The notes below the pieces were generated by a model. That model had not been told where the DNA came from and did no database searches. It saw only the letters and a program-made list of their open reading frames with translations. From Sphingomonas sp. IW22 (lineage in GTDB: Bacteria > Pseudomonadota > Alphaproteobacteria > Sphingomonadales > Sphingomonadaceae), in the NCBI RefSeq assembly GCF_041321155.1, contig NZ_JBGGWB010000005.1, forward strand, positions 1-64,000: DNA of 64,000 nucleotides, in the 5' to 3' direction. Shown in pieces: positions 1 through 64,000 of the stretch. How positions within the stretch are numbered: position 1 is the stretch's first letter; every line of letters starts with the position of its first letter. The position numbers were made by a program, and so were the translations under genes.

Positions 1-291
1 CCGGCATCGTCCTCGGACGCAGCCGTTGAAGCGACACTCGACGTTCCATGGGATTCAGAACAACCCCGCGCATCAGTCGATCTCAAACCCGGCACGCATC
101 CTGTAAGCGGCACCATTTCCCCAAAAATCGTTGAAAAGCAATCATCTAAGCAACGGTCTCGTGCTGATTGTCGCACACGAGTGTCGCACAACGCCCTTTC
201 CGATGATGGGCCAAGTCTTTCAAATCGTTCCCGAAATGAGGGAGCGGGATGTCGCGGGTTGACTGGTCAGCCCTTGCTTGTCTCAACATAG
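1..291 (+). CDS. possible 3' end of a gene entering from the left
   Basis: Frame 1 is open from the first base to a TAG at 289-291 (96 codons, no start inside the window). From base 99 onward the frame reads the left arm of the inverted repeat, so only the first 33 codons are unique sequence. They resemble no family I recognise. If real, this is a gene whose original C-terminus was replaced by repeat sequence. Its end overlaps the 3' end of the convergent integrase. It could equally be a chance open frame. Confidence 0.2.
   Translation, partial: PASSSDAAVEATLDVPWDSEQPRASVDLKPGTHPVSGTISPKIVEKQSSKQRSRADCRTRVSHNALSDDGPSLSNRSRNEGAGCRGLTGQPLLVST
99..255. repeat. left arm of perfect 157-bp inverted repeat
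   Basis: Bases 99-255 are the exact reverse complement of 1656-1812 (coordinate sum 1911 throughout). The arm opens with the last 17 nt of tRNA-Thr, ending in the CCA, and continues into the sequence that lies downstream of the tRNA. Identity stops at 98/1813 within the T-arm and at 256/1655 within a TGTCGC motif. The arm therefore looks like a second attachment-site copy, but it is inverted relative to the tRNA rather than direct. Confidence 0.95.
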
Positions 292-1649
292 AGGTGCGAC
301 AGATCGAGACCGGGATAAGCTATTTTTGAGATGGCATCATTGAGTGCTGAGGAACGATAACCCCGTCCGTAGGCATCGGCGACCCCGCCACCACTACTCC
401 CAGAAGATGTGGTCCAGCCGCCCAGTGTGAGGGCAATATCGCGATCAATCCGGGCCTCCCGCAATGCGTCTCGAAATGAATGCCGAAAACCATGGAAGCA
501 TGCACCCGGCGCAGCAGCATTTGTTGAGGCAAGAAAGCGAGCAAACCATTTTGCAAACTTTCCCGAGTAGAGGCCCAGTGAGTCCAAGCTAAGGTCGGGA
601 AAGAGGCGGCAATCTCCCGATCGACGGCGCTCGCTCACATAGTGCGCAAAGCCGATCCTTATAAGCTCGGGATGCACTGGAACTAACCGTCTGCTGGCCG
701 CCGTCTTGAGTCTCTTGCTGTCGCCATCGACATCCGAGACAACGAAACACAGAACATTTTCAATCGACCTCACGTCCGCCGTGAGCAACTGACATATCTC
801 CGCTTGCCGCATCCCCGACCAGAGGGCGATAAGTGGAATCCAGAAGCGCCCGCGCCGGGGGCGATTGGGGCCAACTACTGCATAGCCCAAGCCATCATCT
901 TTACATCCGGTATAAAGAGGAGCCGTGAAAATGGCGCTTAGCTGCGGCAACGTGAATGGATTACGTTTCTCGCGCGCCAGCCTCCGGTCAGCGACCCGCA
1001 ACCCTCGTGCCGGATTTCGGTCGATCATTTCTTCTCGGACAGCCCAGTTGAGGAGGCTGGAAAGCTTATTCATATACTCGTTGCAGTTTGCGCCGCTCAT
1101 CGGGGCAATACCACGCTGGTGAGCGTCCGCAGCAACATCGACAGGAGATATACCCGGCCACCTTTTGCGTGAATTCGGAGGAAGCGCTTGAAGCACGCTC
1201 AATACTTGGCGGCACCCATCACGCGATATCAACTTAATGGGCGTTTCGCTGCCCATAATGGCGCAGACAGTCGCGAACGTCGTCCGATAAACGATCTGGC
1301 TCTTCGGAGAACGACTGATAGTTGCGTCCGTCAGATAGCGTTCGACGACAGTTCCGAGCGTCAGTCCATGAACAGCGGTCGTCGAAGACGCAGCAATCTC
1401 CGCGACGTGTAGCTCAGGCTGTGCTGACGCAGCTTTCCACGCGCCAGAATTCCGCGCTTCTTCGAAGCTTCGATCGATCTGATAGGCCATCACCTTTGCC
1501 GATCGTCGGGCAACGGCCAGCGAGACTGTCCCCAACGACCTGTTGATATGGCTCGATCCAATGACTTGCCTCAGATCGGCGGGCACCCGCACCCGATACT
1601 GATACACCGCCCCTCGACGCCAGACACCAGAAGGCGATCTGTGTGACAC
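267..1649 (-). CDS. tyrosine recombinase (phage/island integrase)
   Basis: Site-specific tyrosine recombinase of about 460 residues. The N-terminus carries the DUF6538-type motif (RVRVPADLRQ). A SAM-like core-binding region follows, then the catalytic domain: Arg in LWSGMRQAE, Lys in SKRLKTAAS, HGFRHSFRD (HxxR), a GGW box and a late Tyr in DAYGRGY. The frame runs open through the tRNA, but the part encoding VTGSSPVSGT is tRNA read backwards, so the true start lies inside. I chose the GTG at 1649, just before the conserved N-terminal domain; GTG at 1730 is an alternative. Neither has a good ribosome site. The gene lies downstream of tRNA-Thr on the same strand, as expected for an integrase targeting a tRNA 3' end, and is AT-richer than its neighbours. 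No other element genes are seen with it. Confidence 0.85.
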   Translation of the reverse strand: MSHRSPSGVWRRGAVYQYRVRVPADLRQVIGSSHINRSLGTVSLAVARRSAKVMAYQIDRSFEEARNSGAWKAASAQPELHVAEIAASSTTAVHGLTLGTVVERYLTDATISRSPKSQIVYRTTFATVCAIMGSETPIKLISRDGCRQVLSVLQALPPNSRKRWPGISPVDVAADAHQRGIAPMSGANCNEYMNKLSSLLNWAVREEMIDRNPARGLRVADRRLAREKRNPFTLPQLSAIFTAPLYTGCKDDGLGYAVVGPNRPRRGRFWIPLIALWSGMRQAEICQLLTADVRSIENVLCFVVSDVDGDSKRLKTAASRRLVPVHPELIRIGFAHYVSERRRSGDCRLFPDLSLDSLGLYSGKFAKWFARFLASTNAAAPGACFHGFRHSFRDALREARIDRDIALTLGGWTTSSGSSGGGVADAYGRGYRSSALNDAISKIAYPGLDLSHLYVETSKG

Positions 1650-1742
1650 CTGTGTGCGACATCCCGCTCCCTCATTTCGGGAACGATTTGAAAGACTTGG
1701 CCCATCATCGGAAAGGGCGTTGTGCGACACTCGTGTGCGACA
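1640..1742 (-). promoter_or_regulatory. paired direct repeats, candidate integrase arm-type sites
   Basis: On the minus strand, 9-mers TGTCGCACA occur at 1742-1734 and 1729-1721, separated by 4 nt. A second pair lies at 1661-1653 (TGTCGCACA) and 1648-1640 (TGTCACACA), again with 4-nt spacing and overlapping the chosen integrase start. The left repeat arm holds the first pair (169-177 and 182-190) and only the first six bases of the second. Short repeated sites between an att core and the integrase start are typical of arm-type binding sites. That role is inferred. Confidence 0.45.
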
Positions 1743-1812
1743 ATCAGCACGAGACCGTTGCTTAGATGATTGCTTTTCAACGATTTTTGGGGAAATGGTG
1801 CCGCTTACAGGA
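1656..1812. repeat. right arm of perfect 157-bp inverted repeat
   Basis: Exact reverse complement of 99-255. It covers the 3' end of tRNA-Thr (1796-1812) and the tRNA-integrase spacer, including the first pair of TGTCGCACA direct repeats. Together the arms enclose the integrase gene with a unique core of 1,400 bp (256-1655). Confidence 0.95.
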
Positions 1813-1871
1813 CTCGAACCTGTGACCCCCGCATTACGAATGCGATGCTCTACCAACTGAGCTAAAGCGGC
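1796..1871 (-). tRNA. tRNA-Thr (anticodon CGT)
   Basis: A 76-nt cloverleaf including an encoded CCA. Acceptor GCCGCTT pairs with AAGCGGC. The D-arm is GCTC/GAGC. The anticodon stem TCGCA/TGCGG carries loop TTCGTAA, giving anticodon CGT (Thr, codon ACG). The T-arm contains TTCGAGT. Its 3' 17 nt are duplicated in inverted orientation at 99-115, which marks this tRNA as the integration target of the neighbouring integrase. Confidence 0.96.
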
Positions 1872-2035
1872 CCCGAGGACGGTTTGCCGTCCGGAGGTGG
1901 CGGCGCTTAGCAGGGAGGGGGCGGGCTGGCAAGCGCAAGTCGCATGGCGCCACTTTACGCATCGTTTACCACGGCGGGTGCATGAGCGTCTGTAAGGTAT
2001 CGGGCGAAGCCAGCGCCTTCGGGAAGGACGATTTT

Positions 2036-3262
2036 ATGGGTATGGCGCAAGTGCCGGGCGATCAGTCCGCGAACCGACCGTCGGGCGGGGTGGGCCATCC
2101 TTTCGACATCGGGACCGACGAACGGCGCATGCATGTGCGTGCCTATAACTACTGGGTGTCGTTGCTGAACGGGCGGGCATATCCCGCGATCCAGGATCTG
2201 AACCCTGAGAATATCGCCGATTTCGGCGGCAACAGCGTGTTGCTGGATTTCTCCCACGGCGTCGACGATCCGTCGATTCAATATCTGGGCCGGGTGCTGC
2301 GCGAGGAATGCGGCGTCGAATCGAGCATCCGCAAGATCAGCGAAGTGCCGGGCCGGTCGCTGCTGTCGCGCCTGACCGATCATTATCTTCAGATCATCGC
2401 CAATCGCGCGCCCATCGGGTTTGAGGCCGAATTCGTCGGGCAGGGTGGCCATAACACGCTGTATCGCGGCATTTTGATGCCCTTTTCGTCAGACGGCGAC
2501 ACGATCGATTTCATTTACGGCGTCATCAACTGGAAGGTGCTGGTCGACGACGCGACGCAGGTTCGGCTGGCGGCGGAGGTCGAGGCGGCACGGCGTGAGT
2601 TGCCGCGCATGCCGCTGGAGGCGCCTGCCGCATGGGCCGACGGGCCTTCGGGCGGGTTCGGGCTGGAGGATGCGTTCGATGCGCCGCTGCCCGGCGTTGT
2701 TTCGGGCGTCGATGCCGACGCCGGGTTGAGCGACCTGTTGGCCCATGCCCGCGCCTGTGCCGAGGAAGTCGATTCGGTCGACTCGCGATCGCGGGCGGCG
2801 CTGGGTCGCGCACTCGAATATGCTTATGCCTTTGCTGATGCGGCGGTCCGCGATGCGGCGGGCTACGCCGAAGTGCTGGAGGATGCGGGGGTGCGCGCAC
2901 CGGGGCAGGCGTCGATGCCCGCCATTGTTGAGCTGGTATTCGGCACGGGCCATGATCGCCACGCGCTGGCCGATTACGCCGCCGTTCTGGAGCAGGCGCA
3001 GCGGCGCGGGGTGCCGGCGGGCGGCTTCGCTGCGTTCCTTGCGCAGGCGCCCCGGGGAATCGAGGGGTTGGCAACGGCCGAGCGGGCGGAAGTGCTACGC
3101 CGCGCCGATGCCATCGCTACCGTGCCGGTCGCCGCGGCAGAGTGCGAGGAGTTTGTCGTGCTGGTGGCCCGTCGCGGGGCGGGCGGGATGCTGGAGATCG
3201 TTGCCAGGGTGGAGGGCGATGACGCCCTGACACAAAGGGCGATTCGCCGCGCAAATGCTTGA
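2036..3262 (+). CDS. PAS-domain protein of unknown role
   Basis: About 408 residues, predicted cytoplasmic. The N-terminal half resembles the alphaproteobacterial PAS family: a YNYWVSLLNGRAYP stretch, a LLDFSHGVDDPSI strand region, and a closing segment ending in DFIYGVINWK. The C-terminal half is Ala/Glu-rich and helical, with no enzymatic output domain that I recognise. I chose ATG 2036 because GGAAGGA (2022-2028) precedes it at good spacing; an in-frame ATG at 1982 has a weaker site. It lies 31 bp upstream of the NAD-glutamate dehydrogenase gene on the same strand, so the two are probably cotranscribed. A sensory or regulatory role is inferred from the fold only. Confidence 0.7.
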   Translation: MGMAQVPGDQSANRPSGGVGHPFDIGTDERRMHVRAYNYWVSLLNGRAYPAIQDLNPENIADFGGNSVLLDFSHGVDDPSIQYLGRVLREECGVESSIRKISEVPGRSLLSRLTDHYLQIIANRAPIGFEAEFVGQGGHNTLYRGILMPFSSDGDTIDFIYGVINWKVLVDDATQVRLAAEVEAARRELPRMPLEAPAAWADGPSGGFGLEDAFDAPLPGVVSGVDADAGLSDLLAHARACAEEVDSVDSRSRAALGRALEYAYAFADAAVRDAAGYAEVLEDAGVRAPGQASMPAIVELVFGTGHDRHALADYAAVLEQAQRRGVPAGGFAAFLAQAPRGIEGLATAERAEVLRRADAIATVPVAAAECEEFVVLVARRGAGGMLEIVARVEGDDALTQRAIRRANA

Positions 3263-3293
3263 GCACGTGCGCTGATCGGCGCATAGGCAGGCG

Positions 3294-6200
3294 ATGCTGA
3301 AAAAGACAGGCACGACGCCGGCCAAGGCGATCGAATCGCGCTTCTTTGACGAGGCGCTTCCGGGAGAGACGGAAGGACTGGGCAAGGCCGAACGCGCGGA
3401 TGCAGCGCGATTCGTGGCCGAGACCGCCGCACAGCGCACGGCCGGACGGCCGGCGATTGCTGTCGATACCTTCATGCGCGATGAAAGGCGCCGGATGCGA
3501 ATGGCGGTCGTCAATGACGACATGCCCTTCCTGGTGGATTCGATCGCCGCGACGATTGCGGCCGCTGGCACGCCGATCGAACGGATCATCCACCCCGTCC
3601 TGCGCGTGGTGCGCGACGAGCAGGGAGTGCTGACTGCGCTGGACGATGACGGCGCTGCCGAATCGATGATCTATGTCGAAACCGACCGGCTGGACGCAAA
3701 GGACCGGCGCGACCTGATCGAAGCGCTTGAGCGCACGCTGGCGCATGTTCGCCGCGCGGTTGGCGACTGGCCGCGGCTTCAGGCGGCGCTGCGCGACGAT
3801 GCCGACCGGACCCAGGATGATGAGGGCGCGGCGCTGCTGCGCTGGTTCCTGGACAATAATCTGACGCTGCTGGGGCATGAACGCTGGCTGGTGGATGGCG
3901 GCGCACAGGACGCGCTGGGCATCGCTGCCGAACCGCTGAACACGCCGCTGCTGGCCGATACGTCGCGCGCGCTGGCCGTCGAATGGTTTGCCAATGGCGG
4001 CCGTGCGCCGCTGCTGCTCAAGTCGAACTGCATCGCCACTGTCCACCGCCGGGTGCCGCTGGACCTGATCCTGTTGCCGGTCATGGACGGCAAGCGTGTG
4101 GTCGGCCTGTCGATCCATGCGGGTATGTGGTCCAGTGCGGCGCTGCACAGCGCACCCGCCGACGTACCGCTGCTGCGCCGCCGCCTGAAGGCGCTGACCG
4201 ACCGATTCGGTTTCGATCCGCGCGGCCATACCGGCAAGGCGATGGCCCATGCGCTGACCGCGCTGCCGCACGACCTGACCACCGCGTTCGACGATGCCGC
4301 GATCGAGGCGCTGACCCTGACCGCGATGTCGATCGCCGACCGTCCGCGGCCGAAGCTGGTGCTGGTGCGCAGTACGCTGGGCCGCCACCTGTTCGCCTTT
4401 GTCTGGCTGCCGCGTGACGAACTGACCACCGGGCGGCGTGAGGCGATCGGGTCGATGCTAGCGGATGCCGCCAACGCGTCTTTGCTCAGCTGGTCGATCA
4501 GCCTTGAGGATGGGGAGGTCGCCCTGATCCGCTACACGCTGGACCTGCGCGGCGCGGGGCGGATGCCCGATGCCGATGCGCTGGACCAGCGGCTGGTGCG
4601 GATGATGCGCGGCTGGCCGGTGGCGGTGGAAGCGGCGCTGACCGAAGCTGTGGGCTCAAGTCGCGCGACGCGGCTGGCGCTGCGTTATGCGGGTGCGTTC
4701 CCGGTCAATTACCGTAACGCATCGACGCCCGAAGAAGCGGCGCGCGACGTGGTGCGGATAGCGGAGCTTGAGGGGCCGGACGACCGGCAGGTCCGCATTT
4801 TGCCCGACGAAAACCCCGATGACGGGCGTTTCCGCATCAAGATCTATCGCCAGGGCGGCGCGCTGCCCTTGTCGGATGCGGTTCCGGTGCTGGAAAACTT
4901 CGGCTTCCGCGTGATTGCGGAGCTGCCGACGCTGCTCGACGGGGACGAGCAGGTGGTGATCCATGATTTCTATGTCGAGGTGCCCGGCGCGCCACATGCC
5001 GAAAAGCAGCTGGACCATCCGATGGTCGAGGACGCGATCCGCGCGGTACTGGAAAACCGGGCGGAAAACGACGCGTTCAACCGCCTGGTCGTGGAAACGG
5101 GCACCTCGCCATTGTCGGTCGTGCTGTTGCGGGCATGGTTCCGCTATCTGCGCCAGACGGGCCTCGCCTATGGCCTGGGCACGGTCGTTGACGCGCTGCG
5201 CCGCGCGCCGAAGGTCGCGGCGGGCCTGATCGCGAAGTTTCAGGCCGCGCACGACCCCTCGCGCAATGGCGAGCGGGAAGCATCCGTGGCCAAGGCGGCA
5301 AAGGCGATCGAGGCAGGGCTGGACGCGGTATCGGCCATCGACGACGACCGCATCCTGCGCGCGATGCGCGGCGTGGTCGACGCGACGCTTCGCACCAACG
5401 CATTCGCCCCCGCCGCGAACGAGGCGCTGGCGTTCAAGCTGGATTCGGCCAAGGTACCGGGCCTGCCCCAGCCGCTGCCGTGGCGCGAAATCTTCGTCTA
5501 TTCGCCACGCATCGAGGGCATCCACCTGCGCGCCGGTCCGGTCGCGCGCGGCGGGTTGCGCTGGTCCGACCGACGCGACGACTTCCGCACCGAAATCCTG
5601 GGCCTGATGAAGGCCCAGCGGGTGAAGAATGCCGTGATCGTGCCGACCGGCGCCAAGGGCGGCTTCTATCCCAAGCAACTGCCCAGCCCGTCGGACCGTG
5701 AAGCGTGGCTGGCCGAAGGAACCGAAAGCTATCGCATCTTCATCCGGTCGCTGTTGTCGATCACCGACAACATCGTCGCGGGCAAGGTGGTACACCCCGA
5801 ACAGGTGGTGATCCACGACGGCGAAGACCCCTATTTCGTCGTCGCCGCCGACAAGGGCACGGCGACGTTCAGCGACGTGGCAAACGGCATCGCCCAGGAA
5901 CGCGGCTTCTGGCTGGGCGACGCCTTCGCCAGCGGCGGGTCCAAGGGGTATGACCACAAGGCGATGGGCATCACCGCCAAGGGCGGCTGGGTATCGGTCC
6001 AGCGCCACTTCCTGGAGATGGGCGTCGACGTTCAGAGCGACAGCATCGACGTCGTCGGTTGCGGCGACATGTCGGGCGACGTGTTCGGCAACGGGATGCT
6101 GTTGTCCAAGGCGATTCGCCTGCGTGCGGCGTTCGACCATCGCCACATCTTTCTCGACCCCGATCCCGATCCGGCGACCAGCTGGGCCGAGCGCGACCGG

Positions 6201-7922
6201 CTGTTCAACCTGGCCCGATCGAGCTGGGCCGATTACGACCCGGCACTGATTTCAAAGGGCGGCGGCGTGTTCGCGCGCACCGAAAAGTCGATCAAGCTGT
6301 CGAAGCAGGTTCGCGAACTGCTGGGCATCGACGCGTCCGAACTGGACCCCACCAGCCTGATCAGCGCGATCCTGAAGGCGCCGGTGGACTTGATCTGGTT
6401 CGGGGGCATCGGCACTTATATCAAGGCCGGGCACGAGAATAACGCCGAGGTCGGCGACCCCGCCAACGACCGGTTGCGCGTCAATGCCGAACAGCTCCGC
6501 GCCAAGGCGATCGGGGAGGGGGCCAATCTGGGCGTCACCCAGGCCGCGCGCATCGTATTTGCCGAGCGTGGCGGGCGCATCAACACCGACTTCATCGACA
6601 ATTCGGCGGGCGTTGATTGTTCGGATAATGAAGTGAACATCAAGATCGCGCTGAACCGGGAAGTGCTGGAAGGGCGCTTGGAACTGCCCAAGCGCGACAA
6701 GCTCCTCGAATCGATGACCGATGAGGTCGCGCATCTGGTGCTGGAGGATAACCGGCTTCAGACGCTGGCGCTGTCGTTCATGGAAAATGACGGTGCGGTC
6801 GCGGTGCCCAGCTATATCCGCGTCATCGAGATCCTCGAGGCGTCGGGCCGGCTTGACCGCGTGGTCGAGGGGTTGGGCACGAACGAGGATCTGACGCGCG
6901 CCGCACAGGACGGTCGCGGGCTGACCCGCCCCGAACTGGCGGTGCTGCTGGCCAGCGCCAAGCTGGCGTTGCAGGATGCTGTCGAACATTCCGGGCTGGG
7001 CCACGACGCCGAGCTTGAGCCGGACCTGATGGCCGCATTCCCCAAGCCAATGCAGAAAAAGTTCGCGACCGCCATTCGCGAACATCGCCTGCGCGGGGAA
7101 ATCGTCGCGACGAAGCTGGCCAACCGCGTCGTCAACCGGCTGGGCGTGCTGCACCCCTTCGAACTGGCGGAGGAAGAAGGCGCGGCGATGGCCGACATCG
7201 CGGCGATGTTCGTCGTGGCCGAACGGCTGTTCAACCTGCCGCAATTATGGGCGCAGATAGAAACCGCCGACATGCCGGAGCATGCACGCATCGCGTTGTT
7301 CGACGAAGTGGCCGTGGCCGCGCGGTCGCAGATCGCCGACCTGCTGCGCGTCGCCAAGCCGGGCGCATCGCCGGGCGAGGTGATCGCGCGGCTGAAGCCG
7401 GGCATCGACAGCCTGGACAAGCAGACGCGCGAATTGCTGCTTGAGGAAGCAAGCGCCCAGTCCGCGCGCATTGCCGCCCGGTTGGAGGAAGCGGGCGCAC
7501 CATCCGCGCTGGTGCGCAAGGTGGTTCGCATCTTCGAACTCGACGGTGCCGTCGGCCTGGCGGATCTTGGCGAGCGGCTGGGGATCGAGGAAGCGACGGT
7601 GACCCGCGCCTTTACCCGATTGGGCCATGCGCTGGGCCTTGACTGGGCACAGGCCAATGCCGCGCGCATTGGTGCGGGTGACCCGTGGGAGCGCTTGTTG
7701 ATCGCGGGACTGGCGCGCGATTTCCAGCAACTCCGCCTCGACTTCCTTGCGCGGCACGATGGAAAAGACCCGCAGGCAACGGTCGAAGCGTGGCTTGAGG
7801 CAAACGCGCCGCGTGTCGAGCAATTTGCGGGCGTCGTGGCACGCGCGCGCCGCGCACCATCCCCCAGCGCGGCGATGCTGGCGCAGATCGCCGGGCAGGC
7901 CCGCGTGCTGCTGAGCCGGTGA
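3294..7922 (+). CDS. gdhB: NAD-specific glutamate dehydrogenase, large L-GDH180 type
   Basis: 1,542 residues, close to the roughly 1,600 typical of the large L-GDH180 class. It catalyses NAD-dependent oxidative deamination of glutamate to 2-oxoglutarate and ammonia in the cytoplasm, mainly catabolic. The long N-terminal region (about residues 1-700) matches the regulatory part of this family. The catalytic core is recognisable from GGLRWSDRRDDFRTE (about 755) through VPTGAKGGFYPK (about 783), SKGYDHKAMGITAKGGW (about 883) and the nucleotide-binding VVGCGDMSGDVFGNGML (about 920). The frame is uninterrupted. It follows the PAS gene and is closed by a strong hairpin terminator six bases after its stop codon. 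Confidence 0.95.
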   Translation: MLKKTGTTPAKAIESRFFDEALPGETEGLGKAERADAARFVAETAAQRTAGRPAIAVDTFMRDERRRMRMAVVNDDMPFLVDSIAATIAAAGTPIERIIHPVLRVVRDEQGVLTALDDDGAAESMIYVETDRLDAKDRRDLIEALERTLAHVRRAVGDWPRLQAALRDDADRTQDDEGAALLRWFLDNNLTLLGHERWLVDGGAQDALGIAAEPLNTPLLADTSRALAVEWFANGGRAPLLLKSNCIATVHRRVPLDLILLPVMDGKRVVGLSIHAGMWSSAALHSAPADVPLLRRRLKALTDRFGFDPRGHTGKAMAHALTALPHDLTTAFDDAAIEALTLTAMSIADRPRPKLVLVRSTLGRHLFAFVWLPRDELTTGRREAIGSMLADAANASLLSWSISLEDGEVALIRYTLDLRGAGRMPDADALDQRLVRMMRGWPVAVEAALTEAVGSSRATRLALRYAGAFPVNYRNASTPEEAARDVVRIAELEGPDDRQVRILPDENPDDGRFRIKIYRQGGALPLSDAVPVLENFGFRVIAELPTLLDGDEQVVIHDFYVEVPGAPHAEKQLDHPMVEDAIRAVLENRAENDAFNRLVVETGTSPLSVVLLRAWFRYLRQTGLAYGLGTVVDALRRAPKVAAGLIAKFQAAHDPSRNGEREASVAKAAKAIEAGLDAVSAIDDDRILRAMRGVVDATLRTNAFAPAANEALAFKLDSAKVPGLPQPLPWREIFVYSPRIEGIHLRAGPVARGGLRWSDRRDDFRTEILGLMKAQRVKNAVIVPTGAKGGFYPKQLPSPSDREAWLAEGTESYRIFIRSLLSITDNIVAGKVVHPEQVVIHDGEDPYFVVAADKGTATFSDVANGIAQERGFWLGDAFASGGSKGYDHKAMGITAKGGWVSVQRHFLEMGVDVQSDSIDVVGCGDMSGDVFGNGMLLSKAIRLRAAFDHRHIFLDPDPDPATSWAERDRLFNLARSSWADYDPALISKGGGVFARTEKSIKLSKQVRELLGIDASELDPTSLISAILKAPVDLIWFGGIGTYIKAGHENNAEVGDPANDRLRVNAEQLRAKAIGEGANLGVTQAARIVFAERGGRINTDFIDNSAGVDCSDNEVNIKIALNREVLEGRLELPKRDKLLESMTDEVAHLVLEDNRLQTLALSFMENDGAVAVPSYIRVIEILEASGRLDRVVEGLGTNEDLTRAAQDGRGLTRPELAVLLASAKLALQDAVEHSGLGHDAELEPDLMAAFPKPMQKKFATAIREHRLRGEIVATKLANRVVNRLGVLHPFELAEEEGAAMADIAAMFVVAERLFNLPQLWAQIETADMPEHARIALFDEVAVAARSQIADLLRVAKPGASPGEVIARLKPGIDSLDKQTRELLLEEASAQSARIAARLEEAGAPSALVRKVVRIFELDGAVGLADLGERLGIEEATVTRAFTRLGHALGLDWAQANAARIGAGDPWERLLIAGLARDFQQLRLDFLARHDGKDPQATVEAWLEANAPRVEQFAGVVARARRAPSPSAAMLAQIAGQARVLLSR

Positions 7923-7927
7923 ACCAA

Positions 7928-7966
7928 GAGATGAGCCGGCGGGAGGCCGGCTCATCTCCCGTTTTC
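7928..7966 (+). terminator. Rho-independent terminator after glutamate dehydrogenase
   Basis: A perfect 13-bp stem (7928-7940 with 7946-7958), a 5-nt GGGAG loop, and a T-rich tail (7962-7965) a few bases later. Confidence 0.85.
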
Positions 7967-8126
7967 CGTTAATCTGGATCGGCAACAATTTGTTGCATTG
8001 CAGTGCGGGTATTGCAACGCCCTCGCACTTAGCTTCCCGTCTCGACGCGGCGCCTACGTCGCATCGGGACCGGGCTCGCGGGTTTGCCGCGCACTTCCCG
8101 GTCGCTTTCGAAGATCGAAGGACGGG

Positions 8127-8264
8127 ATGGCGATGAGCGAGTTTCTGGACATGAACGCCCTGATGACGACGCTTGGCTCGGCATGGCACGAACTGGCCAG
8201 CGCCCTGATTGTCGTGACCGTCCTCTGCCTGTTCGCCGCGGTCGAGCTGTTCCGCGCGCGCTGA
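8127..8264 (+). CDS. small single-pass membrane protein (45 aa)
   Basis: A 45-codon frame starting at ATG 8127, preceded by AAGGACGGG at ribosome-site distance. The protein has a short polar N-terminus and one hydrophobic helix (ASALIVVTVLCLFAAVELF), then a basic ArgAlaArg end, giving a likely N-out/C-in or tail-anchored topology. I do not recognise the family. It sits alone after the glutamate dehydrogenase terminator and 43 bp before a small lipoprotein gene on the same strand, so the two may be cotranscribed. The leader at 7980-8030 contains several TTGCA repeats (for example GCAACAATTTGTTGC, a near palindrome) that could be an operator. Confidence 0.55.
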   Translation: MAMSEFLDMNALMTTLGSAWHELASALIVVTVLCLFAAVELFRAR

Positions 8265-8307
8265 ACGACAGGGTTATTCAGACATTCGAACGACTGGGAG
8301 TGTGTCG

Positions 8308-8778
8308 ATGCGAGTAGTGGCGTTTCCGGCGGCGATGATGATGGCCGGGCTTCTGGCGGGATGCGGGACCAGCGATGCGTCCAGCCATGACGATGGCAGC
8401 CGTGTGGTGCTGCGCAATCTGGCCGAAACCGAGATTGCGGCGCCCAAGCCCGATTATCTGAAAATCCAGGGTGAACTGGTGCCGACGCCATCCGATGAAG
8501 CGTCGCGATACTATCTGCTGCGCCGTCATCGCACGTTGAACGATACCGAGATCGCCATCCTGCGTCAGGAAAAGAATGGCCGTGTCGCCTATGCCCGCAC
8601 CGAAATGGATTGCGCGCGCCGGCTGTTTCACGTCGTCGGCGTGGCATCCACGCGCGGGCGTGTCGAGAGCAATGTCGCGCATGACGGACCGCTTCGTTCG
8701 ATCAGCGGCCTGCCGCTGCGGCAGGAACTGGCCCGCCATATCTGCGAAAAGGCTGGCACGCCGCTGTCAGGGGTCTGA
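8308..8778 (+). CDS. small lipoprotein of unknown function
   Basis: 156 residues. The N-terminus is a lipoprotein signal: a basic start, a hydrophobic stretch and the lipobox LLAGC, predicting lipid attachment at that Cys. The mature part is about 135 residues with no domain I recognise and includes a DCARR segment and a CysGlu near the end (HICEKAG). ATG 8308 is preferred over the in-frame GTG 8302 because GGGAG at 8296-8300 is correctly spaced for it. It follows the 45-residue membrane protein on the same strand. The next gene is convergent. Confidence 0.65.
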   Translation: MRVVAFPAAMMMAGLLAGCGTSDASSHDDGSRVVLRNLAETEIAAPKPDYLKIQGELVPTPSDEASRYYLLRRHRTLNDTEIAILRQEKNGRVAYARTEMDCARRLFHVVGVASTRGRVESNVAHDGPLRSISGLPLRQELARHICEKAGTPLSGV

Positions 8779-8845
8779 CGGCGGCGGCTACCGGCCCGCG
8801 CCCGACCCATTCAGTGGGGATCGTCGACCCGCGCGCCCTGCAGTC

Positions 8846-10171
8846 TCAACCCCGTTTCAATATGTCGAGCGCGGCGGCGGTCATCCCCTCGGTCGCGGTG
8901 GCGATCACCGCTTCGGCGTCAGGCGCCCAGTTCGGGCTGTGGAGGGAGGGAAGGCCATCGCCGCCCGCCGCCTGCGCCGCCGCCCATTTGTCCGCCGGGA
9001 CACCGCCCACCCAGAATAACAGGCTTTGGACATTGTCCTTGTCGGCGAGGTAATAGCGGCTGAAATCCTCACCCACCATCGCCGCGGGCACGTCGCGCAC
9101 CCGGTCCGCGCCAAAGCGCGCGGTAAACAACTGGCGCATCCGTCCGGTCAGCGGGTCGGTATTGAACGTGGCGGGGGTGTTGACAGCCTTGACCTTCATC
9201 TCCGGCATCCGGTCTTCGGGGATGCCGCTGGCGATCGCTTCGCCGCGCGCGATCCGGGCAATGCCGTCGAGCAGCAGTTTCCGGGTCTTGTCCTCATAAC
9301 TGCGCACGGTGATCAGCAGCGTCACTTCGTCGCCGATGACATTGTGGCTCGACCCACCACGAAAGCTGCCGACGGTAACGACGGCGGGCGATTGGGGATC
9401 GTTTTCGCGGCTGACCAGCGTTTGCAGCGCCATCACGATCTTGGCGCCCAACACGACCGGGTCCTTCGTGCCCGACGGATAGGCGCCATGCCCGCCCACG
9501 CCGCGTATCTTCAGGTCGACGGTATCGACGGTCGCCAGCGCATAGCCCGGGCGGATGCCGATCATGCCGGCGGGCAGGGAGGCGCTGTCGTGAAAGGCGA
9601 TGGCCGTGTCAGGCTTGGGAAATTCCGAATATAGCCCGGCGTCCAGCATCGCCTTGGCGCCCAGGCCCTTTTCCTCGGCAGGCTGGGCGATCATCACCAG
9701 TGTGCCGGACCAGCGATCCTTCATCCGTGCCAGATTGTTCAGCGTGCCGACCCACGACGTCATGTGCGTGTCGTGGCCACAGGCATGCATGACGCCCGTT
9801 TCCAGCCCCTCGTCAGTGGTGGCTGATGCTTTTGACGTATAGGGCAGGCCCGTCGCCTCGACCACGGGCAGGCCGTCCATATCGGTGCGGATCAACAGCG
9901 TCGGCCCGGTGCCGTTCTTCATCACCGCGACCACGCCGGTGCCGCCAACGCCCTCGGTCACGGTAAAGCCCGCCTTGCGCGCGGCATCAGCCATCAGCTT
10001 TGCCGAGCGCTTTTCCTGAAAGGCGAGTTCGGGATGGGCGTGCAGGTCGCGGTAAAGCGTGGTCAGCGCGGGCATCTGCGCCGTCGTGGCATCGCGTACG
10101 GGCTCCTGCGCAGCGGCGGGGCTGGCGGCGATCAGCAGGGCAGGAATCAGTCGGCGCATCGTCATCCTCAT
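8846..10171 (-). CDS. M20-family amidohydrolase (N-acyl amino acid/hippurate hydrolase-like), exported
   Basis: About 440 residues with an N-terminal Sec signal (hydrophobic run ending in SPAAAQE). It is a dinuclear-zinc M20D-type peptidase/amidohydrolase. The LHAHPELAFQE motif is followed by the metal-binding MHACGHDTHM, GTLVMIAQPAEE with the catalytic and metal Glu pair, and a dimerisation (lid) domain in the middle. Such enzymes cleave N-acyl amino acids or short peptides. ATG 10171 overlaps the stop of the upstream DUF4893 gene by 4 nt. ATG 10159 has a better GAGGA site and would give a slightly shorter signal peptide. Substrate is unknown. Confidence 0.88.
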   Translation of the reverse strand: MRMTMRRLIPALLIAASPAAAQEPVRDATTAQMPALTTLYRDLHAHPELAFQEKRSAKLMADAARKAGFTVTEGVGGTGVVAVMKNGTGPTLLIRTDMDGLPVVEATGLPYTSKASATTDEGLETGVMHACGHDTHMTSWVGTLNNLARMKDRWSGTLVMIAQPAEEKGLGAKAMLDAGLYSEFPKPDTAIAFHDSASLPAGMIGIRPGYALATVDTVDLKIRGVGGHGAYPSGTKDPVVLGAKIVMALQTLVSRENDPQSPAVVTVGSFRGGSSHNVIGDEVTLLITVRSYEDKTRKLLLDGIARIARGEAIASGIPEDRMPEMKVKAVNTPATFNTDPLTGRMRQLFTARFGADRVRDVPAAMVGEDFSRYYLADKDNVQSLLFWVGGVPADKWAAAQAAGGDGLPSLHSPNWAPDAEAVIATATEGMTAAALDILKRG

Positions 10172-10821
10172 GGCGCGGGGACCAGTTCGACCACGTCGAG
10201 CTGCGATTCGAAACGCGGCCAGGGCAGCGACAGGCGCCAGCGCCGCTCGCCCACACGCTCCAGCACGCCAGCCATGTCGCGGTCGCGGTCCTGTCCGTAA
10301 TCCAGCGCGCGCTGCTCGTCCCCCAGCATCAGCGTGCCGAGGAAGACCATGCGCGACGGCCCATCGGGAAACAACAGGCCGACTGGCCGCTGCGATCCGG
10401 TTTCCTTGAACAGGCTCAACACCTCTCCCTCATCGCCGACGCGGCAGTCGAAATAGGGATGGGCGACAAAGGGCAGGCCACCCGCCCCGGCTGTGCCCAG
10501 CTTGAACACGCGACAGCGATAGCGGCCCGGCGGCGGGGCCGGATCGGAAAGCGCAAGATCGGTGTGGAACAGCGCGCCCTCGGCCCGGACGGCGGCGGGA
10601 TCGGCGGCCTGCGCGGCGGGCAGCGCCGATGTCCACGCACCCCGCCAGCGCCGCAGCCGGTCCCGGTCATGCTCTGTCGCGACATTGCGCCAGACCGGGG
10701 CGGGGGGCGGCGCCTCTCCCGCCGAACGGGCGGGCTGATCCACCGCGCGTTCACCGCCACAGGCGGCAGTCAACAACAACAGGCCAATCGCGGCGACGCG
10801 TTTCGAAAATCTGGTATGCAC
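10168..10821 (-). CDS. DUF4893 lipoprotein
   Basis: 217 residues. A lipoprotein signal ends in LLTAACGG, so the protein is probably anchored at a membrane facing the periplasm. The mature part matches the DUF4893 family of sphingomonads: a DRDRLRRWRGAW opening, GRYRCRVFKLG, TGSQRPVGLLFPDG, VFLGTLMLGDE and a closing LDVVELVP. Function is unknown. It precedes and overlaps by 4 nt the M20 amidohydrolase, which suggests coupled translation and possibly a shared extracytoplasmic role. Confidence 0.75.
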   Translation of the reverse strand: MHTRFSKRVAAIGLLLLTAACGGERAVDQPARSAGEAPPPAPVWRNVATEHDRDRLRRWRGAWTSALPAAQAADPAAVRAEGALFHTDLALSDPAPPPGRYRCRVFKLGTAGAGGLPFVAHPYFDCRVGDEGEVLSLFKETGSQRPVGLLFPDGPSRMVFLGTLMLGDEQRALDYGQDRDRDMAGVLERVGERRWRLSLPWPRFESQLDVVELVPAP

Positions 10822-10887
10822 ACCATATCATGGCGCATGGACAGCGCGCGTCAATCGCGCATTTTCAAGGCCATGTGCACGACCGGA

Positions 10888-11670
10888 TCATGCGGTCCAA
10901 CCCCCGTCGATCGAAAGGTTGGCGCCGGTGATCTGCGCCGCTTCGTCGCGGCACAGGAACAGCGCCAGCGCCGCCACCTGTTCGGCGGTGACGAATTCCT
11001 TGGTCGGCTGTGCGTCGAGCAGCACGTCGTTGATGACCTGTTCGCGCGTCAGCCCGCGCGTTGCCATGGTGTCGGGGATCTGCTTTTCGACCAGCGGCGT
11101 CCAGACATAGCCGGGCGAGATCGCGTTGACGGTGATGCCGAAGGTCGCGGTTTCCAGCGCGATCGTCTTGGTCAGGCCCGCAATGCCGTGCTTGGCGGCG
11201 ACATAGGCGGACTTGTTCGGGCTGGCAACCTTGGAATGGGCCGACGCCGTCGAGATGATGCGGCCCCATTTGCGTTCCTTCATGAACGGCACCACTGCGC
11301 GCATCATGTGGAACGCCGACGACAGATTGATCGCGATGATCGCGTCCCATTTTTCGACCGGGAAATCCTCGACGCGGGAAACATGCTGGATGCCCGCATT
11401 GTTGATGACGATATCCGGCCCGCCCAGTTCGTCATGCGCGCGCTGAACCATCGCGGCGATGGCGTCGGGGCTGGTCATGTCGGCCGCGTCGTACAGTGCG
11501 CGGGCGCCGCTGGTCGCCTCAAGTGCCGCGCGTTCTTTCTCGATGGCATCGGCGTCGCCAAAGCCATTGATGACCACGCTGGCCCCCTCCGCCGCCAGCG
11601 CCTTGGCATAGGACAGGCCGATGCCAGAGGTCGAACCGGTGACGATGGCGGTCTTGCCTTTAAGGAACAT
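10888..11670 (-). CDS. bdhA: 3-hydroxybutyrate dehydrogenase (SDR family)
   Basis: 260 residues, a classical short-chain dehydrogenase. The nucleotide-binding GSTSGIG lies near the start, NNAG in the middle and SAYVAAKHG provides the YxxxK catalytic pair. The C-terminal SPGYVWTPLVEKQI and NLSIDGGWTA segments match bacterial 3-hydroxybutyrate dehydrogenases. It interconverts (R)-3-hydroxybutyrate and acetoacetate with NAD, in polyhydroxybutyrate or ketone-body use. ATG 11670 has GGAG ten bases upstream; the open frame extends further but without family similarity. The patatin gene lies 14 bp upstream on the same strand, a pairing that suggests joint action on stored polymer or lipid. Confidence 0.9.
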   Translation of the reverse strand: MFLKGKTAIVTGSTSGIGLSYAKALAAEGASVVINGFGDADAIEKERAALEATSGARALYDAADMTSPDAIAAMVQRAHDELGGPDIVINNAGIQHVSRVEDFPVEKWDAIIAINLSSAFHMMRAVVPFMKERKWGRIISTASAHSKVASPNKSAYVAAKHGIAGLTKTIALETATFGITVNAISPGYVWTPLVEKQIPDTMATRGLTREQVINDVLLDAQPTKEFVTAEQVAALALFLCRDEAAQITGANLSIDGGWTA

Positions 11671-11684
11671 GGCAGTGGCTCCGT

Positions 11685-12914
11685 TCAGTGCGAATGGCGG
11701 CGGGGGGCGAGGTCGAAGGCGGCGGTGCGGCCATCGACGATGTTCTGGGCCAGCACGCGCGACTGGGCCATGGTTTCGGCAATGGCGGTGCGGCCCGACT
11801 GCCAATGTTCGCGCATCGTGCGCTGCGAAAATTCGTAATCGCGGCTGCCGCCCTCCCACGCATTGGCGCGGTTGATCAGTTGCACTAGCGACAGCGGATG
11901 TTCGGTGGCATAGCTGCTAAGCGCCGCGACATCGGCGTCATCGGCCATGTCGGCGGGCAGCTTGTCCAGCACGCGGCGGATCGCGTCACGCACCTTGCGC
12001 CGCCGCACGGCTTCGGCAGAGACCTGCCGGGTGCGGCTGGAATAGCGGATTTCCTTTTCGCGGGCCATGACGTCCATCATCGTCTTGGGCGGATCGGCAT
12101 TGGCGGCGAACAGGTCGCACTGGAACACCAGCATCGGTGCCGCCTGATGCTCAAGCACGTGCGTCAGCGGTGTGTTCGAGACGAGGCCGCCGTCCCAGTA
12201 AAGCCGCCCGTCGATATCGACCGGCGGCAGGCCCGGCGGCAGCGCACCCGATGCCATGATGTGCCGCGCATCCAGCCGACAGCCCAGGCGATTGTCGAAA
12301 TAGGCGAAGTTCCCCGATTGAATCTCCACCGCGCCCACCGAGATGCGGACCGGCCCGTCGTTCAGCAGATCCCAGTCGATCAGCGCGTCCAGCGTCGCGC
12401 GCAGCGGTTCGGTGTCGTAAAAGCTCATTGCCCCGCAACTGCCGGGTGCGGCGAGGAAGGGGGGCCACATGCGCGGTTTGAAAAAGCCGGGCACGCCCTG
12501 CGCCATCACCGCCATTGCCGACCATTCATGCACCGCTTCGCGCACGCGGTCGTCCTGCGGAATGGGAAAGCTGGGCAACCCGGCGGTGATCGTGTCCCAG
12601 AAGGCGCGCAGCCGCTCGACCCGGCGTTCGGGCGGGTTGCCGGCGATGATCGCGGCATTGACCGCGCCGATCGAAATGCCTGCAATCCAGTCGACGACGA
12701 CGTCGGCGTCCGACAACGCTTCGTACACGCCCGCCTGAAAACTGCCCAGTGCGCCGCCGCCCTGAAGGACCAGTGCAACGCAATCCGGCAACGGCATCGC
12801 CTGCCGACTGTGGCGGCGGTGGCGGGCTCCGGGGTTCTCGGCATCGGCCATGAGCGGGTTATGGGGGTGGTTCTGCGGTGCATCAATGGCGACCGGAGGA
12901 AAAATCGCGTTCAT
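11685..12914 (-). CDS. patatin-like phospholipase/hydrolase with DUF3734
   Basis: About 409 residues, cytoplasmic. The patatin fold is shown by the oxyanion GGGALGSF, the nucleophile elbow GISIG (GxSxG) and the Asp of the dyad in WDGG. The C-terminal third, with its MMDVMAREKEIRYSSR segment, matches the DUF3734 extension. It probably hydrolyses acyl esters (lipid or polyhydroxybutyrate-related). It is in tandem with bdhA, so a route from ester hydrolysis to 3-hydroxybutyrate oxidation is plausible but inferred. The start is uncertain: TTG 12923, ATG 12914 and ATG 12848 are all possible, and no strong ribosome site is seen. Confidence 0.85.
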   Translation of the reverse strand: MNAIFPPVAIDAPQNHPHNPLMADAENPGARHRRHSRQAMPLPDCVALVLQGGGALGSFQAGVYEALSDADVVVDWIAGISIGAVNAAIIAGNPPERRVERLRAFWDTITAGLPSFPIPQDDRVREAVHEWSAMAVMAQGVPGFFKPRMWPPFLAAPGSCGAMSFYDTEPLRATLDALIDWDLLNDGPVRISVGAVEIQSGNFAYFDNRLGCRLDARHIMASGALPPGLPPVDIDGRLYWDGGLVSNTPLTHVLEHQAAPMLVFQCDLFAANADPPKTMMDVMAREKEIRYSSRTRQVSAEAVRRRKVRDAIRRVLDKLPADMADDADVAALSSYATEHPLSLVQLINRANAWEGGSRDYEFSQRTMREHWQSGRTAIAETMAQSRVLAQNIVDGRTAAFDLAPRRHSH

Positions 12915-12981
12915 GGCTTGCAACGGTCAGCCCCGCTCACGCATTTCATCGCCGTAACAAATAACAGGGCGGGAAAAGGCG

Positions 12982-13872
12982 ATGCGCCTCGACGATTTCG
13001 ATCCCAGCGACAATGTGCGCGATCTGGGCCAGGGCAGCGGCGGGGGCGGCGGTTTTCCGCTGCTTGGCCTGTTGCCGCTGTTTCTGGGGCGCGGCATGGG
13101 GTGCGGCGGCATCGGCATGCTGGTCGTGGTTGGTCTGATCTTCCTGTCGATGAGCGGGGGGCTGGGCGGCCTGCTCGGCGGCGGCGGTGGCCAGCCGCAG
13201 GTGGGGCAGGGCGGCGGCGGCACCGGCGCCAGCGTGTGCAACACCGCCGAACGCCGCTTTGCGTGTCAGGTGCTCGCTTCGACCGAGCAGACCTGGGGCC
13301 AGCTGTTCCAGCAGCAGGGCCAGCGTTATCCCGAACCTACGCTCAATTTCTATCAGCGCGGCGTGTCGTCGGGCTGTGGCGCGGCGACGTCGGCGGCGGG
13401 TCCGTTTTACTGTCCGCCCGATCAGGGCATCTATCTCGACACCAGCTTCTTCGACGAACTGGAAAACCGTTTCGGCGCGGCGGGCGATTTCGCCCAGGCC
13501 TATGTCATTGCGCATGAGGTTGGTCACCATATCCAGAACCTGACCGGCGACGCCCAGCGGGTCAGCCAGGCCCAGCGCACGCTGCCGACCGAACAGGGCA
13601 ATGAAATGTCGGTGCGGCTGGAATTGCAGGCCGATTGCTATGCGGGCGTATGGGCCGCGCAGAACCGCGACCGGCTGGAGGCAGGCGATATCGAGGAAGG
13701 CCTGACCGCCGCCAATGCGATCGGCGACGACACCCTGCAACGCCAGTCGGGCGGGCAAGTGGTGCCTGACAGCTTTACCCATGGCAGCTCGGCCCAGCGG
13801 GTGAAGTGGCTGCGGATCGGTCTGCAATCGGGCAACCCCGCGTCGTGTGACACGTTCAATCAGCCGATATGA
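12982..13872 (+). CDS. ypfJ: neutral zinc metallopeptidase, YpfJ family
   Basis: 296 residues of the putative neutral zinc metallopeptidase family. A short N-terminal cytosolic part is followed by a hydrophobic Gly-rich helix (GCGGIGMLVVVGLIFLSM), a glycine-rich linker, then the catalytic domain with AHEVGHHIQ as the HExxH-type zinc site and ELQADCYAGVW supplying a further ligand. It is probably membrane-anchored with the protease domain in the periplasm. Substrate is unknown. ATG 12982 has GGGAAAAGG just upstream. Its last four bases overlap the start of the next gene. Confidence 0.88.
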   Translation: MRLDDFDPSDNVRDLGQGSGGGGGFPLLGLLPLFLGRGMGCGGIGMLVVVGLIFLSMSGGLGGLLGGGGGQPQVGQGGGGTGASVCNTAERRFACQVLASTEQTWGQLFQQQGQRYPEPTLNFYQRGVSSGCGAATSAAGPFYCPPDQGIYLDTSFFDELENRFGAAGDFAQAYVIAHEVGHHIQNLTGDAQRVSQAQRTLPTEQGNEMSVRLELQADCYAGVWAAQNRDRLEAGDIEEGLTAANAIGDDTLQRQSGGQVVPDSFTHGSSAQRVKWLRIGLQSGNPASCDTFNQPI

Positions 13873-14336
13873 GTGTTGCTTTCCGACGCGAGGACGATGA
13901 CGCCCATCGCGAACCCGTCTTCGAACTGCCATTGCCGCCCGGCCCCAATCTGGTCACCGAGCGCGGCCTGAAACTGATCGAGGCACGGGTTGCCGAGCTT
14001 CAGGCCGCTGTCGATGCCGCCGACGACGCGGAGGCCGAAAAGCCTCTGCGCCGCGACCTGCGCTACTGGCTGGCGCGGGCCAGCAAGGCGGAGGTGCAGC
14101 CGGTGGCGGCGGGCGACGCCGTCGCGTTCGGCACGCGCGTCACCTATCGGATGGGTGGGCGGGAGCGGACCGTCGCACTGGTCGGCAGCGACGAGGCGGA
14201 TGTGACCGACGACGCCATCCCCTTCACCGCCCCCATCGCACAGGCGATGATGGACGCCGAACCCGGCGAGCGTGTCGACTATCAGGGCCGCGCCGAAGCG
14301 ATCGAAGTCATCGCGGTGGAGCCGCTGCCTGGCTGA
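13869..14336 (+). CDS. GreA/GreB-family transcription elongation factor-like protein
   Basis: 155 residues. The N-terminal part has an acidic, helical segment (ERGLKLIEARVAELQAAV) like the Gre coiled coil. The C-terminal half matches the GreA/GreB FKBP-like domain (FGTRVTYRMGGRERTVALVGSDEAD). Gre factors stimulate transcript cleavage by backtracked RNA polymerase. The coiled coil here is shorter than in canonical GreA, so it may be a Gre-like polymerase-binding protein and not the main GreA. Its ATG overlaps the stop of the zinc peptidase gene (ATGA), so translation is coupled. Confidence 0.75.
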   Translation: MSVAFRREDDDAHREPVFELPLPPGPNLVTERGLKLIEARVAELQAAVDAADDAEAEKPLRRDLRYWLARASKAEVQPVAAGDAVAFGTRVTYRMGGRERTVALVGSDEADVTDDAIPFTAPIAQAMMDAEPGERVDYQGRAEAIEVIAVEPLPG

Positions 14337-14340
14337 CTTC

Positions 14341-15474
14341 TCAGGTGGAAGGCAGTGTGGCCGCTGTCCTGTCGTTGGTGATGTCGATGATTTCGATTCC
14401 CTGCGCGCCGGCAGGCACCTTTATGTTGGATCCGGTCGCTACAATCCGCTCCGGTCGCCAGGTCAGACGCTCTACCCGGTAGATGCCGGGACTTGCCGCT
14501 GGCAGGTCGAGCGGGGCATATTGCCGCTGCCGCATCGCTTCCAGGAAAGGTGTGGTCCAGCCTCTGGACCGGCTGCCGCGCAGAACTTCCACCTCCGCGA
14601 CCTGCCCGTTGGGCCGGATCATGAAGCCGATATCCGCCCACTGTATCTGAAGCGACGCAGTGACATAGGTGGGTATCGGCAGATCACCCATTCGTCGTTT
14701 GATGGCATTCGCCGCGCCGACTGCATCCGCATTGATAACCGGCACATCGTGGATGAGCACGGGAGGTTCGTCAGGATCAGTCCGAAGCGTCGATAAAAGT
14801 GCGTCGACCGCGCCTTCATTTCCGCGCGCCCTTGCCAGCTTGGCCCGGAGCACTGCGGCAAACTGCCGCACGGTTGGATCATCCGCAGCGGGCGAATTGA
14901 TTGCCGCATCCAGCCGACGTTCCGCACTGCCCAGACTGTCTTGCTGAATATCGATTGCCGCGGCCCTGAGTTGGGTCAAAGCGGCCAGTTGGTGATTCCC
15001 GCGCCTTGAAAAGCCCTTTGTTGCCGCATCGAATTGCGCGCGAGCGCTGGACGGCTGATCCATCTGCATCCAGAAATCGCCGAGATGGATGGCGTTTGCC
15101 AACACCTGTGGATCATCGGCAGGCAGGTTTTCCTTTAATGTCCGGCTTTGACCTGTTGTCATCGAACGATAGCGGTCCATGTCGCCCATGTGCCGGTTAA
15201 TGGTCGCATTCGCTTCGTAAAGCGCGGCGACCGATCGGGGGAAGCGCGCCGCTGCACCGGACTGTCGTGACAATGCGGCGTTGAGCGTGTCGCGCGCCTC
15301 GAAATACTGGCCTTGCTCAAACTGCGCCTCGGCATGGGCGATCGACAGGCGTGCGTCATCGGGGGTCGGACACTGACGTTCGATGCATTCGGTCAGCGCG
15401 TCTTCGGTGCGGCGTGCCCGCACGATGATTTCGGGATTGGCGGCGGCCTGCGCCAGCAAAAGGGTCAGGATCAT
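14341..15474 (-). CDS. secreted protein with TPR-like repeats and a TonB-like C-terminal domain
   Basis: 377 residues from ATG 15474, which has AAGGAG nine bases upstream. A short signal sequence (LTLLLAQAAA) leads into an alpha-helical middle with TPR-like spacing (about residues 50-260). The C-terminal domain resembles TonB C-terminal folds: DIGFMIRPNGQVAEVEVLRG followed by AMRQRQYAPL. This arrangement is common in sphingomonad periplasmic proteins of unknown role. It is convergent with the Gre-like gene, with only four bases between the stops. Confidence 0.65.
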   Translation of the reverse strand: MILTLLLAQAAANPEIIVRARRTEDALTECIERQCPTPDDARLSIAHAEAQFEQGQYFEARDTLNAALSRQSGAAARFPRSVAALYEANATINRHMGDMDRYRSMTTGQSRTLKENLPADDPQVLANAIHLGDFWMQMDQPSSARAQFDAATKGFSRRGNHQLAALTQLRAAAIDIQQDSLGSAERRLDAAINSPAADDPTVRQFAAVLRAKLARARGNEGAVDALLSTLRTDPDEPPVLIHDVPVINADAVGAANAIKRRMGDLPIPTYVTASLQIQWADIGFMIRPNGQVAEVEVLRGSRSRGWTTPFLEAMRQRQYAPLDLPAASPGIYRVERLTWRPERIVATGSNIKVPAGAQGIEIIDITNDRTAATLPST

Positions 15475-15572
15475 CAATGTGACTCCTTGATTTTGCTGGC
15501 ATTCAGGATGAGGGCTTTGCCTCAAAACGTCAATCGCATAGTCATGGGTGAAACCAGTTTCAGGGAGTGCCC

Positions 15573-17378
15573 ATGCGCCGTCGCCAGTTCCTCGCCTCCG
15601 CCAGTCTCACCACCGCGCTTGCCGCATTTCCCGCCGCTGTTCGCGCGGCACAGGGCAATCGCGACGCCGACCTGCGGGCGATGCTGGACCGGTTCTTTTA
15701 TGCTCGGCTGGAGGACAATCCGGAGGGCGCGACTTCGTTGGGCCTGGATACGGGCGAACGCGCGCATTTGAAGTCGAAATTGTCCGATGCCTCCCGTGCC
15801 GGACAGGCGCGGCAATTCGCACGGGCCAAGCAGGAACTGGCTGCGCTGAAAGCCATTCCCCGCGATCAGCTAGGCGACAATGCCAACCTTGATGCCGAGG
15901 TGATGGAGTACAGCCTTGAGCGGACCATCGCAGGCGAAAAGTTCGATTATGGCGCCAGCGCCGGCCGTTACGCCCCCTATGTGCTGACGCAGTTGACGGG
16001 CGCCTATCGCGACGTGCCCGATTTCCTGTCGAACCAGCACCGGGTGCGCGACGCGGCGGAGGCCGATGCCTATGTCGCGCGGGTAGAGGCGTTTGCCACG
16101 GCCGTCGATGCCGAAACGCAGCGCCAGCGTGAGGATGCGGCCAAGGGCGTGTTCGCGCCCGATTACATCCTTGACACGACGCTGAAGCAGCTCGGCGCGA
16201 TCCGCGATCAGGCGCCCGCCGCGACCGGTCCCGTCACCGACCTGACCGCCAAGCTGAAGGCCGCGAACCTGCCCCCCGAACGCGCTCAGGCGGTGGAGAA
16301 ACTGATGGCGGAGCGCGTTTTCCCCGCGCTCGACCGTCAGCGTGCGCTGGTCACCGACCTGCGCCGCCGCGCCACGCATGATGCGGGCGTGTGGCGCCTG
16401 CCGAACGGCGAGGCCTATTACGCCGCTGCCGCCAGCGCTGCCACGACGACCGAGCTGACCGGCGACGAGATTCATCGCCTTGGCCTTGAGCAGGTTGCGC
16501 AAATCAGCGGCCGTATCGACGGCATCCTGAAGGGGCAGGGCATGTCGCAAGGCACGGTGGGCGACCGTCTGGTCGCGCTGAACAAGCGGCCCGATCAGCT
16601 GTTCCCCAACACCGATCCGGGTCGTGAGGCGCTGCTGGAGGCGCTGCGTGAACAAGTCGCGGCGATGACTGCGCGCCTGCCCGAACAATTCGCAGTGCTG
16701 CCCAAGGCGCCGGTCGAGGTGCGCCGCGTGCCCGAAGCGATCCAGGCCGGGGCGCCGGGCGGCTATTACCAGTCGGCCTCGCTCGACGGGACGCGACCGG
16801 CCATTTACTTCATCAACCTGCGCGACACGTTCGACCGGCCCAAATTCGGTCTTGCAACGCTCAGCCATCATGAAGGGGTGCCGGGCCACCATCTTCAGGT
16901 CATGACCGCACTGGAAAGCGACGACATCCCGCTGATCCGCCGCCGGGGCGGCTATTCGGGCTATACCGAGGGATGGGCGCTCTATTCGGAGCAGCTGGCC
17001 GACGAGATGGGCATGTATGAGGGCGATCCGCTGGGGCAGGTCGGCTATCTCCAGTCGCTCCTGTTCCGGGCGACGCGACTGGTCGTCGATTCCGGCATGC
17101 ACGCCAAGCGCTGGAGCCGGGAGAAGGCGACCGATTATCTGATCGCCACTACCGGCATTGCGCGCGGGCGCAGCCAGGGTGAGATCGACCGCTACACCGT
17201 CTGGCCGGGTCAGGCGTGCAGCTATAAGATCGGTCACACCGTCTGGGCGCGCCTGCGCGACGAGGCCAAGGAAAAGGCGGGCGCGAATTGGGACCCCAAG
17301 GCGTTCCATTCGGTGCTGACGCTGGGTGCCATGCCGCTGACCGTTTTGGAGCGGGTCGCGCGCGCGCGGATGGCCTGA
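15573..17378 (+). CDS. DUF885 family protein, putative exported metallohydrolase
   Basis: About 601 residues. The N-terminus MRRRQFLASASLTTALAAF looks like a twin-arginine signal. The DUF885 fold is recognised by the late HHEGVPGHHLQ motif (zinc-ligand-like HExxxxHH) and the YTEGWALYSEQLADEMG motif that follows. Members are thought to be zinc-dependent carboxypeptidase-like hydrolases; the substrate is unknown. ATG 15573 is chosen because AGGGAG lies five bases upstream. The in-frame GTG 15567 is less likely. The stop codon overlaps the next gene's start (TGATG). Confidence 0.85.
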   Translation: MRRRQFLASASLTTALAAFPAAVRAAQGNRDADLRAMLDRFFYARLEDNPEGATSLGLDTGERAHLKSKLSDASRAGQARQFARAKQELAALKAIPRDQLGDNANLDAEVMEYSLERTIAGEKFDYGASAGRYAPYVLTQLTGAYRDVPDFLSNQHRVRDAAEADAYVARVEAFATAVDAETQRQREDAAKGVFAPDYILDTTLKQLGAIRDQAPAATGPVTDLTAKLKAANLPPERAQAVEKLMAERVFPALDRQRALVTDLRRRATHDAGVWRLPNGEAYYAAAASAATTTELTGDEIHRLGLEQVAQISGRIDGILKGQGMSQGTVGDRLVALNKRPDQLFPNTDPGREALLEALREQVAAMTARLPEQFAVLPKAPVEVRRVPEAIQAGAPGGYYQSASLDGTRPAIYFINLRDTFDRPKFGLATLSHHEGVPGHHLQVMTALESDDIPLIRRRGGYSGYTEGWALYSEQLADEMGMYEGDPLGQVGYLQSLLFRATRLVVDSGMHAKRWSREKATDYLIATTGIARGRSQGEIDRYTVWPGQACSYKIGHTVWARLRDEAKEKAGANWDPKAFHSVLTLGAMPLTVLERVARARMA

Positions 17379-18037
17379 TGCAGGTCGAGGGCGATTATCG
17401 CAGCGACGGGGCCGCGCTGGTGCGTGGCCTCGTTCCGCCCGATATCTGCAATGCGCTGCTGCGCCAGTTCCAGCGTGAGCTGGACCCGGATGAGGCGGGG
17501 CTGAGCGCGCCCGCCACGGGATCGCCGTTGCTGGTCCGCGACGTTCCCGAAATCTATGGCTTTGCGTGGTCGCCACTGGTCGCGTTTCTATGGGGGCTGA
17601 CGCCCGCAATCCGGTCAATCACCGGCCTGGATCTGGTGCCCAGCTATGATTATCTGCGCCTGTATCGGGAGGGCGATCTGTGTCGCGTGCACAGCGATCG
17701 CCCGTCCTGCGAACACAGCCTATCGCTGACGCTTGATTATTCGGATGGCGAAGTCTGGCCATTGGAGATCGGCGACTCGCCGTTGCCGGAACCAACAAAG
17801 CGCGTGACCGACGATTTCGAAGGCGACGGCTTTCGCCGGTTCGAAATGCAGCCTGGTGACGGCGTTCTGTATCATGGGGTGCACCGGCGACACGGGCGCG
17901 TCACGCCCAATCCCAATGGCTGGTCGGCGCACCTGTTCATGCATTGGGTCGAGCGGGACGGCGCGTTTGCGGATCAGGCGTTCGACGCCCGGCCCGAATA
18001 TCGCCGTCCCGTCAATTTCCGTTTCGCCTCAGCGTGA
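17378..18037 (+). CDS. 2-oxoglutarate/Fe(II) oxygenase-like protein
   Basis: 219 residues, cytoplasmic. A jelly-roll-type protein with a CRVHSDR segment (HxD iron ligands) and a later GDGVLYHGVHRRHGRV segment that could supply the distal His and the Arg that binds 2-oxoglutarate. This pattern fits the prolyl-hydroxylase-like 2OG-Fe(II) superfamily. I cannot name the substrate. It starts at the ATG overlapping the DUF885 stop by one base; the longer open frame upstream only shadows that gene. Coupling to the exported DUF885 protein is by position only. Confidence 0.6.
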   Translation: MQVEGDYRSDGAALVRGLVPPDICNALLRQFQRELDPDEAGLSAPATGSPLLVRDVPEIYGFAWSPLVAFLWGLTPAIRSITGLDLVPSYDYLRLYREGDLCRVHSDRPSCEHSLSLTLDYSDGEVWPLEIGDSPLPEPTKRVTDDFEGDGFRRFEMQPGDGVLYHGVHRRHGRVTPNPNGWSAHLFMHWVERDGAFADQAFDARPEYRRPVNFRFASA

Positions 18038-18047
18038 TCATATAGGA

Positions 18048-18076
18048 TTGACATTGACCCTTTAACTCCGACTAAT
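18048..18076 (+). promoter_or_regulatory. candidate sigma-70 promoter of the esterase gene
   Basis: TTGACA (18048-18053), 17-bp spacer, ACTAAT (18071-18076), about 25 bp before the esterase start codon. A perfect -35 match and a 4/6 -10 match. Confidence 0.45.
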
Positions 18077-18101
18077 CCGCGTAGAGGATGAGGAGGGGGA
18101 A

Positions 18102-19166
18102 ATGCGAACTCTGTTCGGATTGTCGTTGCTGGCTGCCCTGTCGCTGGCAAGCGGGACGGTTGCGTCGGCGCAGGTGACGACGCTGGTGCCGGAGAAAGTC
18201 GCTGGTGCGAAGCCGGTGAAGATCGAGCGGATCAAGGTGCATTCGGCGGCAATCGAAGGCAATCTGGAGGGCGAAAGCGCCGACCGCGACGTGCTGGTCA
18301 TCCTGCCGCCGGGCTATGCCGCCAATCCCGCGCGCCGTTACCCCGTTGTCTATGCGCTGCACGGCTATTCGATCGGGGCCGAGCAATGGGCGACGGAAAT
18401 CCATGTGCCCGCGTCGATCGAGGGCGCCTTTGCCAAGGGCGCGCGCGAGATGATCGTCGTGATGCCCGGCAGCAAGACGGTGCATAACGGGTCCATGTAT
18501 TCGCGGTCGCAGACGACGGGCGATTTCGAAACCTTCATTGCGCGCGATCTGGTCGCCTATATCGACAGCCATTACCGCACCGTCCCCGCGCGGGAGAGCC
18601 GCGGCCTGGTCGGGCATTCGATGGGCGGATATGGCGCATCCCGGATCGGTATGAAGCATGCCGATGTGTTCGGCGCACTGTATATGATGAGCCCGTGCTG
18701 CCTGTCGCCGCGCGGCGCGATGGGGCTGGATGAGAAGGCCGAAGCCGCTTTCGCCGGCGTGAAGTCGATCGAGGATGCCCAGAAGCTGGGCTGGGGCCAG
18801 CGCGCGACACTGGCGGCGGCGGCGGCATGGTCGCCCAACCCGACCAAGGCGCCGCTGTATCTCGACCTGCCCTTTGGCGATGAGGCGCAGCGCGCCGATG
18901 TGCTGGCGCGCTGGAGCGCAAACGCGCCACTGGCGTTTATCGACCAGCATATCGCAGACCTGCGCCGCTACCGCGCGATTTCGCTGGATGTCGGTGACAA
19001 GGACGGGCTGGTCGGCGATGCGGGCAAGCTGCACGATGCGCTGAACCGCTATGGCATCGCCCATGGGTATGAGGTGTATCAGGGCGATCATACCAGCCAT
19101 ATCGGCGTGCGGATGCAGGAACAGGTGCTGCCCTTTTTCAGCAAGAATCTCAGCTTCCCGCGCTGA
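18102..19166 (+). CDS. exported alpha/beta-hydrolase esterase (esterase D/feruloyl esterase-like)
   Basis: 354 residues. A Sec signal ends in TVASAQ. The alpha/beta-hydrolase shows LPPGYAANPARRYPVVYALHG near the oxyanion hole, the nucleophile elbow GHSMGGYG, and a likely acid/His pair in VGDKDGLVG and GDHTSHIG. The family includes periplasmic esterases acting on acylated sugars or xenobiotics; the substrate is not predictable. ATG 18102 follows a strong GAGGAGGGGGAA ribosome site, and a good TTGACA promoter lies just upstream, so it is probably monocistronic. Confidence 0.85.
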   Translation: MRTLFGLSLLAALSLASGTVASAQVTTLVPEKVAGAKPVKIERIKVHSAAIEGNLEGESADRDVLVILPPGYAANPARRYPVVYALHGYSIGAEQWATEIHVPASIEGAFAKGAREMIVVMPGSKTVHNGSMYSRSQTTGDFETFIARDLVAYIDSHYRTVPARESRGLVGHSMGGYGASRIGMKHADVFGALYMMSPCCLSPRGAMGLDEKAEAAFAGVKSIEDAQKLGWGQRATLAAAAAWSPNPTKAPLYLDLPFGDEAQRADVLARWSANAPLAFIDQHIADLRRYRAISLDVGDKDGLVGDAGKLHDALNRYGIAHGYEVYQGDHTSHIGVRMQEQVLPFFSKNLSFPR

Positions 19167-19206
19167 TCGGCAGGCTCGCTTGCGGGTGGGGCCATCGGCA
19201 CCCTAG

Positions 19207-21135
19207 ATGGGGTCGATGTCCGCCCGCACGCCCGACCGTTTCAACGAGGAAACCGCCACTTACGCCGTAAAGGGTGCCGACGCGCCCGACCTTGAGGCGG
19301 GGGTGGCGGCGATCCGCAATGTCGTCCGCACATTGCCGACGCGGCCCGGCGTCTATCGCATGCAGGATGCGCGCGGCGACGTGCTGTATGTGGGCAAGGC
19401 GAAGGCGCTGAAGAACCGCGTCACCAACTATACTCAGGTCACGCGTCTGTCGAAACGGTTGCAGCGCATGGTCGCGCAGACGCGCAGCATGACCATCGTC
19501 ACGACGAACAGCGAAGCGGAAGCGCTGCTGCTGGAAGCGCAACTGATCAAGCGCTATCGCCCGCCCTATAACGTGCTGTTGCGTGACGATAAGTCGTTCC
19601 CCTTTATCCTGTTGCGCGGTGAGCATGACTATCCGCGCGTCCAGCTTCATCGCGGTGCGCGGCGGGCGAAGGGCGATTATTTCGGCCCGTTCGCGGGCGC
19701 GGGACAGGTCCGCAAGACGCTGAACGCGCTGCAAAAGCTGTTTCTGCTGCGATCCTGCACTGACGGGTTTTTCAACACTCGCGACCGACCGTGCCTGCTC
19801 TATCAGATCAAGCGATGCTCGGCGCCGTGCGTCGACCGCATCAGTTCGGCGGACTATGCCGAGCTGGTGGCTGACGCCAAACGCTTCCTGTCGGGCAAAT
19901 CGACCGAGGTGCAGGCGCGGCTGGGCGCACAAATGCAGGACGCGGCGGAGCGGATGGACTTCGAACAGGCGGCAGTGCTACGTGACCGGCTGAAGGCGCT
20001 GACCTTCATCCAGGGCACGCAGGCGATCAATGCCGAGGGTGTGGGCGACGCCGACGTGTTTGCGATGGCGGAGAAGGAGGGGCAGATCGGCATCCAGGCC
20101 TTCTTCATTCGCGGCGGCCAGAATTGGGGGCATCGCGCCTTTTTCCCGACCCATGTCGCCGACGTGCCGCAGGACGAGGTGTTCAGCCAGTTCCTGATGC
20201 AATTTTACGAAGAGGTGCCGCCCGCGCGCAACGTGCTGGTCGACCGCGATCTGGCGGAGGCCGAATTGCTGGCGGAGGCGATGAGCGAGCGGGCCGGATA
20301 CCGCGTCGCGCTGTCGGTGCCACAGCGTTCGGCGCGGCGGCGGCTGATCGAACAGGCCAGCCGCAATGCCGTGGAGGCGCTCGACCGGCGGCTGGCTGAA
20401 TCAACGACGCAGGCGCGACTGTTGCGCGAAGTGGCGGAGCTGTTCGGCCTGCCTGACAGCCCCGACCGGATCGAGGTGTACGACAACAGCCATATCCAGG
20501 GCACCAACGCGCTGGGTGCGATGGTCGTCGCCGGGCCTGAGGGGTATCGCAAGGGCCAGTATCGCAAGTTCAACATCAAGCGTGCGGAGACCAAGCCGGG
20601 CGACGATTTCGCGATGATGCGCGAAGTGCTGACACGCCGGTTCAAGCGCGCGCAGGACGAAGACCCCGATCGCGATCGCGGCGACTGGCCCGATCTGGTG
20701 CTGGTCGATGGCGGGCGCGGGCAGTTGAACGTGGCGATGGAGGTGCTGGAGGATCTGGGCATCGAGGATGTCTGTGTCGTCGGCATCGCCAAGGGGCCGC
20801 ACCATGGGCGTGAGGGGCGGGAGGTGTTTCACCTGATGGACGGGCGCGAGTTTCAGCTGCCGGTCAATTCGCCAGTGCTGTTCTACCTCCAGCGCCTGCG
20901 CGACGAGGTGCACCGCTTTGCCATCGGCGCGCATCGCGAGAAACGGGCGAAGGCGATGGGCGCGTCACCGCTGGACGAAGTGCCCGGTATCGGCCCCGCG
21001 CGCAAAAAGGCGCTGCTGATGCATTTCGGCACTGCGAAGGCCGTGCGCTCCGCCAGTCTTGAAGATTTGCAAAAGGCGCCGGGCGTGTCGCGGGCAATGG
21101 CGCAGCAGGTCTACGACTTTTACCACGCGCGCTGA
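19207..21135 (+). CDS. uvrC: UvrABC excinuclease subunit C
   Basis: 642 residues. It makes both incisions flanking a lesion in nucleotide excision repair, in complex with UvrB on DNA. Domains in order: GIY-YIG nuclease (RPGVYRMQD to LYVGKAKALKNRVTNY, about residues 46-76), a Cys-containing region, the UVR motif (MDFEQAAVLRDRLKAL), the RNase H-like UvrC domain (VYDNSHIQGTNALGAMVV; LVLVDGGRGQL), and tandem helix-hairpin-helix motifs at the C-terminus (VPGIGPARKKALL; APGVSRAMAQQVYDFY). All expected parts are present. The start may be ATG 19207 or ATG 19216. Confidence 0.96.
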   Translation: MGSMSARTPDRFNEETATYAVKGADAPDLEAGVAAIRNVVRTLPTRPGVYRMQDARGDVLYVGKAKALKNRVTNYTQVTRLSKRLQRMVAQTRSMTIVTTNSEAEALLLEAQLIKRYRPPYNVLLRDDKSFPFILLRGEHDYPRVQLHRGARRAKGDYFGPFAGAGQVRKTLNALQKLFLLRSCTDGFFNTRDRPCLLYQIKRCSAPCVDRISSADYAELVADAKRFLSGKSTEVQARLGAQMQDAAERMDFEQAAVLRDRLKALTFIQGTQAINAEGVGDADVFAMAEKEGQIGIQAFFIRGGQNWGHRAFFPTHVADVPQDEVFSQFLMQFYEEVPPARNVLVDRDLAEAELLAEAMSERAGYRVALSVPQRSARRRLIEQASRNAVEALDRRLAESTTQARLLREVAELFGLPDSPDRIEVYDNSHIQGTNALGAMVVAGPEGYRKGQYRKFNIKRAETKPGDDFAMMREVLTRRFKRAQDEDPDRDRGDWPDLVLVDGGRGQLNVAMEVLEDLGIEDVCVVGIAKGPHHGREGREVFHLMDGREFQLPVNSPVLFYLQRLRDEVHRFAIGAHREKRAKAMGASPLDEVPGIGPARKKALLMHFGTAKAVRSASLEDLQKAPGVSRAMAQQVYDFYHAR

Positions 21136-21142
21136 CCAAGGG

Positions 21143-22384
21143 TCAGCCGCCCGCCAGCGCGCTGGCCGCCCTTCGCACAGCATGCCGATCCGCTTCCATC
21201 GACAACGCTTCCTCCGCCCGGCGCAGCGCATCCACGCTCTGGTCGCGGGCGGCATTGGCAAAGGCCGGAACCAGCCGCGCCCATGCGGTCAGCGTCTTTT
21301 GCAGCCGCACGGCAACCTCCACCGTGCTGGCGCCGTCACGCGCAATCGCGCGGAAGGCATCGGTCGCTAAGTCCTCTATCGCGATGGCGGGTACGATCAC
21401 CTGATCGTCGTCGCCGTACAGGGTGTCGCCTTCCAGCGTGGCCAGCTTGTCCAGCACCCGCAACTGAGCGCCCAGTACCGAGATCGCGGTGCCCGGATCG
21501 TTCACCGCCGGCGACAGCGCGCGCGACGCGATTTCACTCAGCACGATCAGGCCGAAGCGCGGGTCGTTGTCGAAACTGCGCTCACGGTCGATGCTGATGG
21601 CGTCGATCACGTCCCCGTCGGCTTCGTCATTGTCGCTGTCGATCCATGCCAGCACCCGGTCGGGATCGACGAACATGCCTGGTAGCACCGCCAGGAAAAT
21701 CCGGCCGCCGCAATCCTCGCTGCATTCGCGCAGCGCGCTGGCATCGATATGGGTGACATAGCCGATCTTGTCGCACCGCAATGGCCGGGCGCCGGGCGGA
21801 ATGTCCGGCATCGCGCGGGCGGCGGGGCGCGGGCGGTGAGCGATAGACTCGACCGCCGCGATGGCGGCGCATTCGACGCGGCGGATGGTGTCGTGCACCC
21901 GGCCCAGTTGCGACAGATAGCTAATCCAGCGCAGCAGCGTGATGACGATCATCAGAATGACCGCGACCGTGCCCCCGAACAGCAGCACGCGCCCCTGTTC
22001 GCCGTAAAAGCCGGTGGACAGCGCCACGATGCCGACAATCGCGAACAGGAACCCGCCCAGAAAAGTGGAAAGCGCGTTTTGCGACGCGCTGTCCTCAGAC
22101 AACAGCCGCACCGCGCGCGGGGTGACGTTGGATGTCGCGGCGCTGTAGGCGGACACCATCGCCGTCAGCGAAAAGGTGGTGACGGCCAACATGCTCGACG
22201 CGATGATACTCAGGATATTGTCGACCGCCGGGCCGCCGATGCTGGCGCTCAGTTCATACGGGATGAACGGCGCGATCATCGGCGCCAGCAGCGCCAGCAC
22301 CACTGCCGCCAGCGAATAGGCGGCGGCGCGGAACCACAGGCGGCGGCTCAACAGGCGCCACAGCCATGCCGTGCGGCTCATCAT
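21143..22384 (-). CDS. DUF2254 family membrane protein
   Basis: About 413 residues. The N-terminal half has four hydrophobic helices, starting with AAYSLAAVVLALLAPMIAPF and including SMLAVTTFSLTAMVSAYSAA and FLGGFLFAIVGIVALSTGF. The C-terminal half is soluble, with IGYVTHIDASAL and DPRFGLIVLSEIASRALSPAVNDPGTA, as in DUF2254. Function is unknown; it is an inner-membrane protein. ATG 22384 or 22381 is the start. It lies 99 bp downstream of the K+ channel gene on the same strand. Confidence 0.78.
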   Translation of the reverse strand: MMSRTAWLWRLLSRRLWFRAAAYSLAAVVLALLAPMIAPFIPYELSASIGGPAVDNILSIIASSMLAVTTFSLTAMVSAYSAATSNVTPRAVRLLSEDSASQNALSTFLGGFLFAIVGIVALSTGFYGEQGRVLLFGGTVAVILMIVITLLRWISYLSQLGRVHDTIRRVECAAIAAVESIAHRPRPAARAMPDIPPGARPLRCDKIGYVTHIDASALRECSEDCGGRIFLAVLPGMFVDPDRVLAWIDSDNDEADGDVIDAISIDRERSFDNDPRFGLIVLSEIASRALSPAVNDPGTAISVLGAQLRVLDKLATLEGDTLYGDDDQVIVPAIAIEDLATDAFRAIARDGASTVEVAVRLQKTLTAWARLVPAFANAARDQSVDALRRAEEALSMEADRHAVRRAASALAGG

Positions 22385-22483
22385 CGGGCGGGACAGGCGG
22401 GGGCGATCATGCTGGCCGAACCCTCGCACGAACGCACCGGTTCCCCAAGCAGCTTGCGCGTCGGATCCGGCGCAACCGGGCGA

Positions 22484-23506
22484 TCAGCCGCCCGCACGCC
22501 GCGCGACGATTTCGACGATGACGTCGCCTTCGCGGATCGAACGCGCTTCGGGATCGAAAAAGCCGAACGGCCGCCCGTCGCGATACAGCCGCACGCCAAG
22601 GCCGGTCTGAAGATTGGTCAGCGGCTGTCCGATTTCATGCGCGGCGGGGCGCCGTTCGGCCAGCTGGACGCGCCCGTCATAGCTGGCCAGGTCCATCATG
22701 TAATCGGCGACATGGCTGCCGCTGCACGAACTGGCCAGCAGCAGCCCGGCAAAGCTGACCGGGTTGATGACCGTCGTGGCACCCGCGGCGCGGGCGGGCA
22801 GTTCGTTGTCCTCTGCCTTGACGATCACGCTGATCGGCAGATCGGGGGCCAGATGGCGCGCGGTCAGCGTGATCAGGATCGAGGTGTCGTCGCGCCCCGC
22901 CGCGACGATCAGCGAACAGGCGCTGGCGACGCGCACGTCCATCAGCGTCTGGTCACGCGTGGCGTCGCCCAGCAGCACCGCGCAGCCCAGCTTTTCCGCT
23001 TCGCTCAACCGGTCATTGTCGCCGTCGATCACGACGATCGCGGTCGGGTCCCGCCCGCGCGCGACCAGTTCGTCGACGGCCTCCGACCCGGTCTTGCCGA
23101 AGCCGGCGACGACGATGTGGCCGGTCAGCTCACGCTGGATGCGTGCCATGCGCCACTTCTCCCATGTGCGCTTCAGAACGAAATCATAAGTGGTGCCGAT
23201 GAACAGCAGCACCACGAAAATGCGGATCGGCGTGACGATCAGCGCGTCGAACAACCGCGCGCGTTCGGTCACGGGCGCGATGTCGCCATAGCCCGTTGTG
23301 GTGATCGAGATGAAGGTGAAATAGACGACATCGACGAAGCTGACCTGCCCGTCGAAATTGTCGCGCAGCCCCGCCCGGTCGAACCAGTGGACACCGATGG
23401 CAATGCCCAGCAGCGCCAGCACGGCGGTTACCCGCCAGCCGATCGACAGCCAGATCGGCAGTTGCGAACGCCGGGTCAGCGTGCCCGGGGCACCACGCCG
23501 GATCAT
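22484..23506 (-). CDS. potassium channel with RCK (TrkA-N/TrkA-C) domains
   Basis: 340 residues. Two transmembrane helices (about residues 24-43 and 89-107) flank a pore loop carrying the K+ selectivity filter TTTGYGD (about 69-75). A cytosolic RCK domain follows, with a Rossmann nucleotide-binding start IVVAGFGKTGSEAV and an RCK-C part (GVRLYRDGRPFGFF to EGDVIVEIV). This is the MthK-like ligand-gated channel layout, working as a tetramer in the inner membrane. Its start overlaps the stop of the upstream LysM/M23 gene by 4 nt, so it is the fourth gene of a serS-surE-LysM/M23-channel transcription unit. Confidence 0.9.
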   Translation of the reverse strand: MIRRGAPGTLTRRSQLPIWLSIGWRVTAVLALLGIAIGVHWFDRAGLRDNFDGQVSFVDVVYFTFISITTTGYGDIAPVTERARLFDALIVTPIRIFVVLLFIGTTYDFVLKRTWEKWRMARIQRELTGHIVVAGFGKTGSEAVDELVARGRDPTAIVVIDGDNDRLSEAEKLGCAVLLGDATRDQTLMDVRVASACSLIVAAGRDDTSILITLTARHLAPDLPISVIVKAEDNELPARAAGATTVINPVSFAGLLLASSCSGSHVADYMMDLASYDGRVQLAERRPAAHEIGQPLTNLQTGLGVRLYRDGRPFGFFDPEARSIREGDVIVEIVARRAGG

Positions 23507-24588
23507 CGGCGCGGCAACCGGCTGACGGGATCGACGGGGGTTCGCCCGTCGCGAATCTCAAAATGGAGCTCCGGCTGGTTGGCGGCGCCGGTGTCGCCCG
23601 ACAGCGCGATAGTCTGCCCGCGCTTCACCGACTGGCCGCGCTGGACCAGCAACTGGCCGGCATGGCCGTAAACCGATGCCAGCCGACCGCCATGTTTCAG
23701 GATGACCAGTCCGCCCAGCGACGGAATGTCGCTGCCGGCATAGGCCACCACGCCGTCGGCGGCGGCGGTGACGGGGGTTTCTAGCGGCACGGCGATCTTG
23801 ATCCCGTCATTGCGCTCACCGCTGGCGCCGGGGCCGAAGCGGCGGACGACCCGGCCGCCCCCAACCGGCCAAGCAAACCCGCTGGTCACGCGCGTCGGCT
23901 CCCCAACGGCTGCGGTAGAGGGCAGCACGCGGCGCGCGGTGGCGACCGGGCGCGCGGGTGCGGCGTTTTCGGCAATTGCGGGCTGGCTGCCGGTCACCAG
24001 ATCGTCAATGTCCAGACTGAAGGCGGCGGCGCGTTCGGCCGCGCTGCGCGGGATCGAATCGACCGGGATCAGAACACGTTGCCCGGTGCGGAGGATATAA
24101 GGCTCCTCCAGCCTGTTGGCATCGACGATCCGTGACCATTCGACGCCATAAGCGCGCGCGATGGCGATGCCCGTCTGTCCCGCGCGGACCAGATGCCAGC
24201 GCCCGCCGGGAACCGACAGCCTTTGCCCCGGATAGATGGTGAAGGGCGGGGACAGCCCGTTTGCCCGCGCAATCGCTTCGGATGCGGCGCCCGTCCGGTC
24301 CGCGATGCGGCGCAGGCTGTCGCCGCGCTGGACGACATAGGTGCTGGGCGCGATGGTGCGGGCATCGGCCTGAACCGGGCGCGCTTCCCAGGCGGGCGGC
24401 GGGGCGGGCAGGGCGCGGACCTGTTCGCCGGGCTGCCGCCGCGCGGGTTCGGGCCGGGGCGTGGCCGGTTGCGGTCGAGCGACCGTCGGCGGAGAGCGCC
24501 CCTCCGGCACCAGGCAGCCGGCCAGCAGCATCGGGAAACCGATCGCTCCCGCCGTTCGTGCCATGCCTCCCATCGCGCCCACTTTCAT
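23503..24588 (-). CDS. LysM/M23 (NlpD-like) lipoprotein with a degenerate peptidase site
   Basis: 361 residues. A lipobox LLAGC after a hydrophobic start indicates an envelope lipoprotein. A Pro-rich linker is followed by two LysM domains that bind peptidoglycan (YVVQRGDSLRRIADRTG and WHLVRAGQTGIAIARAYG). The C-terminal domain is M23/LytM (about residues 240-360). The first metal-ligand position normally reads HxGxD-like but here is NDGIKIA; HFEIR remains. That is the NlpD/EnvC pattern, in which the domain activates amidases and does not cut peptidoglycan itself. The neighbourhood fits nlpD, which is often beside surE. It overlaps the K+ channel gene by 4 nt. Confidence 0.85.
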   Translation of the reverse strand: MKVGAMGGMARTAGAIGFPMLLAGCLVPEGRSPPTVARPQPATPRPEPARRQPGEQVRALPAPPPAWEARPVQADARTIAPSTYVVQRGDSLRRIADRTGAASEAIARANGLSPPFTIYPGQRLSVPGGRWHLVRAGQTGIAIARAYGVEWSRIVDANRLEEPYILRTGQRVLIPVDSIPRSAAERAAAFSLDIDDLVTGSQPAIAENAAPARPVATARRVLPSTAAVGEPTRVTSGFAWPVGGGRVVRRFGPGASGERNDGIKIAVPLETPVTAAADGVVAYAGSDIPSLGGLVILKHGGRLASVYGHAGQLLVQRGQSVKRGQTIALSGDTGAANQPELHFEIRDGRTPVDPVSRLPRR

Positions 24589-24591
24589 GGC

Positions 24592-25359
24592 TCAGTCGCG
24601 ATAGGCCGCGGTCAGCCGGTCCATCGACTCGCGATGCGTCAGGTCCAGATGCAGCGGCGTCACCGCGATGAAACCGTCCTGCACCGCTTCCAGATCGGTC
24701 GAATGGGCGGGCGTTTCGACCGTGGGGCCAAGCGCAAACCAGTGATATTCATATCCGCGCGGGTCGCGGTTCGACACGATCTGCAACCGGCCATAATCGC
24801 GCAGCCCCTGTCCCACCACACGCACGCCCTTCACCTGATCGGCGGGCAGGGCGGGGAAGTTGACGTTGACCAGCGTGCGCGGCGCCCAGGGCATGTCGAC
24901 CAGCGGCGCCAGCACCCGCGCACCCCAATGCGCGGCTGCGTCGAAGGGAACGGTGTCGCCCATCCCCTCACGCGCATAGACCTGGCTGAACGCGATGGAT
25001 CGCACGCCCGCCAGCGCCCCCTCCATCGCGGCGGACACCGTGCCTGAATAGGTGACGTCTTCCGCCAGATTGGCACCGCGATTGACGCCCGACAGAATCA
25101 GGTCGGGCGGACCGTCGGCCATGATCTTGGCCAGCGCCATCATCACCGCATCGGTTGGCGTGCCCGACACCGCAAAGCGCCGCTCGGCGAAGCAGCGGAT
25201 TCGAAGCGGGCGGGTCAGCGTCAGAGAATGGCCCGCGCCCGACTGTTCCTCGGTCGGCGCGACCACCCAGACGTCGTCGGAAAACTGCGCGGCAATGTCC
25301 TCCAGCACCTTCAACCCCGGCGCATGATAGCCGTCGTCGTTGGTGACCAGAATACGCAT
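24592..25359 (-). CDS. surE: 5'/3'-nucleotidase SurE
   Basis: 255 residues, full length. A metal-dependent phosphatase acting on nucleoside 5'- and 3'-monophosphates. The N-terminal [16 protein letters not shown] holds the DD metal pair, SGAGHSLTLTRPLR follows, and the GVNRGANLAEDVTYSGTV block is the family signature. Its ATG overlaps the serS stop by one base (TGATG). The order serS-surE-LysM/M23 is a common alphaproteobacterial arrangement. Confidence 0.95.
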   Translation of the reverse strand: MRILVTNDDGYHAPGLKVLEDIAAQFSDDVWVVAPTEEQSGAGHSLTLTRPLRIRCFAERRFAVSGTPTDAVMMALAKIMADGPPDLILSGVNRGANLAEDVTYSGTVSAAMEGALAGVRSIAFSQVYAREGMGDTVPFDAAAHWGARVLAPLVDMPWAPRTLVNVNFPALPADQVKGVRVVGQGLRDYGRLQIVSNRDPRGYEYHWFALGPTVETPAHSTDLEAVQDGFIAVTPLHLDLTHRESMDRLTAAYRD

Positions 25360-26636
25360 CAGCGCGGCTCCAGCAGCTCGACGCCGCCCAGCCAGGGCCG
25401 CAGCGCCTCGGGCACGGCCACCGATCCGTCGGCCTGCTGGTAATTCTCGATCACCGCCACCAGCGTGCGCCCGACCGCAAGGCCCGATCCGTTCAGGGTA
25501 TGGACAAAGCGCGTCGCCTTTTCGCCCTCAGGCCGGAAGCGCGCGTTCATGCGGCGCGCCTGAAAATCGCCGCAGGTCGAGCAGGACGAAATCTCGCGAT
25601 AGCGATCCTGTCCGGGCAGCCACACTTCAAGATCAAAGGTGCGCGTCGCCGAAAAGCCCATGTCGCCGGTGCACAGCTTCATCCGGCGATAGGGAAGGCC
25701 CAGCCGCTCAAGGATCGTTTCCGCCGCGCGCGTCATCCGTTCATGCTCCTCGTCCGACGCATCGGGGGCGGTGATCGACACCATCTCCACCTTGTCGAAC
25801 TGATGCTGACGGATCAGGCCGCGTGTGTCACGCCCCGCCGCGCCCGCTTCCGAGCGAAAGCACGGCGTCAGCGCGGTCAGACGCATCGGCAGCGCCTCAG
25901 GCTGCAGGATCGCCTGTGCGACGATGTTGGTCAGGCTGACTTCCGCCGTCGGGATCAGCCAGCGGCCATCGGTGGTGCGGAACAGATCCTCGGCGAATTT
26001 CGGCAACTGGCCGGTGCCGAACAGCGCCTCGTCACGCACCAGCACGGGCGGCACCACTTCCTCGAACGCGAAGTCGCGCGTCAGCGTGTCGAGCATGAAT
26101 TGCCCCAGCGCCCGGTGCAGCCGTGCCGCCGCCCCCCGGATCAGCGTGAAGCGCGCGCCCGACAGCGCCGCGCCCCCTTCGAAATCGAGGCCCAGTGCGG
26201 GGCCGAGATCGGCGTGGTCGCGCGGCGTAAAGGTAAAGGCGGGTTTTTCGCCTACCGCCTTCTGCTCGGCATTGTCGTCCTCGTCCGCGCCGTCGGGCAC
26301 ATCGGCGGCAGGCAGGTTGGGAATGGCGGCCAGTTGTGCGTCCAGTTCGGCAGTGAGCGTGCGCTCCTCCGCCTCAAGCTCCGGCAGGCGGGTCTTGAGC
26401 GTCGCGACTTCCGCCATCAGCGCTTCGGCAGCGGCGTGATCGCCCTTGCCCTTGGCTGCGCCAATCGCCTTTGACGCTTCGTTGCGGCGGGCCTGTCCCA
26501 CCTGAAGCTCGGTGACGATGGCGCGGCGGCGCTCGTCCAGCGCCACCAGATCGGCGGCGATGGGCGACAGGCCACGGCGTGCCAGCGCGGCGTCGAAGGA
26601 TTGCGGGTTTTCGCGGATCAGGCGGATGTCGTGCAT
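25359..26636 (-). CDS. serS: seryl-tRNA synthetase
   Basis: 425 residues. It charges tRNA-Ser in the cytoplasm. The N-terminal coiled-coil tRNA-binding arm spans about residues 30-105. The class II catalytic core shows motif 2 ([24 protein letters not shown], split by the usual loop) and motif 3 ([17 protein letters not shown]). [10 protein letters not shown], just before motif 2, is the serine-specific TxE element. ATG 26636 starts with the canonical [11 protein letters not shown]. The longer open frame upstream is not conserved sequence. Confidence 0.96.
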
Positions 26637-26731
26637 GTCCGCGCTATGGCCCGGCCGCCCCCGCCAGCGCAACCGGGAAGGCGTCCGGCGCGTTGATCGG
26701 GGGATTCGCAAACACGAAAAGGAGAAACGCG

Positions 26732-27172
26732 ATGCAGATCCCCCATCAGGCTTTCGTGGTGGTCGCCGACGGGCGCAAGATGCTGTTCTTCCGCAACGAG
26801 GGCGATGCCGAGCATCTGAACCTGGTGGTTGAGCGCGTGCGCGAACAGGATAATCCATCGGACGGCGAACAGTCGACGGATCGTCCGGGCCGTGCCTTCT
26901 CAAGCGTGGGTTCGGGGCGCAGCGCGTATGAGGAAACCGATTTTCACCAGCTGGAGGAAGATCGCTTCGCGGCGGAAACCGCCGACCTGCTTCGCAAGCG
27001 GGCGCTTCGCAACGATTTCGACAAACTGGTTATCGTTGCCCCGCCCCGGACGCTGGGCGAGCTTCGCAAGCATTACCACAAGGAAGTTGCCGACCGGCTG
27101 GCGGGTGAACTGGACAAGGACCTGACCGGCCATCCGGTGCCTGAAATCGAAAAGGCGCTGGCCGCCGCCTGA
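26732..27172 (+). CDS. host attachment family protein
   Basis: 146 residues, cytoplasmic. It matches the Host_attach family (PF10116), first named from a plant-associated alphaproteobacterium; its biochemical role is unclear. Seen features: the opening [16 protein letters not shown], a variable Asp/Ser-rich stretch, [18 protein letters not shown], the [17 protein letters not shown] block and the final [16 protein letters not shown] 26732 has AAAGGAGAA upstream. It is divergent from serS, with 95 bp between the starts. Confidence 0.8.
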
Positions 27173-27477
27173 ACCTGTGCCCCTGCGGCGGGACCCTTGC
27201 GGGTGGCGCCGTTCGATCCGGCGGGCGGGCGCATTGCGCCTCCCGCCGGTGGGCCGTTCTTGCGCTCAACCCGCTTTATGCAAGGCGAAATTCGCGCAAC
27301 ATGTTCAGCGCAGGGCAATTCACACCACGCTATTACGGCGCAATCGTCCGCAACTGGCGGATTTTGCGCGCTTGTAGTGGGCGTTGGCGCCTTCTATAGG
27401 CGCAGCCCAAGGCAAGAGGTCCCGGACGTCCGCGGCATGGGGGTGCCGCGCCGGCCGTCCCGGTCTTGGAGAGTGGC
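27173..27477 (+). other. 305-bp intergenic region before dksA
   Basis: No gene is seen. A GC-rich imperfect hairpin (about 27220-27247) follows the host attachment gene and may act as a weak terminator; no U-run follows. Near the right end, TTGTAG (27372-27377), a 17-bp spacer and TATAGG (27395-27400) form a candidate dksA promoter, placing the start of transcription about 70 bp before the dksA start codon. Confidence 0.4.
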
Positions 27478-27948
27478 ATGGCGACTGCGTTGGATCGTTT
27501 CGAGAAGCCCGGCAATGCCGAGGAAGTGCCTGCGTCGATTGGTGACGGGACGGGTTATCGCCCCAGTCCGGACGAACCGTTCATGAACGAACGGCAGCAA
27601 GCCTATTTCCGGGCCAAGCTGCACGCGTGGAAGGACGCGATCCTGAAGGAGGCTCAGGCGACACTGGGGCAGCTTCAGATCGACTCGCTGCGTGAAGCCG
27701 ACCTGACCGACCGCGCGTCCAGCGAGACCGACTGGTCGATCGAACTGCGCACCCGCGATCGCCAGCGCAAGCTGATCTCCAAGATCGACGCTGCGCTGCG
27801 CCGTCTGGACGAGGGCGAATATGGCTATTGCGAGGTGACGGGCGAACCGATCAGCCTCGCACGCTTGGAGGCCCGACCGATCGCGACCATGACGGTGGAG
27901 GCGCAGGAGCGGCACGAGCGCAACGAAAAGGTCTCCCGCGAAGAATAG
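27478..27948 (+). CDS. dksA: RNA polymerase-binding factor DksA (alphaproteobacterial, cysteine-poor type)
   Basis: 156 residues. It binds the RNA polymerase secondary channel and, with ppGpp, reprograms promoters during starvation. The coiled coil (about 45-115) contains the tip region LREADLTDRASSETD with its acidic pair. The zinc-finger region reads YGYCEVTGEPISLARLEARPIATMTVEA-like: only one of the four usual Cys remains, as is usual for alphaproteobacterial DksA. ATG 27478 follows GGAG at 27468-27471; the upstream in-frame TTG 27466 is less likely. Confidence 0.92.
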   Translation: MATALDRFEKPGNAEEVPASIGDGTGYRPSPDEPFMNERQQAYFRAKLHAWKDAILKEAQATLGQLQIDSLREADLTDRASSETDWSIELRTRDRQRKLISKIDAALRRLDEGEYGYCEVTGEPISLARLEARPIATMTVEAQERHERNEKVSREE

Positions 27949-28045
27949 GGCCGGACCATCGCGGACACAAATTAACGGTTTGGACACCGATTGTTGATGT
28001 AAGCGACTGGAACACCGTTCCTGTCAGTCAACTCGAAGTGCCGCG

Positions 28046-28432
28046 ATGGACCGTTATCAACCCGATCCCAACGAAGAGGACGCTTACGCGGCCAAGCGTG
28101 CTGCGGCGCGTGACAGTTTGTTGCTGGCTGCGGCACTGCGGATCAACGGCGTCGAACATAATGTCCGCGTCCGCAATCTGTCGGCGGGCGGGCTGATGGC
28201 CGAATATCCGGGTCAGGTCGAACTGGGGCAGCCGCTTAGCATCGACGTGCGCGGCATCGGCTGGGTCGAGGGGCGCGTCGCGTGGGCCACCGATGGCCGC
28301 GTCGGCATCGCCTTCTCGGCTCCGGTCGATCCCAAGCTGGCGCGCAAGCCCGTGGCCGCGAAAAAGACCAGCGACAACAAGGGCTGGCTGCATGTCTATC
28401 CGGCGGCAACGCCGCCCGTCGTCAAACGCTGA
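28046..28432 (+). CDS. PilZ-domain protein
   Basis: 128 residues, essentially one PilZ domain. PilZ proteins usually bind cyclic di-GMP through RxxxR and (D/N)xSxxG motifs. Here RVRNLSAGGLMAEYP gives NLSAGG, but the upstream RxxxR box is unclear (AKRAAARDS), so ligand binding is uncertain. A Lys-rich tail follows. It lies 97 bp after dksA on the same strand and probably has its own start signals. Confidence 0.75.
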   Translation: MDRYQPDPNEEDAYAAKRAAARDSLLLAAALRINGVEHNVRVRNLSAGGLMAEYPGQVELGQPLSIDVRGIGWVEGRVAWATDGRVGIAFSAPVDPKLARKPVAAKKTSDNKGWLHVYPAATPPVVKR

Positions 28433-28486
28433 TCGCCGCGCCGGTCCCGCACCGTCGATGAACGGCGCGGGTGGCGTGCTGCGGCG

Positions 28487-28642
28487 TCAGATCGACGCAA
28501 TCTCTTCCTTGACGCGCAGCTTGCGACGCTTCAATTCGCCCAACAACGCCTGATCGGGCAACGGTCGCTGGGTTTCGGTCGCGATGCGGCGATCCAGCGT
28601 GGCGTGCTTGGCTTCAAGCGCGTTCATGTGCGAGGTCTGCAT
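28487..28642 (-). CDS. DUF465 (YdcH-like) small coiled-coil protein
   Basis: 51 residues. A short helical hairpin typical of DUF465: LEAKHATLDRRIATE then LKRRKLRVKEEIASI. Function is unknown. The start at ATG 28642 has AAGGAG nine bases upstream; the longer open frame upstream is not conserved. It is divergently paired with a second DUF465 gene 161 bp away, which suggests a local duplication with inversion. Confidence 0.8.
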   Translation of the reverse strand: MQTSHMNALEAKHATLDRRIATETQRPLPDQALLGELKRRKLRVKEEIASI

Positions 28643-28803
28643 TGCTGCGGTCTCCTTGCTCTTCAGTTGGGGGTCTTGGAGTAAATCACCAATCGACCTG
28701 CTTGTCGCGCCCCAATCGCCATGCGACACGATATGTCGAACCGATTTGCGCGCCGGACGGTTCGTCGCGCGATTGTTCGAGCAGGCGAGGGGGGCGACCA
28801 GCC

Positions 28804-29001
28804 ATGGATGAGGGCGAACTGAGCCGCCGACTCGAATTGTTGCGGGTCGAGCATCGCGATCTGGACGATTCGATCTCCGCATTGCGCGAGTCGGGTACGG
28901 GCGACCAGCTTCAGCTGGCCCGCTTGAAGAAGCGCAAGCTGCGCCTGCGCGACGAAATCGCCCGGATCGAGGACGAACTGGTACCCGACATCATCGCGTA
29001 G
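28804..29001 (+). CDS. DUF465 (YdcH-like) small coiled-coil protein, second copy
   Basis: 65 residues, nearly all alpha-helical: LELLRVEHRDLDDSISAL and LARLKKRKLRLRDEIARIED match the DUF465 pattern and mirror the neighbouring minus-strand gene (KRRKLRVKEEIA). ATG 28804 follows GAGGGGGG at about eleven bases. Function is unknown. Confidence 0.78.
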   Translation: MDEGELSRRLELLRVEHRDLDDSISALRESGTGDQLQLARLKKRKLRLRDEIARIEDELVPDIIA

Positions 29002-29099
29002 CGGGCGGCTCGCGACAAAGCGCGCCAGTTCGGGACAGGCCGTGCATTGCCACTAAAACAGGTGTTTCGCGCGACTTTCGGTCATGGCATCGACAACGG

Positions 29100-29558
29100 A
29101 TGTTCCATGAGCCTGCAGCCCGTTTCGAGCGTCGCCTGATCGACAGCCTTTATGCCGAGGCACTGCTGTTGGCGGACGATACACGCGATTACTTCGACGG
29201 GTCGGGACGGGCCGAGCGCGACTCGCTGGCGCCGTTGGAACGCGTTTCGCTGTCGTGCGAGTCGCTGCGGGTCACGACGCGGCTGATGCACATCATCGCC
29301 TGGCTACTGACGCAACGGGCGGTACTGGCGGGCGAACTGGCCCCATCTGACGCGTTGGACGGAACAAGGCGGCTGGGCGAATCGCCCGCCAGCGATCCGG
29401 TCGCGCTGGCGCGACTTCCCGAACGTGCAAAGGCGTTGGCGCTGGCCAGTGCGCGGTTGCACGACCGGGTGGCCCAGCTCGATTCGGCTCAGGTCAGTGC
29501 CGTGCCCCCCGCCAGTCCGGCGCGAGTGATGATGGAGCGGCTGGCCGGCGCCTTCTGA
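29100..29558 (+). CDS. rcdA: DUF1465/RcdA-family protein (regulator of CtrA degradation)
   Basis: 152 residues, helical. It matches the DUF1465 family whose Caulobacter member RcdA is an adaptor that helps deliver CtrA to ClpXP. Conserved-looking segments are RLIDSLYAEALLLADDTRDYFD, LSCESLRVTTRLMHIIAWLLTQ and a late LHDRVAQLD. A role in timed proteolysis in the CtrA cell-cycle pathway is inferred from the family. cckA, the kinase at the top of that pathway, lies 4.5 kb away. The ATG 29100 start has only a weak ribosome site. It is convergent with the HPr gene, with 21 bp between. Confidence 0.8.
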   Translation: MFHEPAARFERRLIDSLYAEALLLADDTRDYFDGSGRAERDSLAPLERVSLSCESLRVTTRLMHIIAWLLTQRAVLAGELAPSDALDGTRRLGESPASDPVALARLPERAKALALASARLHDRVAQLDSAQVSAVPPASPARVMMERLAGAF

Positions 29559-29579
29559 ACCGCGCAGGCACGATCGCCC

Positions 29580-29852
29580 TCAATCCTCGCCGAAGCGTTC
29601 CTCGACCAGCTGGCAAAGGGCCTCCACCGCATGTTCGGCGGTGCTGCCGTGCGCGCTGATGGTGATTTCGTCGCCCATCGCCGCGCCCAGCATCATCAGG
29701 CCCATGATCGACGTGCCGGTCACGCGCGATCCGTCCTTTTCGACCATGATCTCCGTCGATTGGGCAGAGGCCAGCGTCACGAACTTGGCACTGGCGCGGG
29801 CGTGCAGGCCGCGGCGGTTGGTGATGCGGACCGTCCGGCTGACGGCGGTCAT
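29580..29852 (-). CDS. ptsH: HPr-family phosphocarrier (regulatory PTS)
   Basis: 90 residues. A phosphocarrier accepting phosphate from PTS enzyme I at His17 (GLHARASAKF) and passing it to EIIA. Ser48 (TGTSIMGLMML) is at the position phosphorylated by HprK in other bacteria. With no sugar EIIB/EIIC nearby it probably works in a regulatory PTS, like NPr. It is the last gene of the six-gene leftward operon. Its ATG overlaps the EIIA stop (ATGA). Confidence 0.92.
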   Translation of the reverse strand: MTAVSRTVRITNRRGLHARASAKFVTLASAQSTEIMVEKDGSRVTGTSIMGLMMLGAAMGDEITISAHGSTAEHAVEALCQLVEERFGED

Positions 29853-30271
29853 GCGGCAGCCTCGCCCAGCACTTCGGACGCGACGGAGATATATTTGCGG
29901 CCCGCTTCTCGCGCAGCGGCAACGGCGTCGGTCACCTTCATCGTCTTGCGCGCGCCGCCCAGGCGGATCAGCATCGGCAGGTTGATGCCGGCGATCACCT
30001 CGACCCGGCCCGTTTCCAGCAGCGAAATCGCCAGATTGGAGGGTGTGCCGCCGAACAGGTCGGTCAGCACGATCACGCCACGTCCGCCATCGACCTCAGC
30101 GATCGCGCGGGCGATGTCGGCGCGCCGTTCCTCCATATCGTCCTCAGGGCCGATACAGATGGTGGCAATCGCGTCCTGTTTGCCGACGACGTGCTCCATC
30201 GCGACCACGAACTCTTTGGCAAGGCGCCCGTGGGTCACAAGGACCAGGCCGATCATGGGAGTTTCCGTCAT
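29849..30271 (-). CDS. manX: PTS EIIA of the mannose (EIIA-Man) family
   Basis: 140 residues. The EIIA-Man fold starts with IGLVLVTHGRLAKEF, His14 being the predicted phosphorylation site, and has VIVLTDLFGGTPSNLA as its second signature. In sphingomonads and other alphaproteobacteria this single EIIA works without a cognate transporter. It would report PTS phosphorylation state, with HPr as its phosphate donor. Overlaps by 4 nt with rapZ upstream and HPr downstream. Confidence 0.9.
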   Translation of the reverse strand: MTETPMIGLVLVTHGRLAKEFVVAMEHVVGKQDAIATICIGPEDDMEERRADIARAIAEVDGGRGVIVLTDLFGGTPSNLAISLLETGRVEVIAGINLPMLIRLGGARKTMKVTDAVAAAREAGRKYISVASEVLGEAAA

Positions 30272-31218
30272 AACCTTCTAGTCGAGACCGGCGCGCCTTC
30301 CAGCGAGTCCTGGGGCGCCGTGTTCAGATCACGATGTTGTACCGTGGGCGAAAATCCTTCGTCGCTCAACCGCCCCGCCACCCGGTCGGCCAGATGGACC
30401 GAACGATGCCGCCCGCCGGTGCAGCCGAAAGCGACGGTCACATATGCCTTTCCCTCGGCCCGGTAGCGGGGAAGCAGCATCAGCAACAGGTTCTCGATCG
30501 CCTCCACCGCCTGATTATAGGCGGGGTCGCCGCGCACATAATCGGCGACGTCGGGATCGAGTCCCGTTCCGGGACGAAGGGCGGGCACCCAGTGCGGGTT
30601 ACGCAAAAACCGCATGTCGAACACCAGGTCGGCACTGCGCGGCAATCCGCGCGCAAAGCCGAAGGACATGACCGACAGCGTTGGCTCGCCGCGGCCCTCA
30701 CCCCCGAACGTCGTGCGAATCTGCGCGGCCAGTTCGTTGGAGGACATGCCGGTCGTGTCGATCAGCCGCCCGGCCCAATGGCGCAGCGGCTGGAGCAGTT
30801 CACGCTCGCGATTGATGCCGTCGGCGGCGGGGCGATCCAGCGCCAGCGGGTGGCGGCGGCGCGTTTCCGAATAGCGGCGGACCAGCTCGGCACCCCCGCA
30901 ATCCAGGAACAGCATGCCGATCTCGCGCCCTTCATCGGCCAGTTCCTGCACGCGTGCGGCAATGCGTGCGGCGTCGAACCCGCGTGTGCCGATGCCGATG
31001 CCCAGCGCCAGCGGTCGGTCGTCATTCTCCGCGCCTTCGGCCGGTGCGGTGGCAAGCAGCCGGTCGAGCAGCAGCAGCGGCAGATTATCGACGACTTCCC
31101 AACCCAGATCCTCCAGTGTGCGCAGCACCGTGGATTTGCCCGCACCCGACATGCCGGTGACGAGCAGGATACGGCGCGGCGGGGCCGGGGCAGGGGATGG
31201 GGCGTTCGCCTCGCTCAT
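30268..31218 (-). CDS. rapZ: RNase adapter/nucleotide-binding protein RapZ (YvcJ family)
   Basis: 316 residues. N-terminal P-loop ATPase (TGMSGAGKST, residues 21-30) and a C-terminal domain with SFGFARGLPRSADLVFDMRF-like and VAFGCTGGRHRSV segments, both diagnostic. In Escherichia coli RapZ hands small RNAs to RNase E and senses glucosamine-6-phosphate. The alphaproteobacterial role is less clear but is linked to the PTS by gene order. Overlaps by 4 nt with hprK upstream and EIIA downstream. Confidence 0.93.
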   Translation of the reverse strand: MSEANAPSPAPAPPRRILLVTGMSGAGKSTVLRTLEDLGWEVVDNLPLLLLDRLLATAPAEGAENDDRPLALGIGIGTRGFDAARIAARVQELADEGREIGMLFLDCGGAELVRRYSETRRRHPLALDRPAADGINRERELLQPLRHWAGRLIDTTGMSSNELAAQIRTTFGGEGRGEPTLSVMSFGFARGLPRSADLVFDMRFLRNPHWVPALRPGTGLDPDVADYVRGDPAYNQAVEAIENLLLMLLPRYRAEGKAYVTVAFGCTGGRHRSVHLADRVAGRLSDEGFSPTVQHRDLNTAPQDSLEGAPVSTRRL

Positions 31219-31658
31219 GCAGGCTCAGTATCGCCGATCACGCGGGCAAGCGCCAGTTCAACCTTGATCGGCGCCGAGGATTCCAGCGCAGCTAGCCCCA
31301 CACAGGGCAATTGCACGCCCGCAATGGGCCGGGTCCGGTGTTCCAGCGGCATGCGTTCGGGTTCGGTTTCGCTGCGAACCACCAGCGCCACGGGTACGTC
31401 GTCGATCCATGGCATCGCCACGATGCCCAGCCCGCGCACTTCCATGCGGCCCCGGATGGTCGCTGGTGCAGACGCGAGCAGCAGGCCGTCGCGGTGATGC
31501 AACAGGGTCTGGTCATCGCTGACCAGCGTGGCGCCCCGGTCGATCAGCCGCAGCGCTAGGTCGGACTTGCCCGCGCCCGACCGCCCTTCGATCAAGACGG
31601 CATGGCCGCCGATCGCGACGCAGGTGGCGTGGCACAGCTCGTATTCGGGGGCAGTCAT
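31215..31658 (-). CDS. hprK: HPr kinase/phosphorylase, short C-terminal-domain-only form
   Basis: 147 residues, about half the length of Firmicute HprK/P. Only the catalytic domain is present: P-loop GRSGAGKSDLALRLIDRG (about residues 25-42), LVSDDQTLL, and the following RGLGIVAMP segment, which is the HprK signature. It would phosphorylate (or dephosphorylate) HPr on Ser48. The lack of the N-terminal domain is typical of alphaproteobacteria. Flanked by 4-nt overlaps with chvG and rapZ. Confidence 0.9.
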   Translation of the reverse strand: MTAPEYELCHATCVAIGGHAVLIEGRSGAGKSDLALRLIDRGATLVSDDQTLLHHRDGLLLASAPATIRGRMEVRGLGIVAMPWIDDVPVALVVRSETEPERMPLEHRTRPIAGVQLPCVGLAALESSAPIKVELALARVIGDTEPA

Positions 31659-33247
31659 GGCTCGATCGGTTCCCCGTTCCCCTCGGCGGCGGGCAGGCGC
31701 ACGACGAAGCGCGCACCGCTGACCCGATCCTCACGCGATTCGACATGGATGGTACCGGCATGGCCCTCCACAATCGTCCGTGCGATGGCAAGGCCCAGCC
31801 CCGAATGCTGGCCGAACGCTTCGCCTTCGGGGCGGACCGAATGGAAGCGGCGAAAGATCGCTTCGCGCGATTCGGGGGGTACGCCGGGGCCTTCGTCCTC
31901 GACACGGACGGTGATGACGCCGTCGCTGCGGCTGGCGCCGACCGACACGGTGGCGTCGCGCGGGGAAAAGGACACGGCGTTGTCGATCAGGTTTTCGAAT
32001 ACCCGCGCCAGCCGTGACCCTTCGCCCGCGACGATCAGCGGCGCCCCGCCGGGCAGGTCCAGCCGCAGCCGCACCCCGCCGGGCAGACCGCGCGCTTCCC
32101 AGGCGGCGACGATGGCCGACAGCATCGCAGACAGGTCCAGCGCCTCGAACTTGGCGCGGCTCAACTGCGCGTCGAGCCGGGATGCGTCGGAAATGTCGGT
32201 TATCAACCGGTCCAGCCGCAGCACGTCGGCACGCACGATATCCAGCAGCTGCGCCTGAAGCGCCGGGTCCTTGACCATGCCCAGCCCCTCCACCGCCGAA
32301 CGCAGCGACGCCAGCGGATTCTTCAACTCGTGCGTCACATCGGCGGCGAACGCCTCGGTCGCGTCGATGCGTGCGCGCAACGCCTGGCTCATGTCCGACA
32401 GCGCGCGGGCCAGCATGCCGATCTCGTCGCGGCGGCTGGGCAGGCGGGGCACCACCACTTCGCGCGCGCGCCCCAGCCGGACGCGCACCGCCGCGCGCGC
32501 CAGCCGCCGCAGCGGACGGATGATGGTGCGTGCCAGGAACAGCGACAACAGGATCGAAACCAGCGCCACGATGGCCAGCACGACGCTCAGCCGCCAGCGT
32601 TCGGCACGCACCACGCTGGTAATGTCGCGCGCATTGACCGTGGTGAGCAGCGTGCCGCGCGCGCCAAGCGGGGCGGCGGCGGTGATGACGGGCGATCGAT
32701 CCGGCGCGCGCCACAACGACGCGGGCGCCTCATGCGTCTGGAACGCGCGGCGCACATCGGGCCAGCGATATCCCTGCCGCCGGGGCTGTTCGCGATACAG
32801 CGGCGCCCGGTCCGCACCGACCACGGTGTCGATCCCCGCATCCAGAAACCGCCCGATCGCCTGTCCCATCGGATCCTTGTCCGGGTCGCGCAGCCGGAAA
32901 TTGGCGACGCCCAGCGCGCGGCTGTCGTGGCGCTGCACCCCGGCGGGGTCAAAGGTGCGGATGCGCGTGCCGGTTTGCTTGGCCAGGCGGGTGACCAGTA
33001 CTTCCTCGTCGCTCATCCGGGTGGCCATCAGCGCCTGCGCGATCAGCCGCGCTTCCCGGCTGGCTTGCTGCAGCCGCGCGTCGATCAGGCGCGTGCGATA
33101 GCTGTCGAGGTAAAAGAACCCGCCCGCCAGCAGCGCCAGCGCGAAGATGTTGACCGCCAGAATGCGCGGGGTGAGGCTGACGCGACCGGACCAGCGTATG
33201 GAAAGGTCGCTGTCCTCACTCTTCCGAGAAGCGATAACCTGCTCCAT
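31655..33247 (-). CDS. chvG: ChvG/ExoS-type sensor histidine kinase
   Basis: About 530 residues. Two transmembrane helices ([16 protein letters not shown] near the start, and [18 protein letters not shown] in the middle) enclose a periplasmic sensor domain of about 170 residues. Then come a HAMP-like region, the H-box [20 protein letters not shown], the N-box [11 protein letters not shown], the G1 box DEGPGVP and the G2 box [11 protein letters not shown]. It phosphorylates ChvI, and in other alphaproteobacteria responds to acid or envelope stress. ATG 33247 lies inside the end of chvI (32-nt overlap). Further upstream codons are probably shadow. Confidence 0.9.
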
Positions 33248-33926
33248 ACAGGGTTTCGATGGCGTCGAACTTTGGGTCGACCTGCCGGAACTTGCGCCGG
33301 ACGCGCTTGATGTGGCTGTCGATCGTCCGGTCATCGACGTAGATGTCGTCCTGATACGCGGCGTCCATCAACTGGTTGCGCGTTTTGACAATACCGGGAC
33401 GCTGGGCCAGCGTTTCCAGGATCATGAACTCGGTCACGGTCAGCGTGACATTCTGTCCGCCCCACATCACCTTGTGCCGGGCAGGGTCCATGACCAGCCG
33501 GCCACGCTCCAGCGCGGGTGCCGGCGCCTCTCCCTCATCGCCGGTGCCATTTCCCGCTGCCGCTTCGGTGCGGCGCAGGATGGCGCGGATGCGCGCGATC
33601 AGCAGACGCTGGCTGAACGGTTTGGCGATATAATCGTCGGCGCCCATGGCCAGGCCCAGCGCCTCGTCCAGCTCGTCGTCCTTGCTGGTCAGGAAGATCA
33701 CCGGAATCGCCGATTTTTCACGCAGCCGGCGTAACAGTTCCAACCCGTCCAGCCGCGGCATCTTGATGTCCAGCACTGCCAGTTCGGGGGGATTGTCGAT
33801 CAGCGCCTTCAACGCCGCCTCCCCGTCCGAATAGACGCGCGTCAGAAATCCCTCTGCCTGAAGGGCGATGGAAACGGATGTCAGGATGTTGCGGTCGTCA
33901 TCGACCAGGGCGATCGTTGCGCTCAT
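33216..33926 (-). CDS. chvI: ChvI-type response regulator
   Basis: 236 residues. A receiver domain (phospho-acceptor Asp53 in [13 protein letters not shown]; Lys in [10 protein letters not shown]) and an OmpR-type winged-helix DNA-binding domain ([42 protein letters not shown]). First gene of the leftward operon chvI-chvG-hprK-rapZ-EIIA-HPr and the presumed activator of envelope and metabolic genes. It is divergent from cckA, with 122 bp between the starts. Confidence 0.93.
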
Positions 33927-34048
33927 TCATCGGAAACCGCTGGACGATCCATGCCGTTGGCCTAGCCGAAAGTGCGGCCCGGCTCAATCGGCGTGTTTGG
34001 GACCGGTCACATGCTTGACGCCCGCGCGACGCATGGCGAGACCGGGAT

Positions 34049-36460
34049 ATGGTCTCCGCATCTCTGTCTGCCCCCGATTCCGCTCCGCTAAACCGACAGG
34101 CGTTGTCGCTCGCGCTGGGCGGCGGTGTGGCGGCGGCGCTGGTTGCCCTGTGGGGGCTGGGCGACGGGCGGGTGGCGATTTCGTTTCTGGCGGGGGCCTT
34201 GCTGATCGCAGGCGGCGTGCTCGCATGGTCGCGGCTGCGTGGTGCCAAGGCCGTGGCAGCGATGCCCGACTGGTCGCTGGCGCAAACGCTGGCGTCGATC
34301 AGCGAAGACGCGGTCGCGGTGTCGGATCGTTCGGGGCGGCTGGTCTGCGCCAACCCGGCCTATCAGCGGATGTTCGGCGGGCTGCCGATGCCGTCGGGCG
34401 TGCCGCTGGACGACGATTCGCAGGTCCGGCTGGACGATCTGGCGCGCGCCGCCTGGCGCGACGGGGAGGTGGAGGCCGCAGGTGCGCTGCGCGAAGGACG
34501 GGCTATCATGGTGCGGGTCAGCCGCGCGGGTGACTCGACGCTGGTGTGGCGGTTCGCGCCGGGGCGTGGCGACGGTGCGCCCGGTTTTGGCGGTCCCGAT
34601 CCGCTGCCGCTGGCGGTGGCCGCGATCAAGGGTGAGGCGGGCGAGCGGCTGGGCCTGGCTGGTGTGATGGCGGTCGCGATCCAGCCCGATGGCCGGATCG
34701 AGGCGGCGAACCGCGTCTTTGCCACCCGCGCCACCGGCAGCGCCGACGGCGTGGTCGAGGGGCGCGACTTTGCGCGCCTGATGCTGCTGGAACCCGGCGG
34801 CCATCTGCGTTTCGAGCGGGAGGGGGAAGCGGGCAATCCCGTGCGCCTGATCCAGGTCCCACTTTGCAGCGGCCCGGAGTCGCCGCTGTTCCTGGCGCTG
34901 GTGGATGAAGAGGATGCGGGCCTGCCCGCTTCCATCGGCAATGATGTCGCGGCGCATGTCCGCGCGCTGGTCACGCTGTTGCCCATCGGCGTCGCGATGA
35001 TCGACCGTGAGGGGCGCTTCGTTCACATGAACAGCGCCTTTGCCAGGGCCACTGCGGTCAAGGCCGCCGCGCCGCCGCTCTACCCCGGCGATCTGGTGGT
35101 GCGCGAGGACAAGGCCGCGCTGGCCGACGCGATCCGGCGTTTTTCGGGCGGCGCCAGCCATGCCGCCGACATGCAGGTCCGCCTGGCGATCCGGCCGGAA
35201 GAGCCGGTGTCGCTCACGCTGGCCGGTGCGCGCGGGCTGGGCGACGCGGCGGTGATCCTGTGCCTTAAGGAATCGGGGCAGGAAGGGCGCCTCAAGCGTC
35301 AGGTGGCACAGGCGACCAAGATGCAGGCCATTGGTCAGCTGGCCGGCGGCGTCGCGCATGACTTCAACAACATCCTGACCGCGATCATCGGTCACAGCGA
35401 CCTGATGCTGAAACGCCATTCGCCCGGCGACAGCGATTATGACGATATTCAGCAGGTGCGCGCCAATGCCAATCGCGCCGCTGCGCTGACGCGGCAGCTT
35501 CTGGCCTTTTCCCGGCAGCAGACGTTGCGGCCGCAGGTGCTGCAACTGCCCGATGTCGTGTCAGAGGTATCGCACCTGCTGACCCGCCTGTTGGGTGAAA
35601 CGGTGCGGCTGGAGGTCAAGCACGGTCGCGGGCTGGGCGCCGTGCGTGCCGATCCGGGACAGCTTGAACAGGTGATCGTCAACCTGTCGGTCAATGCCCG
35701 CGACGCCATGCTGTCCAAGGACCCAAGCGGCGCCGGAACGCTGACCATCGAGACGTTGAGCATCGACCGTGCAGAGGTGAAGCGGATGGGCAATGAGGTG
35801 CTGCCCGTCGCGGAATATTCGGTACTGCGGATCAGCGACACCGGCACCGGCATCCCGACCGATGTATTGCCAAACATCTTCGAGCCGTTCTTCACGACCA
35901 AGGAACTGGGCAAGGGCACGGGGCTGGGCCTGTCCACCGTCTATGGCATCGTCAAGCAATCGGGCGGCTATATCTTTGCCGATTCCCCGCCGGGGCGCGG
36001 GGCGACGTTCAGCATCTATCTGCCCGTCTATGCCGCAGGCGAACTGCCCGCGCCCAAGCCGGTAAAGCGTGCGCCGCGGCGCCAGCATACCTGGGGCAGC
36101 GGCACGATCCTGCTGGTGGAGGATGAAGCGATGGTGCGCGCGGTCGCCGAACGCGCGCTGTCGCGACAGGGTTACAAGGTGCTGGTCGCGGACCATGGCG
36201 AGGCCGCGCTGGATCTGCTGCAAAGCACCGGGCGACCTGATCTGCTGATCTCGGACGTGGTGATGCCCGTGATGGACGGCCCGACCATGGTGCGAAAGGT
36301 TCGCGAAAGCTATCCCGACCTGCCGATCCTGTTCATGTCCGGCTATGCCGAGGAACAGTTGCGCCGATCCATCGACCTCGAAAACGTGGCGTTTCTGCCC
36401 AAGCCATTCTCGGTCCAGCAGCTTGCCGAAGCGGCACGCGAAGCGCTGGGCAGCGATTGA
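34049..36460 (+). CDS. cckA: CckA-type hybrid histidine kinase
   Basis: 803 residues. Two N-terminal transmembrane helices (about residues 18-52) are followed by PAS-like sensing regions, the DHp domain with [20 protein letters not shown] (phospho-His437), an HATPase domain ([51 protein letters not shown]) and a C-terminal receiver with Asp736 ([13 protein letters not shown]). This layout and the sequence around the His match CckA, which feeds phosphate through ChpT to CtrA and controls the cell cycle or motility. It is divergent from chvI and followed by a single-domain receiver. Confidence 0.92.
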
Positions 36461-36500
36461 GGGGTTGGCGTAGCGGCCCTGCCATGCTTATGACCGGTCG

Positions 36501-36845
36501 ATGACCGAAGCCAAGCGTATCCTCATCGTCGAGGACGAGCCCCTGATCGCCATGATGCTTGAGGATTTCCTCGACGCGCTGGGCAAGGAGGTGGCCGGAA
36601 CCGCCGAAACCGTCGCGAGCGCGCTCGACCGAGTCGCGGCTGGCGGCATCGACGCGGCGATTCTCGACGTCAACCTGCGGGGTGGCGAGAAAAGCTGGCC
36701 TGTGGCTGACGCGCTGGCAGCGGCGGACATTCCGTTCGTGCTGGCAACCGGCGGTGACACGGTGGCGCCCGACCATTCGTCGCGCCCGGTACTGGCCAAG
36801 CCCTTTACCATGGACGGTGTGGAGCGGGCACTCTCCTCGCTCTGA
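36501..36845 (+). CDS. single-domain response regulator
   Basis: 114 residues, a lone receiver domain. The acidic pocket is VEDEP, the phospho-Asp is in AAILDVNLRGG, and the conserved Lys is in VLAKPFTMDGVE. No output domain, so it works through protein contacts or as a phosphate sink. It lies 40 bp after cckA on the same strand and could exchange phosphate with the CckA system, which is inferred from position alone. Confidence 0.88.
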   Translation: MTEAKRILIVEDEPLIAMMLEDFLDALGKEVAGTAETVASALDRVAAGGIDAAILDVNLRGGEKSWPVADALAAADIPFVLATGGDTVAPDHSSRPVLAKPFTMDGVERALSSL

Positions 36846-36991
36846 TCGCGGCGGGCGACGGCCCGGCGATGGCGAACGCATATTGCCGCCGCGCATTATC
36901 GAAACCGTTGAAGTCGAAGAGGTTGCAGGTGACATTGCTGCGGGGCGAACAGGTGGCGACCGCCGACCGCGCCGCCGGGTGTCGGTAGCTG

Positions 36992-38875
36992 ATGTCCGGC
37001 ATCGCGGGGCTGTTCTATCCCGGCACACCAAAGCCCGTCGATCCCGGCCGGGTTGCGCACATGTGCGACGCCATGGCGCATCGCGGCCCCGACGGGGCAG
37101 GGGTGTGGACCGGACCCGGCATCGGGCTTGGCCATCGGCGGCTGGCCACCATCGACGCGAGCGGCGGGCGTCAACCCATGGCGAGCGAGGACGGCACGCT
37201 GACCGTCAGCTTTGACGGCGCCATCTATAACCTTCACGAATTGCGCGCAGGGCTGGCGGAAAAGGGCGCCCGGTTCCGCACCGACAGCGATGCCGAAGTG
37301 CTGCTGCACGGCTGGCGCGCGTGGGGGCCGGACTTGCTGTCGCGGCTGAACGGCATCTTCGCCATCGCCCTGCACGATGCGGCGCGCCAGACGCTGTTCC
37401 TTGCCCGCGACCGGCTGGGCGCCAAGCCGCTCCACCATGTCGAACTGGCTGACGGCGCGGTCGCCTTTGCCAGCGAGTTGAAGGGGCTGCTGGCCCATCC
37501 GCTGGTGCGCCGCTCGGTCGATCCCACCGCGATCGAGGATTTTATGGGCCTGGGCTACGTCCCCGACGACGCGTGCATCGTCGCCGGGGTGCGAAAGCTG
37601 GCGGCGGGGCATTTTCTGTTGATTCAGCGCGGGCATCCGGTGCCGTCGCCGCGCCAATGGTGGGACATCGACTTTTCGGCGCGCACCGGCGGCGGCGTCG
37701 CGGATCTGACCGAGGCACTGACCGGACGGCTGCGGGCGGCTGTGCGTTCCCGCATGGTTGCGGATTTGCCGCCGGGCGCGTTTCTGTTAGGCGACATCGA
37801 TACGGCAGCGGTCGTCGCGCTGATGGCGGAATCGTCGAAGCAGGCGGTGCGGACTTTCGCCGTCGGCGCTGATGCCGGCGATGCGGATGAGCGCGCCACC
37901 GCTCGCTCGATCGCCGCGCGTTTCGCGACCGATCATCGCGATGCGGCGGTGGGGGATGAAGACCTTGCACTGATCGACACTCTTGTCGCCGCCTTTGACG
38001 AGCCGTTTGGCGATCCGTCCGCACTGGCCACCTATCGCCGGTGCGAACTGGCGCGCGGGCGGGTCAGCGTGGCGCTGTCGGGCGTGGGCGCGGACCAGGC
38101 GCTGGCGGGCGATCCGCGCCACCGCGACCATGTGGTGGAGGGGCGGATGCGTGCGGTGATGCCTGCGCCGCTGCGCCGCGCGGCGGGCGCGCTTGGCCGC
38201 ATCTATCCGCAGGCCGATTGGATGCCCCCTCCCATGCGCGCGCGCACCCGGCTGCTGGCGCTGGCAGAGGATGGGCCGACCGCTTATGCGAAAGGCGTCA
38301 GCGTGACGCGGCCCGAATTGCGCGCGCGGCTATATAATGATGCGATGATGCGCGCGCTGGGCGACCATGCGGCGGAACTGCGATATTGGCGGACCATGCG
38401 CGCGGCGCCGGGTCGCGACGCGTTGGACGCCGCGCAATATGCCGATCTTCGCCACGCCTTGTCCGGTGGTATTCTGACGGAGATCGACCGCGTCGGCATG
38501 GCGGCGGGGCTGGAGGTGCGCGAACCGCTGCTCGACCACCAGTTGATCGAATTTGCCGCCACCTTGCCCATATCGCTGCGGATTCGCGGCGGGCAGGGCA
38601 AATGGCTGATGAAGCGCGCACTGGAGCCATGGTTGCCGCGTGAGGTGCTGTATCGCTCGCCACCGGTGCCGGTGGCGCCGCTTGGCGTATGGTTTCGCGG
38701 ACCGCTGGCGGAAGAGGGGCTGGCACTTGCCCGTGCGCCGATGCTGGCAAACTGGTTTCAACCCGCTGCGATCGAAACGCTGGCGCGCGATCATCAGGCC
38801 GGGCGCGCCGATCATGGCCGCACCCTGTGGCAGCTGATGATGCTGGAACGCAGCACCCGCCGCCTGTTCGGCTGA
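36992..38875 (+). CDS. asparagine synthetase-like protein with degenerate active sites
   Basis: 627 residues, full length and without frameshifts, alignable throughout to AsnB-type enzymes and most like the exosortase-associated amidotransferases. The catalytic features are altered. The N-terminal nucleophile is Ser2 (ATG-TCC, MSGIAG in place of MCGIAG). The oxyanion Asn of FNGEIYN is Asp75 (FDGAIYN). The PP-loop SGGxDSS reads LGDIDTA (266-272). The GADExFxGY block reads GADQALAGD (about 362). Scaffold motifs such as HRRLATID, EVREPLLDHQLIEFA and VWFRGPLAEE are kept. So neither ammonia release nor aspartate adenylation looks possible by the known mechanism. It may be a neofunctionalised paralogue or decaying enzyme. 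No sugar or exosortase genes adjoin it. Confidence 0.8.
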   Translation: MSGIAGLFYPGTPKPVDPGRVAHMCDAMAHRGPDGAGVWTGPGIGLGHRRLATIDASGGRQPMASEDGTLTVSFDGAIYNLHELRAGLAEKGARFRTDSDAEVLLHGWRAWGPDLLSRLNGIFAIALHDAARQTLFLARDRLGAKPLHHVELADGAVAFASELKGLLAHPLVRRSVDPTAIEDFMGLGYVPDDACIVAGVRKLAAGHFLLIQRGHPVPSPRQWWDIDFSARTGGGVADLTEALTGRLRAAVRSRMVADLPPGAFLLGDIDTAAVVALMAESSKQAVRTFAVGADAGDADERATARSIAARFATDHRDAAVGDEDLALIDTLVAAFDEPFGDPSALATYRRCELARGRVSVALSGVGADQALAGDPRHRDHVVEGRMRAVMPAPLRRAAGALGRIYPQADWMPPPMRARTRLLALAEDGPTAYAKGVSVTRPELRARLYNDAMMRALGDHAAELRYWRTMRAAPGRDALDAAQYADLRHALSGGILTEIDRVGMAAGLEVREPLLDHQLIEFAATLPISLRIRGGQGKWLMKRALEPWLPREVLYRSPPVPVAPLGVWFRGPLAEEGLALARAPMLANWFQPAAIETLARDHQAGRADHGRTLWQLMMLERSTRRLFG

Positions 38876-38899
38876 TTCGCCGTCTGATTGTCCGAAAAA

Positions 38900-38976
38900 T
38901 GGTCGGGGCGACAGGATTCGAACCTGCGACCCCCACACCCCCAGTGTGATGCGCTACCAGGCTGCGCTACGCCCCG
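38900..38976 (-). tRNA. tRNA-Pro (anticodon GGG)
   Basis: A 77-nt cloverleaf with an encoded CCA. Acceptor CGGGGCG pairs with CGCCCCG. D-arm GCGC/GCGC with loop AGCCTGGTA. Anticodon stem TCACA/TGTGG with loop CTGGGGG gives anticodon GGG (Pro, codon CCC). T-loop TTCGAAT. It is convergent with the asparagine-synthetase-like gene; no integrase or att duplication adjoins it. Confidence 0.95.
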
Positions 38977-39027
38977 ACCGGAGCCGGGGCCTCTACGCGC
39001 ATCGCGTGGGCGATGCAAGCGCCGCGT

Positions 39028-40374
39028 TCAGGCGGTGGGTGCGAAAGATGTGTCGGCGCGCACTTCGTTCAGAAACCCGCGCGCCTGCCCCGCCAGCGCG
39101 CGCGCCTGTGCCGCCAGTCTTTCGGCCAGCGTCTGCATCTCTGCCGATGATTCGCGGGCAAGTGTGGCCTGATCGCCGATGCCCTGTGCCTGGGCGCGCA
39201 TCGCCTCTGCCCCCGATGCGGCTTCGCCGACATGGGTGGCGATGGTGTGCATGGTGCCGCGCTGGGTTTCGGCAGCGTCCATGATCCGGGTCGAGCGATC
39301 AGCGATGCTGCGGACGGCACCGTCGATCCTGCGATGCGCTTCGGTCACGTCGGCGATGGCGGCCTGAACATCGGCAACATGGGTCGCGACGGTGTCGGCG
39401 GCGCGCGCGGTCTGCGTCGACAATTGTTTGATCGCCCCGGCCACCACAGCAAACCCGCGCCCGGCATCGCCGGCACGCGCCGCCTCGATCGTGGCGTTCA
39501 GGGCCAGCATGTTCACTTCGCCCGCGATGCTGCCGATGATCTGGGCAATCGCGCCGATCGATTCGGCGGATCTGCCCAGCGCCTCGGTCCGGGCGGCGCC
39601 GTCGCCCACCACCGACACGGCATCGGCCACCAGCGCCTGTGCCGCGCGCGTGTCATCGGCCACGCCGGTCAGGGCGTGCAGCAGGGCGCGGCCCTCGGCC
39701 TCGATCTCCTCAAGATGGCGTGCGCCACGGGCGGTGGTGGACGCCATTTCGGCAGCGCGCGTGCCTGCGTCGGCGGCGCGGACGTCGGTGGCGTTGCCGT
39801 GATCCTTGATCGCGTCGGCAAGCTGGGCCAGTTCGCACGCCAGCCGCTCAACCTCGGCTTCGAAACCGATGCTGGCCTGTTCGATCCGCGTTGCCCGTTC
39901 CAGCTGGCCGCGCGCGCGCTCAGCCTCGTTGCGGGCGGCCAGCAGCACCAGCCGCCGGTTCGACAGTGTGGCGAACAGCCGCCCCGCGCGCGTCAGGATC
40001 ATGCCCTCGCTGCCGTCAGCCGCCTGATAGCATGCGATCAACTCTGCCACCGGACGCCCCGCATCCACGATCGGCACAGCGCGGATATAATCGCACAGGC
40101 TGGCGCCATAGGCCGGGTTGCGCAGCAGCGCGTGCCCATAGGGGTTTAGCAGCAGCTGGCGGATATCGCGCTCCAGCAGGCCACCGACCGGGCGCACATC
40201 GTCATCGACCACCGCGATGAAGCGTGCGTCTGGATTGCGCTGGAACAGATCGGCCGCCACCTCAAGCCGGGCATCGCGGGCGATCGCCAGGGGCGCGCGC
40301 TCGGCGGGGGTCAGCCAGTCGACGTTGCCGCCGGTGGGTGCGTCGGGGATGGCGGTGGTCGACGGTCGAAACAT
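39028..40374 (-). CDS. soluble methyl-accepting chemotaxis-like protein with N-terminal CBS-like domain
   Basis: 448 residues with no transmembrane segment. The N-terminal third ([33 protein letters not shown]) looks like a CBS-pair-type sensory module. A coiled coil follows, then the MCP signalling domain with its conserved hairpin tip region [30 protein letters not shown]. Cytosolic receptors of this type normally cluster with CheA/CheW. No che genes are seen in the window, so it may signal to a distant array or another partner. It is divergent from yajC. Confidence 0.82.
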
Positions 40375-40551
40375 GCTGCATCTGCTAAGGGCGGTGCGTT
40401 AACGCGTGCTTAGGATTTGGTGACACTTCAATGACGGCAATACGGCGATCGGTGCGCAGTGGTTGCATGGCAGACCCCTGCATGATAGCGCGCGCCGCTT
40501 GAACGGGGCGCTTCGTCCCGCCCTTCGAACACAGGCGTTTTCGACCCCATC

Positions 40552-40887
40552 ATGTTCGTTTCTCCCGCATTCGCTCAATCCGCCGGCGCAGCGTCGCCCG
40601 GCATCGCTGGTCAGATCATCGGCATCGCGCCGCTTATCCTGATCTTTGTCGCCTTTTATTTCCTGATGATCCGTCCGCAGCAAAAGCGGATGCGCACGCT
40701 TCAGAACGCGATCGCCAATGCAAAGCGCGGCGATACCGTGGTCACTGGCGGCGGCCTGGTCGGCAAGGTGACCAAGGTCGAGGATCAGCATCTTGAGGTC
40801 GAGATCGCCCCCAATGTCCGCGTGCGCGTGGTCAAGGGGACGATTGCCGATGTGACGCCGCTGGGCGGCAAGCCGGCCAACGACTGA
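40552..40887 (+). CDS. yajC: Sec translocon accessory protein YajC
   Basis: 111 residues. A single transmembrane helix (IIGIAPLILIFVAFYFLMI) is followed by the family motif RPQQKRMRTLQNAI and a small beta domain (GDTVVTGGGLVGKVTKV). It forms the SecDF-YajC complex that aids protein export across the inner membrane. Its stop overlaps the secD start by one base (TGATG), so the operon yajC-secD-secF is tightly coupled. Confidence 0.93.
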   Translation: MFVSPAFAQSAGAASPGIAGQIIGIAPLILIFVAFYFLMIRPQQKRMRTLQNAIANAKRGDTVVTGGGLVGKVTKVEDQHLEVEIAPNVRVRVVKGTIADVTPLGGKPAND

Positions 40888-42476
40888 TGCTGGACTTTCC
40901 GGCCTGGAAGAAGTGGCTCACCTGGGCCACGGTGGTTTTCGGCGTCCTGCTGTCGGTGCCGTCGCTGTTGCCGCCGTCGGTTTCGAACCAGCTTCCCGGC
41001 TGGATGACGCGGACCACGGTCAATCTCGGCCTCGATCTGGCGGGCGGCAGCTATATTCTGCTCGAAGCGCAGACCAGCGACGTCCGCAATCAGCGCCTTG
41101 AGTCGATGCGGGACACCATTTTAGGTGAAATGCGCCGCGCGCCGCGCATTGCCATCGGTGACATTTCGACTCGCGACGGTCGCGTCAGCTTCATGGTCCG
41201 CGACGTCAGCCAGGTCGATGCCGTGCGTGAGCGGCTGTTGCCGCTGACGGCGGGCGCGGGGCTGACCGGCCAGCGCGACTGGGATATCGAAGTGCGCGAC
41301 ACCACGCGCTTTGTGATGACCCCGACCGAAGCGGGCCTGACACAGGCGGTCGAGCAGGCGATGGTCGACGCGACCGAAGTCGTGCGTCGCCGCGTCGACG
41401 AACTGGGGACCCGCGAACCGACGATCATTCGTCAGGGCGCGAACCGTATCGTCGTGCAGGTTCCGGGTCTTCAGGACCCGCAGGCGCTGAAGGAATTGCT
41501 GGGCAAGACCGCGCGTCTTGAATTCAAGCTGGTCGACACGACCGCCGACCCGGCAGCAATTGCCCGCAATCAGGCACCGATCGGCAGCCAGATCCTGCCC
41601 TATCCCACGGCTGGCGGGCCGATCGCGGTTCAGCGTTCGACGATCATTTCGGGCGACCAGATCGCTGACGCGCGTCAGGAATATGATCCCCAGACCGGCG
41701 CGCCAATCGTCGGCATCCGTTTCAATGCGGAGGGCGGTCGCCGCTTTGCCCGTGTGACGCAGGAGAATGTCGGCAAGCCCTTTGCCATTATCGTCGACAA
41801 TTCGGTGATCTCGGCGCCCAACATCAACGAACAGATCCTTGGCGGCGCGGCCAGCATTTCGGGTGGGTTCACCGTCGAAAGCGCCAATCAGCTCGCGATC
41901 GCGCTGCGTTCGGGCAAGCTGCCCGTTGACCTGTCGGTGATTGAGGAATCGACGATCAGCTCCGAACTGGGTGCCGATTCGCGTACTTCGGGCATCATCG
42001 CAGGTGCCATCGGCACGCTGGCGATCATCATCCTGATGCTCGTCGCCTATCTGCGCTTCGGTGTGTACGCCAACATCGCGCTGGTCGTTAACGTGCTGAT
42101 GATCATCGGCGTCATGGCGCTGTTCAACGCGACGCTGACGTTGCCGGGCATCGCCGGCTTCGTGCTGACCATCGGTGCCGCAGTCGACGCCAACGTGCTG
42201 ATCAACGAACGAATCCGTGAGGAACGGCGGCGCGGGCGCAGCGTCAATGCCGCAGTCGAGTTCGGCTATCGGGAGGCGACTCGCGCAATTTTTGATGCCA
42301 ACGTCACCAACGCCATTGCGGCGGTCATGATGTTCGTGTTCGGCGCGGGACCGGTTCGCGGGTTCGCCGTCGTGCTCATCATCGGTATCGTCACGTCGGT
42401 CTTCACCGCGGTCACGTTCACCCGCCTGATGGTCGCGAACTGGCTCCAGAAGCGTCCGCGCGAGCTGGTGATCTGA
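40887..42476 (+). CDS. secD: protein translocase subunit SecD
   Basis: 529 residues. An N-terminal transmembrane helix, the GLDLAGGSYILLEA signature, the periplasmic P1 domain (about residues 60-340) and a C-terminal bundle of five transmembrane helices with GAAVDANVLINERIREE and FDANVTNAIAAVMMFVFG, the conserved proton-channel segments. It uses proton motive force to pull secreted proteins out of SecYEG. The stop is eleven bases before secF. Confidence 0.96.
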   Translation: MLDFPAWKKWLTWATVVFGVLLSVPSLLPPSVSNQLPGWMTRTTVNLGLDLAGGSYILLEAQTSDVRNQRLESMRDTILGEMRRAPRIAIGDISTRDGRVSFMVRDVSQVDAVRERLLPLTAGAGLTGQRDWDIEVRDTTRFVMTPTEAGLTQAVEQAMVDATEVVRRRVDELGTREPTIIRQGANRIVVQVPGLQDPQALKELLGKTARLEFKLVDTTADPAAIARNQAPIGSQILPYPTAGGPIAVQRSTIISGDQIADARQEYDPQTGAPIVGIRFNAEGGRRFARVTQENVGKPFAIIVDNSVISAPNINEQILGGAASISGGFTVESANQLAIALRSGKLPVDLSVIEESTISSELGADSRTSGIIAGAIGTLAIIILMLVAYLRFGVYANIALVVNVLMIIGVMALFNATLTLPGIAGFVLTIGAAVDANVLINERIREERRRGRSVNAAVEFGYREATRAIFDANVTNAIAAVMMFVFGAGPVRGFAVVLIIGIVTSVFTAVTFTRLMVANWLQKRPRELVI

Positions 42477-42487
42477 GGAACAATTTC

Positions 42488-43456
42488 ATGCATCCGCTCA
42501 AGCTCGTTCCCGATAACACGAACATCGATTTCATGGCGTTCCGGCGCATTGCCGCCGTCATCTCCACGGTGCTGGTAATCGCTTCGATTGCGCTGCTCGC
42601 CGCGCGGGGGCTGAATTTCGGCATCGATTTCGTTGGTGGCCAACTTGTCCGCGTGTCGTTCTCGCAAGACGTCGAGATCGATCAGCTTCGCCAGCGTGTC
42701 GAAGCGCTCGGCGTTGGCGATGCGACGATCCAGCAGTTCGGCAGCCCACGCGAGATCGCCATCCGGATGCCGGTGCCCGAGAATGAGACGCCGCAGTCGG
42801 CCAGCCAGGCGGCGCAGAAGCTGCGCGACACCATCGAGTCGGCTTATCCCGGCGCGCGGGTCGGGTCGGTCGAGGCGGTGTCGGGCAAGGTGTCGGGCGA
42901 GTTGTTCGAAAAGGGTGCGTTGGCTCTTGGCCTCGCGATGATCGCCATCGCGATCTATATCTGGTTCCGGTTCGAATGGCAGTTCGGCGTCGGCGCGCTG
43001 CTCGCGCTGGCGCAGGATATGCTCGTCGTACTCGGTTTCTTCGCGTTGACGCAGCTCGAATTCGACCTAAACACCATCGCTGCACTGCTGACGATCATCG
43101 GCTATTCGCTGAACGACAAGATCGTCATCTTCGACCGTGTTCGCGAAAACCTGCGCAAGTTTCGGCGCATGGGTATCGTCGAGATCCTGAACCTGTCGAT
43201 CAACGAGACGCTGTCGCGCACGGTAATGACCTCGCTGTCAATTACCATGCCGCTGCTGGTACTCGTCTTCTTCGGCCCGGACGTGATCTTTGGTTTCAGC
43301 CTTGCGATGGCGCTGGGCATCATCGTCGGTACCTGGTCTTCGATGTTCGTCGGCAACGGTATCCTCATCCAGTTCAACGTATCGCCCGAAAGCTTCGATC
43401 AGAAGGCCGTCGGGGCGAACGCCAATGCGGAGCGTGTTGCCCCGCGCGAGCGTTGA
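42488..43456 (+). CDS. secF: protein translocase subunit SecF
   Basis: 322 residues. Six predicted transmembrane helices and a short periplasmic domain (about 45-135). The N-terminal FMAFRRIAA and GLNFGIDFVGGQLVRV are diagnostic, as are GYSLNDKIVIFDRVREN and NETLSRTVMTSLS. It pairs with SecD in the export motor. ATG 42488 follows GAGGAACAA. Confidence 0.96.
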   Translation: MHPLKLVPDNTNIDFMAFRRIAAVISTVLVIASIALLAARGLNFGIDFVGGQLVRVSFSQDVEIDQLRQRVEALGVGDATIQQFGSPREIAIRMPVPENETPQSASQAAQKLRDTIESAYPGARVGSVEAVSGKVSGELFEKGALALGLAMIAIAIYIWFRFEWQFGVGALLALAQDMLVVLGFFALTQLEFDLNTIAALLTIIGYSLNDKIVIFDRVRENLRKFRRMGIVEILNLSINETLSRTVMTSLSITMPLLVLVFFGPDVIFGFSLAMALGIIVGTWSSMFVGNGILIQFNVSPESFDQKAVGANANAERVAPRER

Positions 43457-43462
43457 TCGTTC

Positions 43463-43837
43463 ATGCGAATGGATCGTGATGCGCGCGGCGAGGGGCCGCT
43501 GATTACCGCAATTGTCGGGCGCGGCTTTCGCGTGGACGATGGCGTGTATGAAGGGTTGGCCATTACCCCGGTGCGCGCCGACGGCTGGGCACCGCCGCCC
43601 ATCGCGGAACTGACGCTGGATCATCTGGCGCCCGTGCTGGCGGTCGATCCGGTGCCGGAGTTCCTCATTCTTGGCACCGGTACGCGGATGCTGCGCCCGC
43701 CGCGCACGCTGGTCGATGCGCTGGAGGCACGCGGTATCGGCATGGAGGCGATGGACAGCCGCGCCGCCGCGCGCGCATGGGGCGTCCTGCGCGCCGAATT
43801 GCGCTGGGTAACGGCCGCGCTTTACCCGCTCGACTGA
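43463..43837 (+). CDS. Mth938-like (DUF498) domain protein
   Basis: 124 residues. A compact domain of the Mth938/NDUFAF3-like family: FRVDDGVYEGLAI, EFLILGTGTRMLRPP and EAMDSRAAARAWGVLRAE. Function in bacteria is unknown; the eukaryotic relative helps assemble respiratory complex I. It lies six bases after secF on the same strand, an arrangement seen in other alphaproteobacteria, so it is probably the last gene of the yajC-secDF operon. The start may be ATG 43463 or 43469. Confidence 0.82.
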   Translation: MRMDRDARGEGPLITAIVGRGFRVDDGVYEGLAITPVRADGWAPPPIAELTLDHLAPVLAVDPVPEFLILGTGTRMLRPPRTLVDALEARGIGMEAMDSRAAARAWGVLRAELRWVTAALYPLD

Positions 43838-43841
43838 GCGG

Positions 43842-44741
43842 TCAGGGGATCAGCGGCTTGGCGGCGCTGGCCGCCTTTCGCAGCCGATGTTCGCGCAGCG
43901 CGATATACAGGCCGCTACCGATCAGCAGCGGTGCGCCGATCCATGTCGTGTCGCTTGGCAGTTGATCGAACAACAACCAGCCGAACAGCGTCGCCCAAAT
44001 GAGTGCCGAATAATCCATCGGCACGACGACCGACACCGGTGCATGGCGCAACGCCGCCGTTAATGCGATCTGACCCGCGCCTCCCACCGCGCCGACGGCT
44101 GCCAGCAGCGCCCAGGTGGCGGCGTCATGCGCGCGAAAGTCGAGCAACCAGGCAACGCCCAGTGGGGGCACCGACAATAGCGAGAACCAGAAAACCGTCG
44201 CTCCGGCACTTTCGGTGCGCCCGATCTGGCGCAGCAGGATCGAGATGACCGCGATCATGAACGCCGCCGCCAGGCCGACCGCCGCGCCCGTCAGCGGCAC
44301 GCCATGGCCGCCCGGCTGTGCGATGATCAGGATACCGGCAAACCCCATCAGCACCGCACTCCAGCGATGAACCCCTGTCGGCTCGCGCAGCCAGAGCGCC
44401 CCCAGCAGCGTGGCAAAGATGGGCGCTGCGAACTGGAAACTGGTCGCCTCTGCCAGCGGCAGCAGGTGGATGGAGCCGAAGGTCGCGGTCATGCCCAGAA
44501 GTCCCGCGGCGGTGCGACCCAGATGTGCCGAAAACCGTTTGGTCCGCACGCTTTTCAGGTTGCCCGTGGCTGTCAGCCATCCAAGCACGATCGGCAGCGC
44601 GCAAAGCTGTCGAAAGAACATGGTCTCGCCAAGTGCGGCACCGCGCGCCTCGGCCAGTTTGACCAGCGCCGCCATCGTGCCCAGCAACGCGACCGCCAGC
44701 AGACGCAGGCCGATGCCCGTCAGGATGCGGTCGGTGGACAT
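43842..44741 (-). CDS. EamA/DMT-superfamily transporter
   Basis: 299 residues with about ten hydrophobic helices and two EamA repeats, each about 130 residues long (first: LRLLAVALLGTMAALVKLAEARG; second begins VGLAAAFMIAVISILLRQIG). Inner-membrane drug/metabolite exporter family; the substrate is unknown. Convergent with the Mth938-like gene, four bases apart. Confidence 0.88.
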   Translation of the reverse strand: MSTDRILTGIGLRLLAVALLGTMAALVKLAEARGAALGETMFFRQLCALPIVLGWLTATGNLKSVRTKRFSAHLGRTAAGLLGMTATFGSIHLLPLAEATSFQFAAPIFATLLGALWLREPTGVHRWSAVLMGFAGILIIAQPGGHGVPLTGAAVGLAAAFMIAVISILLRQIGRTESAGATVFWFSLLSVPPLGVAWLLDFRAHDAATWALLAAVGAVGGAGQIALTAALRHAPVSVVVPMDYSALIWATLFGWLLFDQLPSDTTWIGAPLLIGSGLYIALREHRLRKAASAAKPLIP

Positions 44742-44783
44742 GCCCCATCGCTAGGCGCGGGCATGGTGCGCCGCAACGCTATT

Positions 44784-45184
44784 CTACGCGCATCTCGCGA
44801 CGGCGCATGGGCATGGCATCAATGGTGCGGTTCAGGCGCTCGACCGCCACGATGTCCCTCCGCGCGCAGCTTCACCCCGCCGTCACGACCGATCAACAGG
44901 ACGCCGAACGCGCGACTGGGTACCGAATAACGCTGTCGCAGTGCCGCAGCATAGTCGTGCGCGCCGGCAACCGTGTCACCGATCACCTCGATCACATGGA
45001 CGTCACGTTCGATCAGCGCGGCGCGAGCGTCGCGCAGCATCGCCTGTTGCTGGCGCAACCGTGCATCGTCGCGGGCGGGGGCAAACAGCATGATAATGCG
45101 CGGGTTCGACAGGCGCGTTTCAATGGCGTCCGGTTGCGGCTGAACCGCGGCGGCAAGGCTTAAGGGTAGAAGCGAACCAATCAC
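44784..45184 (-). pseudogene. DUF4174-domain protein, single-base frameshift near the 3' end
   Basis: The frame from GTG 45184 gives a short signal-like start (IGSLLPLSLAAAV), then a DUF4174 domain: RIIMLFAPARDDARLRQQQAML, ERDVHVIEVIGD, FGVLLIGRDGGVKLRAE. It should then run into the family C-terminus, but the frame switches and stops at 44819. Removing one G from the GGG run at 44858-44856 restores EDIVAVERLNRTIDAMPMRR and a stop at 44784. The MPMRRREM end is what the family normally has. Either this is a recent +1 mutation that leaves a protein of 121 residues with a wrong tail, or it is a sequencing error in a G-run. Confidence 0.8.
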
Positions 45185-45228
45185 CCCCGATCAACGCAGC
45201 ATTGCGCGGAAAGTGCCGCCTTTTCAGG

Positions 45229-46116
45229 CTAGTCCCGCTTGCGGATCAGTCCTTCCTGCGCGCAGCTGGCGACCAGCCGACCATCGCGGGTGTAGATGCG
45301 ACCATGGTTCAGTCCGCGTGCGTGGCCCGACCACGGGCTGTCGGTCGTATAGAGAAGCCATTCGTCGGCCCGGAACGGTTCGTGCAGCCACACCGCATGG
45401 TCGAGGCTGGCAGTCTGGACGCTGCCCGTCATCCAGCTGACCCCGTGCGGCAACATGCAGGTGCCGAGCAGCGTCATGTCGCTGGCATAGGCCAGCATCG
45501 CGCGGTGCAGCGCCGGATCGTCGGGCAACGGGGCGACCACGCGGAACCAGCTATGCTGCACCGGTTCGCGCGGTGCGGGGGCGAACCATTCGCGCGGGTC
45601 GACGGGCCGGATTTCGATGGGGCGCGCGCGCAGGAAGAAGCGGCGAAGCTTCTCCGGCACCTGTGCCTGTATCTCGTCGCGCAGTTCGCTCTCGCTGCGC
45701 AGTGTCTCTGGCGCGGGCACGTCGGGCATCGGCCGTTGGTGCGTCAGTCCGCTTTCAGGCCGCTGGAACGACGCGATCATGTTCAGGATCGGCTGACCGC
45801 GCTGCATGGCGATGACGCGGCGATTGGCAAAGCTGCGCCCTTCGAAATCGCGCACCACGCGGTAGACGATCGGATGATCCTCGCTGCCCGGCCGCATGAA
45901 ATAGGCATGGAGCGAATGCGCGACCTTGTCGTCGTCGATCGAACGCTGTGCTGCCTGAAGCGCTTGGGCGATGACTTGCCCGCCGAATACGCGACCGACG
46001 CCGCCGGGCTGGCGGCTGCCGCGATACAGGTCGGTGTCGATCGTCTCGACATCGAGCAGCGTGGTCAGTTCCGCGACCAGCGCATCGGGCGTGGTCGCGC
46101 GTTCGCCGTCGGCCAT
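45229..46116 (-). CDS. tesB: acyl-CoA thioesterase II (TesB)
   Basis: 295 residues with a double hotdog fold. N-terminal FGGQVIAQALQAAQ and HSLHAYFMRPGS, the C-terminal SLDHAVWLHEPFRADEWLLY with the conserved Asp, and a final GLNHGRIYTRDGRLVAS. It hydrolyses acyl-CoA to free acid and CoA in the cytoplasm. Its ATG overlaps the stop of the upstream acyl-CoA dehydrogenase by one base, so it is the last gene of the leftward acyl-CoA operon. Confidence 0.93.
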   Translation of the reverse strand: MADGERATTPDALVAELTTLLDVETIDTDLYRGSRQPGGVGRVFGGQVIAQALQAAQRSIDDDKVAHSLHAYFMRPGSEDHPIVYRVVRDFEGRSFANRRVIAMQRGQPILNMIASFQRPESGLTHQRPMPDVPAPETLRSESELRDEIQAQVPEKLRRFFLRARPIEIRPVDPREWFAPAPREPVQHSWFRVVAPLPDDPALHRAMLAYASDMTLLGTCMLPHGVSWMTGSVQTASLDHAVWLHEPFRADEWLLYTTDSPWSGHARGLNHGRIYTRDGRLVASCAQEGLIRKRD

Positions 46117-47243
46117 CAGTAACCATTCTCCCGCGCCAGGGCGTCGGCGTGGAAATTGCTGTCGCCGAACATCTCGGCCAGGACGCGTGCGCGCTTCATG
46201 TAAAAGCCGATGTCATATTCGTCGGTCATGCCGATGCCGCCATGCATCTGCACGCCTTCCTGCACGGCCAGTGTGGTGGCAAGCCCCGTCATCGCCTTTG
46301 CCACCGCCGTCGCCTGTGCCGCGCGCGGATCGTCTGCGTCGAGCAGTTGCTGCGCCTTGAGCACGGCGGCGCGGGCGACCTCCATTTCCGAATAGAGATG
46401 CGCGGCGCGGTGCTGAAGCGCCTGAAAGCTGCCGATCGGCTGTCCGAACTGTTTGCGCTGCTTCAGATAATCGGTCGTCATGTCCATCGCGCCACCGCCG
46501 ACGCCCAGCAGTTCGGCAGCAACGCCGGTGCGCCCGGCGGCCAGCATCCGGTCGATTACGGCGCGACCGCCATCAACCTCGCCCACTACGGCATCGGCGT
46601 CGACCGCCACGCCGTCAAAGCGCACCTCGCTGGCCAGGCTCGCATCGGTCAGGCGGCGCGGATCGGTGGTCAGCCCGTTGCTGTCGCGGGGAAGCGCGAA
46701 CAGCGTGATGCCGTCCGCCTCATCGGCGCTGCCGGCGGTGCGCGCGGCGACCAGGATCAGGTCGGCGACATGGGCGTGGTGGACGAACCTTTTGGTGCCA
46801 GACAGGCGAAAGCCATTGCCCGAACGCTCCGCCGTCATCGCGACGCGACCGTCATGTTTGGCACCTTCGTCAATGGCCAGCGCGGCGACGGTTTCGCCCG
46901 CGACGATGGCGGGGAACCAGCGTTCGGCATGGGCGGTGCCACCCAGCGCCGCGACCGCCGCCACCGATGTGGTGAGGAACGGGGAGGGCGACAGGTTGCG
47001 GCCGATTTCCTCCATCACCACGCCCGCTTCGACATGGCCAAGGCCGAGCCCGCCCTGCGCCTCTGGCACCATGATGCCGGTGAAACCCATTTCGGCGAAT
47101 TGCCGCCACAGGTCGCGGCTGAACCCGGTTTCGTCCCTGGCATCGCGCAGGGCGCGCATGTGCCGCACGGGCGAATGTTCGGCCACGAAATCGCGTGCGG
47201 TATCGCGCAGCATCGTCTGTTCGTCGTTCAGGAAAAGCGGCAT
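46116..47243 (-). CDS. acyl-CoA dehydrogenase family protein (first of a pair)
   Basis: 375 residues. FAD-dependent dehydrogenase fold: N-terminal helical domain (LNDEQTMLRDTARDF), a middle beta domain (FRLSGTKRFVHHAHVADLILVAA) and a C-terminal helical domain with RKQFGQPIGSFQALQHRAA and the QMHGGIGMTDEYDIGFYMKR segment. Less like the classic fatty acyl enzymes than like the paired ACADs of steroid or branched substrates. ATG 47243 has GGGAGGGAC upstream. The upstream neighbour is a second ACAD, so a heteromeric enzyme is possible but inferred. Confidence 0.88.
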   Translation of the reverse strand: MPLFLNDEQTMLRDTARDFVAEHSPVRHMRALRDARDETGFSRDLWRQFAEMGFTGIMVPEAQGGLGLGHVEAGVVMEEIGRNLSPSPFLTTSVAAVAALGGTAHAERWFPAIVAGETVAALAIDEGAKHDGRVAMTAERSGNGFRLSGTKRFVHHAHVADLILVAARTAGSADEADGITLFALPRDSNGLTTDPRRLTDASLASEVRFDGVAVDADAVVGEVDGGRAVIDRMLAAGRTGVAAELLGVGGGAMDMTTDYLKQRKQFGQPIGSFQALQHRAAHLYSEMEVARAAVLKAQQLLDADDPRAAQATAVAKAMTGLATTLAVQEGVQMHGGIGMTDEYDIGFYMKRARVLAEMFGDSNFHADALARENGY

Positions 47244-47288
47244 TTCAGGTCCCTCCCGCAGGTCCGGTCGCTGCCGGACCGTCATTCG

Positions 47289-48473
47289 TCACGCGCCCGG
47301 CAGTTCCAGGATGCGCTTGGCAATGATGTTCAGCTGAATCTCGCTGGTTCCGCCCTCGATCGAATTGGCCTTGGTGCGGAGCCATGCACGCGCCCTGGCG
47401 CCGCCGTTCGATGCTTCGCTTTCCCATTCCAGCGCGTCCGAACCGCCCGCCGCCATCACCAGTTCGTGGCGACGCTTGTTCAGTTCGGTGCCAACATATT
47501 TCATCATGCTGGGCTGCGCGGGGTGGGCGCGACCGGCCTTCAGTTCATCGATGAACCGCTCCGACATCGCGGCAAAGGCGCGCGTGCGCACGTCGAATTC
47601 GGCAATCGCCGCGCGCAGCAGCGGGTCGGCCAGCCGGCCCTTGTCGTCCAGCCCGATCGTCGCGATGGCGCCTTCGACCAGCGGATTGCCGCCCGTTCCC
47701 TGACCCAGGCCCATGCCGGAAATCATCTCCCGCTCATGGCCGAGCAGATATTTGGCGACGTCCCAGCCCTTGTTCTCGTCATGGATGCGGTTCTTCTTGG
47801 GCACGCGCACATTGTCGAAAAACGTCTCGCAAAAGGGCGAATAGCCGCTGATCAGCAGAATCGGCTTGGTCGAGACCCCGGGCGATTCCATGTCGAACAA
47901 CAGGAAGCTGATGCCGCCCTGTTTCGATTCGCGCGACGTGCGAACCAGACAGAAGATCCAGTCGGCCTTGTCGGCATAGCTGGTCCAGACCTTTTGCCCG
48001 TTGACGATGTAATCCTCGCCAGCATCCTCGGCACTGGTGGCGAGGCCGGCGAGATCGGACCCGGCATTCGGTTCCGAATAACCCTGACACCAGCGGATCT
48101 CGCCGCGCGCGATGCGGGGCAGATGTTCGAGCTTCTGCTCCTCGGTCCCGTATTTGAGCAGGGCCGGGCCGAGCATCGAAATGCCGAAGCTGGACAGGGG
48201 GTTGCGACAGCCCAGCGCCGCCATCTCCTCCTTCAGCACCTTTGCCTCCGCCGGGGACAGGCCGCCGCCGCCATAGGCCGCGGGCCAGTCGGGTACGGTC
48301 CAGCCGCGCGCGGCCATTGCGTCCATCCATTCGCGCTGGCCGGGCTGATAGCTCGCCTTGCGGCCGCCCCAGCACACATCCTTTTCGCTGCGGACGGGCT
48401 GGCGCATTTCGGGCGGGCAATTGGCCTGAAGCCAGGCGCGGGTTTCGGAACGGAACTGGGACAGGTCAGTCAT
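47289..48473 (-). CDS. acyl-CoA dehydrogenase family protein (second of a pair)
   Basis: 394 residues. ACAD domains are clear: EMAALGCRNPLSSFGISMLGPAL, then the FAD/substrate site CQGYSEPNAGSDLAGL and VNGQKVWTSYADKADWIF, and a C-terminal RTKANSIEGGTSEIQLNIIAKRIL with the catalytic-loop type end. It introduces the alpha-beta double bond in an acyl-CoA. ATG 48473 overlaps the amidase stop by one base. Its pair lies 45 bp downstream on the same strand. Confidence 0.9.
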   Translation of the reverse strand: MTDLSQFRSETRAWLQANCPPEMRQPVRSEKDVCWGGRKASYQPGQREWMDAMAARGWTVPDWPAAYGGGGLSPAEAKVLKEEMAALGCRNPLSSFGISMLGPALLKYGTEEQKLEHLPRIARGEIRWCQGYSEPNAGSDLAGLATSAEDAGEDYIVNGQKVWTSYADKADWIFCLVRTSRESKQGGISFLLFDMESPGVSTKPILLISGYSPFCETFFDNVRVPKKNRIHDENKGWDVAKYLLGHEREMISGMGLGQGTGGNPLVEGAIATIGLDDKGRLADPLLRAAIAEFDVRTRAFAAMSERFIDELKAGRAHPAQPSMMKYVGTELNKRRHELVMAAGGSDALEWESEASNGGARARAWLRTKANSIEGGTSEIQLNIIAKRILELPGA

Positions 48474-49777
48474 CACGCGGCTCCTTGAAGCTGGCGGTCG
48501 ATCAGCTGGGCAATGGCGATGGCGCGGTGGTCGCGACGTGGCGCGGTGATGACCTGCACCCCGGCGGGTAGGCCATCGACGCGTCCAACCGGCACGACGC
48601 ATGCTGGGAGGCCGGGATAGGTCGCCAGCCCTGCCCAGATCAGATGCGCGTCATAAGCGGAGTCGCGTCCGTCGATGGTCAGGCTGCGCTCACCAATGGA
48701 GCGGTGGTCATGGGGAAAGGCCAGCGTCGAGGCGGGCGGCGCGATGACGGCATCGACCTCTTCAAACAGCGATTCCCATGCGCGCGTGGTGCGTGCCTGC
48801 GCGTCCAGCCAGCTAAGCCACGCCAACAGCGTCGGCATCGTATTGTGCAGCGCCGGTTGCGGACGGGCAAAGGTGACGTTCAGCATCTTGCCATAGGCGT
48901 CATGCTGTCGCGACAGGTCGGGCAGGGCGGCATGATCGCGCACCACCTGAACCCCGACCTGTGCCAGTGCCTCTGCCGCGTGCTCGACCGCCTCGACACA
49001 GGCGGCATCGGTTGGACCGGCGGGATGCGCCGTCAGCGCCAGCACCCGGCGCGGTGGTGCGTCGGCAGCGGGCAGCGGCAGGGTGGCGAGGATGTCGAGC
49101 ATCGCTGCCAGATCCTCCCCCGACCGTGCCATCGGGCCGATCACGCCCAGCGCCGTCTCCGCGCCGTCGGTCCGGGGATAGCGATGACCGTGGCTGTCGA
49201 TCGCCCCCCATGTCGGCTTAAGACCCCAGACGCCGCAGAAATGCGCGGGCACCCGGATCGAGCCGCCGATGTCGCTGCCCATTTCGATCGGAACATAACC
49301 CGCCGCCAGCGAAGCCGCCGATCCACCCGAGCTGCCACCGGGCGTGCGATCCCGGTCGGCGGGGTTGCGGGTAACGCCGTGGATTGAATTGACTGACTGC
49401 CAATCCCCCAACCCCTTTGGCACATTGGTCTTGCCCAGCACGATCGCGCCGGCCGCCTTCAGCCGGGCGACCGCCACCGCGTCGGTTTCGACGCGGTTGT
49501 CGCGGTGGTGCGAAAAGCCCCAATGGGTGGGCAGTCCGGCAACGTCGAACGCCTCCTTCACCGTCATCGGCACGCCCAGCATCGGCATGCCGTCGGCGGC
49601 CGGACCGCGCCCGTCGATGGCGTCGGCGGCGGCGCGCGCACGGTCGAAATCGCGGACGACGACGGCGTTGATGTCGCCGTCATCGGCCTCGATCCGGGCG
49701 ATCGCCGCCTCTACTTCGGCGCGGGCAGTCGTCTCGCCGCTGCGGATGGCGGCGGCGGTGGCGAGGGCCGATCTCAT
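48473..49777 (-). CDS. amidase (amidase-signature family)
   Basis: 434 residues. The Ser-Ser-Lys catalytic triad is visible: Lys in [11 protein letters not shown], cis-Ser in [16 protein letters not shown] and the nucleophile Ser in [12 protein letters not shown]. It hydrolyses an amide to acid and ammonia, in the cytoplasm. It lies between the bifunctional beta-oxidation enzyme upstream (10 bp) and the two ACADs downstream (1-nt overlap), so its product may be a carboxylic acid that enters the pathway after CoA activation. The exact substrate is unknown. Confidence 0.9.
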
Positions 49778-49787
49778 CGCGCGTGCC

Positions 49788-51815
49788 TCAATTGAACTTC
49801 TCGCCCTTTTCGGCCTTTTCGCGCAGCAGAGCCGACACCTCGAACCCGTGCTTTTCCAGACCGGCGACGATCTTTTTCAGGCCTTCGCCATCGGCCCAGA
49901 ACATCGGTCCGCCGCGATAGGGCGGCCAGCCATAGCCATAGACCCAGACGACATCGATATCGCTGGCGCGTTGGGCCATTCCCTCCTCGAGGATCTTAGC
50001 GCCTTCGTTGACCATGGTGTACAGCGTCCGTTCGACGATTTCCTCGTCGGTGACGTCGTGCTGGGGCGTGCCGGTTTTCTGGCGGAAATCCTCGATGATT
50101 GCGGCCACGCGCGGGCTGTTCGACGGCTGCCGCTTGTCGTCATAATCATAGAAGCCCGCGCCCTTTTTCTGGCCCCAGCGTTCCTCGGCGGCCAGCGCGT
50201 CGCGGATATTCTCGATGCGCGTTGGATCGCGGTGCCAGCCGATATCCACTCCGGCGAGGTCGGCCATCTGGAACGGGCCCATCGGCATGCCGAAGCCGAC
50301 ATGCACGCGGTCGATCTGTTCGGGGGTCGCGCCCTCCAGCAGCAGGTTCGTCGCCTCCACCTGACGCGGCATCAGCATGCGGTTGCCGATAAAGCCGTGA
50401 CAGACGCCCGCGACAACCGCGACCTTGCGAATCTTCTTGGCGACCGTCATCGCGGTGACCAGCACGTCGGGCGCGGTCTTTGCGCCGCGCACGACTTCCA
50501 GCAGCTTCATGACATTGGCGGGCGAGAAGAAGTGCAGGCCGAGCACGTCCTGCGGCCGGCCGGTCGATGCGGCAATCTCGTCGATGTTCAGATAGGAGGT
50601 GTTGGACGCCAGGATCGCCCCGGGCTTGGCAATGCGGTCCAGCTTGCCGAAAATCTCCTTCTTGACGTCCATATTCTCATAGACCGCCTCGATGATCAGG
50701 TCGCAGTCGGCCAAATCGTCCATGCTGAGGCTGGGATTGAGCAGCCCCATCGCCTTTTCGACCTGCTCGGCGGTCATCCGCCCCTTGGCGGCGGTCGCCT
50801 CGTAATTTTTGCGCATGACGCCGGTGCCACGATCCAGCGCGTCCTGCTGCATCTCGACAATGGTCACGGGGATGCCCGCCGACAGGAAGTTCATGCTGAT
50901 CCCGCCGCCCATCGTGCCCGCGCCGATCACGCCGACCTTCTTGATGGCCCGCGCTTCGGTGCCGTCGGGCACGCCGTCGATCTTGGCTGCCTTGCGCTCG
51001 GCAAAGAAGATGTGGCGCAGCGCCGCCGATTGGGCGCCCATCATCAGCTTCATGAAGGACATGCGTTCGCGCTGAACGCCTTCGGTATAGGGCTTGCCGG
51101 CAGTTGCCTCGATCACGTCGATGATCTCGGCGGGGGCGTCCATGCCCCGGAAGCGCTTGGCATTGGCCTTGCGGAACGTGTCGAACGTCGCCGAGTCGAC
51201 GGTAACGTCGCGCGTGCTGGTGCGCGGCAGCGGGCGCGCGCCGGCGACTTCGCGGGCATAGGCGATCGCTTCATCGCGCAGTGCGCCTTCGCTCGCCAGC
51301 CGGTCGACCAGGCCGACGTCCTTGGCCTTTGCCGCCGGGATGGGGTCGCCCTTGGTCGCCATTTCCAGTGCGACTTCGACCCCCGCCACGCGCGGCAGCC
51401 GCTGCGTACCGCCCGCGCCGGGGAGCAGGCCCAGCTTCACTTCGGGCAGGCCGAACTTCGCCGACGGCACCGCCATGCGATAGTGACAGGCCAACGCGAC
51501 TTCGCATCCGCCGCCCAGCGCGGTGCCGTGGACGGCGGCGATGACAGGCTTTTCGGATGCCTCGATCCGGTCGACCAGCACCGGCAGCGACGGTTCGACA
51601 AAGGGCTTGCCGAATTCGGTGATGTCGGCACCCGCGAAAAAAGTCTGCCCTTCGCAGATGATGACTACGGCCTTGATGCCGTCATCCCCGGCGGCTTCAG
51701 TCAGCGCGGCGTCGAGTCCCTGGCGCACGGCCGCGCCAAGTGCGTTGACGGGCGGGTTGTTGGAGGTGACGACCAGCACATCGCCTTCGCGGACGGTCGA
51801 AATCGGGGCGTTCAT
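49788..51815 (-). CDS. fadJ: bifunctional enoyl-CoA hydratase/3-hydroxyacyl-CoA dehydrogenase (FadB/FadJ-like)
   Basis: 675 residues, cytoplasmic. N-terminal crotonase domain (about 1-190): [22 protein letters not shown], and [17 protein letters not shown] with [15 protein letters not shown]. The NAD-binding dehydrogenase starts about residue 290 ([17 protein letters not shown]), followed by [15 protein letters not shown] with the catalytic His, and two 3HCDH C-terminal repeats ([25 protein letters not shown]). It performs hydration and oxidation steps of beta-oxidation. ATG 51815 follows GAGGAG. First gene of the leftward operon and divergent from the acyl-CoA ligase. Confidence 0.94.
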
Positions 51816-52008
51816 TCGCTTGCTACTCCTCGCAAAGTCGGACGCGGGCGCCATGGGCGCGGGAAAAAGGGGCGAGCACCGGGCAGGGGAGGGCAAGGGT
51901 GTCGGGTGTGCGGTTTTGCATACCTGTCCTTCGAATCCTCTCCATCGTCCGGCTCGAACCGGCGCTGTATAGCTATTGCCTTGAGCGCCACGCGAATCAA
52001 CACTAACC

Positions 52009-52024
52009 TTCACGCAAACGTCAA
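52009..52024. promoter_or_regulatory. candidate operator in the divergent fatty-acid promoter region
   Basis: On the minus strand the site reads TTGACGTTTGCGTGAA, an imperfect palindrome (TTGACGTT paired with a three-mismatch right half). It lies 43 bp before the ligase start and about 190 bp before the fadJ-like start. Similar TT(G/T)ACGTT-type palindromes occur upstream of acyl-CoA catabolic genes in proteobacteria. The regulator is unknown. The rest of the 251-bp gap (51816-52066) holds no gene. Confidence 0.35.
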
Positions 52025-52066
52025 TCGGGCAAACCCGATCTTCGACATGGGATAGGAGAGACTGTC

Positions 52067-53800
52067 TTGGCCACTGCCCCCGCCAATCGTTCATGGCCCG
52101 CCATGACGCTTGCCCAGATCGAAGCCGCGCTGACCGCACCCGGCCAGCGATTCGAGATCGAGACCGTCGACATTCGCGGCGTGCCGACCCGCATATGGAA
52201 GAACGCACCGCCCAATCTGGCGTTGCTTGTTGCCTTCTCACGCAGCCACGGCGCACGGGAATTCATTGTGCATGAGGGGGAGCGCGTCACCTATGACGCG
52301 CATTTCCGCGCGGTCGCGCATCTGGCGCACAAGCTGGTCGAACTGGGCGTGGGGAAGGGCGACCGCGTTGCCTTTGCCATGCGGAACCTGCCCGAATGGC
52401 CTGCGATCTTCTTTGCCGTTGCCAGCATTGGCGCCATCGCGGTGCCGCTCAACGCCTGGTGGAGCGCGGCGGAGCTGACCTATGGCGTCAATGATTCGGG
52501 CGCGAAGCTGCTGATCCTTGATGGGGAGCGTCACGACCGTTTCCGCGCCAGCTTTGACGAGCTGCGCGGCGTCGAGCACATTTTCGTCACGCGCCCGCGC
52601 GGCCCGCTGGACGAGCGGGCGGTGCCGTTCGACAGCCTGCTGCCCGGGCCCAACGAATGGGCGGGTCTGCCCGAAATCGGCTTGCCCGCCGCCGCAGCAC
52701 AGATTGCGCCCGATGACGATCTGGTCATCTTTTACACCAGTGGCACCACCGGCGCGCCAAAGGGGGCGCTGGGCACGCATCGCAACATGGCGACCAACAT
52801 CTTTTCGTCCGCCTATACCGCCGCGCGCGCCATGCTGCGCCGGGGTGAGGTGCCACCTGCCACGCCGGAGCCGAAGGTCGGGCTGCTCGTCATTCCGCTG
52901 TTCCATGTCACCGCCTGTTCGGCGTCGTTGATGGGCACGGTCGCGACGGGCGGGACCATGGTACTGATGCGCAAATGGGACGCGGGAGAGGCGCTGCGCC
53001 TGATCGAGCGCGAACGCGTGCAGCTGACCGGCGGGGTGCCCACCATCGCCTGGCAATTGCTGGAGCATCCGGACCGCGACCGCCACGACCTGTCCAGCCT
53101 TGAGGCCGTGCAATATGGCGGCGCCCCGGCCGCGCCCGAACTGGTCCGCCGGATCGAGGCCGAATTCGGCGCCGCGCCCGGCAGCGGCTGGGGCATGACA
53201 GAGACGATGGCGACCGTCACCCAGCATAGCGGGGAGGATTATCTGGCGCGTCCCGACAGCTGCGGCCCCGCCGTTGCGGTGGCTGAACTCAAGATCATGT
53301 CGCTGGACGGCGCCACCGAATTGCCGCTGGGCGAAGTGGGCGAGTTGTGGGCGCGCGGGCCGATGATCGTGAAGGGTTACTGGAACAAGCCGGAAGCGAC
53401 GGCGGCGACCTTTGTCGATGGCTGGGTCCGCACCGGCGATCTTTCGCGGCTGGATGAAGAGGGATTTTGCTACATCGTCGACCGGGCCAAGGACATCATC
53501 ATCCGGGGCGGCGAGAACATCTATTCGACCGAGGTGGAGAATATCCTCTACGCCCACCCCGCCGTCACCGATGCCGCGCTGGTCGGCGTGCCGCACCGCA
53601 CGCTGGGGGAGGAACCGGCGGCGGTGGTCCATCTGTGCCCTGGCTGTTCGGCCAGCGAACAGGAGCTGAAGGACTGGGTCGCGCAGCATCTGGCCCCGTT
53701 CAAGGTGCCGGTCGCAATCCGCTTCATCGACACGGTCCTGCCCCGCAACGCCAATGGCAAGATTTTGAAGGGCGAATTGCGGGCGATGTTCGCGGGATAA
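52067..53800 (+). CDS. AMP-forming acyl-CoA ligase (long-chain/aryl type)
   Basis: 577 residues, adenylate-forming enzyme. Motifs: [18 protein letters not shown] (P-loop-like A3), [12 protein letters not shown] (A5), [40 protein letters not shown] (A7/A8, split) and [15 protein letters not shown] with the catalytic Lys (A10). It activates a carboxylic acid to its CoA thioester. The start codon is TTG 52067, with GGAGAG upstream; no ATG fits better. Divergent from the fadJ-like operon, which would consume its product. Confidence 0.9.
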
Positions 53801-53803
53801 CGC

Positions 53804-54493
53804 CTATTTGCCGCAGCTGATCGTGCCGGGTCCGGCGCGGGTACAGGCGGCGGGGCCGGTGATGGTAATGCCGCCCATGCCCAGCGCGGTCGCGTTTGCC
53901 GTGCGCGTGGCATGTGCCCGGCTGTCGCCGCCGCTTTCCGACTGGAGGGTCAGGTCGCGCACGCTCAAGCCGGCTGCTTCGATGGTGCCGACGCCGTTGT
54001 TAAGCATATTCGCGGTGAGCGCCGTGCCGCTTAGTCGCAGCGCGCCAGAGCCGACGACGGACGCTTCCAGCCGGTCGGCCTGAATGTCGGCCACCTCGAT
54101 CTGGCCCGATCCGGTCAGGCGGATCGCGACATCGGCGCTGCGCATCGTGTCGATGCGAACGCGTCCGGCGCCCATGACCGTGACACCGCCAAGCGAAAGC
54201 GTCGTAACCCGGATCGTCGGACGTTGCAGCCGCTCGCCCGGCCAGCCGCCCGCGTCGTTGACGCTGCCGCGCACGATCAGCGTGCGATCCTCGACCCGCA
54301 TCTCCACGCCGTCGAGCGCCCGGCTGGCCCCGGTCGCAATGGCGGCGGGACTGGCGCCGGTCGATATATCGACGGCGAATGGCCCCTCAACCCGCACCCG
54401 GTCAAATGCGGTGACCATTGCCCGGCGCTCGTCAGCAGCGGCGGGCGCGGCGGCAAGGGTCAGCGCGGCGAGCGCGGTCAGAAAGCGGGCCAT
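53804..54493 (-). CDS. DUF2807 (GIN-domain) exported protein
   Basis: About 229 residues. A Sec signal ends in APAAADE. The rest is a right-handed beta-solenoid-like DUF2807 (auto-transporter-like adhesin head, GIN) domain with repeated Gly/Asn/Ile-rich turns (GVTVMGAGRVRIDTM; ASVVGSGALRLSGTAL). The C-terminal Cys pair (AACTRAG; TISCGK) may form a disulphide. Function is unknown. Convergent with the ligase gene, three bases apart. Downstream of a second DUF2807 gene on the same strand. Confidence 0.78.
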   Translation of the reverse strand: MARFLTALAALTLAAAPAAADERRAMVTAFDRVRVEGPFAVDISTGASPAAIATGASRALDGVEMRVEDRTLIVRGSVNDAGGWPGERLQRPTIRVTTLSLGGVTVMGAGRVRIDTMRSADVAIRLTGSGQIEVADIQADRLEASVVGSGALRLSGTALTANMLNNGVGTIEAAGLSVRDLTLQSESGGDSRAHATRTANATALGMGGITITGPAACTRAGPGTISCGK

Positions 54494-54533
54494 GCCGCCT
54501 GATCGCATTATCGGCGGGCAGCCGACAAGCGCC

Positions 54534-55241
54534 TCAGTTGCCGCACTTCACGCTGCCGATCCCGGCCTTGCTGACCTGACAGCGCGAACGATGGCCCAGA
54601 TCGACCGAACCGACTCCGGCGATCGAAACGGCGGCGTCGCCATCGACATTGGCGGTAACGTCGCCCGCGCCCGCGACATCAACCTTGGCCCCGCGCACCA
54701 TCAGTTCGCGCGCCCGGATCGATCCGGTACCAGCGACGCTGGCGTCCAGCATCTGCGCGTTGCCTGCCGCCGCGATATCGCCCGCGCCGGAGATGGTCAG
54801 GCGGACCTTGTTGCCGTCGATGCGGCCGATCGCCATGTCCCCCGCGCCTGCGACATCGGCGGAGAAATCGCCGCTGCCCCGGTCGATGGTCATATTGCCC
54901 GCGCCAACGATCGCGGCGGCTTGGATCTGCGGCATCATGACCTCGACCGTGGCCGACCCCTGATTGCCCCAACCCCAGGACCGCTCTTCGGCGCCGATGC
55001 GAAGGGTGCCGTCTTCGACCTTCATCTCCAGCCGGTCGACCAGCGCCTCATTGCCGCTGACCCGAACCTCAAAGCCGTTGCCCGTCGTCACGCGCACGTC
55101 GGCCGACGCAGCGTTCGTCACGCGCGTAAAACCTGATAGCGGATAGGATCGCTCGACCCGTGGGCCGGGGTCGCCCCCACCGACGGCAATGCCGCCACAG
55201 GCGGTCAGCGGAACGGCGAGCAGGATAGCGGCGCATCGCAT
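54534..55241 (-). CDS. DUF2807 (GIN-domain) lipoprotein
   Basis: 235 residues. The signal AAILLAVPLTACGG carries a lipobox, so it is probably lipid-anchored in the envelope. The body is a DUF2807 beta-solenoid with repeated turns such as AAIVGAGNMTIDRGS, ADVAGAGDMAIGRIDG and ISGAGDIAAAGNAQM. It ends, like its downstream paralogue, with a Cys pair (RCQVSKAGIGSVKCGN). ATG 55241 is preceded by GGGGAGG, which lies at the end of a 14-bp hairpin in the leader. The two DUF2807 genes may be cotranscribed (40 bp between them). Confidence 0.82.
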   Translation of the reverse strand: MRCAAILLAVPLTACGGIAVGGGDPGPRVERSYPLSGFTRVTNAASADVRVTTGNGFEVRVSGNEALVDRLEMKVEDGTLRIGAEERSWGWGNQGSATVEVMMPQIQAAAIVGAGNMTIDRGSGDFSADVAGAGDMAIGRIDGNKVRLTISGAGDIAAAGNAQMLDASVAGTGSIRARELMVRGAKVDVAGAGDVTANVDGDAAVSIAGVGSVDLGHRSRCQVSKAGIGSVKCGN

Positions 55242-55246
55242 GAAGA

Positions 55247-55290
55247 CCTCCCCAACAGGTGTGTTGGTATTACAATACACCTGTTGGGGA
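55247..55290 (-). promoter_or_regulatory. inverted repeat in the DUF2807 leader overlapping the ribosome binding site
   Basis: A perfect 14-bp inverted repeat (55249-55262 with 55277-55290) and a 14-nt spacer. On the minus strand the 3' arm ends in GGGGA and merges with the Shine-Dalgarno sequence GGGGAGG (55253-55247). The spacer contains a smaller near-palindrome, GTATTGTAATAC. The element could be an RNA hairpin masking the ribosome site or a DNA operator over the promoter. It has no U-run on this strand. Confidence 0.6.
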
Positions 55291-55303
55291 TTTTCGCAAT
55301 CCC

Positions 55304-55348
55304 GTGCGAAAAGGGGGGAAGCGGTCACCCGCCTCCCCCCTTTTGCAC
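55304..55348 (-). terminator. terminator after carD
   Basis: On the minus strand a long hairpin (AAAAGGGGGG paired with CCCCCCTTTT, extended by GCGG/CCGC around a 4-nt loop) ends in TTTT. It lies just after the carD stop and before the DUF2807 lipoprotein gene. The A-tract/T-tract symmetry could also stop transcription from the other strand. Confidence 0.65.
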
Positions 55349-55368
55349 GTTCGGACAGTGGTGGCCGG

Positions 55369-55902
55369 TCAGGCCTCGACCTTGTCCTTGTTGTGGATGG
55401 CTGCAGCCTTGCGCAGCACGTCCAGAATTTTCTCCAGCGCCGCCGGCTCGTCCACTTCTTCCATCGCGGCGAGTTCGCGCGCGAGGCGGCTTGCTGCCGC
55501 TTCGAAGATCTGGCGTTCCGAATAGCTCTGTTCAGGCTGGTCGTCGGCACGGAACAGGTCACGGACCACTTCGGCAATCGACACCAGGTCGCCCGAATTG
55601 ATCTTGGCTTCATATTCCTGCGCGCGGCGCGACCACATGGTCCGCTTGACCTTGGGCTTGCCCTTGAGCGTCTCCATCGCTTCCTTCAGCGTCTTGTCGC
55701 TGGAAAGCTTGCGCATGCCGACGCTTTCGGCCTTGTTGGTCGGCACGCGGAGCGTCATCCGCTCTTTTTCAAACCGCAGAACGTACAGCTCAAGCTGCAT
55801 GCCCGCAATTTCCTGCCGTTGAAGTTCGATGACGCGACCGACGCCATGCTTGGGGTAGACAACATAATCACCGACGTCGAAGGACAGCGCCTTGGCAGCC
55901 AT
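55369..55902 (-). CDS. carD: CarD-family transcriptional regulator
   Basis: 177 residues. The N-terminal CarD/TRCF RNA-polymerase-interacting domain is FDVGDYVVYPKHGVGRVIEL to ERMTLRVPTNKAESVGMR. The C-terminal helical DNA-binding domain includes KRTMWSRRAQEYEAKINSGDL and VVRDLFRADDQPEQSYSERQIFEAA, with the Trp that wedges the upstream edge of the bubble. It binds RNA polymerase beta and stabilises open complexes, often at rRNA and housekeeping promoters. Monocistronic: the terminator follows and the next gene upstream is divergent. Confidence 0.94.
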   Translation of the reverse strand: MAAKALSFDVGDYVVYPKHGVGRVIELQRQEIAGMQLELYVLRFEKERMTLRVPTNKAESVGMRKLSSDKTLKEAMETLKGKPKVKRTMWSRRAQEYEAKINSGDLVSIAEVVRDLFRADDQPEQSYSERQIFEAAASRLARELAAMEEVDEPAALEKILDVLRKAAAIHNKDKVEA

Positions 55903-56189
55903 TCTTTCAAACCTTTCCGTGGACCCTTGACCCGAAAGGAGCGCTGCGTCGCCAACATAGCGGCTGGCGGCGGGACAGCGAAGGTCGGGCCAAATCTGTA
56001 GTTCGTCTCCGAGAGGCGGAAGCGAGTCTTCGTCTCCGTCGTGGCGCTTTTAACACAGCCGCAACAAAATTGCCAGCGTACGCATATTTCCCGTCGCGCG
56101 GGCAGCACGCCCTGTGCTGAACTGCGTCGCCGGCGCGTGGATGTGTGCCGGCTCTCGACCCGGTGGGCGCGGCGGGCTAACGCCCCGCT

Positions 56190-56816
56190 ATGCTTCCCCA
56201 GGCCGCCTCGCTCAGTCCCGTTCTGCCCTGGCTCGATGCCTTTGGCATCGCGATGTTTGCGGCGTCGGGTGCGATTGCGGCGGCGCGGGCGCGGCAGACC
56301 TTTGTCACCGCCGCGTTTTTCGCGCTGATCACCGGCGTTGGTGGCGGCACGGTGCGCGACCTGTTGATCGACGCGCCGGTTTTCTGGGTTGTGGACCCGT
56401 GGATCGCCCTGATGTGTCTGGGCGGCGCGCTTGTGATCTGGGTCACGCCCGAACGCTGGTGGGCGGGGCAGGGACTGGACTGGCTGGATGCCATCGGGCT
56501 TGCCGCCTATGCCGTGTTCGGCGCGGCAAAGGCATTGGGGCTGGGCGTGCCGCCCGTTCCCGCAGTGCTGATGGGCGTGGTGACCGCTTGCGTCGGCGGC
56601 ATCATCCGCGACGTGGTGGCGGGTGAGCCGTCGATCCTGATGCGCCCCGAGCTTTATGTGACGGCGGCGGCGCTGGCATCGGCGCTGTATGTCGGCATGC
56701 GGCTGATGGGGTTTCAGGGATTTCCCGTCGCGTCGATCGCGGCGGGCGCGGGCTTTGCGCTCAGGGCAGCAGCGATCCGCTGGAAGCTGGGCCTGCCCAC
56801 CTATCGCGGGCGTTAG
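56190..56816 (+). CDS. trimeric intracellular cation channel (TRIC/UPF0126) family membrane protein
   Basis: 208 residues with seven hydrophobic helices in two repeats. Each repeat has the glycine-rich motif: ALITGVGGGTVRDLLIDAP and GVVTACVGGIIRDVVAGEP. Bacterial relatives (YicG/YadS) are cation channels or glycine-transport-linked proteins; the substrate here is unknown. It lacks a clear ribosome site. Its stop codon overlaps the convergent DUF2490 stop by three bases. Confidence 0.87.
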   Translation: MLPQAASLSPVLPWLDAFGIAMFAASGAIAAARARQTFVTAAFFALITGVGGGTVRDLLIDAPVFWVVDPWIALMCLGGALVIWVTPERWWAGQGLDWLDAIGLAAYAVFGAAKALGLGVPPVPAVLMGVVTACVGGIIRDVVAGEPSILMRPELYVTAAALASALYVGMRLMGFQGFPVASIAAGAGFALRAAAIRWKLGLPTYRGR

Positions 56817-57493
56817 AGCGGATAGGTGAAGCCGAGGTTCAGCACATGGTTGCTGCGGTTTTCGCCCGCCCGGTAGACTGTCTGATTCAGATAGCCCGGC
56901 TCAACGCGCAGCTTTTCGCCCAGCGGCAGGCCGATGCCGACAAAATTGCGCCACTGATCGACGCCGCCGCGCACGCCCCAGCGCGTGTCGTTCAGGTTGA
57001 AGAAGCCCTCGCTATACGCAATCGCCTGTACCCGGCCGCCACGCGCGATTGGCGCCTGCACCCGCACCATCTGGCGCAGCCGCCATCCGGTATCGTCGCG
57101 CCCGACGATCATGCGCTGTTCCAGGCGGGTGCGACTGATGACCAGCGGCGCGCCGGTGCCGGTGCGGATCGGTGCAAACTGCACCTGTTGCCAGATGCGG
57201 TGTTCGTTGGTCGTCGTGCCCGACTCCGGATTAGTGTGAACATGGGCATAGCCGATCACCGCATGGGCATCGGGCGCGAAACGCACGCCGATGGCGGGCC
57301 GCGCCAGCGTCTGCACGCCATCGCCGACATCGTCGGTCAGGCGCACCTGACCCTCAACCCACAGGAACAAATCGCCCTTTACCGCGCCGGTCGCGGTAAA
57401 GGCGCCCCAGAGCTGAGCGTCATCCTCTGCCAGCGCGGGCGAAGCGGCGAAGGCGGCGGTCAGCGCCGCCGCAAGAAGATGGCGGGGAAGCAT
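56813..57493 (-). CDS. DUF2490 outer-membrane-like protein
   Basis: 226 residues. A signal peptide ends in ASPALAEDD. The mature sequence is made of alternating amphipathic strands and ends in the aromatic LGFTYPL, as in small outer-membrane beta-barrels. DUF2490 is the matching family (RIWQQVQFAP; RLEQRMI segments). Function is unknown. ATG 57493 follows GAGGGGAC. Monocistronic and convergent with the TRIC-family gene. Confidence 0.78.
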   Translation of the reverse strand: MLPRHLLAAALTAAFAASPALAEDDAQLWGAFTATGAVKGDLFLWVEGQVRLTDDVGDGVQTLARPAIGVRFAPDAHAVIGYAHVHTNPESGTTTNEHRIWQQVQFAPIRTGTGAPLVISRTRLEQRMIVGRDDTGWRLRQMVRVQAPIARGGRVQAIAYSEGFFNLNDTRWGVRGGVDQWRNFVGIGLPLGEKLRVEPGYLNQTVYRAGENRSNHVLNLGFTYPL

Positions 57494-57531
57494 GTCCCCT
57501 CATTAACCCCGCCATCCGACGGGGCAAGCGG

Positions 57532-58083
57532 TCAATCGCGCACGACCCCGACGTCGCGAAAGGGGCGCACCGGGCGCGGGGGCGTCGCGGCTTCGGCCAG
57601 CTCGCATTGCCAGAAGCCAACATCGATCCAGCGACCGAACTTGAACCCCGCTTCCCGGATCACGCCCGCGCGACGGAAGCCGACCTGTTCGTGCAGCTTG
57701 ATCGACGCGTCATTGGGCAGCGCGATGGCGCCGATGGCGTGGACAAAGCCCTGCGCGCGCAGCGTGTCGATCAGCGCTTCGTATAGCAGCCGCCCGACTC
57801 CGCGCTGCTGCGCATCACCCGCCAGATAGATCGAGGTCTCGACCGTCCAGTGATAGGCGGGCCGATCGCGAAACCGCCCGGCATAGGCATAGCCGACCAC
57901 CGCATCGCCATCGGTCGCGACCAGCCACGGATACAGCCCTTCGCTGGCCGTCATGCGCGCGCGCATGGTGCGCGCGTCGGGCGCCTCGCTTTCGAAACTG
58001 ACCGTGCCTGAAAGGACGAAGGGCGCATAGATGGCGGCGATGGCCGACGCGTCGGCAGGCTCTGCGGCGCGGATAGCGATCAT
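57532..58083 (-). CDS. GNAT N-acetyltransferase (phosphinothricin acetyltransferase-like)
   Basis: 183 residues. Acetyl-CoA-dependent N-acetyltransferase: IRAAEPADASAIAAIYAPFV, VGYAYAGRFRDRPAYHWTVE and the acetyl-CoA-binding QQRGVGRLLYEALIDTLRAQG match the Pat/Bar-type GNAT family, as does the ending with FKFGRWIDVGFWQ. Such enzymes acetylate amino-acid analogues such as phosphinothricin or methionine derivatives; the actual substrate is unknown. ATG overlaps the sppA stop by 4 nt, so it is translated with sppA. Confidence 0.9.
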   Translation of the reverse strand: MIAIRAAEPADASAIAAIYAPFVLSGTVSFESEAPDARTMRARMTASEGLYPWLVATDGDAVVGYAYAGRFRDRPAYHWTVETSIYLAGDAQQRGVGRLLYEALIDTLRAQGFVHAIGAIALPNDASIKLHEQVGFRRAGVIREAGFKFGRWIDVGFWQCELAEAATPPRPVRPFRDVGVVRD

Positions 58084-59972
58084 GGCAGGGCGCGTTCGAT
58101 CAGCATTCGGGTCAGTGCGCGATCCTCACCCCGCGCGGCGGCGGGCGCAAAGCCCGCACATTCAAGGCAGCGTGCCTGCACCGACTGGCCGGACAGCAAG
58201 CGGCGCATGTCGCCGACCGCGCGGGCCAGTACGCCGCGCCGCTCCGCCGCCATGCGCGCGAACAGGTCATTGCCCAGCGATGCCTCCTCAGTGCCCTGGT
58301 CGCGGTCCTGCTCACGCTGCCACGCTTCCGCCAGCTGCGCGGCCCAGCCCGGTTCCTTTTCAAGATAGACGGTGCGGACCTTTTCCGGGTCCAGCTTGGC
58401 GCGGCGCGCGGCTTCGGCCACGGCGTCGTCCAGCCCGCCAAAGCGGTCGACGAGCCCGATCTGTCGCGCGGTCCCGCCATCCCAAACGCGGCCCTGGCCG
58501 ATCTGGTCGACGCGCGCGGGCGACAGGCGGCGCGATTGCGCGACCAGCCCGACGAAGCGGCGATACACATCCTCGATCGATCCTTGCAGGATCGTGTCGA
58601 ATTCGGGGCTGGTGCCCGCGAACAGGTCCGGCTGGCCGGACAGCGGCGTCGTCCGCACGCCGTCCGCGGTCACGCCGATCTTGCTGATCGTGTTTTCGAA
58701 GGTGGGGATGACGCCGAAAACCCCGATCGATCCGGTGATGGTATTCGGTTCGGCAAAGATCATGTCGGCGGGGGTCGAGACCCAGTAGCCGCCCGACGCA
58801 GCCAGCCCGCTCATCGACACGGTGACGGGCAGGCCTTGCGCCTTGGCCTGAAGGATCGCCTGACGGATCTTTTCCGATGCCATCACCGACCCGCCGGGCG
58901 AATCGACGCGCACGACCAGCGCCTTGAGGTTTTTCTCTGCCAGCCCCTTCAGGATCAGATTGGCGATCGTATCGCCCGCCGCGCTGCCGGGGCCTGATTG
59001 ACCGTCAACGATCTCGCCCGCGACCGTGACGACGCCAATCGCGTCCCCAGTGGTTGGCACCGGATTGGCGGCCAGATAATCGGCGAGCCGGATCGTGTTG
59101 TAACTGCCCGCCGGCTTGCCCGTCGGCGCACCGACAATCTCGGCCACCCGCTTGCCAAAGGCGATTTCATCGCCGGTCTTGTCGATCAGCCCGGCGGACA
59201 GGTTGGCGCGGCTGAGGTCGCCATTCGCCGCGCGGACCAGTTCGGCAGCGCGGGCCATGAATTCGGCCACACGTGCTTTTGGCCGCGCCTTGCTCACCAG
59301 TTCCAGCCAGCGGGACTGGATGGCGCCGTACAGCGCCTGATTTGCGGCGCGCGCCTCCGGCGACTGGTCGGCGCGCAGATACGGCTCGACCGCCGACTTG
59401 TAGGTGCCGACGCGATAGATGTGCGCGTTCACGCCCAGCTTGTCGATCAGCCCCTTGTAATAAAGCTGCGATCCGCCGGGGCCTGTCAGTACCGTTCCGA
59501 CAAACGGGTGCGACCAGATTTCGCTGGCATTGGCGGCGATCAGATATCCAGCGTCGGTATAGCCCATGGCATAGGCCAGCACGGGCTTGCCCGTGGCACG
59601 GACCGCGCCGACCGCTTCGGCAACCTGCGCCACAACTGCCGGATAGCCGCCGGTAAAGCTGTTGAGGTCGAGGACGACGACCTTGACCCGGCTGTCGGTG
59701 CGAGCCGCATTCAGCGCGCGGACCACGTCGCGCAGACGCGTTTCCCGTACCATTTCGCCACCGGCCAGCCCGGCAAAGGGGTCCACTTCCTGCGGCTGTT
59801 CGACGATCTGGCCCTGAAGCTCGACCAGCAACGCGCCGTCCGCGATCGTGGCCGCATTGGGCCGCGCCGACAGCAGCGCGAACAAAGTGCCGAAGAACAG
59901 CAGCATGAAGATCAGGACCAGCGCGTCCTTGATTCCGACCAGCAGCTTCCACGCGGCCCGCACCAGCTTCAC
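58080..59972 (-). CDS. sppA: signal peptide peptidase SppA, 67-kDa type
   Basis: 630 residues, the long double-domain type. An N-terminal transmembrane helix (IFMLLFFGTLFALLSA) anchors a periplasmic protease made of two S49 repeats. The first repeat contains the general-base Lys region (GTYKSAVEPYLR), and the second contains the nucleophile Ser in VSMSGLAASGGYW. It degrades cleaved signal peptides in the inner membrane. The start is GTG 59972 with AAGGAG ten bases upstream. It precedes the GNAT gene with an ATGA overlap. Confidence 0.93.
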   Translation of the reverse strand: MKLVRAAWKLLVGIKDALVLIFMLLFFGTLFALLSARPNAATIADGALLVELQGQIVEQPQEVDPFAGLAGGEMVRETRLRDVVRALNAARTDSRVKVVVLDLNSFTGGYPAVVAQVAEAVGAVRATGKPVLAYAMGYTDAGYLIAANASEIWSHPFVGTVLTGPGGSQLYYKGLIDKLGVNAHIYRVGTYKSAVEPYLRADQSPEARAANQALYGAIQSRWLELVSKARPKARVAEFMARAAELVRAANGDLSRANLSAGLIDKTGDEIAFGKRVAEIVGAPTGKPAGSYNTIRLADYLAANPVPTTGDAIGVVTVAGEIVDGQSGPGSAAGDTIANLILKGLAEKNLKALVVRVDSPGGSVMASEKIRQAILQAKAQGLPVTVSMSGLAASGGYWVSTPADMIFAEPNTITGSIGVFGVIPTFENTISKIGVTADGVRTTPLSGQPDLFAGTSPEFDTILQGSIEDVYRRFVGLVAQSRRLSPARVDQIGQGRVWDGGTARQIGLVDRFGGLDDAVAEAARRAKLDPEKVRTVYLEKEPGWAAQLAEAWQREQDRDQGTEEASLGNDLFARMAAERRGVLARAVGDMRRLLSGQSVQARCLECAGFAPAAARGEDRALTRMLIERALP

Positions 59973-60087
59973 GTCGCAATTCTCCTTCGTATCGGCGCTT
60001 TGCGCTAGAGCATCGGCCCGCGACAGGCAACGGCGTCTTGGGCGCGTAACACAGCACCAACAGCATCATTTTTTGTCCCGTGGCTGC

Positions 60088-60116
60088 TTGACGACTCATC
60101 GGAGCGGCAACATATC
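60088..60116 (+). promoter_or_regulatory. candidate groESL promoter
   Basis: TTGACG (60088-60093), 17-bp spacer, CATATC (60111-60116). The predicted start of transcription falls just before the CIRCE element, so bound HrcA would block the polymerase. Confidence 0.6.
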
Positions 60117-60124
60117 CGCGTCCG

Positions 60125-60151
60125 TTAGCACTCGGGGGATTTGAGTGCTAA
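60125..60151 (+). promoter_or_regulatory. CIRCE element (HrcA operator)
   Basis: TTAGCACTC (60125-60133), nine bases, GAGTGCTAA (60143-60151): both arms match the CIRCE consensus exactly. HrcA, stabilised by GroEL, binds here and represses groESL until misfolded protein draws GroEL away. hrcA itself is not in the window. Confidence 0.96.
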
Positions 60152-60185
60152 GCAAGGTCAACCATCCCTTTTGAGAGGAAGGCGC

Positions 60186-60476
60186 ATGAACTTTCGTCCG
60201 CTGCACGACCGCGTGCTGGTCCGCCGCGTCGAAGCCGAGGAAAAGACGGCAGGCGGCATCATCATTCCCGACACCGCCAAGGAAAAGCCGCAGGAAGGCG
60301 AAGTTGTCGCCGCCGGCGCCGGCGCCAAGAACGACAAGGGCGAAGTGAGCCCGCTGGACGTCAAGGCCGGTGACCGCATCCTGTTCGGCAAGTGGTCGGG
60401 CACCGAGGTCAAGGTGAACGGCGAAGACCTGCTGATCATGAAGGAAAGCGACATCCTCGGCATCGTCGAGGCGTAA
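60186..60476 (+). CDS. groES: co-chaperonin GroES
   Basis: 96 residues. [21 protein letters not shown] opens the fold. [14 protein letters not shown] is the mobile loop that docks on GroEL, and [16 protein letters not shown] closes the domain. It caps the GroEL ring as a heptamer. ATG 60186 follows GAGAGGAAG. First gene of the CIRCE-controlled groES-groEL operon; groEL starts 48 bp after its stop. Confidence 0.98.
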
Positions 60477-60512
60477 GTCACTCCTTCGTTTCTTCTCTTC
60501 ACATTCAACTGA

Positions 60513-62171
<1,659 letters not shown>

Positions 62172-62230
62172 TCCCGATCGTCCGGGGCGGCGTTGCTGCC
62201 CCGGACACGGAATTGGAAATGCCCGAAAAG

Positions 62231-62264
62231 AAAAGGGCCGGGGGTTCGCTCCCGGCCCTTTTTT
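62231..62264 (+). terminator. terminator after groEL, probably bidirectional
   Basis: Stem AAAAGGGCCGGG (62231-62242) with CCCGGCCCTTTT (62251-62262), an 8-nt loop and a T-run to 62264. The A-rich left side supplies a U-tract for the opposite strand, so it can also end the convergent TraB/GumN gene. Confidence 0.9.
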
Positions 62265-62290
62265 GTGTGTCCCGTCGGCCAGTTAGCCCC

Positions 62291-63205
62291 TCAATAGGGG
62301 ACGCGAACCGCCCGCAACTTGCGTTCGGCCAGCTTGGCCATCACGCTGTCCCGACCCGCCAGGTGGCCCGCGCCGACCGCCAGGAAAACGGTCCCAGGCT
62401 TGTCCAGCCGCGTGTCGATCCATTCGGCCCAGCGCGCGTTGCGATCGGTCAGCAGCGCCTCTGCCACTTCGGGGCTGTCGTTCAACCCCTCGTTCATCAT
62501 CTTCGCCAGCCGGTCGGGGTCGCCCTTTGCCCAGGCGTCGATCATCGATTCGATCAGCGGCTGGATGCGCGGGAGTTCGGCCACGGTCGAATTGAGCAGC
62601 GCGATCTGTGCCGCATCAGGCAGCGATTCGAAAAAGCCCAGCTGCTGTTCCGCCGTCTCCAGCCCGGACACGGGCTTTCGCGCCGTCTTGGCAGCGGCGG
62701 TAATCTGGGCCTCCACCCCCTGCGCCGGATCATAACCCAGCTTGATCAGCGGCAGCAGCGACAGGTTGGTCGACGCGAACCACGGATCGGTCCGGTCGAA
62801 CGCGTTGGCCGGCAGGCCCAGCGACCCCAGTGCGGCAAGATATGCCTCGCGCTTCTCGGGCGACAGCTTCTCAGGCAGCGATGGCCCGCTATTTGTGATC
62901 GCCAGACGCTGGATCAGAACCTGCATCGCCTGTGGCTCCGGCGTCACCATTTCAAGGACGACCTCGTCGCTGGCGTCGAATGCCTTCCGCACGCCCTCGT
63001 CGAACCAGGACAGGCCGGGCTTTAACACATGGATGGTGCCGAACAGATAAATGGTCGTATCGTCGTCGCGAACCATCCACAGCGCAGGATCGGCATCCAC
63101 CGTCGCCGTCGCGGCGGCGGCTGGGGGCGGGGTCTGCGCTGCCAGCGCGACCGGCGATGCCGCCAGCCCCAGCGCGATCACGAATTTGCGCAACGATTTC
63201 GGCAT
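62291..63205 (-). CDS. TraB/GumN family exported protein
   Basis: About 304 residues from ATG 63205. A Sec signal ends in PVALAAQT. The domain opens with ALWMVRDDDTTIYLFGTIHVLKPG, where GTIH is the family's conserved motif, and closes with VFLAVGAGHLAGRDSVMAKLAE (GAGHLxG). The conserved His and Glu residues (EMVTPEP; VSGLETAEQQ) suggest a metal-dependent hydrolase related to Tiki/TraB proteases. Substrate unknown. Convergent with groEL. Confidence 0.88.
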   Translation of the reverse strand: MPKSLRKFVIALGLAASPVALAAQTPPPAAAATATVDADPALWMVRDDDTTIYLFGTIHVLKPGLSWFDEGVRKAFDASDEVVLEMVTPEPQAMQVLIQRLAITNSGPSLPEKLSPEKREAYLAALGSLGLPANAFDRTDPWFASTNLSLLPLIKLGYDPAQGVEAQITAAAKTARKPVSGLETAEQQLGFFESLPDAAQIALLNSTVAELPRIQPLIESMIDAWAKGDPDRLAKMMNEGLNDSPEVAEALLTDRNARWAEWIDTRLDKPGTVFLAVGAGHLAGRDSVMAKLAERKLRAVRVPY

Positions 63206-63480
63206 CACCAATCCCTTCGGAGCCATGCGTTTGCCGGTGGATAGCCGCTCCCGGCGCGATTGCCAGCCGGATTGCGACCCGCCGCCGGCGCGCGCGGCGA
63301 TTGTGAAATCCGCGATTTACACGGCGGCCTTTTCGTTTCACCTTTTACCGCAAGAGGGGGCGCGTTTTCCGGATCATTCGAAAAAGCTTTTGCGCGTGGC
63401 GTCGCGCGGGCCATCGCTTCGGATACGCGCGATCCTACCATTCGCTGGGTTAAGAATCGCTGCGTATCAGGGAGAAGAAT
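63206..63480. other. divergent intergenic region, no gene seen
   Basis: Between the TraB/GumN start and the amidohydrolase start. It holds only short dyads, for example GTGAAATC and GATTTACA around 63303-63321, and an AT-richer patch (63345-63400) that may carry promoters for both genes. No clear -35/-10 pair or terminator is seen. Confidence 0.4.
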
Positions 63481-64000
63481 GTGAAGCGATCATTGTTGCT
63501 GGGTGCGGCCATGGCGTTGCTGGCCGGCTGTGCCGCCAATGACGGAACGGGAAGCAAGACCGCATCGGCGGGGACCAAGGCGCCGCCGCCGGGCATGAAC
63601 AAGGGCTATTCGCACGACCCGTTCCCGTCGACTTATCGCGCCTATCCAGGCCGCCCGACGCTGATCACCAACGTCACCGTGCTGGATGGCGAAGGTGGGC
63701 GCGTGGATAACGGGCAGGTCCTGTTCCGCGACGGAAAGATCGTGGCGGTTGGCCAGAACCTGGATGCCGGTGGCGCCGATGTGATCGACGGCCAGGGCAA
63801 GTGGGTGACCCCCGGCATCATCGATATCCACAGCCATCTGGGCGATTATCCCAGCCCGTCGGTCGACGCGCTATCCGACGGGAACGAGGCAACCGCACCG
63901 GTCACCGCCGAGGTGTGGGCCGAACATTCGGTGTGGCCACAGGACCCCGGCTTTTCCCGTGCGCTGGCGAATGGTGGCGTGACGACGCTGCAAATCCTGC
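63481..64000 (+). CDS. amidohydrolase-family lipoprotein (5' part, runs off the window)
   Basis: 173 residues visible. The start is GTG 63481 with AGGGAGAA upstream. The lipobox MALLAGC gives an envelope lipoprotein. The amidohydrolase domain begins with PTLITNVTVLDGEGGRVDNG and reaches VTPGIIDIHSHLGDYPSP, where HSH is the first metal-binding pair. A later GVTTLQIL strand is the last visible piece. Members act on cyclic amides or deaminate bases; the metal-site completeness and substrate cannot be judged from this part. Confidence 0.88.
   Translation, partial: MKRSLLLGAAMALLAGCAANDGTGSKTASAGTKAPPPGMNKGYSHDPFPSTYRAYPGRPTLITNVTVLDGEGGRVDNGQVLFRDGKIVAVGQNLDAGGADVIDGQGKWVTPGIIDIHSHLGDYPSPSVDALSDGNEATAPVTAEVWAEHSVWPQDPGFSRALANGGVTTLQIL

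Follow-up and report, generated by a model that had tools for sequence, protein, structure and literature searches.

The gene at 36992-38875 (+) of the window, as the whole 64,000-nucleotide stretch of Sphingomonas sp. IW22 DNA analyzed is called here, probably encodes a pseudoenzyme that has evolved recurrently and is held by purifying selection, as judged from sequence comparisons. The amidotransferase of the XrtA/PEP-CTERM system would have stayed when the adjoining XrtA/exopolysaccharide operon was deleted, lost the residues for glutaminase and ATP-pyrophosphatase chemistry, and been kept by selection as a folded, non-catalytic protein. A ligand-binding form of this selected pseudoenzyme is a tentative proposal. 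The features of the region are as follows.

34049-36460 (+), CckA-type gene with PAS, histidine kinase and receiver domains, syntenic left flank (Pfam, synteny; the CckA name comes from the initial annotation)
36501-36845 (+), short gene called a receiver in the initial annotation, which bounds the deletion on the left and is syntenic in relatives (Pfam search at E 1e-8 without a match)
36846-36991 (no strand), deletion scar, a 146-bp spacer replacing the 10.6-10.8 kb XrtA/EPS operon of four relatives (local alignment, synteny)
36992-38875 (+), orphan XrtA/PEP-CTERM-type amidotransferase of 627 aa with both active sites lost, predicted pseudoenzyme (sequence, family models)
36995-36997 (+), codon 2, Cys nucleophile changed to Ser (this and the next four lines by comparison with listed relatives)
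37214-37222 (+), codons 75-77, NGE changed to DGA, with loss of the oxyanion Asn and of Glu
37787-37807 (+), codons 266-272, PP-loop SGGVDSS changed to LGDIDTA
38078-38113 (+), codons 363-374, reading SGVGADQALAGD; intact relatives have SGDGADE at 363-369 and Tyr at 374
38660-38677 (+), codons 557-562, conserved KMGFVT lost, now PPVPVA
38900-38976 (-), tRNA-Pro(GGG) (tRNA/Rfam scan)
39028-40374 (-), gene with an MCP signalling domain, right flank (domain match)
40887-42476 (+), secD, right flank, used as species-tree marker (synteny, domain match)

The frame opens with ATG and runs for 627 codons with no internal stop, intact as the initial annotation had it. Pfam domains GATase_7, GATase_6 and Asn_synthase cover most of the protein, and the best NCBIfam match is TIGR03108 (716.7 bits over residues 1-623), in agreement with the exosortase-amidotransferase type proposed earlier, though the score is under the cut-off of 816.9; the intact relatives P0003 and P0004 score 866. 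The asparagine synthase model TIGR01536 is passed (377.2 bits, cut-off 267.1). The rewritten motifs described from the sequence alone (Ser2, Asp75, LGDIDTA, GADQALAGD) are all there: residues 363-369 read SGVGADQ and residues 364-374 GVGADQALAGD. Synthetase-site changes comprise S266L, G268D, S271T, S272A, D365V and E369Q, and further conserved residues are lost, among them KMGF near 557-560, Tyr374 and Lys497. The protein is thus an enzyme homologue without catalytic residues. A pseudogene would be recognized by a broken frame or a neutral pattern of change; the 627-codon frame is open, and the pattern of change, analyzed below, is not neutral.

The extent of change is unusual. A first search scored 7999 proteins and matched 6319, the best 120 of which were compared. 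Once the 95% identical P0002 is set aside, Cys2, NGE, SGGVDSS and SGDGADE are found in 119/119 of these best matches. The window protein has changed at 31 of 200 sites invariant in the same 119, while in a leave-one-out control no single one of them has changed at more than 3 of 203, hence the window changes exceed chance. P0002, of metagenomic origin and the closest among the matches listed, has these motif changes in common with the window protein, but keeps Ser266, and has His for Gln369. Sequencing error is an unlikely cause, since P0002, of other source, has most of the same changes. Between the two proteins there are 31 differences, 10 of which fall on the 298 near-invariant positions (of 627), not far below the share of about 15 expected under neutrality; constraint between them is loosened at the freed sites. 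No clear Shine-Dalgarno sequence was seen by eye before the start codon, nor any sigma-70-like promoter in a promoter scan around the gene; Rfam and promoter scans of the same region returned the tRNA and one terminator-like site, about the number due to chance.

The gene had been placed alone between a cckA-linked receiver and tRNA-Pro, away from polysaccharide genes. The position is correct, although the receiver lacks a Pfam match at E 1e-8, and the distance from polysaccharide genes is real because the operon beside the gene was deleted. The gap between the receiver-type gene and the amidotransferase is 10,643-10,798 bp in G279, G027, G316 and G296, but 146 bp in the window. The intervening operon of G316 and G279 matches NCBI models for polysaccharide export, chain length, deacetylase, FemAB, glycosyltransferase TIGR03087 and XrtA; matches to a tyrosine autokinase and an ATPase fall under the cut-off, and one gene is unmatched. 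In G279 the xrtA stop codon is followed one base later by the amidotransferase start. Two parts of the window spacer, 36900-36958 and 36962-36988, match the xrtA 3' end of relatives. Local alignment scores of the spacer, compared with the maxima of 200 shuffles, are 53 vs. 30 for L123, 44 vs. 31 for L125 and 35 vs. 28 for L126; the score with L124 (29 vs. 31) is alone not significant. A TAG stop lies at 36986-36988, three bases upstream of the ATG, likewise in L125. Synteny of the right flank is partial, yajC and secD also following in G279 and L036-L039. The spacer, the scrap of xrtA and the syntenic flanks together indicate that the operon was deleted in place, its last gene being left behind. 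No neighbours common to all the dead lineages looked at, which might have hinted at function, were found. A relative of the operon ATPase is retained next to the gene in G164, G146 and G061, and a LacI-family regulator lies upstream of it in the S. phyllosphaerae clade.

No match to XrtA (TIGR03109) exists in the window genome, which is in 43 contigs and stated to be 100% complete. An intact paralogue, whose presence the initial annotation had proposed to check, was not found in this genome, the second match (E 1.6e-4, 32% identity) covering residues 45-178 only. Three other matches to polysaccharide export are present elsewhere in the genome. As markers of XrtA loss, PrsK was rejected, being kept also in the window genome, and PEP-CTERM targets were rejected, having zero matches also in G010 and G153, though G010 has XrtA.

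Loss of both sites goes with loss of XrtA among the Sphingomonas genomes sampled. XrtA-minus genomes are those without a TIGR03109 match above cut-off. Among 29 such members of the genus, the window genome, G154 and G066 alone have no TIGR03109 match whatsoever; in most others the model finds a weaker match, of about 130-140 bits, which is probably a different exosortase, and G018 and G083 carry xrtA in pieces. One genome of the set, G020, is only 79% complete. The amidotransferase orthologue is present in 16 of the 29, paralogues only (about 40% identical, motifs intact) in 8, and neither in 5. In 13 of the 16, the window genome included, the orthologue is degenerate, full-length and in frame with both sites wrecked; in the other three (G002, G018, G083) the motifs are intact, residue 2 of G083 not being covered. 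In contrast, none of 22 sequence-checked genomes, out of 29 XrtA-plus members of the genus, has a degenerate copy, five of these checks being partial (the glutaminase motifs were not covered in 3, and GADE in 2). Two of the 22 have NGC in place of NGE; of the remaining seven XrtA-plus genomes, three have paralogues only, one has no orthologue, and G012, G021 and G081 lie outside the sequence check. These proportions differ from genus-wide ones, because many of the sampled genomes were chosen for a low or missing amidotransferase score; 267 of 295 genomes of the genus have an amidotransferase match at E 1e-100. The orthologue is absent in 13 of the 29 XrtA-minus genomes, thus the gene is dispensable in some lineages, and not essential. 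Two observations in relatives had been named in advance as speaking for decay: absence of the gene does occur, while no frameshifted or stop-broken orthologue is found among those listed for XrtA-minus genomes.

In a wider alignment of 297 rows (286 proteins and 11 loci, some identical), the full set of four motifs is present in 249 and incomplete or absent in 48; of the latter 37 have no motif, 7 one and 4 two, P0209 and P0235 lacking the N-terminal part. The S. phyllosphaerae group corresponds to 21 protein rows (P0192-P0212) and is called after three named members. Changes were followed at 228 sites where at least 99% of the 249 intact rows agree, in five lineages, with the commonest residue taken for each lineage: W (window, P0002), T (G164, G146, P0123, P0124), R (S. 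rubra, two copies of one sequence), K (G061) and Y (S. phyllosphaerae group); 13 further dead rows lie outside this test. Changed sites numbered 37 in W, 50 in T, 38 in R, 61 in K and 79 in Y. The sites changed in W overlap with those changed in T (26 observed, 7.9 expected), R (23, 6.2), K (25, 8.7) and Y (32, 13.0), with p from 3e-11 to 9e-13, and the remaining six lineage pairs also overlap (p 2e-7 or less). Ten sites changed in all five lineages (C2, N75, E77, M122, V144, S272, Y374, F379, K407 and K497). Asp at 75 and Ala at 272 prevail in five of five lineages, P0124 in T having Glu at 272, and V144A is found in four of five; from the Asn codon AAC, Asp accounts for about 0.21-0.25 of single-step missense changes (kappa 2.1-3). 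Active-site windows are enriched for changes in all five lineages. Among fully invariant sites, W changed 16 of 40 inside these windows and 7 of 115 outside them (p 2e-6), the windows having been drawn by the analyst.

Sites spared are as telling as sites changed. Of the 114 kept by T, R, K and Y, none has changed in the window lineage, whereas 20,000 mutability-weighted draws changed 18.3 on average, and 8 at the minimum. The same test is less clean in the other lineages (T 6/120, R 4/117, K 16/126, Y 22/133). All five keep 107 sites. For the missense load observed 3.4 stops are expected and none is found, a result which alone gives only P = 0.03.

Codon models point the same way. The S. phyllosphaerae clade, in which all members are dead, has an omega of 0.109 (7 sequences, 552 codons; 2dlnL 905 against omega 1), or 0.104 with six sequences and 557 codons (omega 1 rejected, 2dlnL 704). 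On the branches to G164 and G146 omega is 0.14 against a background of 0.087, omega 1 being worse by 138 log units. Constraint looks looser in the dead clade, whose omega of 0.10 exceeds the values for intact copies (0.068-0.087) and for SecD in five S. phyllosphaerae-clade genomes (0.013). The whole window branch gives 0.13 (background 0.068; omega 1 worse by 76 units), a value which mixes time before and after the loss and is weak evidence, given nearly saturated synonymous sites and a shift in third-position GC. The dN/dS check proposed in the initial annotation is therefore informative for the two sister dead lineages and weak for the window branch itself; for the window gene, selection is read only from the 0/114 test.

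Neutral decay, by which the gene would be a leftover of the deleted operon that has as yet acquired no stop or frameshift, is unlikely. It would account for the missing operon, the changes at 31 of the 200 sites invariant in 119 of the best 120 matches, a window-branch omega about twice the background, the absence of the orthologue in 13 of 29 XrtA-minus genomes and the weak start signals (Shine-Dalgarno, promoter). Yet it would not spare the same structural sites in separate lineages (0/114, 18 expected), nor make the sites of change predictable from other lineages; the missing stops, an omega of 0.10-0.14 in sister dead lineages and the lack of frame-broken orthologues among those listed for XrtA-minus genomes also stand against it. 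The earlier preference for a pseudoenzyme over simple decay is supported by the spared sites, by the omega of about 0.10 and by the unbroken orthologues.

Proteins of intermediate type suggest an order of loss. Cys2 is kept with DGE and SGGVDSA in P0247, P0255 and P0274; Ser or Gly at residue 2 and DGE occur with intact SGGVDSS and SGDGADE in P0267 and P0282; both sites are affected with GADE kept in P0122, P0169, P0226, P0254 and P0284. P0285 is an exception (Ser2, NGE intact, PP-loop broken). The glutaminase site seems to fail first and GADE last, an order read from extant proteins, mostly metagenomic with XrtA status not established. In most of the S. phyllosphaerae group the PP-loop Asp is lost too (e.g., LGGLGDA).

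This order, and the recurrence of N75D, would also be expected if an uncoupled active amidotransferase were harmful after XrtA loss and selection favoured its inactivation without any new function, the glutaminase site being first lost in P0247, P0255 and P0274 and lost with synthetase motifs kept in P0267 and P0282. Inactivation alone is quite improbable as the full account: it leaves unexplained both purifying selection across species and the retention of 107 sites by every one of the five lineages, deletion would serve equally and gene absence is also found, and intact-motif copies persist in the XrtA-minus G002, G018 and G083. It is very unlikely that the protein is still an enzyme whose chemistry has changed, a ligase that uses ATP but needs no glutamine, like beta-lactam synthetase. 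P0267 and P0282, in which only the glutaminase motifs are lost, are compatible with such a ligase as a first stage, and the structural matches include beta-lactam and carbapenam synthetases; however, the window protein has also lost the PP-loop and KMGF and carries D365V and E369Q, and the PP-loop Asp has mostly gone from the S. phyllosphaerae group.

The dead copies do not group together in trees. State changes are gains or losses of the dead label, reversal from dead to active being taken as unlikely. The SecD tree (27 rows, 10 genomes with dead copies) has five, all forced by well-supported branches, and the gene tree of 33 rows four, three of them forced; a gene tree of 75 rows (23 dead) has nine, all forced, by a quick method and with long branches flagged. 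In the 33-row gene tree the window pair (the window protein and P0002) adjoins the intact P0003 (support 99/96), which places the window gene by descent within the TIGR03108 family, and the G164/G146 group lies beside the intact G002. In the SecD tree the window genome goes with G279, G027 and G296, and G164/G146 with G002. A single clade of all dead copies is rejected (p-AU 0.0002; 6e-6 with the longest branches removed), as is one clade made of the window pair and the G164/G146 group alone (p-AU 2e-5). Rejection of one clade is, if anything, conservative, because convergent residues and long branches would draw dead copies together. Judged by these trees, loss of both activities is a recurrent process, having taken place several times by separate events. 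A single ancient origin, or a finished pseudoenzyme passed on horizontally, with inheritance of the common N75D and S272A, and of V144A in four of five lineages, is hardly credible against the intact sisters of both groups, the rejected clade, the separation in the SecD tree and the different neighbours remaining in each lineage.

AlphaFold2 models of the window protein (mean pLDDT 91.7, pTM 0.92) and of the shorter P0192 (88.5, 0.91) are confident, though with an alignment the program tends to the family fold even for unstable members. Among solved structures, the closest in fold are the hydroxyamidotransferase TsnB9 (7ylz), AsnB (1ct9; TM-score 0.62-0.65 by query) and human ASNS, followed by beta-lactam and carbapenam synthetases. 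The glutamine ligands of AsnB named in PMC11296641 (Arg49, Asn74, Gly75, Glu76, Asp98) align to Arg50, Asn75, Gly76, Glu77 and Asp100 of the family. None of the five dead lineages has changed Arg50, Gly76 or Asp100, whereas all have lost the nucleophile and Glu77 and have Asp instead of Asn75. Such a pocket might hold an amino-acid backbone without splitting the molecule, which is what a sensor would need. Survival of the ligands Arg50 and Asp100 would favour a non-hydrolysing, amino-acid-binding regulator; a pure scaffold role would fit nearly as well.

For the selected pseudoenzyme the following course may be envisaged. After the loss of XrtA, glutamine hydrolysis would be useless, and selection against it may favour a first step at the glutaminase site (Asn75 to Asp, with Ser or Gly for Cys2), the synthetase site following later. 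The emptied glutaminase pocket, with Arg50 and Asp100 kept and Asp75 gained, would bind, but not split, an amino acid or amide, and the binding state would be relayed to a partner, the protein acting as a sensor or regulatory subunit. In this tentative scheme, possible rather than probable, XrtA loss in Sphingomonas leaves an orphan that is either lost or set on a path (N75D plus Cys2 to Ser/Gly, next Glu77 to Ala/Thr and after that the PP-loop) to a non-hydrolysing sensor or regulatory subunit, a new non-catalytic family being made repeatedly.

No report of such a pseudoenzyme was found in the literature searched, which misses most subscription journals. Pseudoenzymes have mostly been studied singly and after the fact; here one genus may serve as a replicated natural experiment, in which intact (G002, G018, G083), half-dead (P0267, P0282, P0247) and fully dead stages can be compared. 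The order in which an enzyme is switched off becomes testable, and so does the question of what preserves a dead enzyme, its fold or its ligand pocket. Names matter as well. The asparagine synthase model is passed by 6 of 8 dead copies scanned; some dead copies, S. rubra P0122 for example, are publicly called 'asparagine synthase (glutamine-hydrolyzing)'. This name is misleading for proteins without nucleophile, oxyanion Asn, PP-loop and GADE, and would mislead metabolic models.

In PMC11340318, a table of colony-morphology mutants of a freshwater Sphingomonas includes a gene named 'amidotransferase, exosortase associated', which belongs to a cell-associated polysaccharide cluster and was hit by transposons 12 times; provided that this gene belongs to the family discussed here, these data fit a role of the intact enzyme in making polysaccharide. 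The XrtA/PEP-CTERM amidotransferase (TIGR03108) is the ancestor, homologous over residues 1-623, with the window gene nested in the family on the tree; the window gene differs in falling under the cut-off, in the loss of all four motifs, in the absence of XrtA from the genome and in the deleted operon. The protein passes the asparagine synthase model (TIGR01536) and has the fold of AsnB (1CT9), but lacks the nucleophile, the oxyanion Asn, the PP-loop and GADE of that enzyme. Beta-lactam and carbapenam synthetases have lost the glutaminase, their synthetase domain being still active. They share the AsnB fold and match the window protein in structure; in the latter, however, both PP-loop and GADE are changed. 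Plant PDX1.2, described as a dead enzyme relative kept as a regulatory protein, is similar in kind. PDX1.2 acts beside active paralogues; in contrast, no paralogue was found in the window genome, and in Sphingomonas the loss recurs after loss of the pathway.

Likely early stages in the loss of XrtA (exosortase A) are found at the loci of G018, G083 and G002, all three with intact amidotransferase motifs. Stop codons lie within xrtA in G018 (L164), the gene is split over two frames in G083 (C1, 2740642-2741419), and xrtA was not found next to seven other operon genes in G002 (L165). In two XrtA-plus genomes, G006 and G001 (L025 and L027), NGC replaces NGE in the amidotransferase, the other motifs being intact.

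The DNA preceding the dead gene varies among lineages. A relative of the ATPase gene of the operon (38-59% identical) is retained upstream of the dead amidotransferase in G164, G146 and G061 (L155, L156 and L157), and the end points of the operon deletions therefore seem to differ between lineages. In the S. phyllosphaerae clade (L158, L159, L161 and L163) a LacI-family regulator gene, family membership being tested for L161 only, is located about 60-115 bp upstream, on the same strand.

The genome of the window (G000), despite the absence of XrtA, retains a PrsK kinase and the adjoining regulator:

G000 C1, L130:8610-12052, minus strand, PrsK kinase (452 bits, above cut-off) with neighbouring sigma-54-type response regulator

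All eight dead copies scanned fail TIGR03108, the XrtA/PEP-CTERM amidotransferase model, and six of the eight pass TIGR01536, the model for glutamine-hydrolysing asparagine synthase; the public database entries for P0122 and P0123 carry the name asparagine synthase (glutamine-hydrolyzing).
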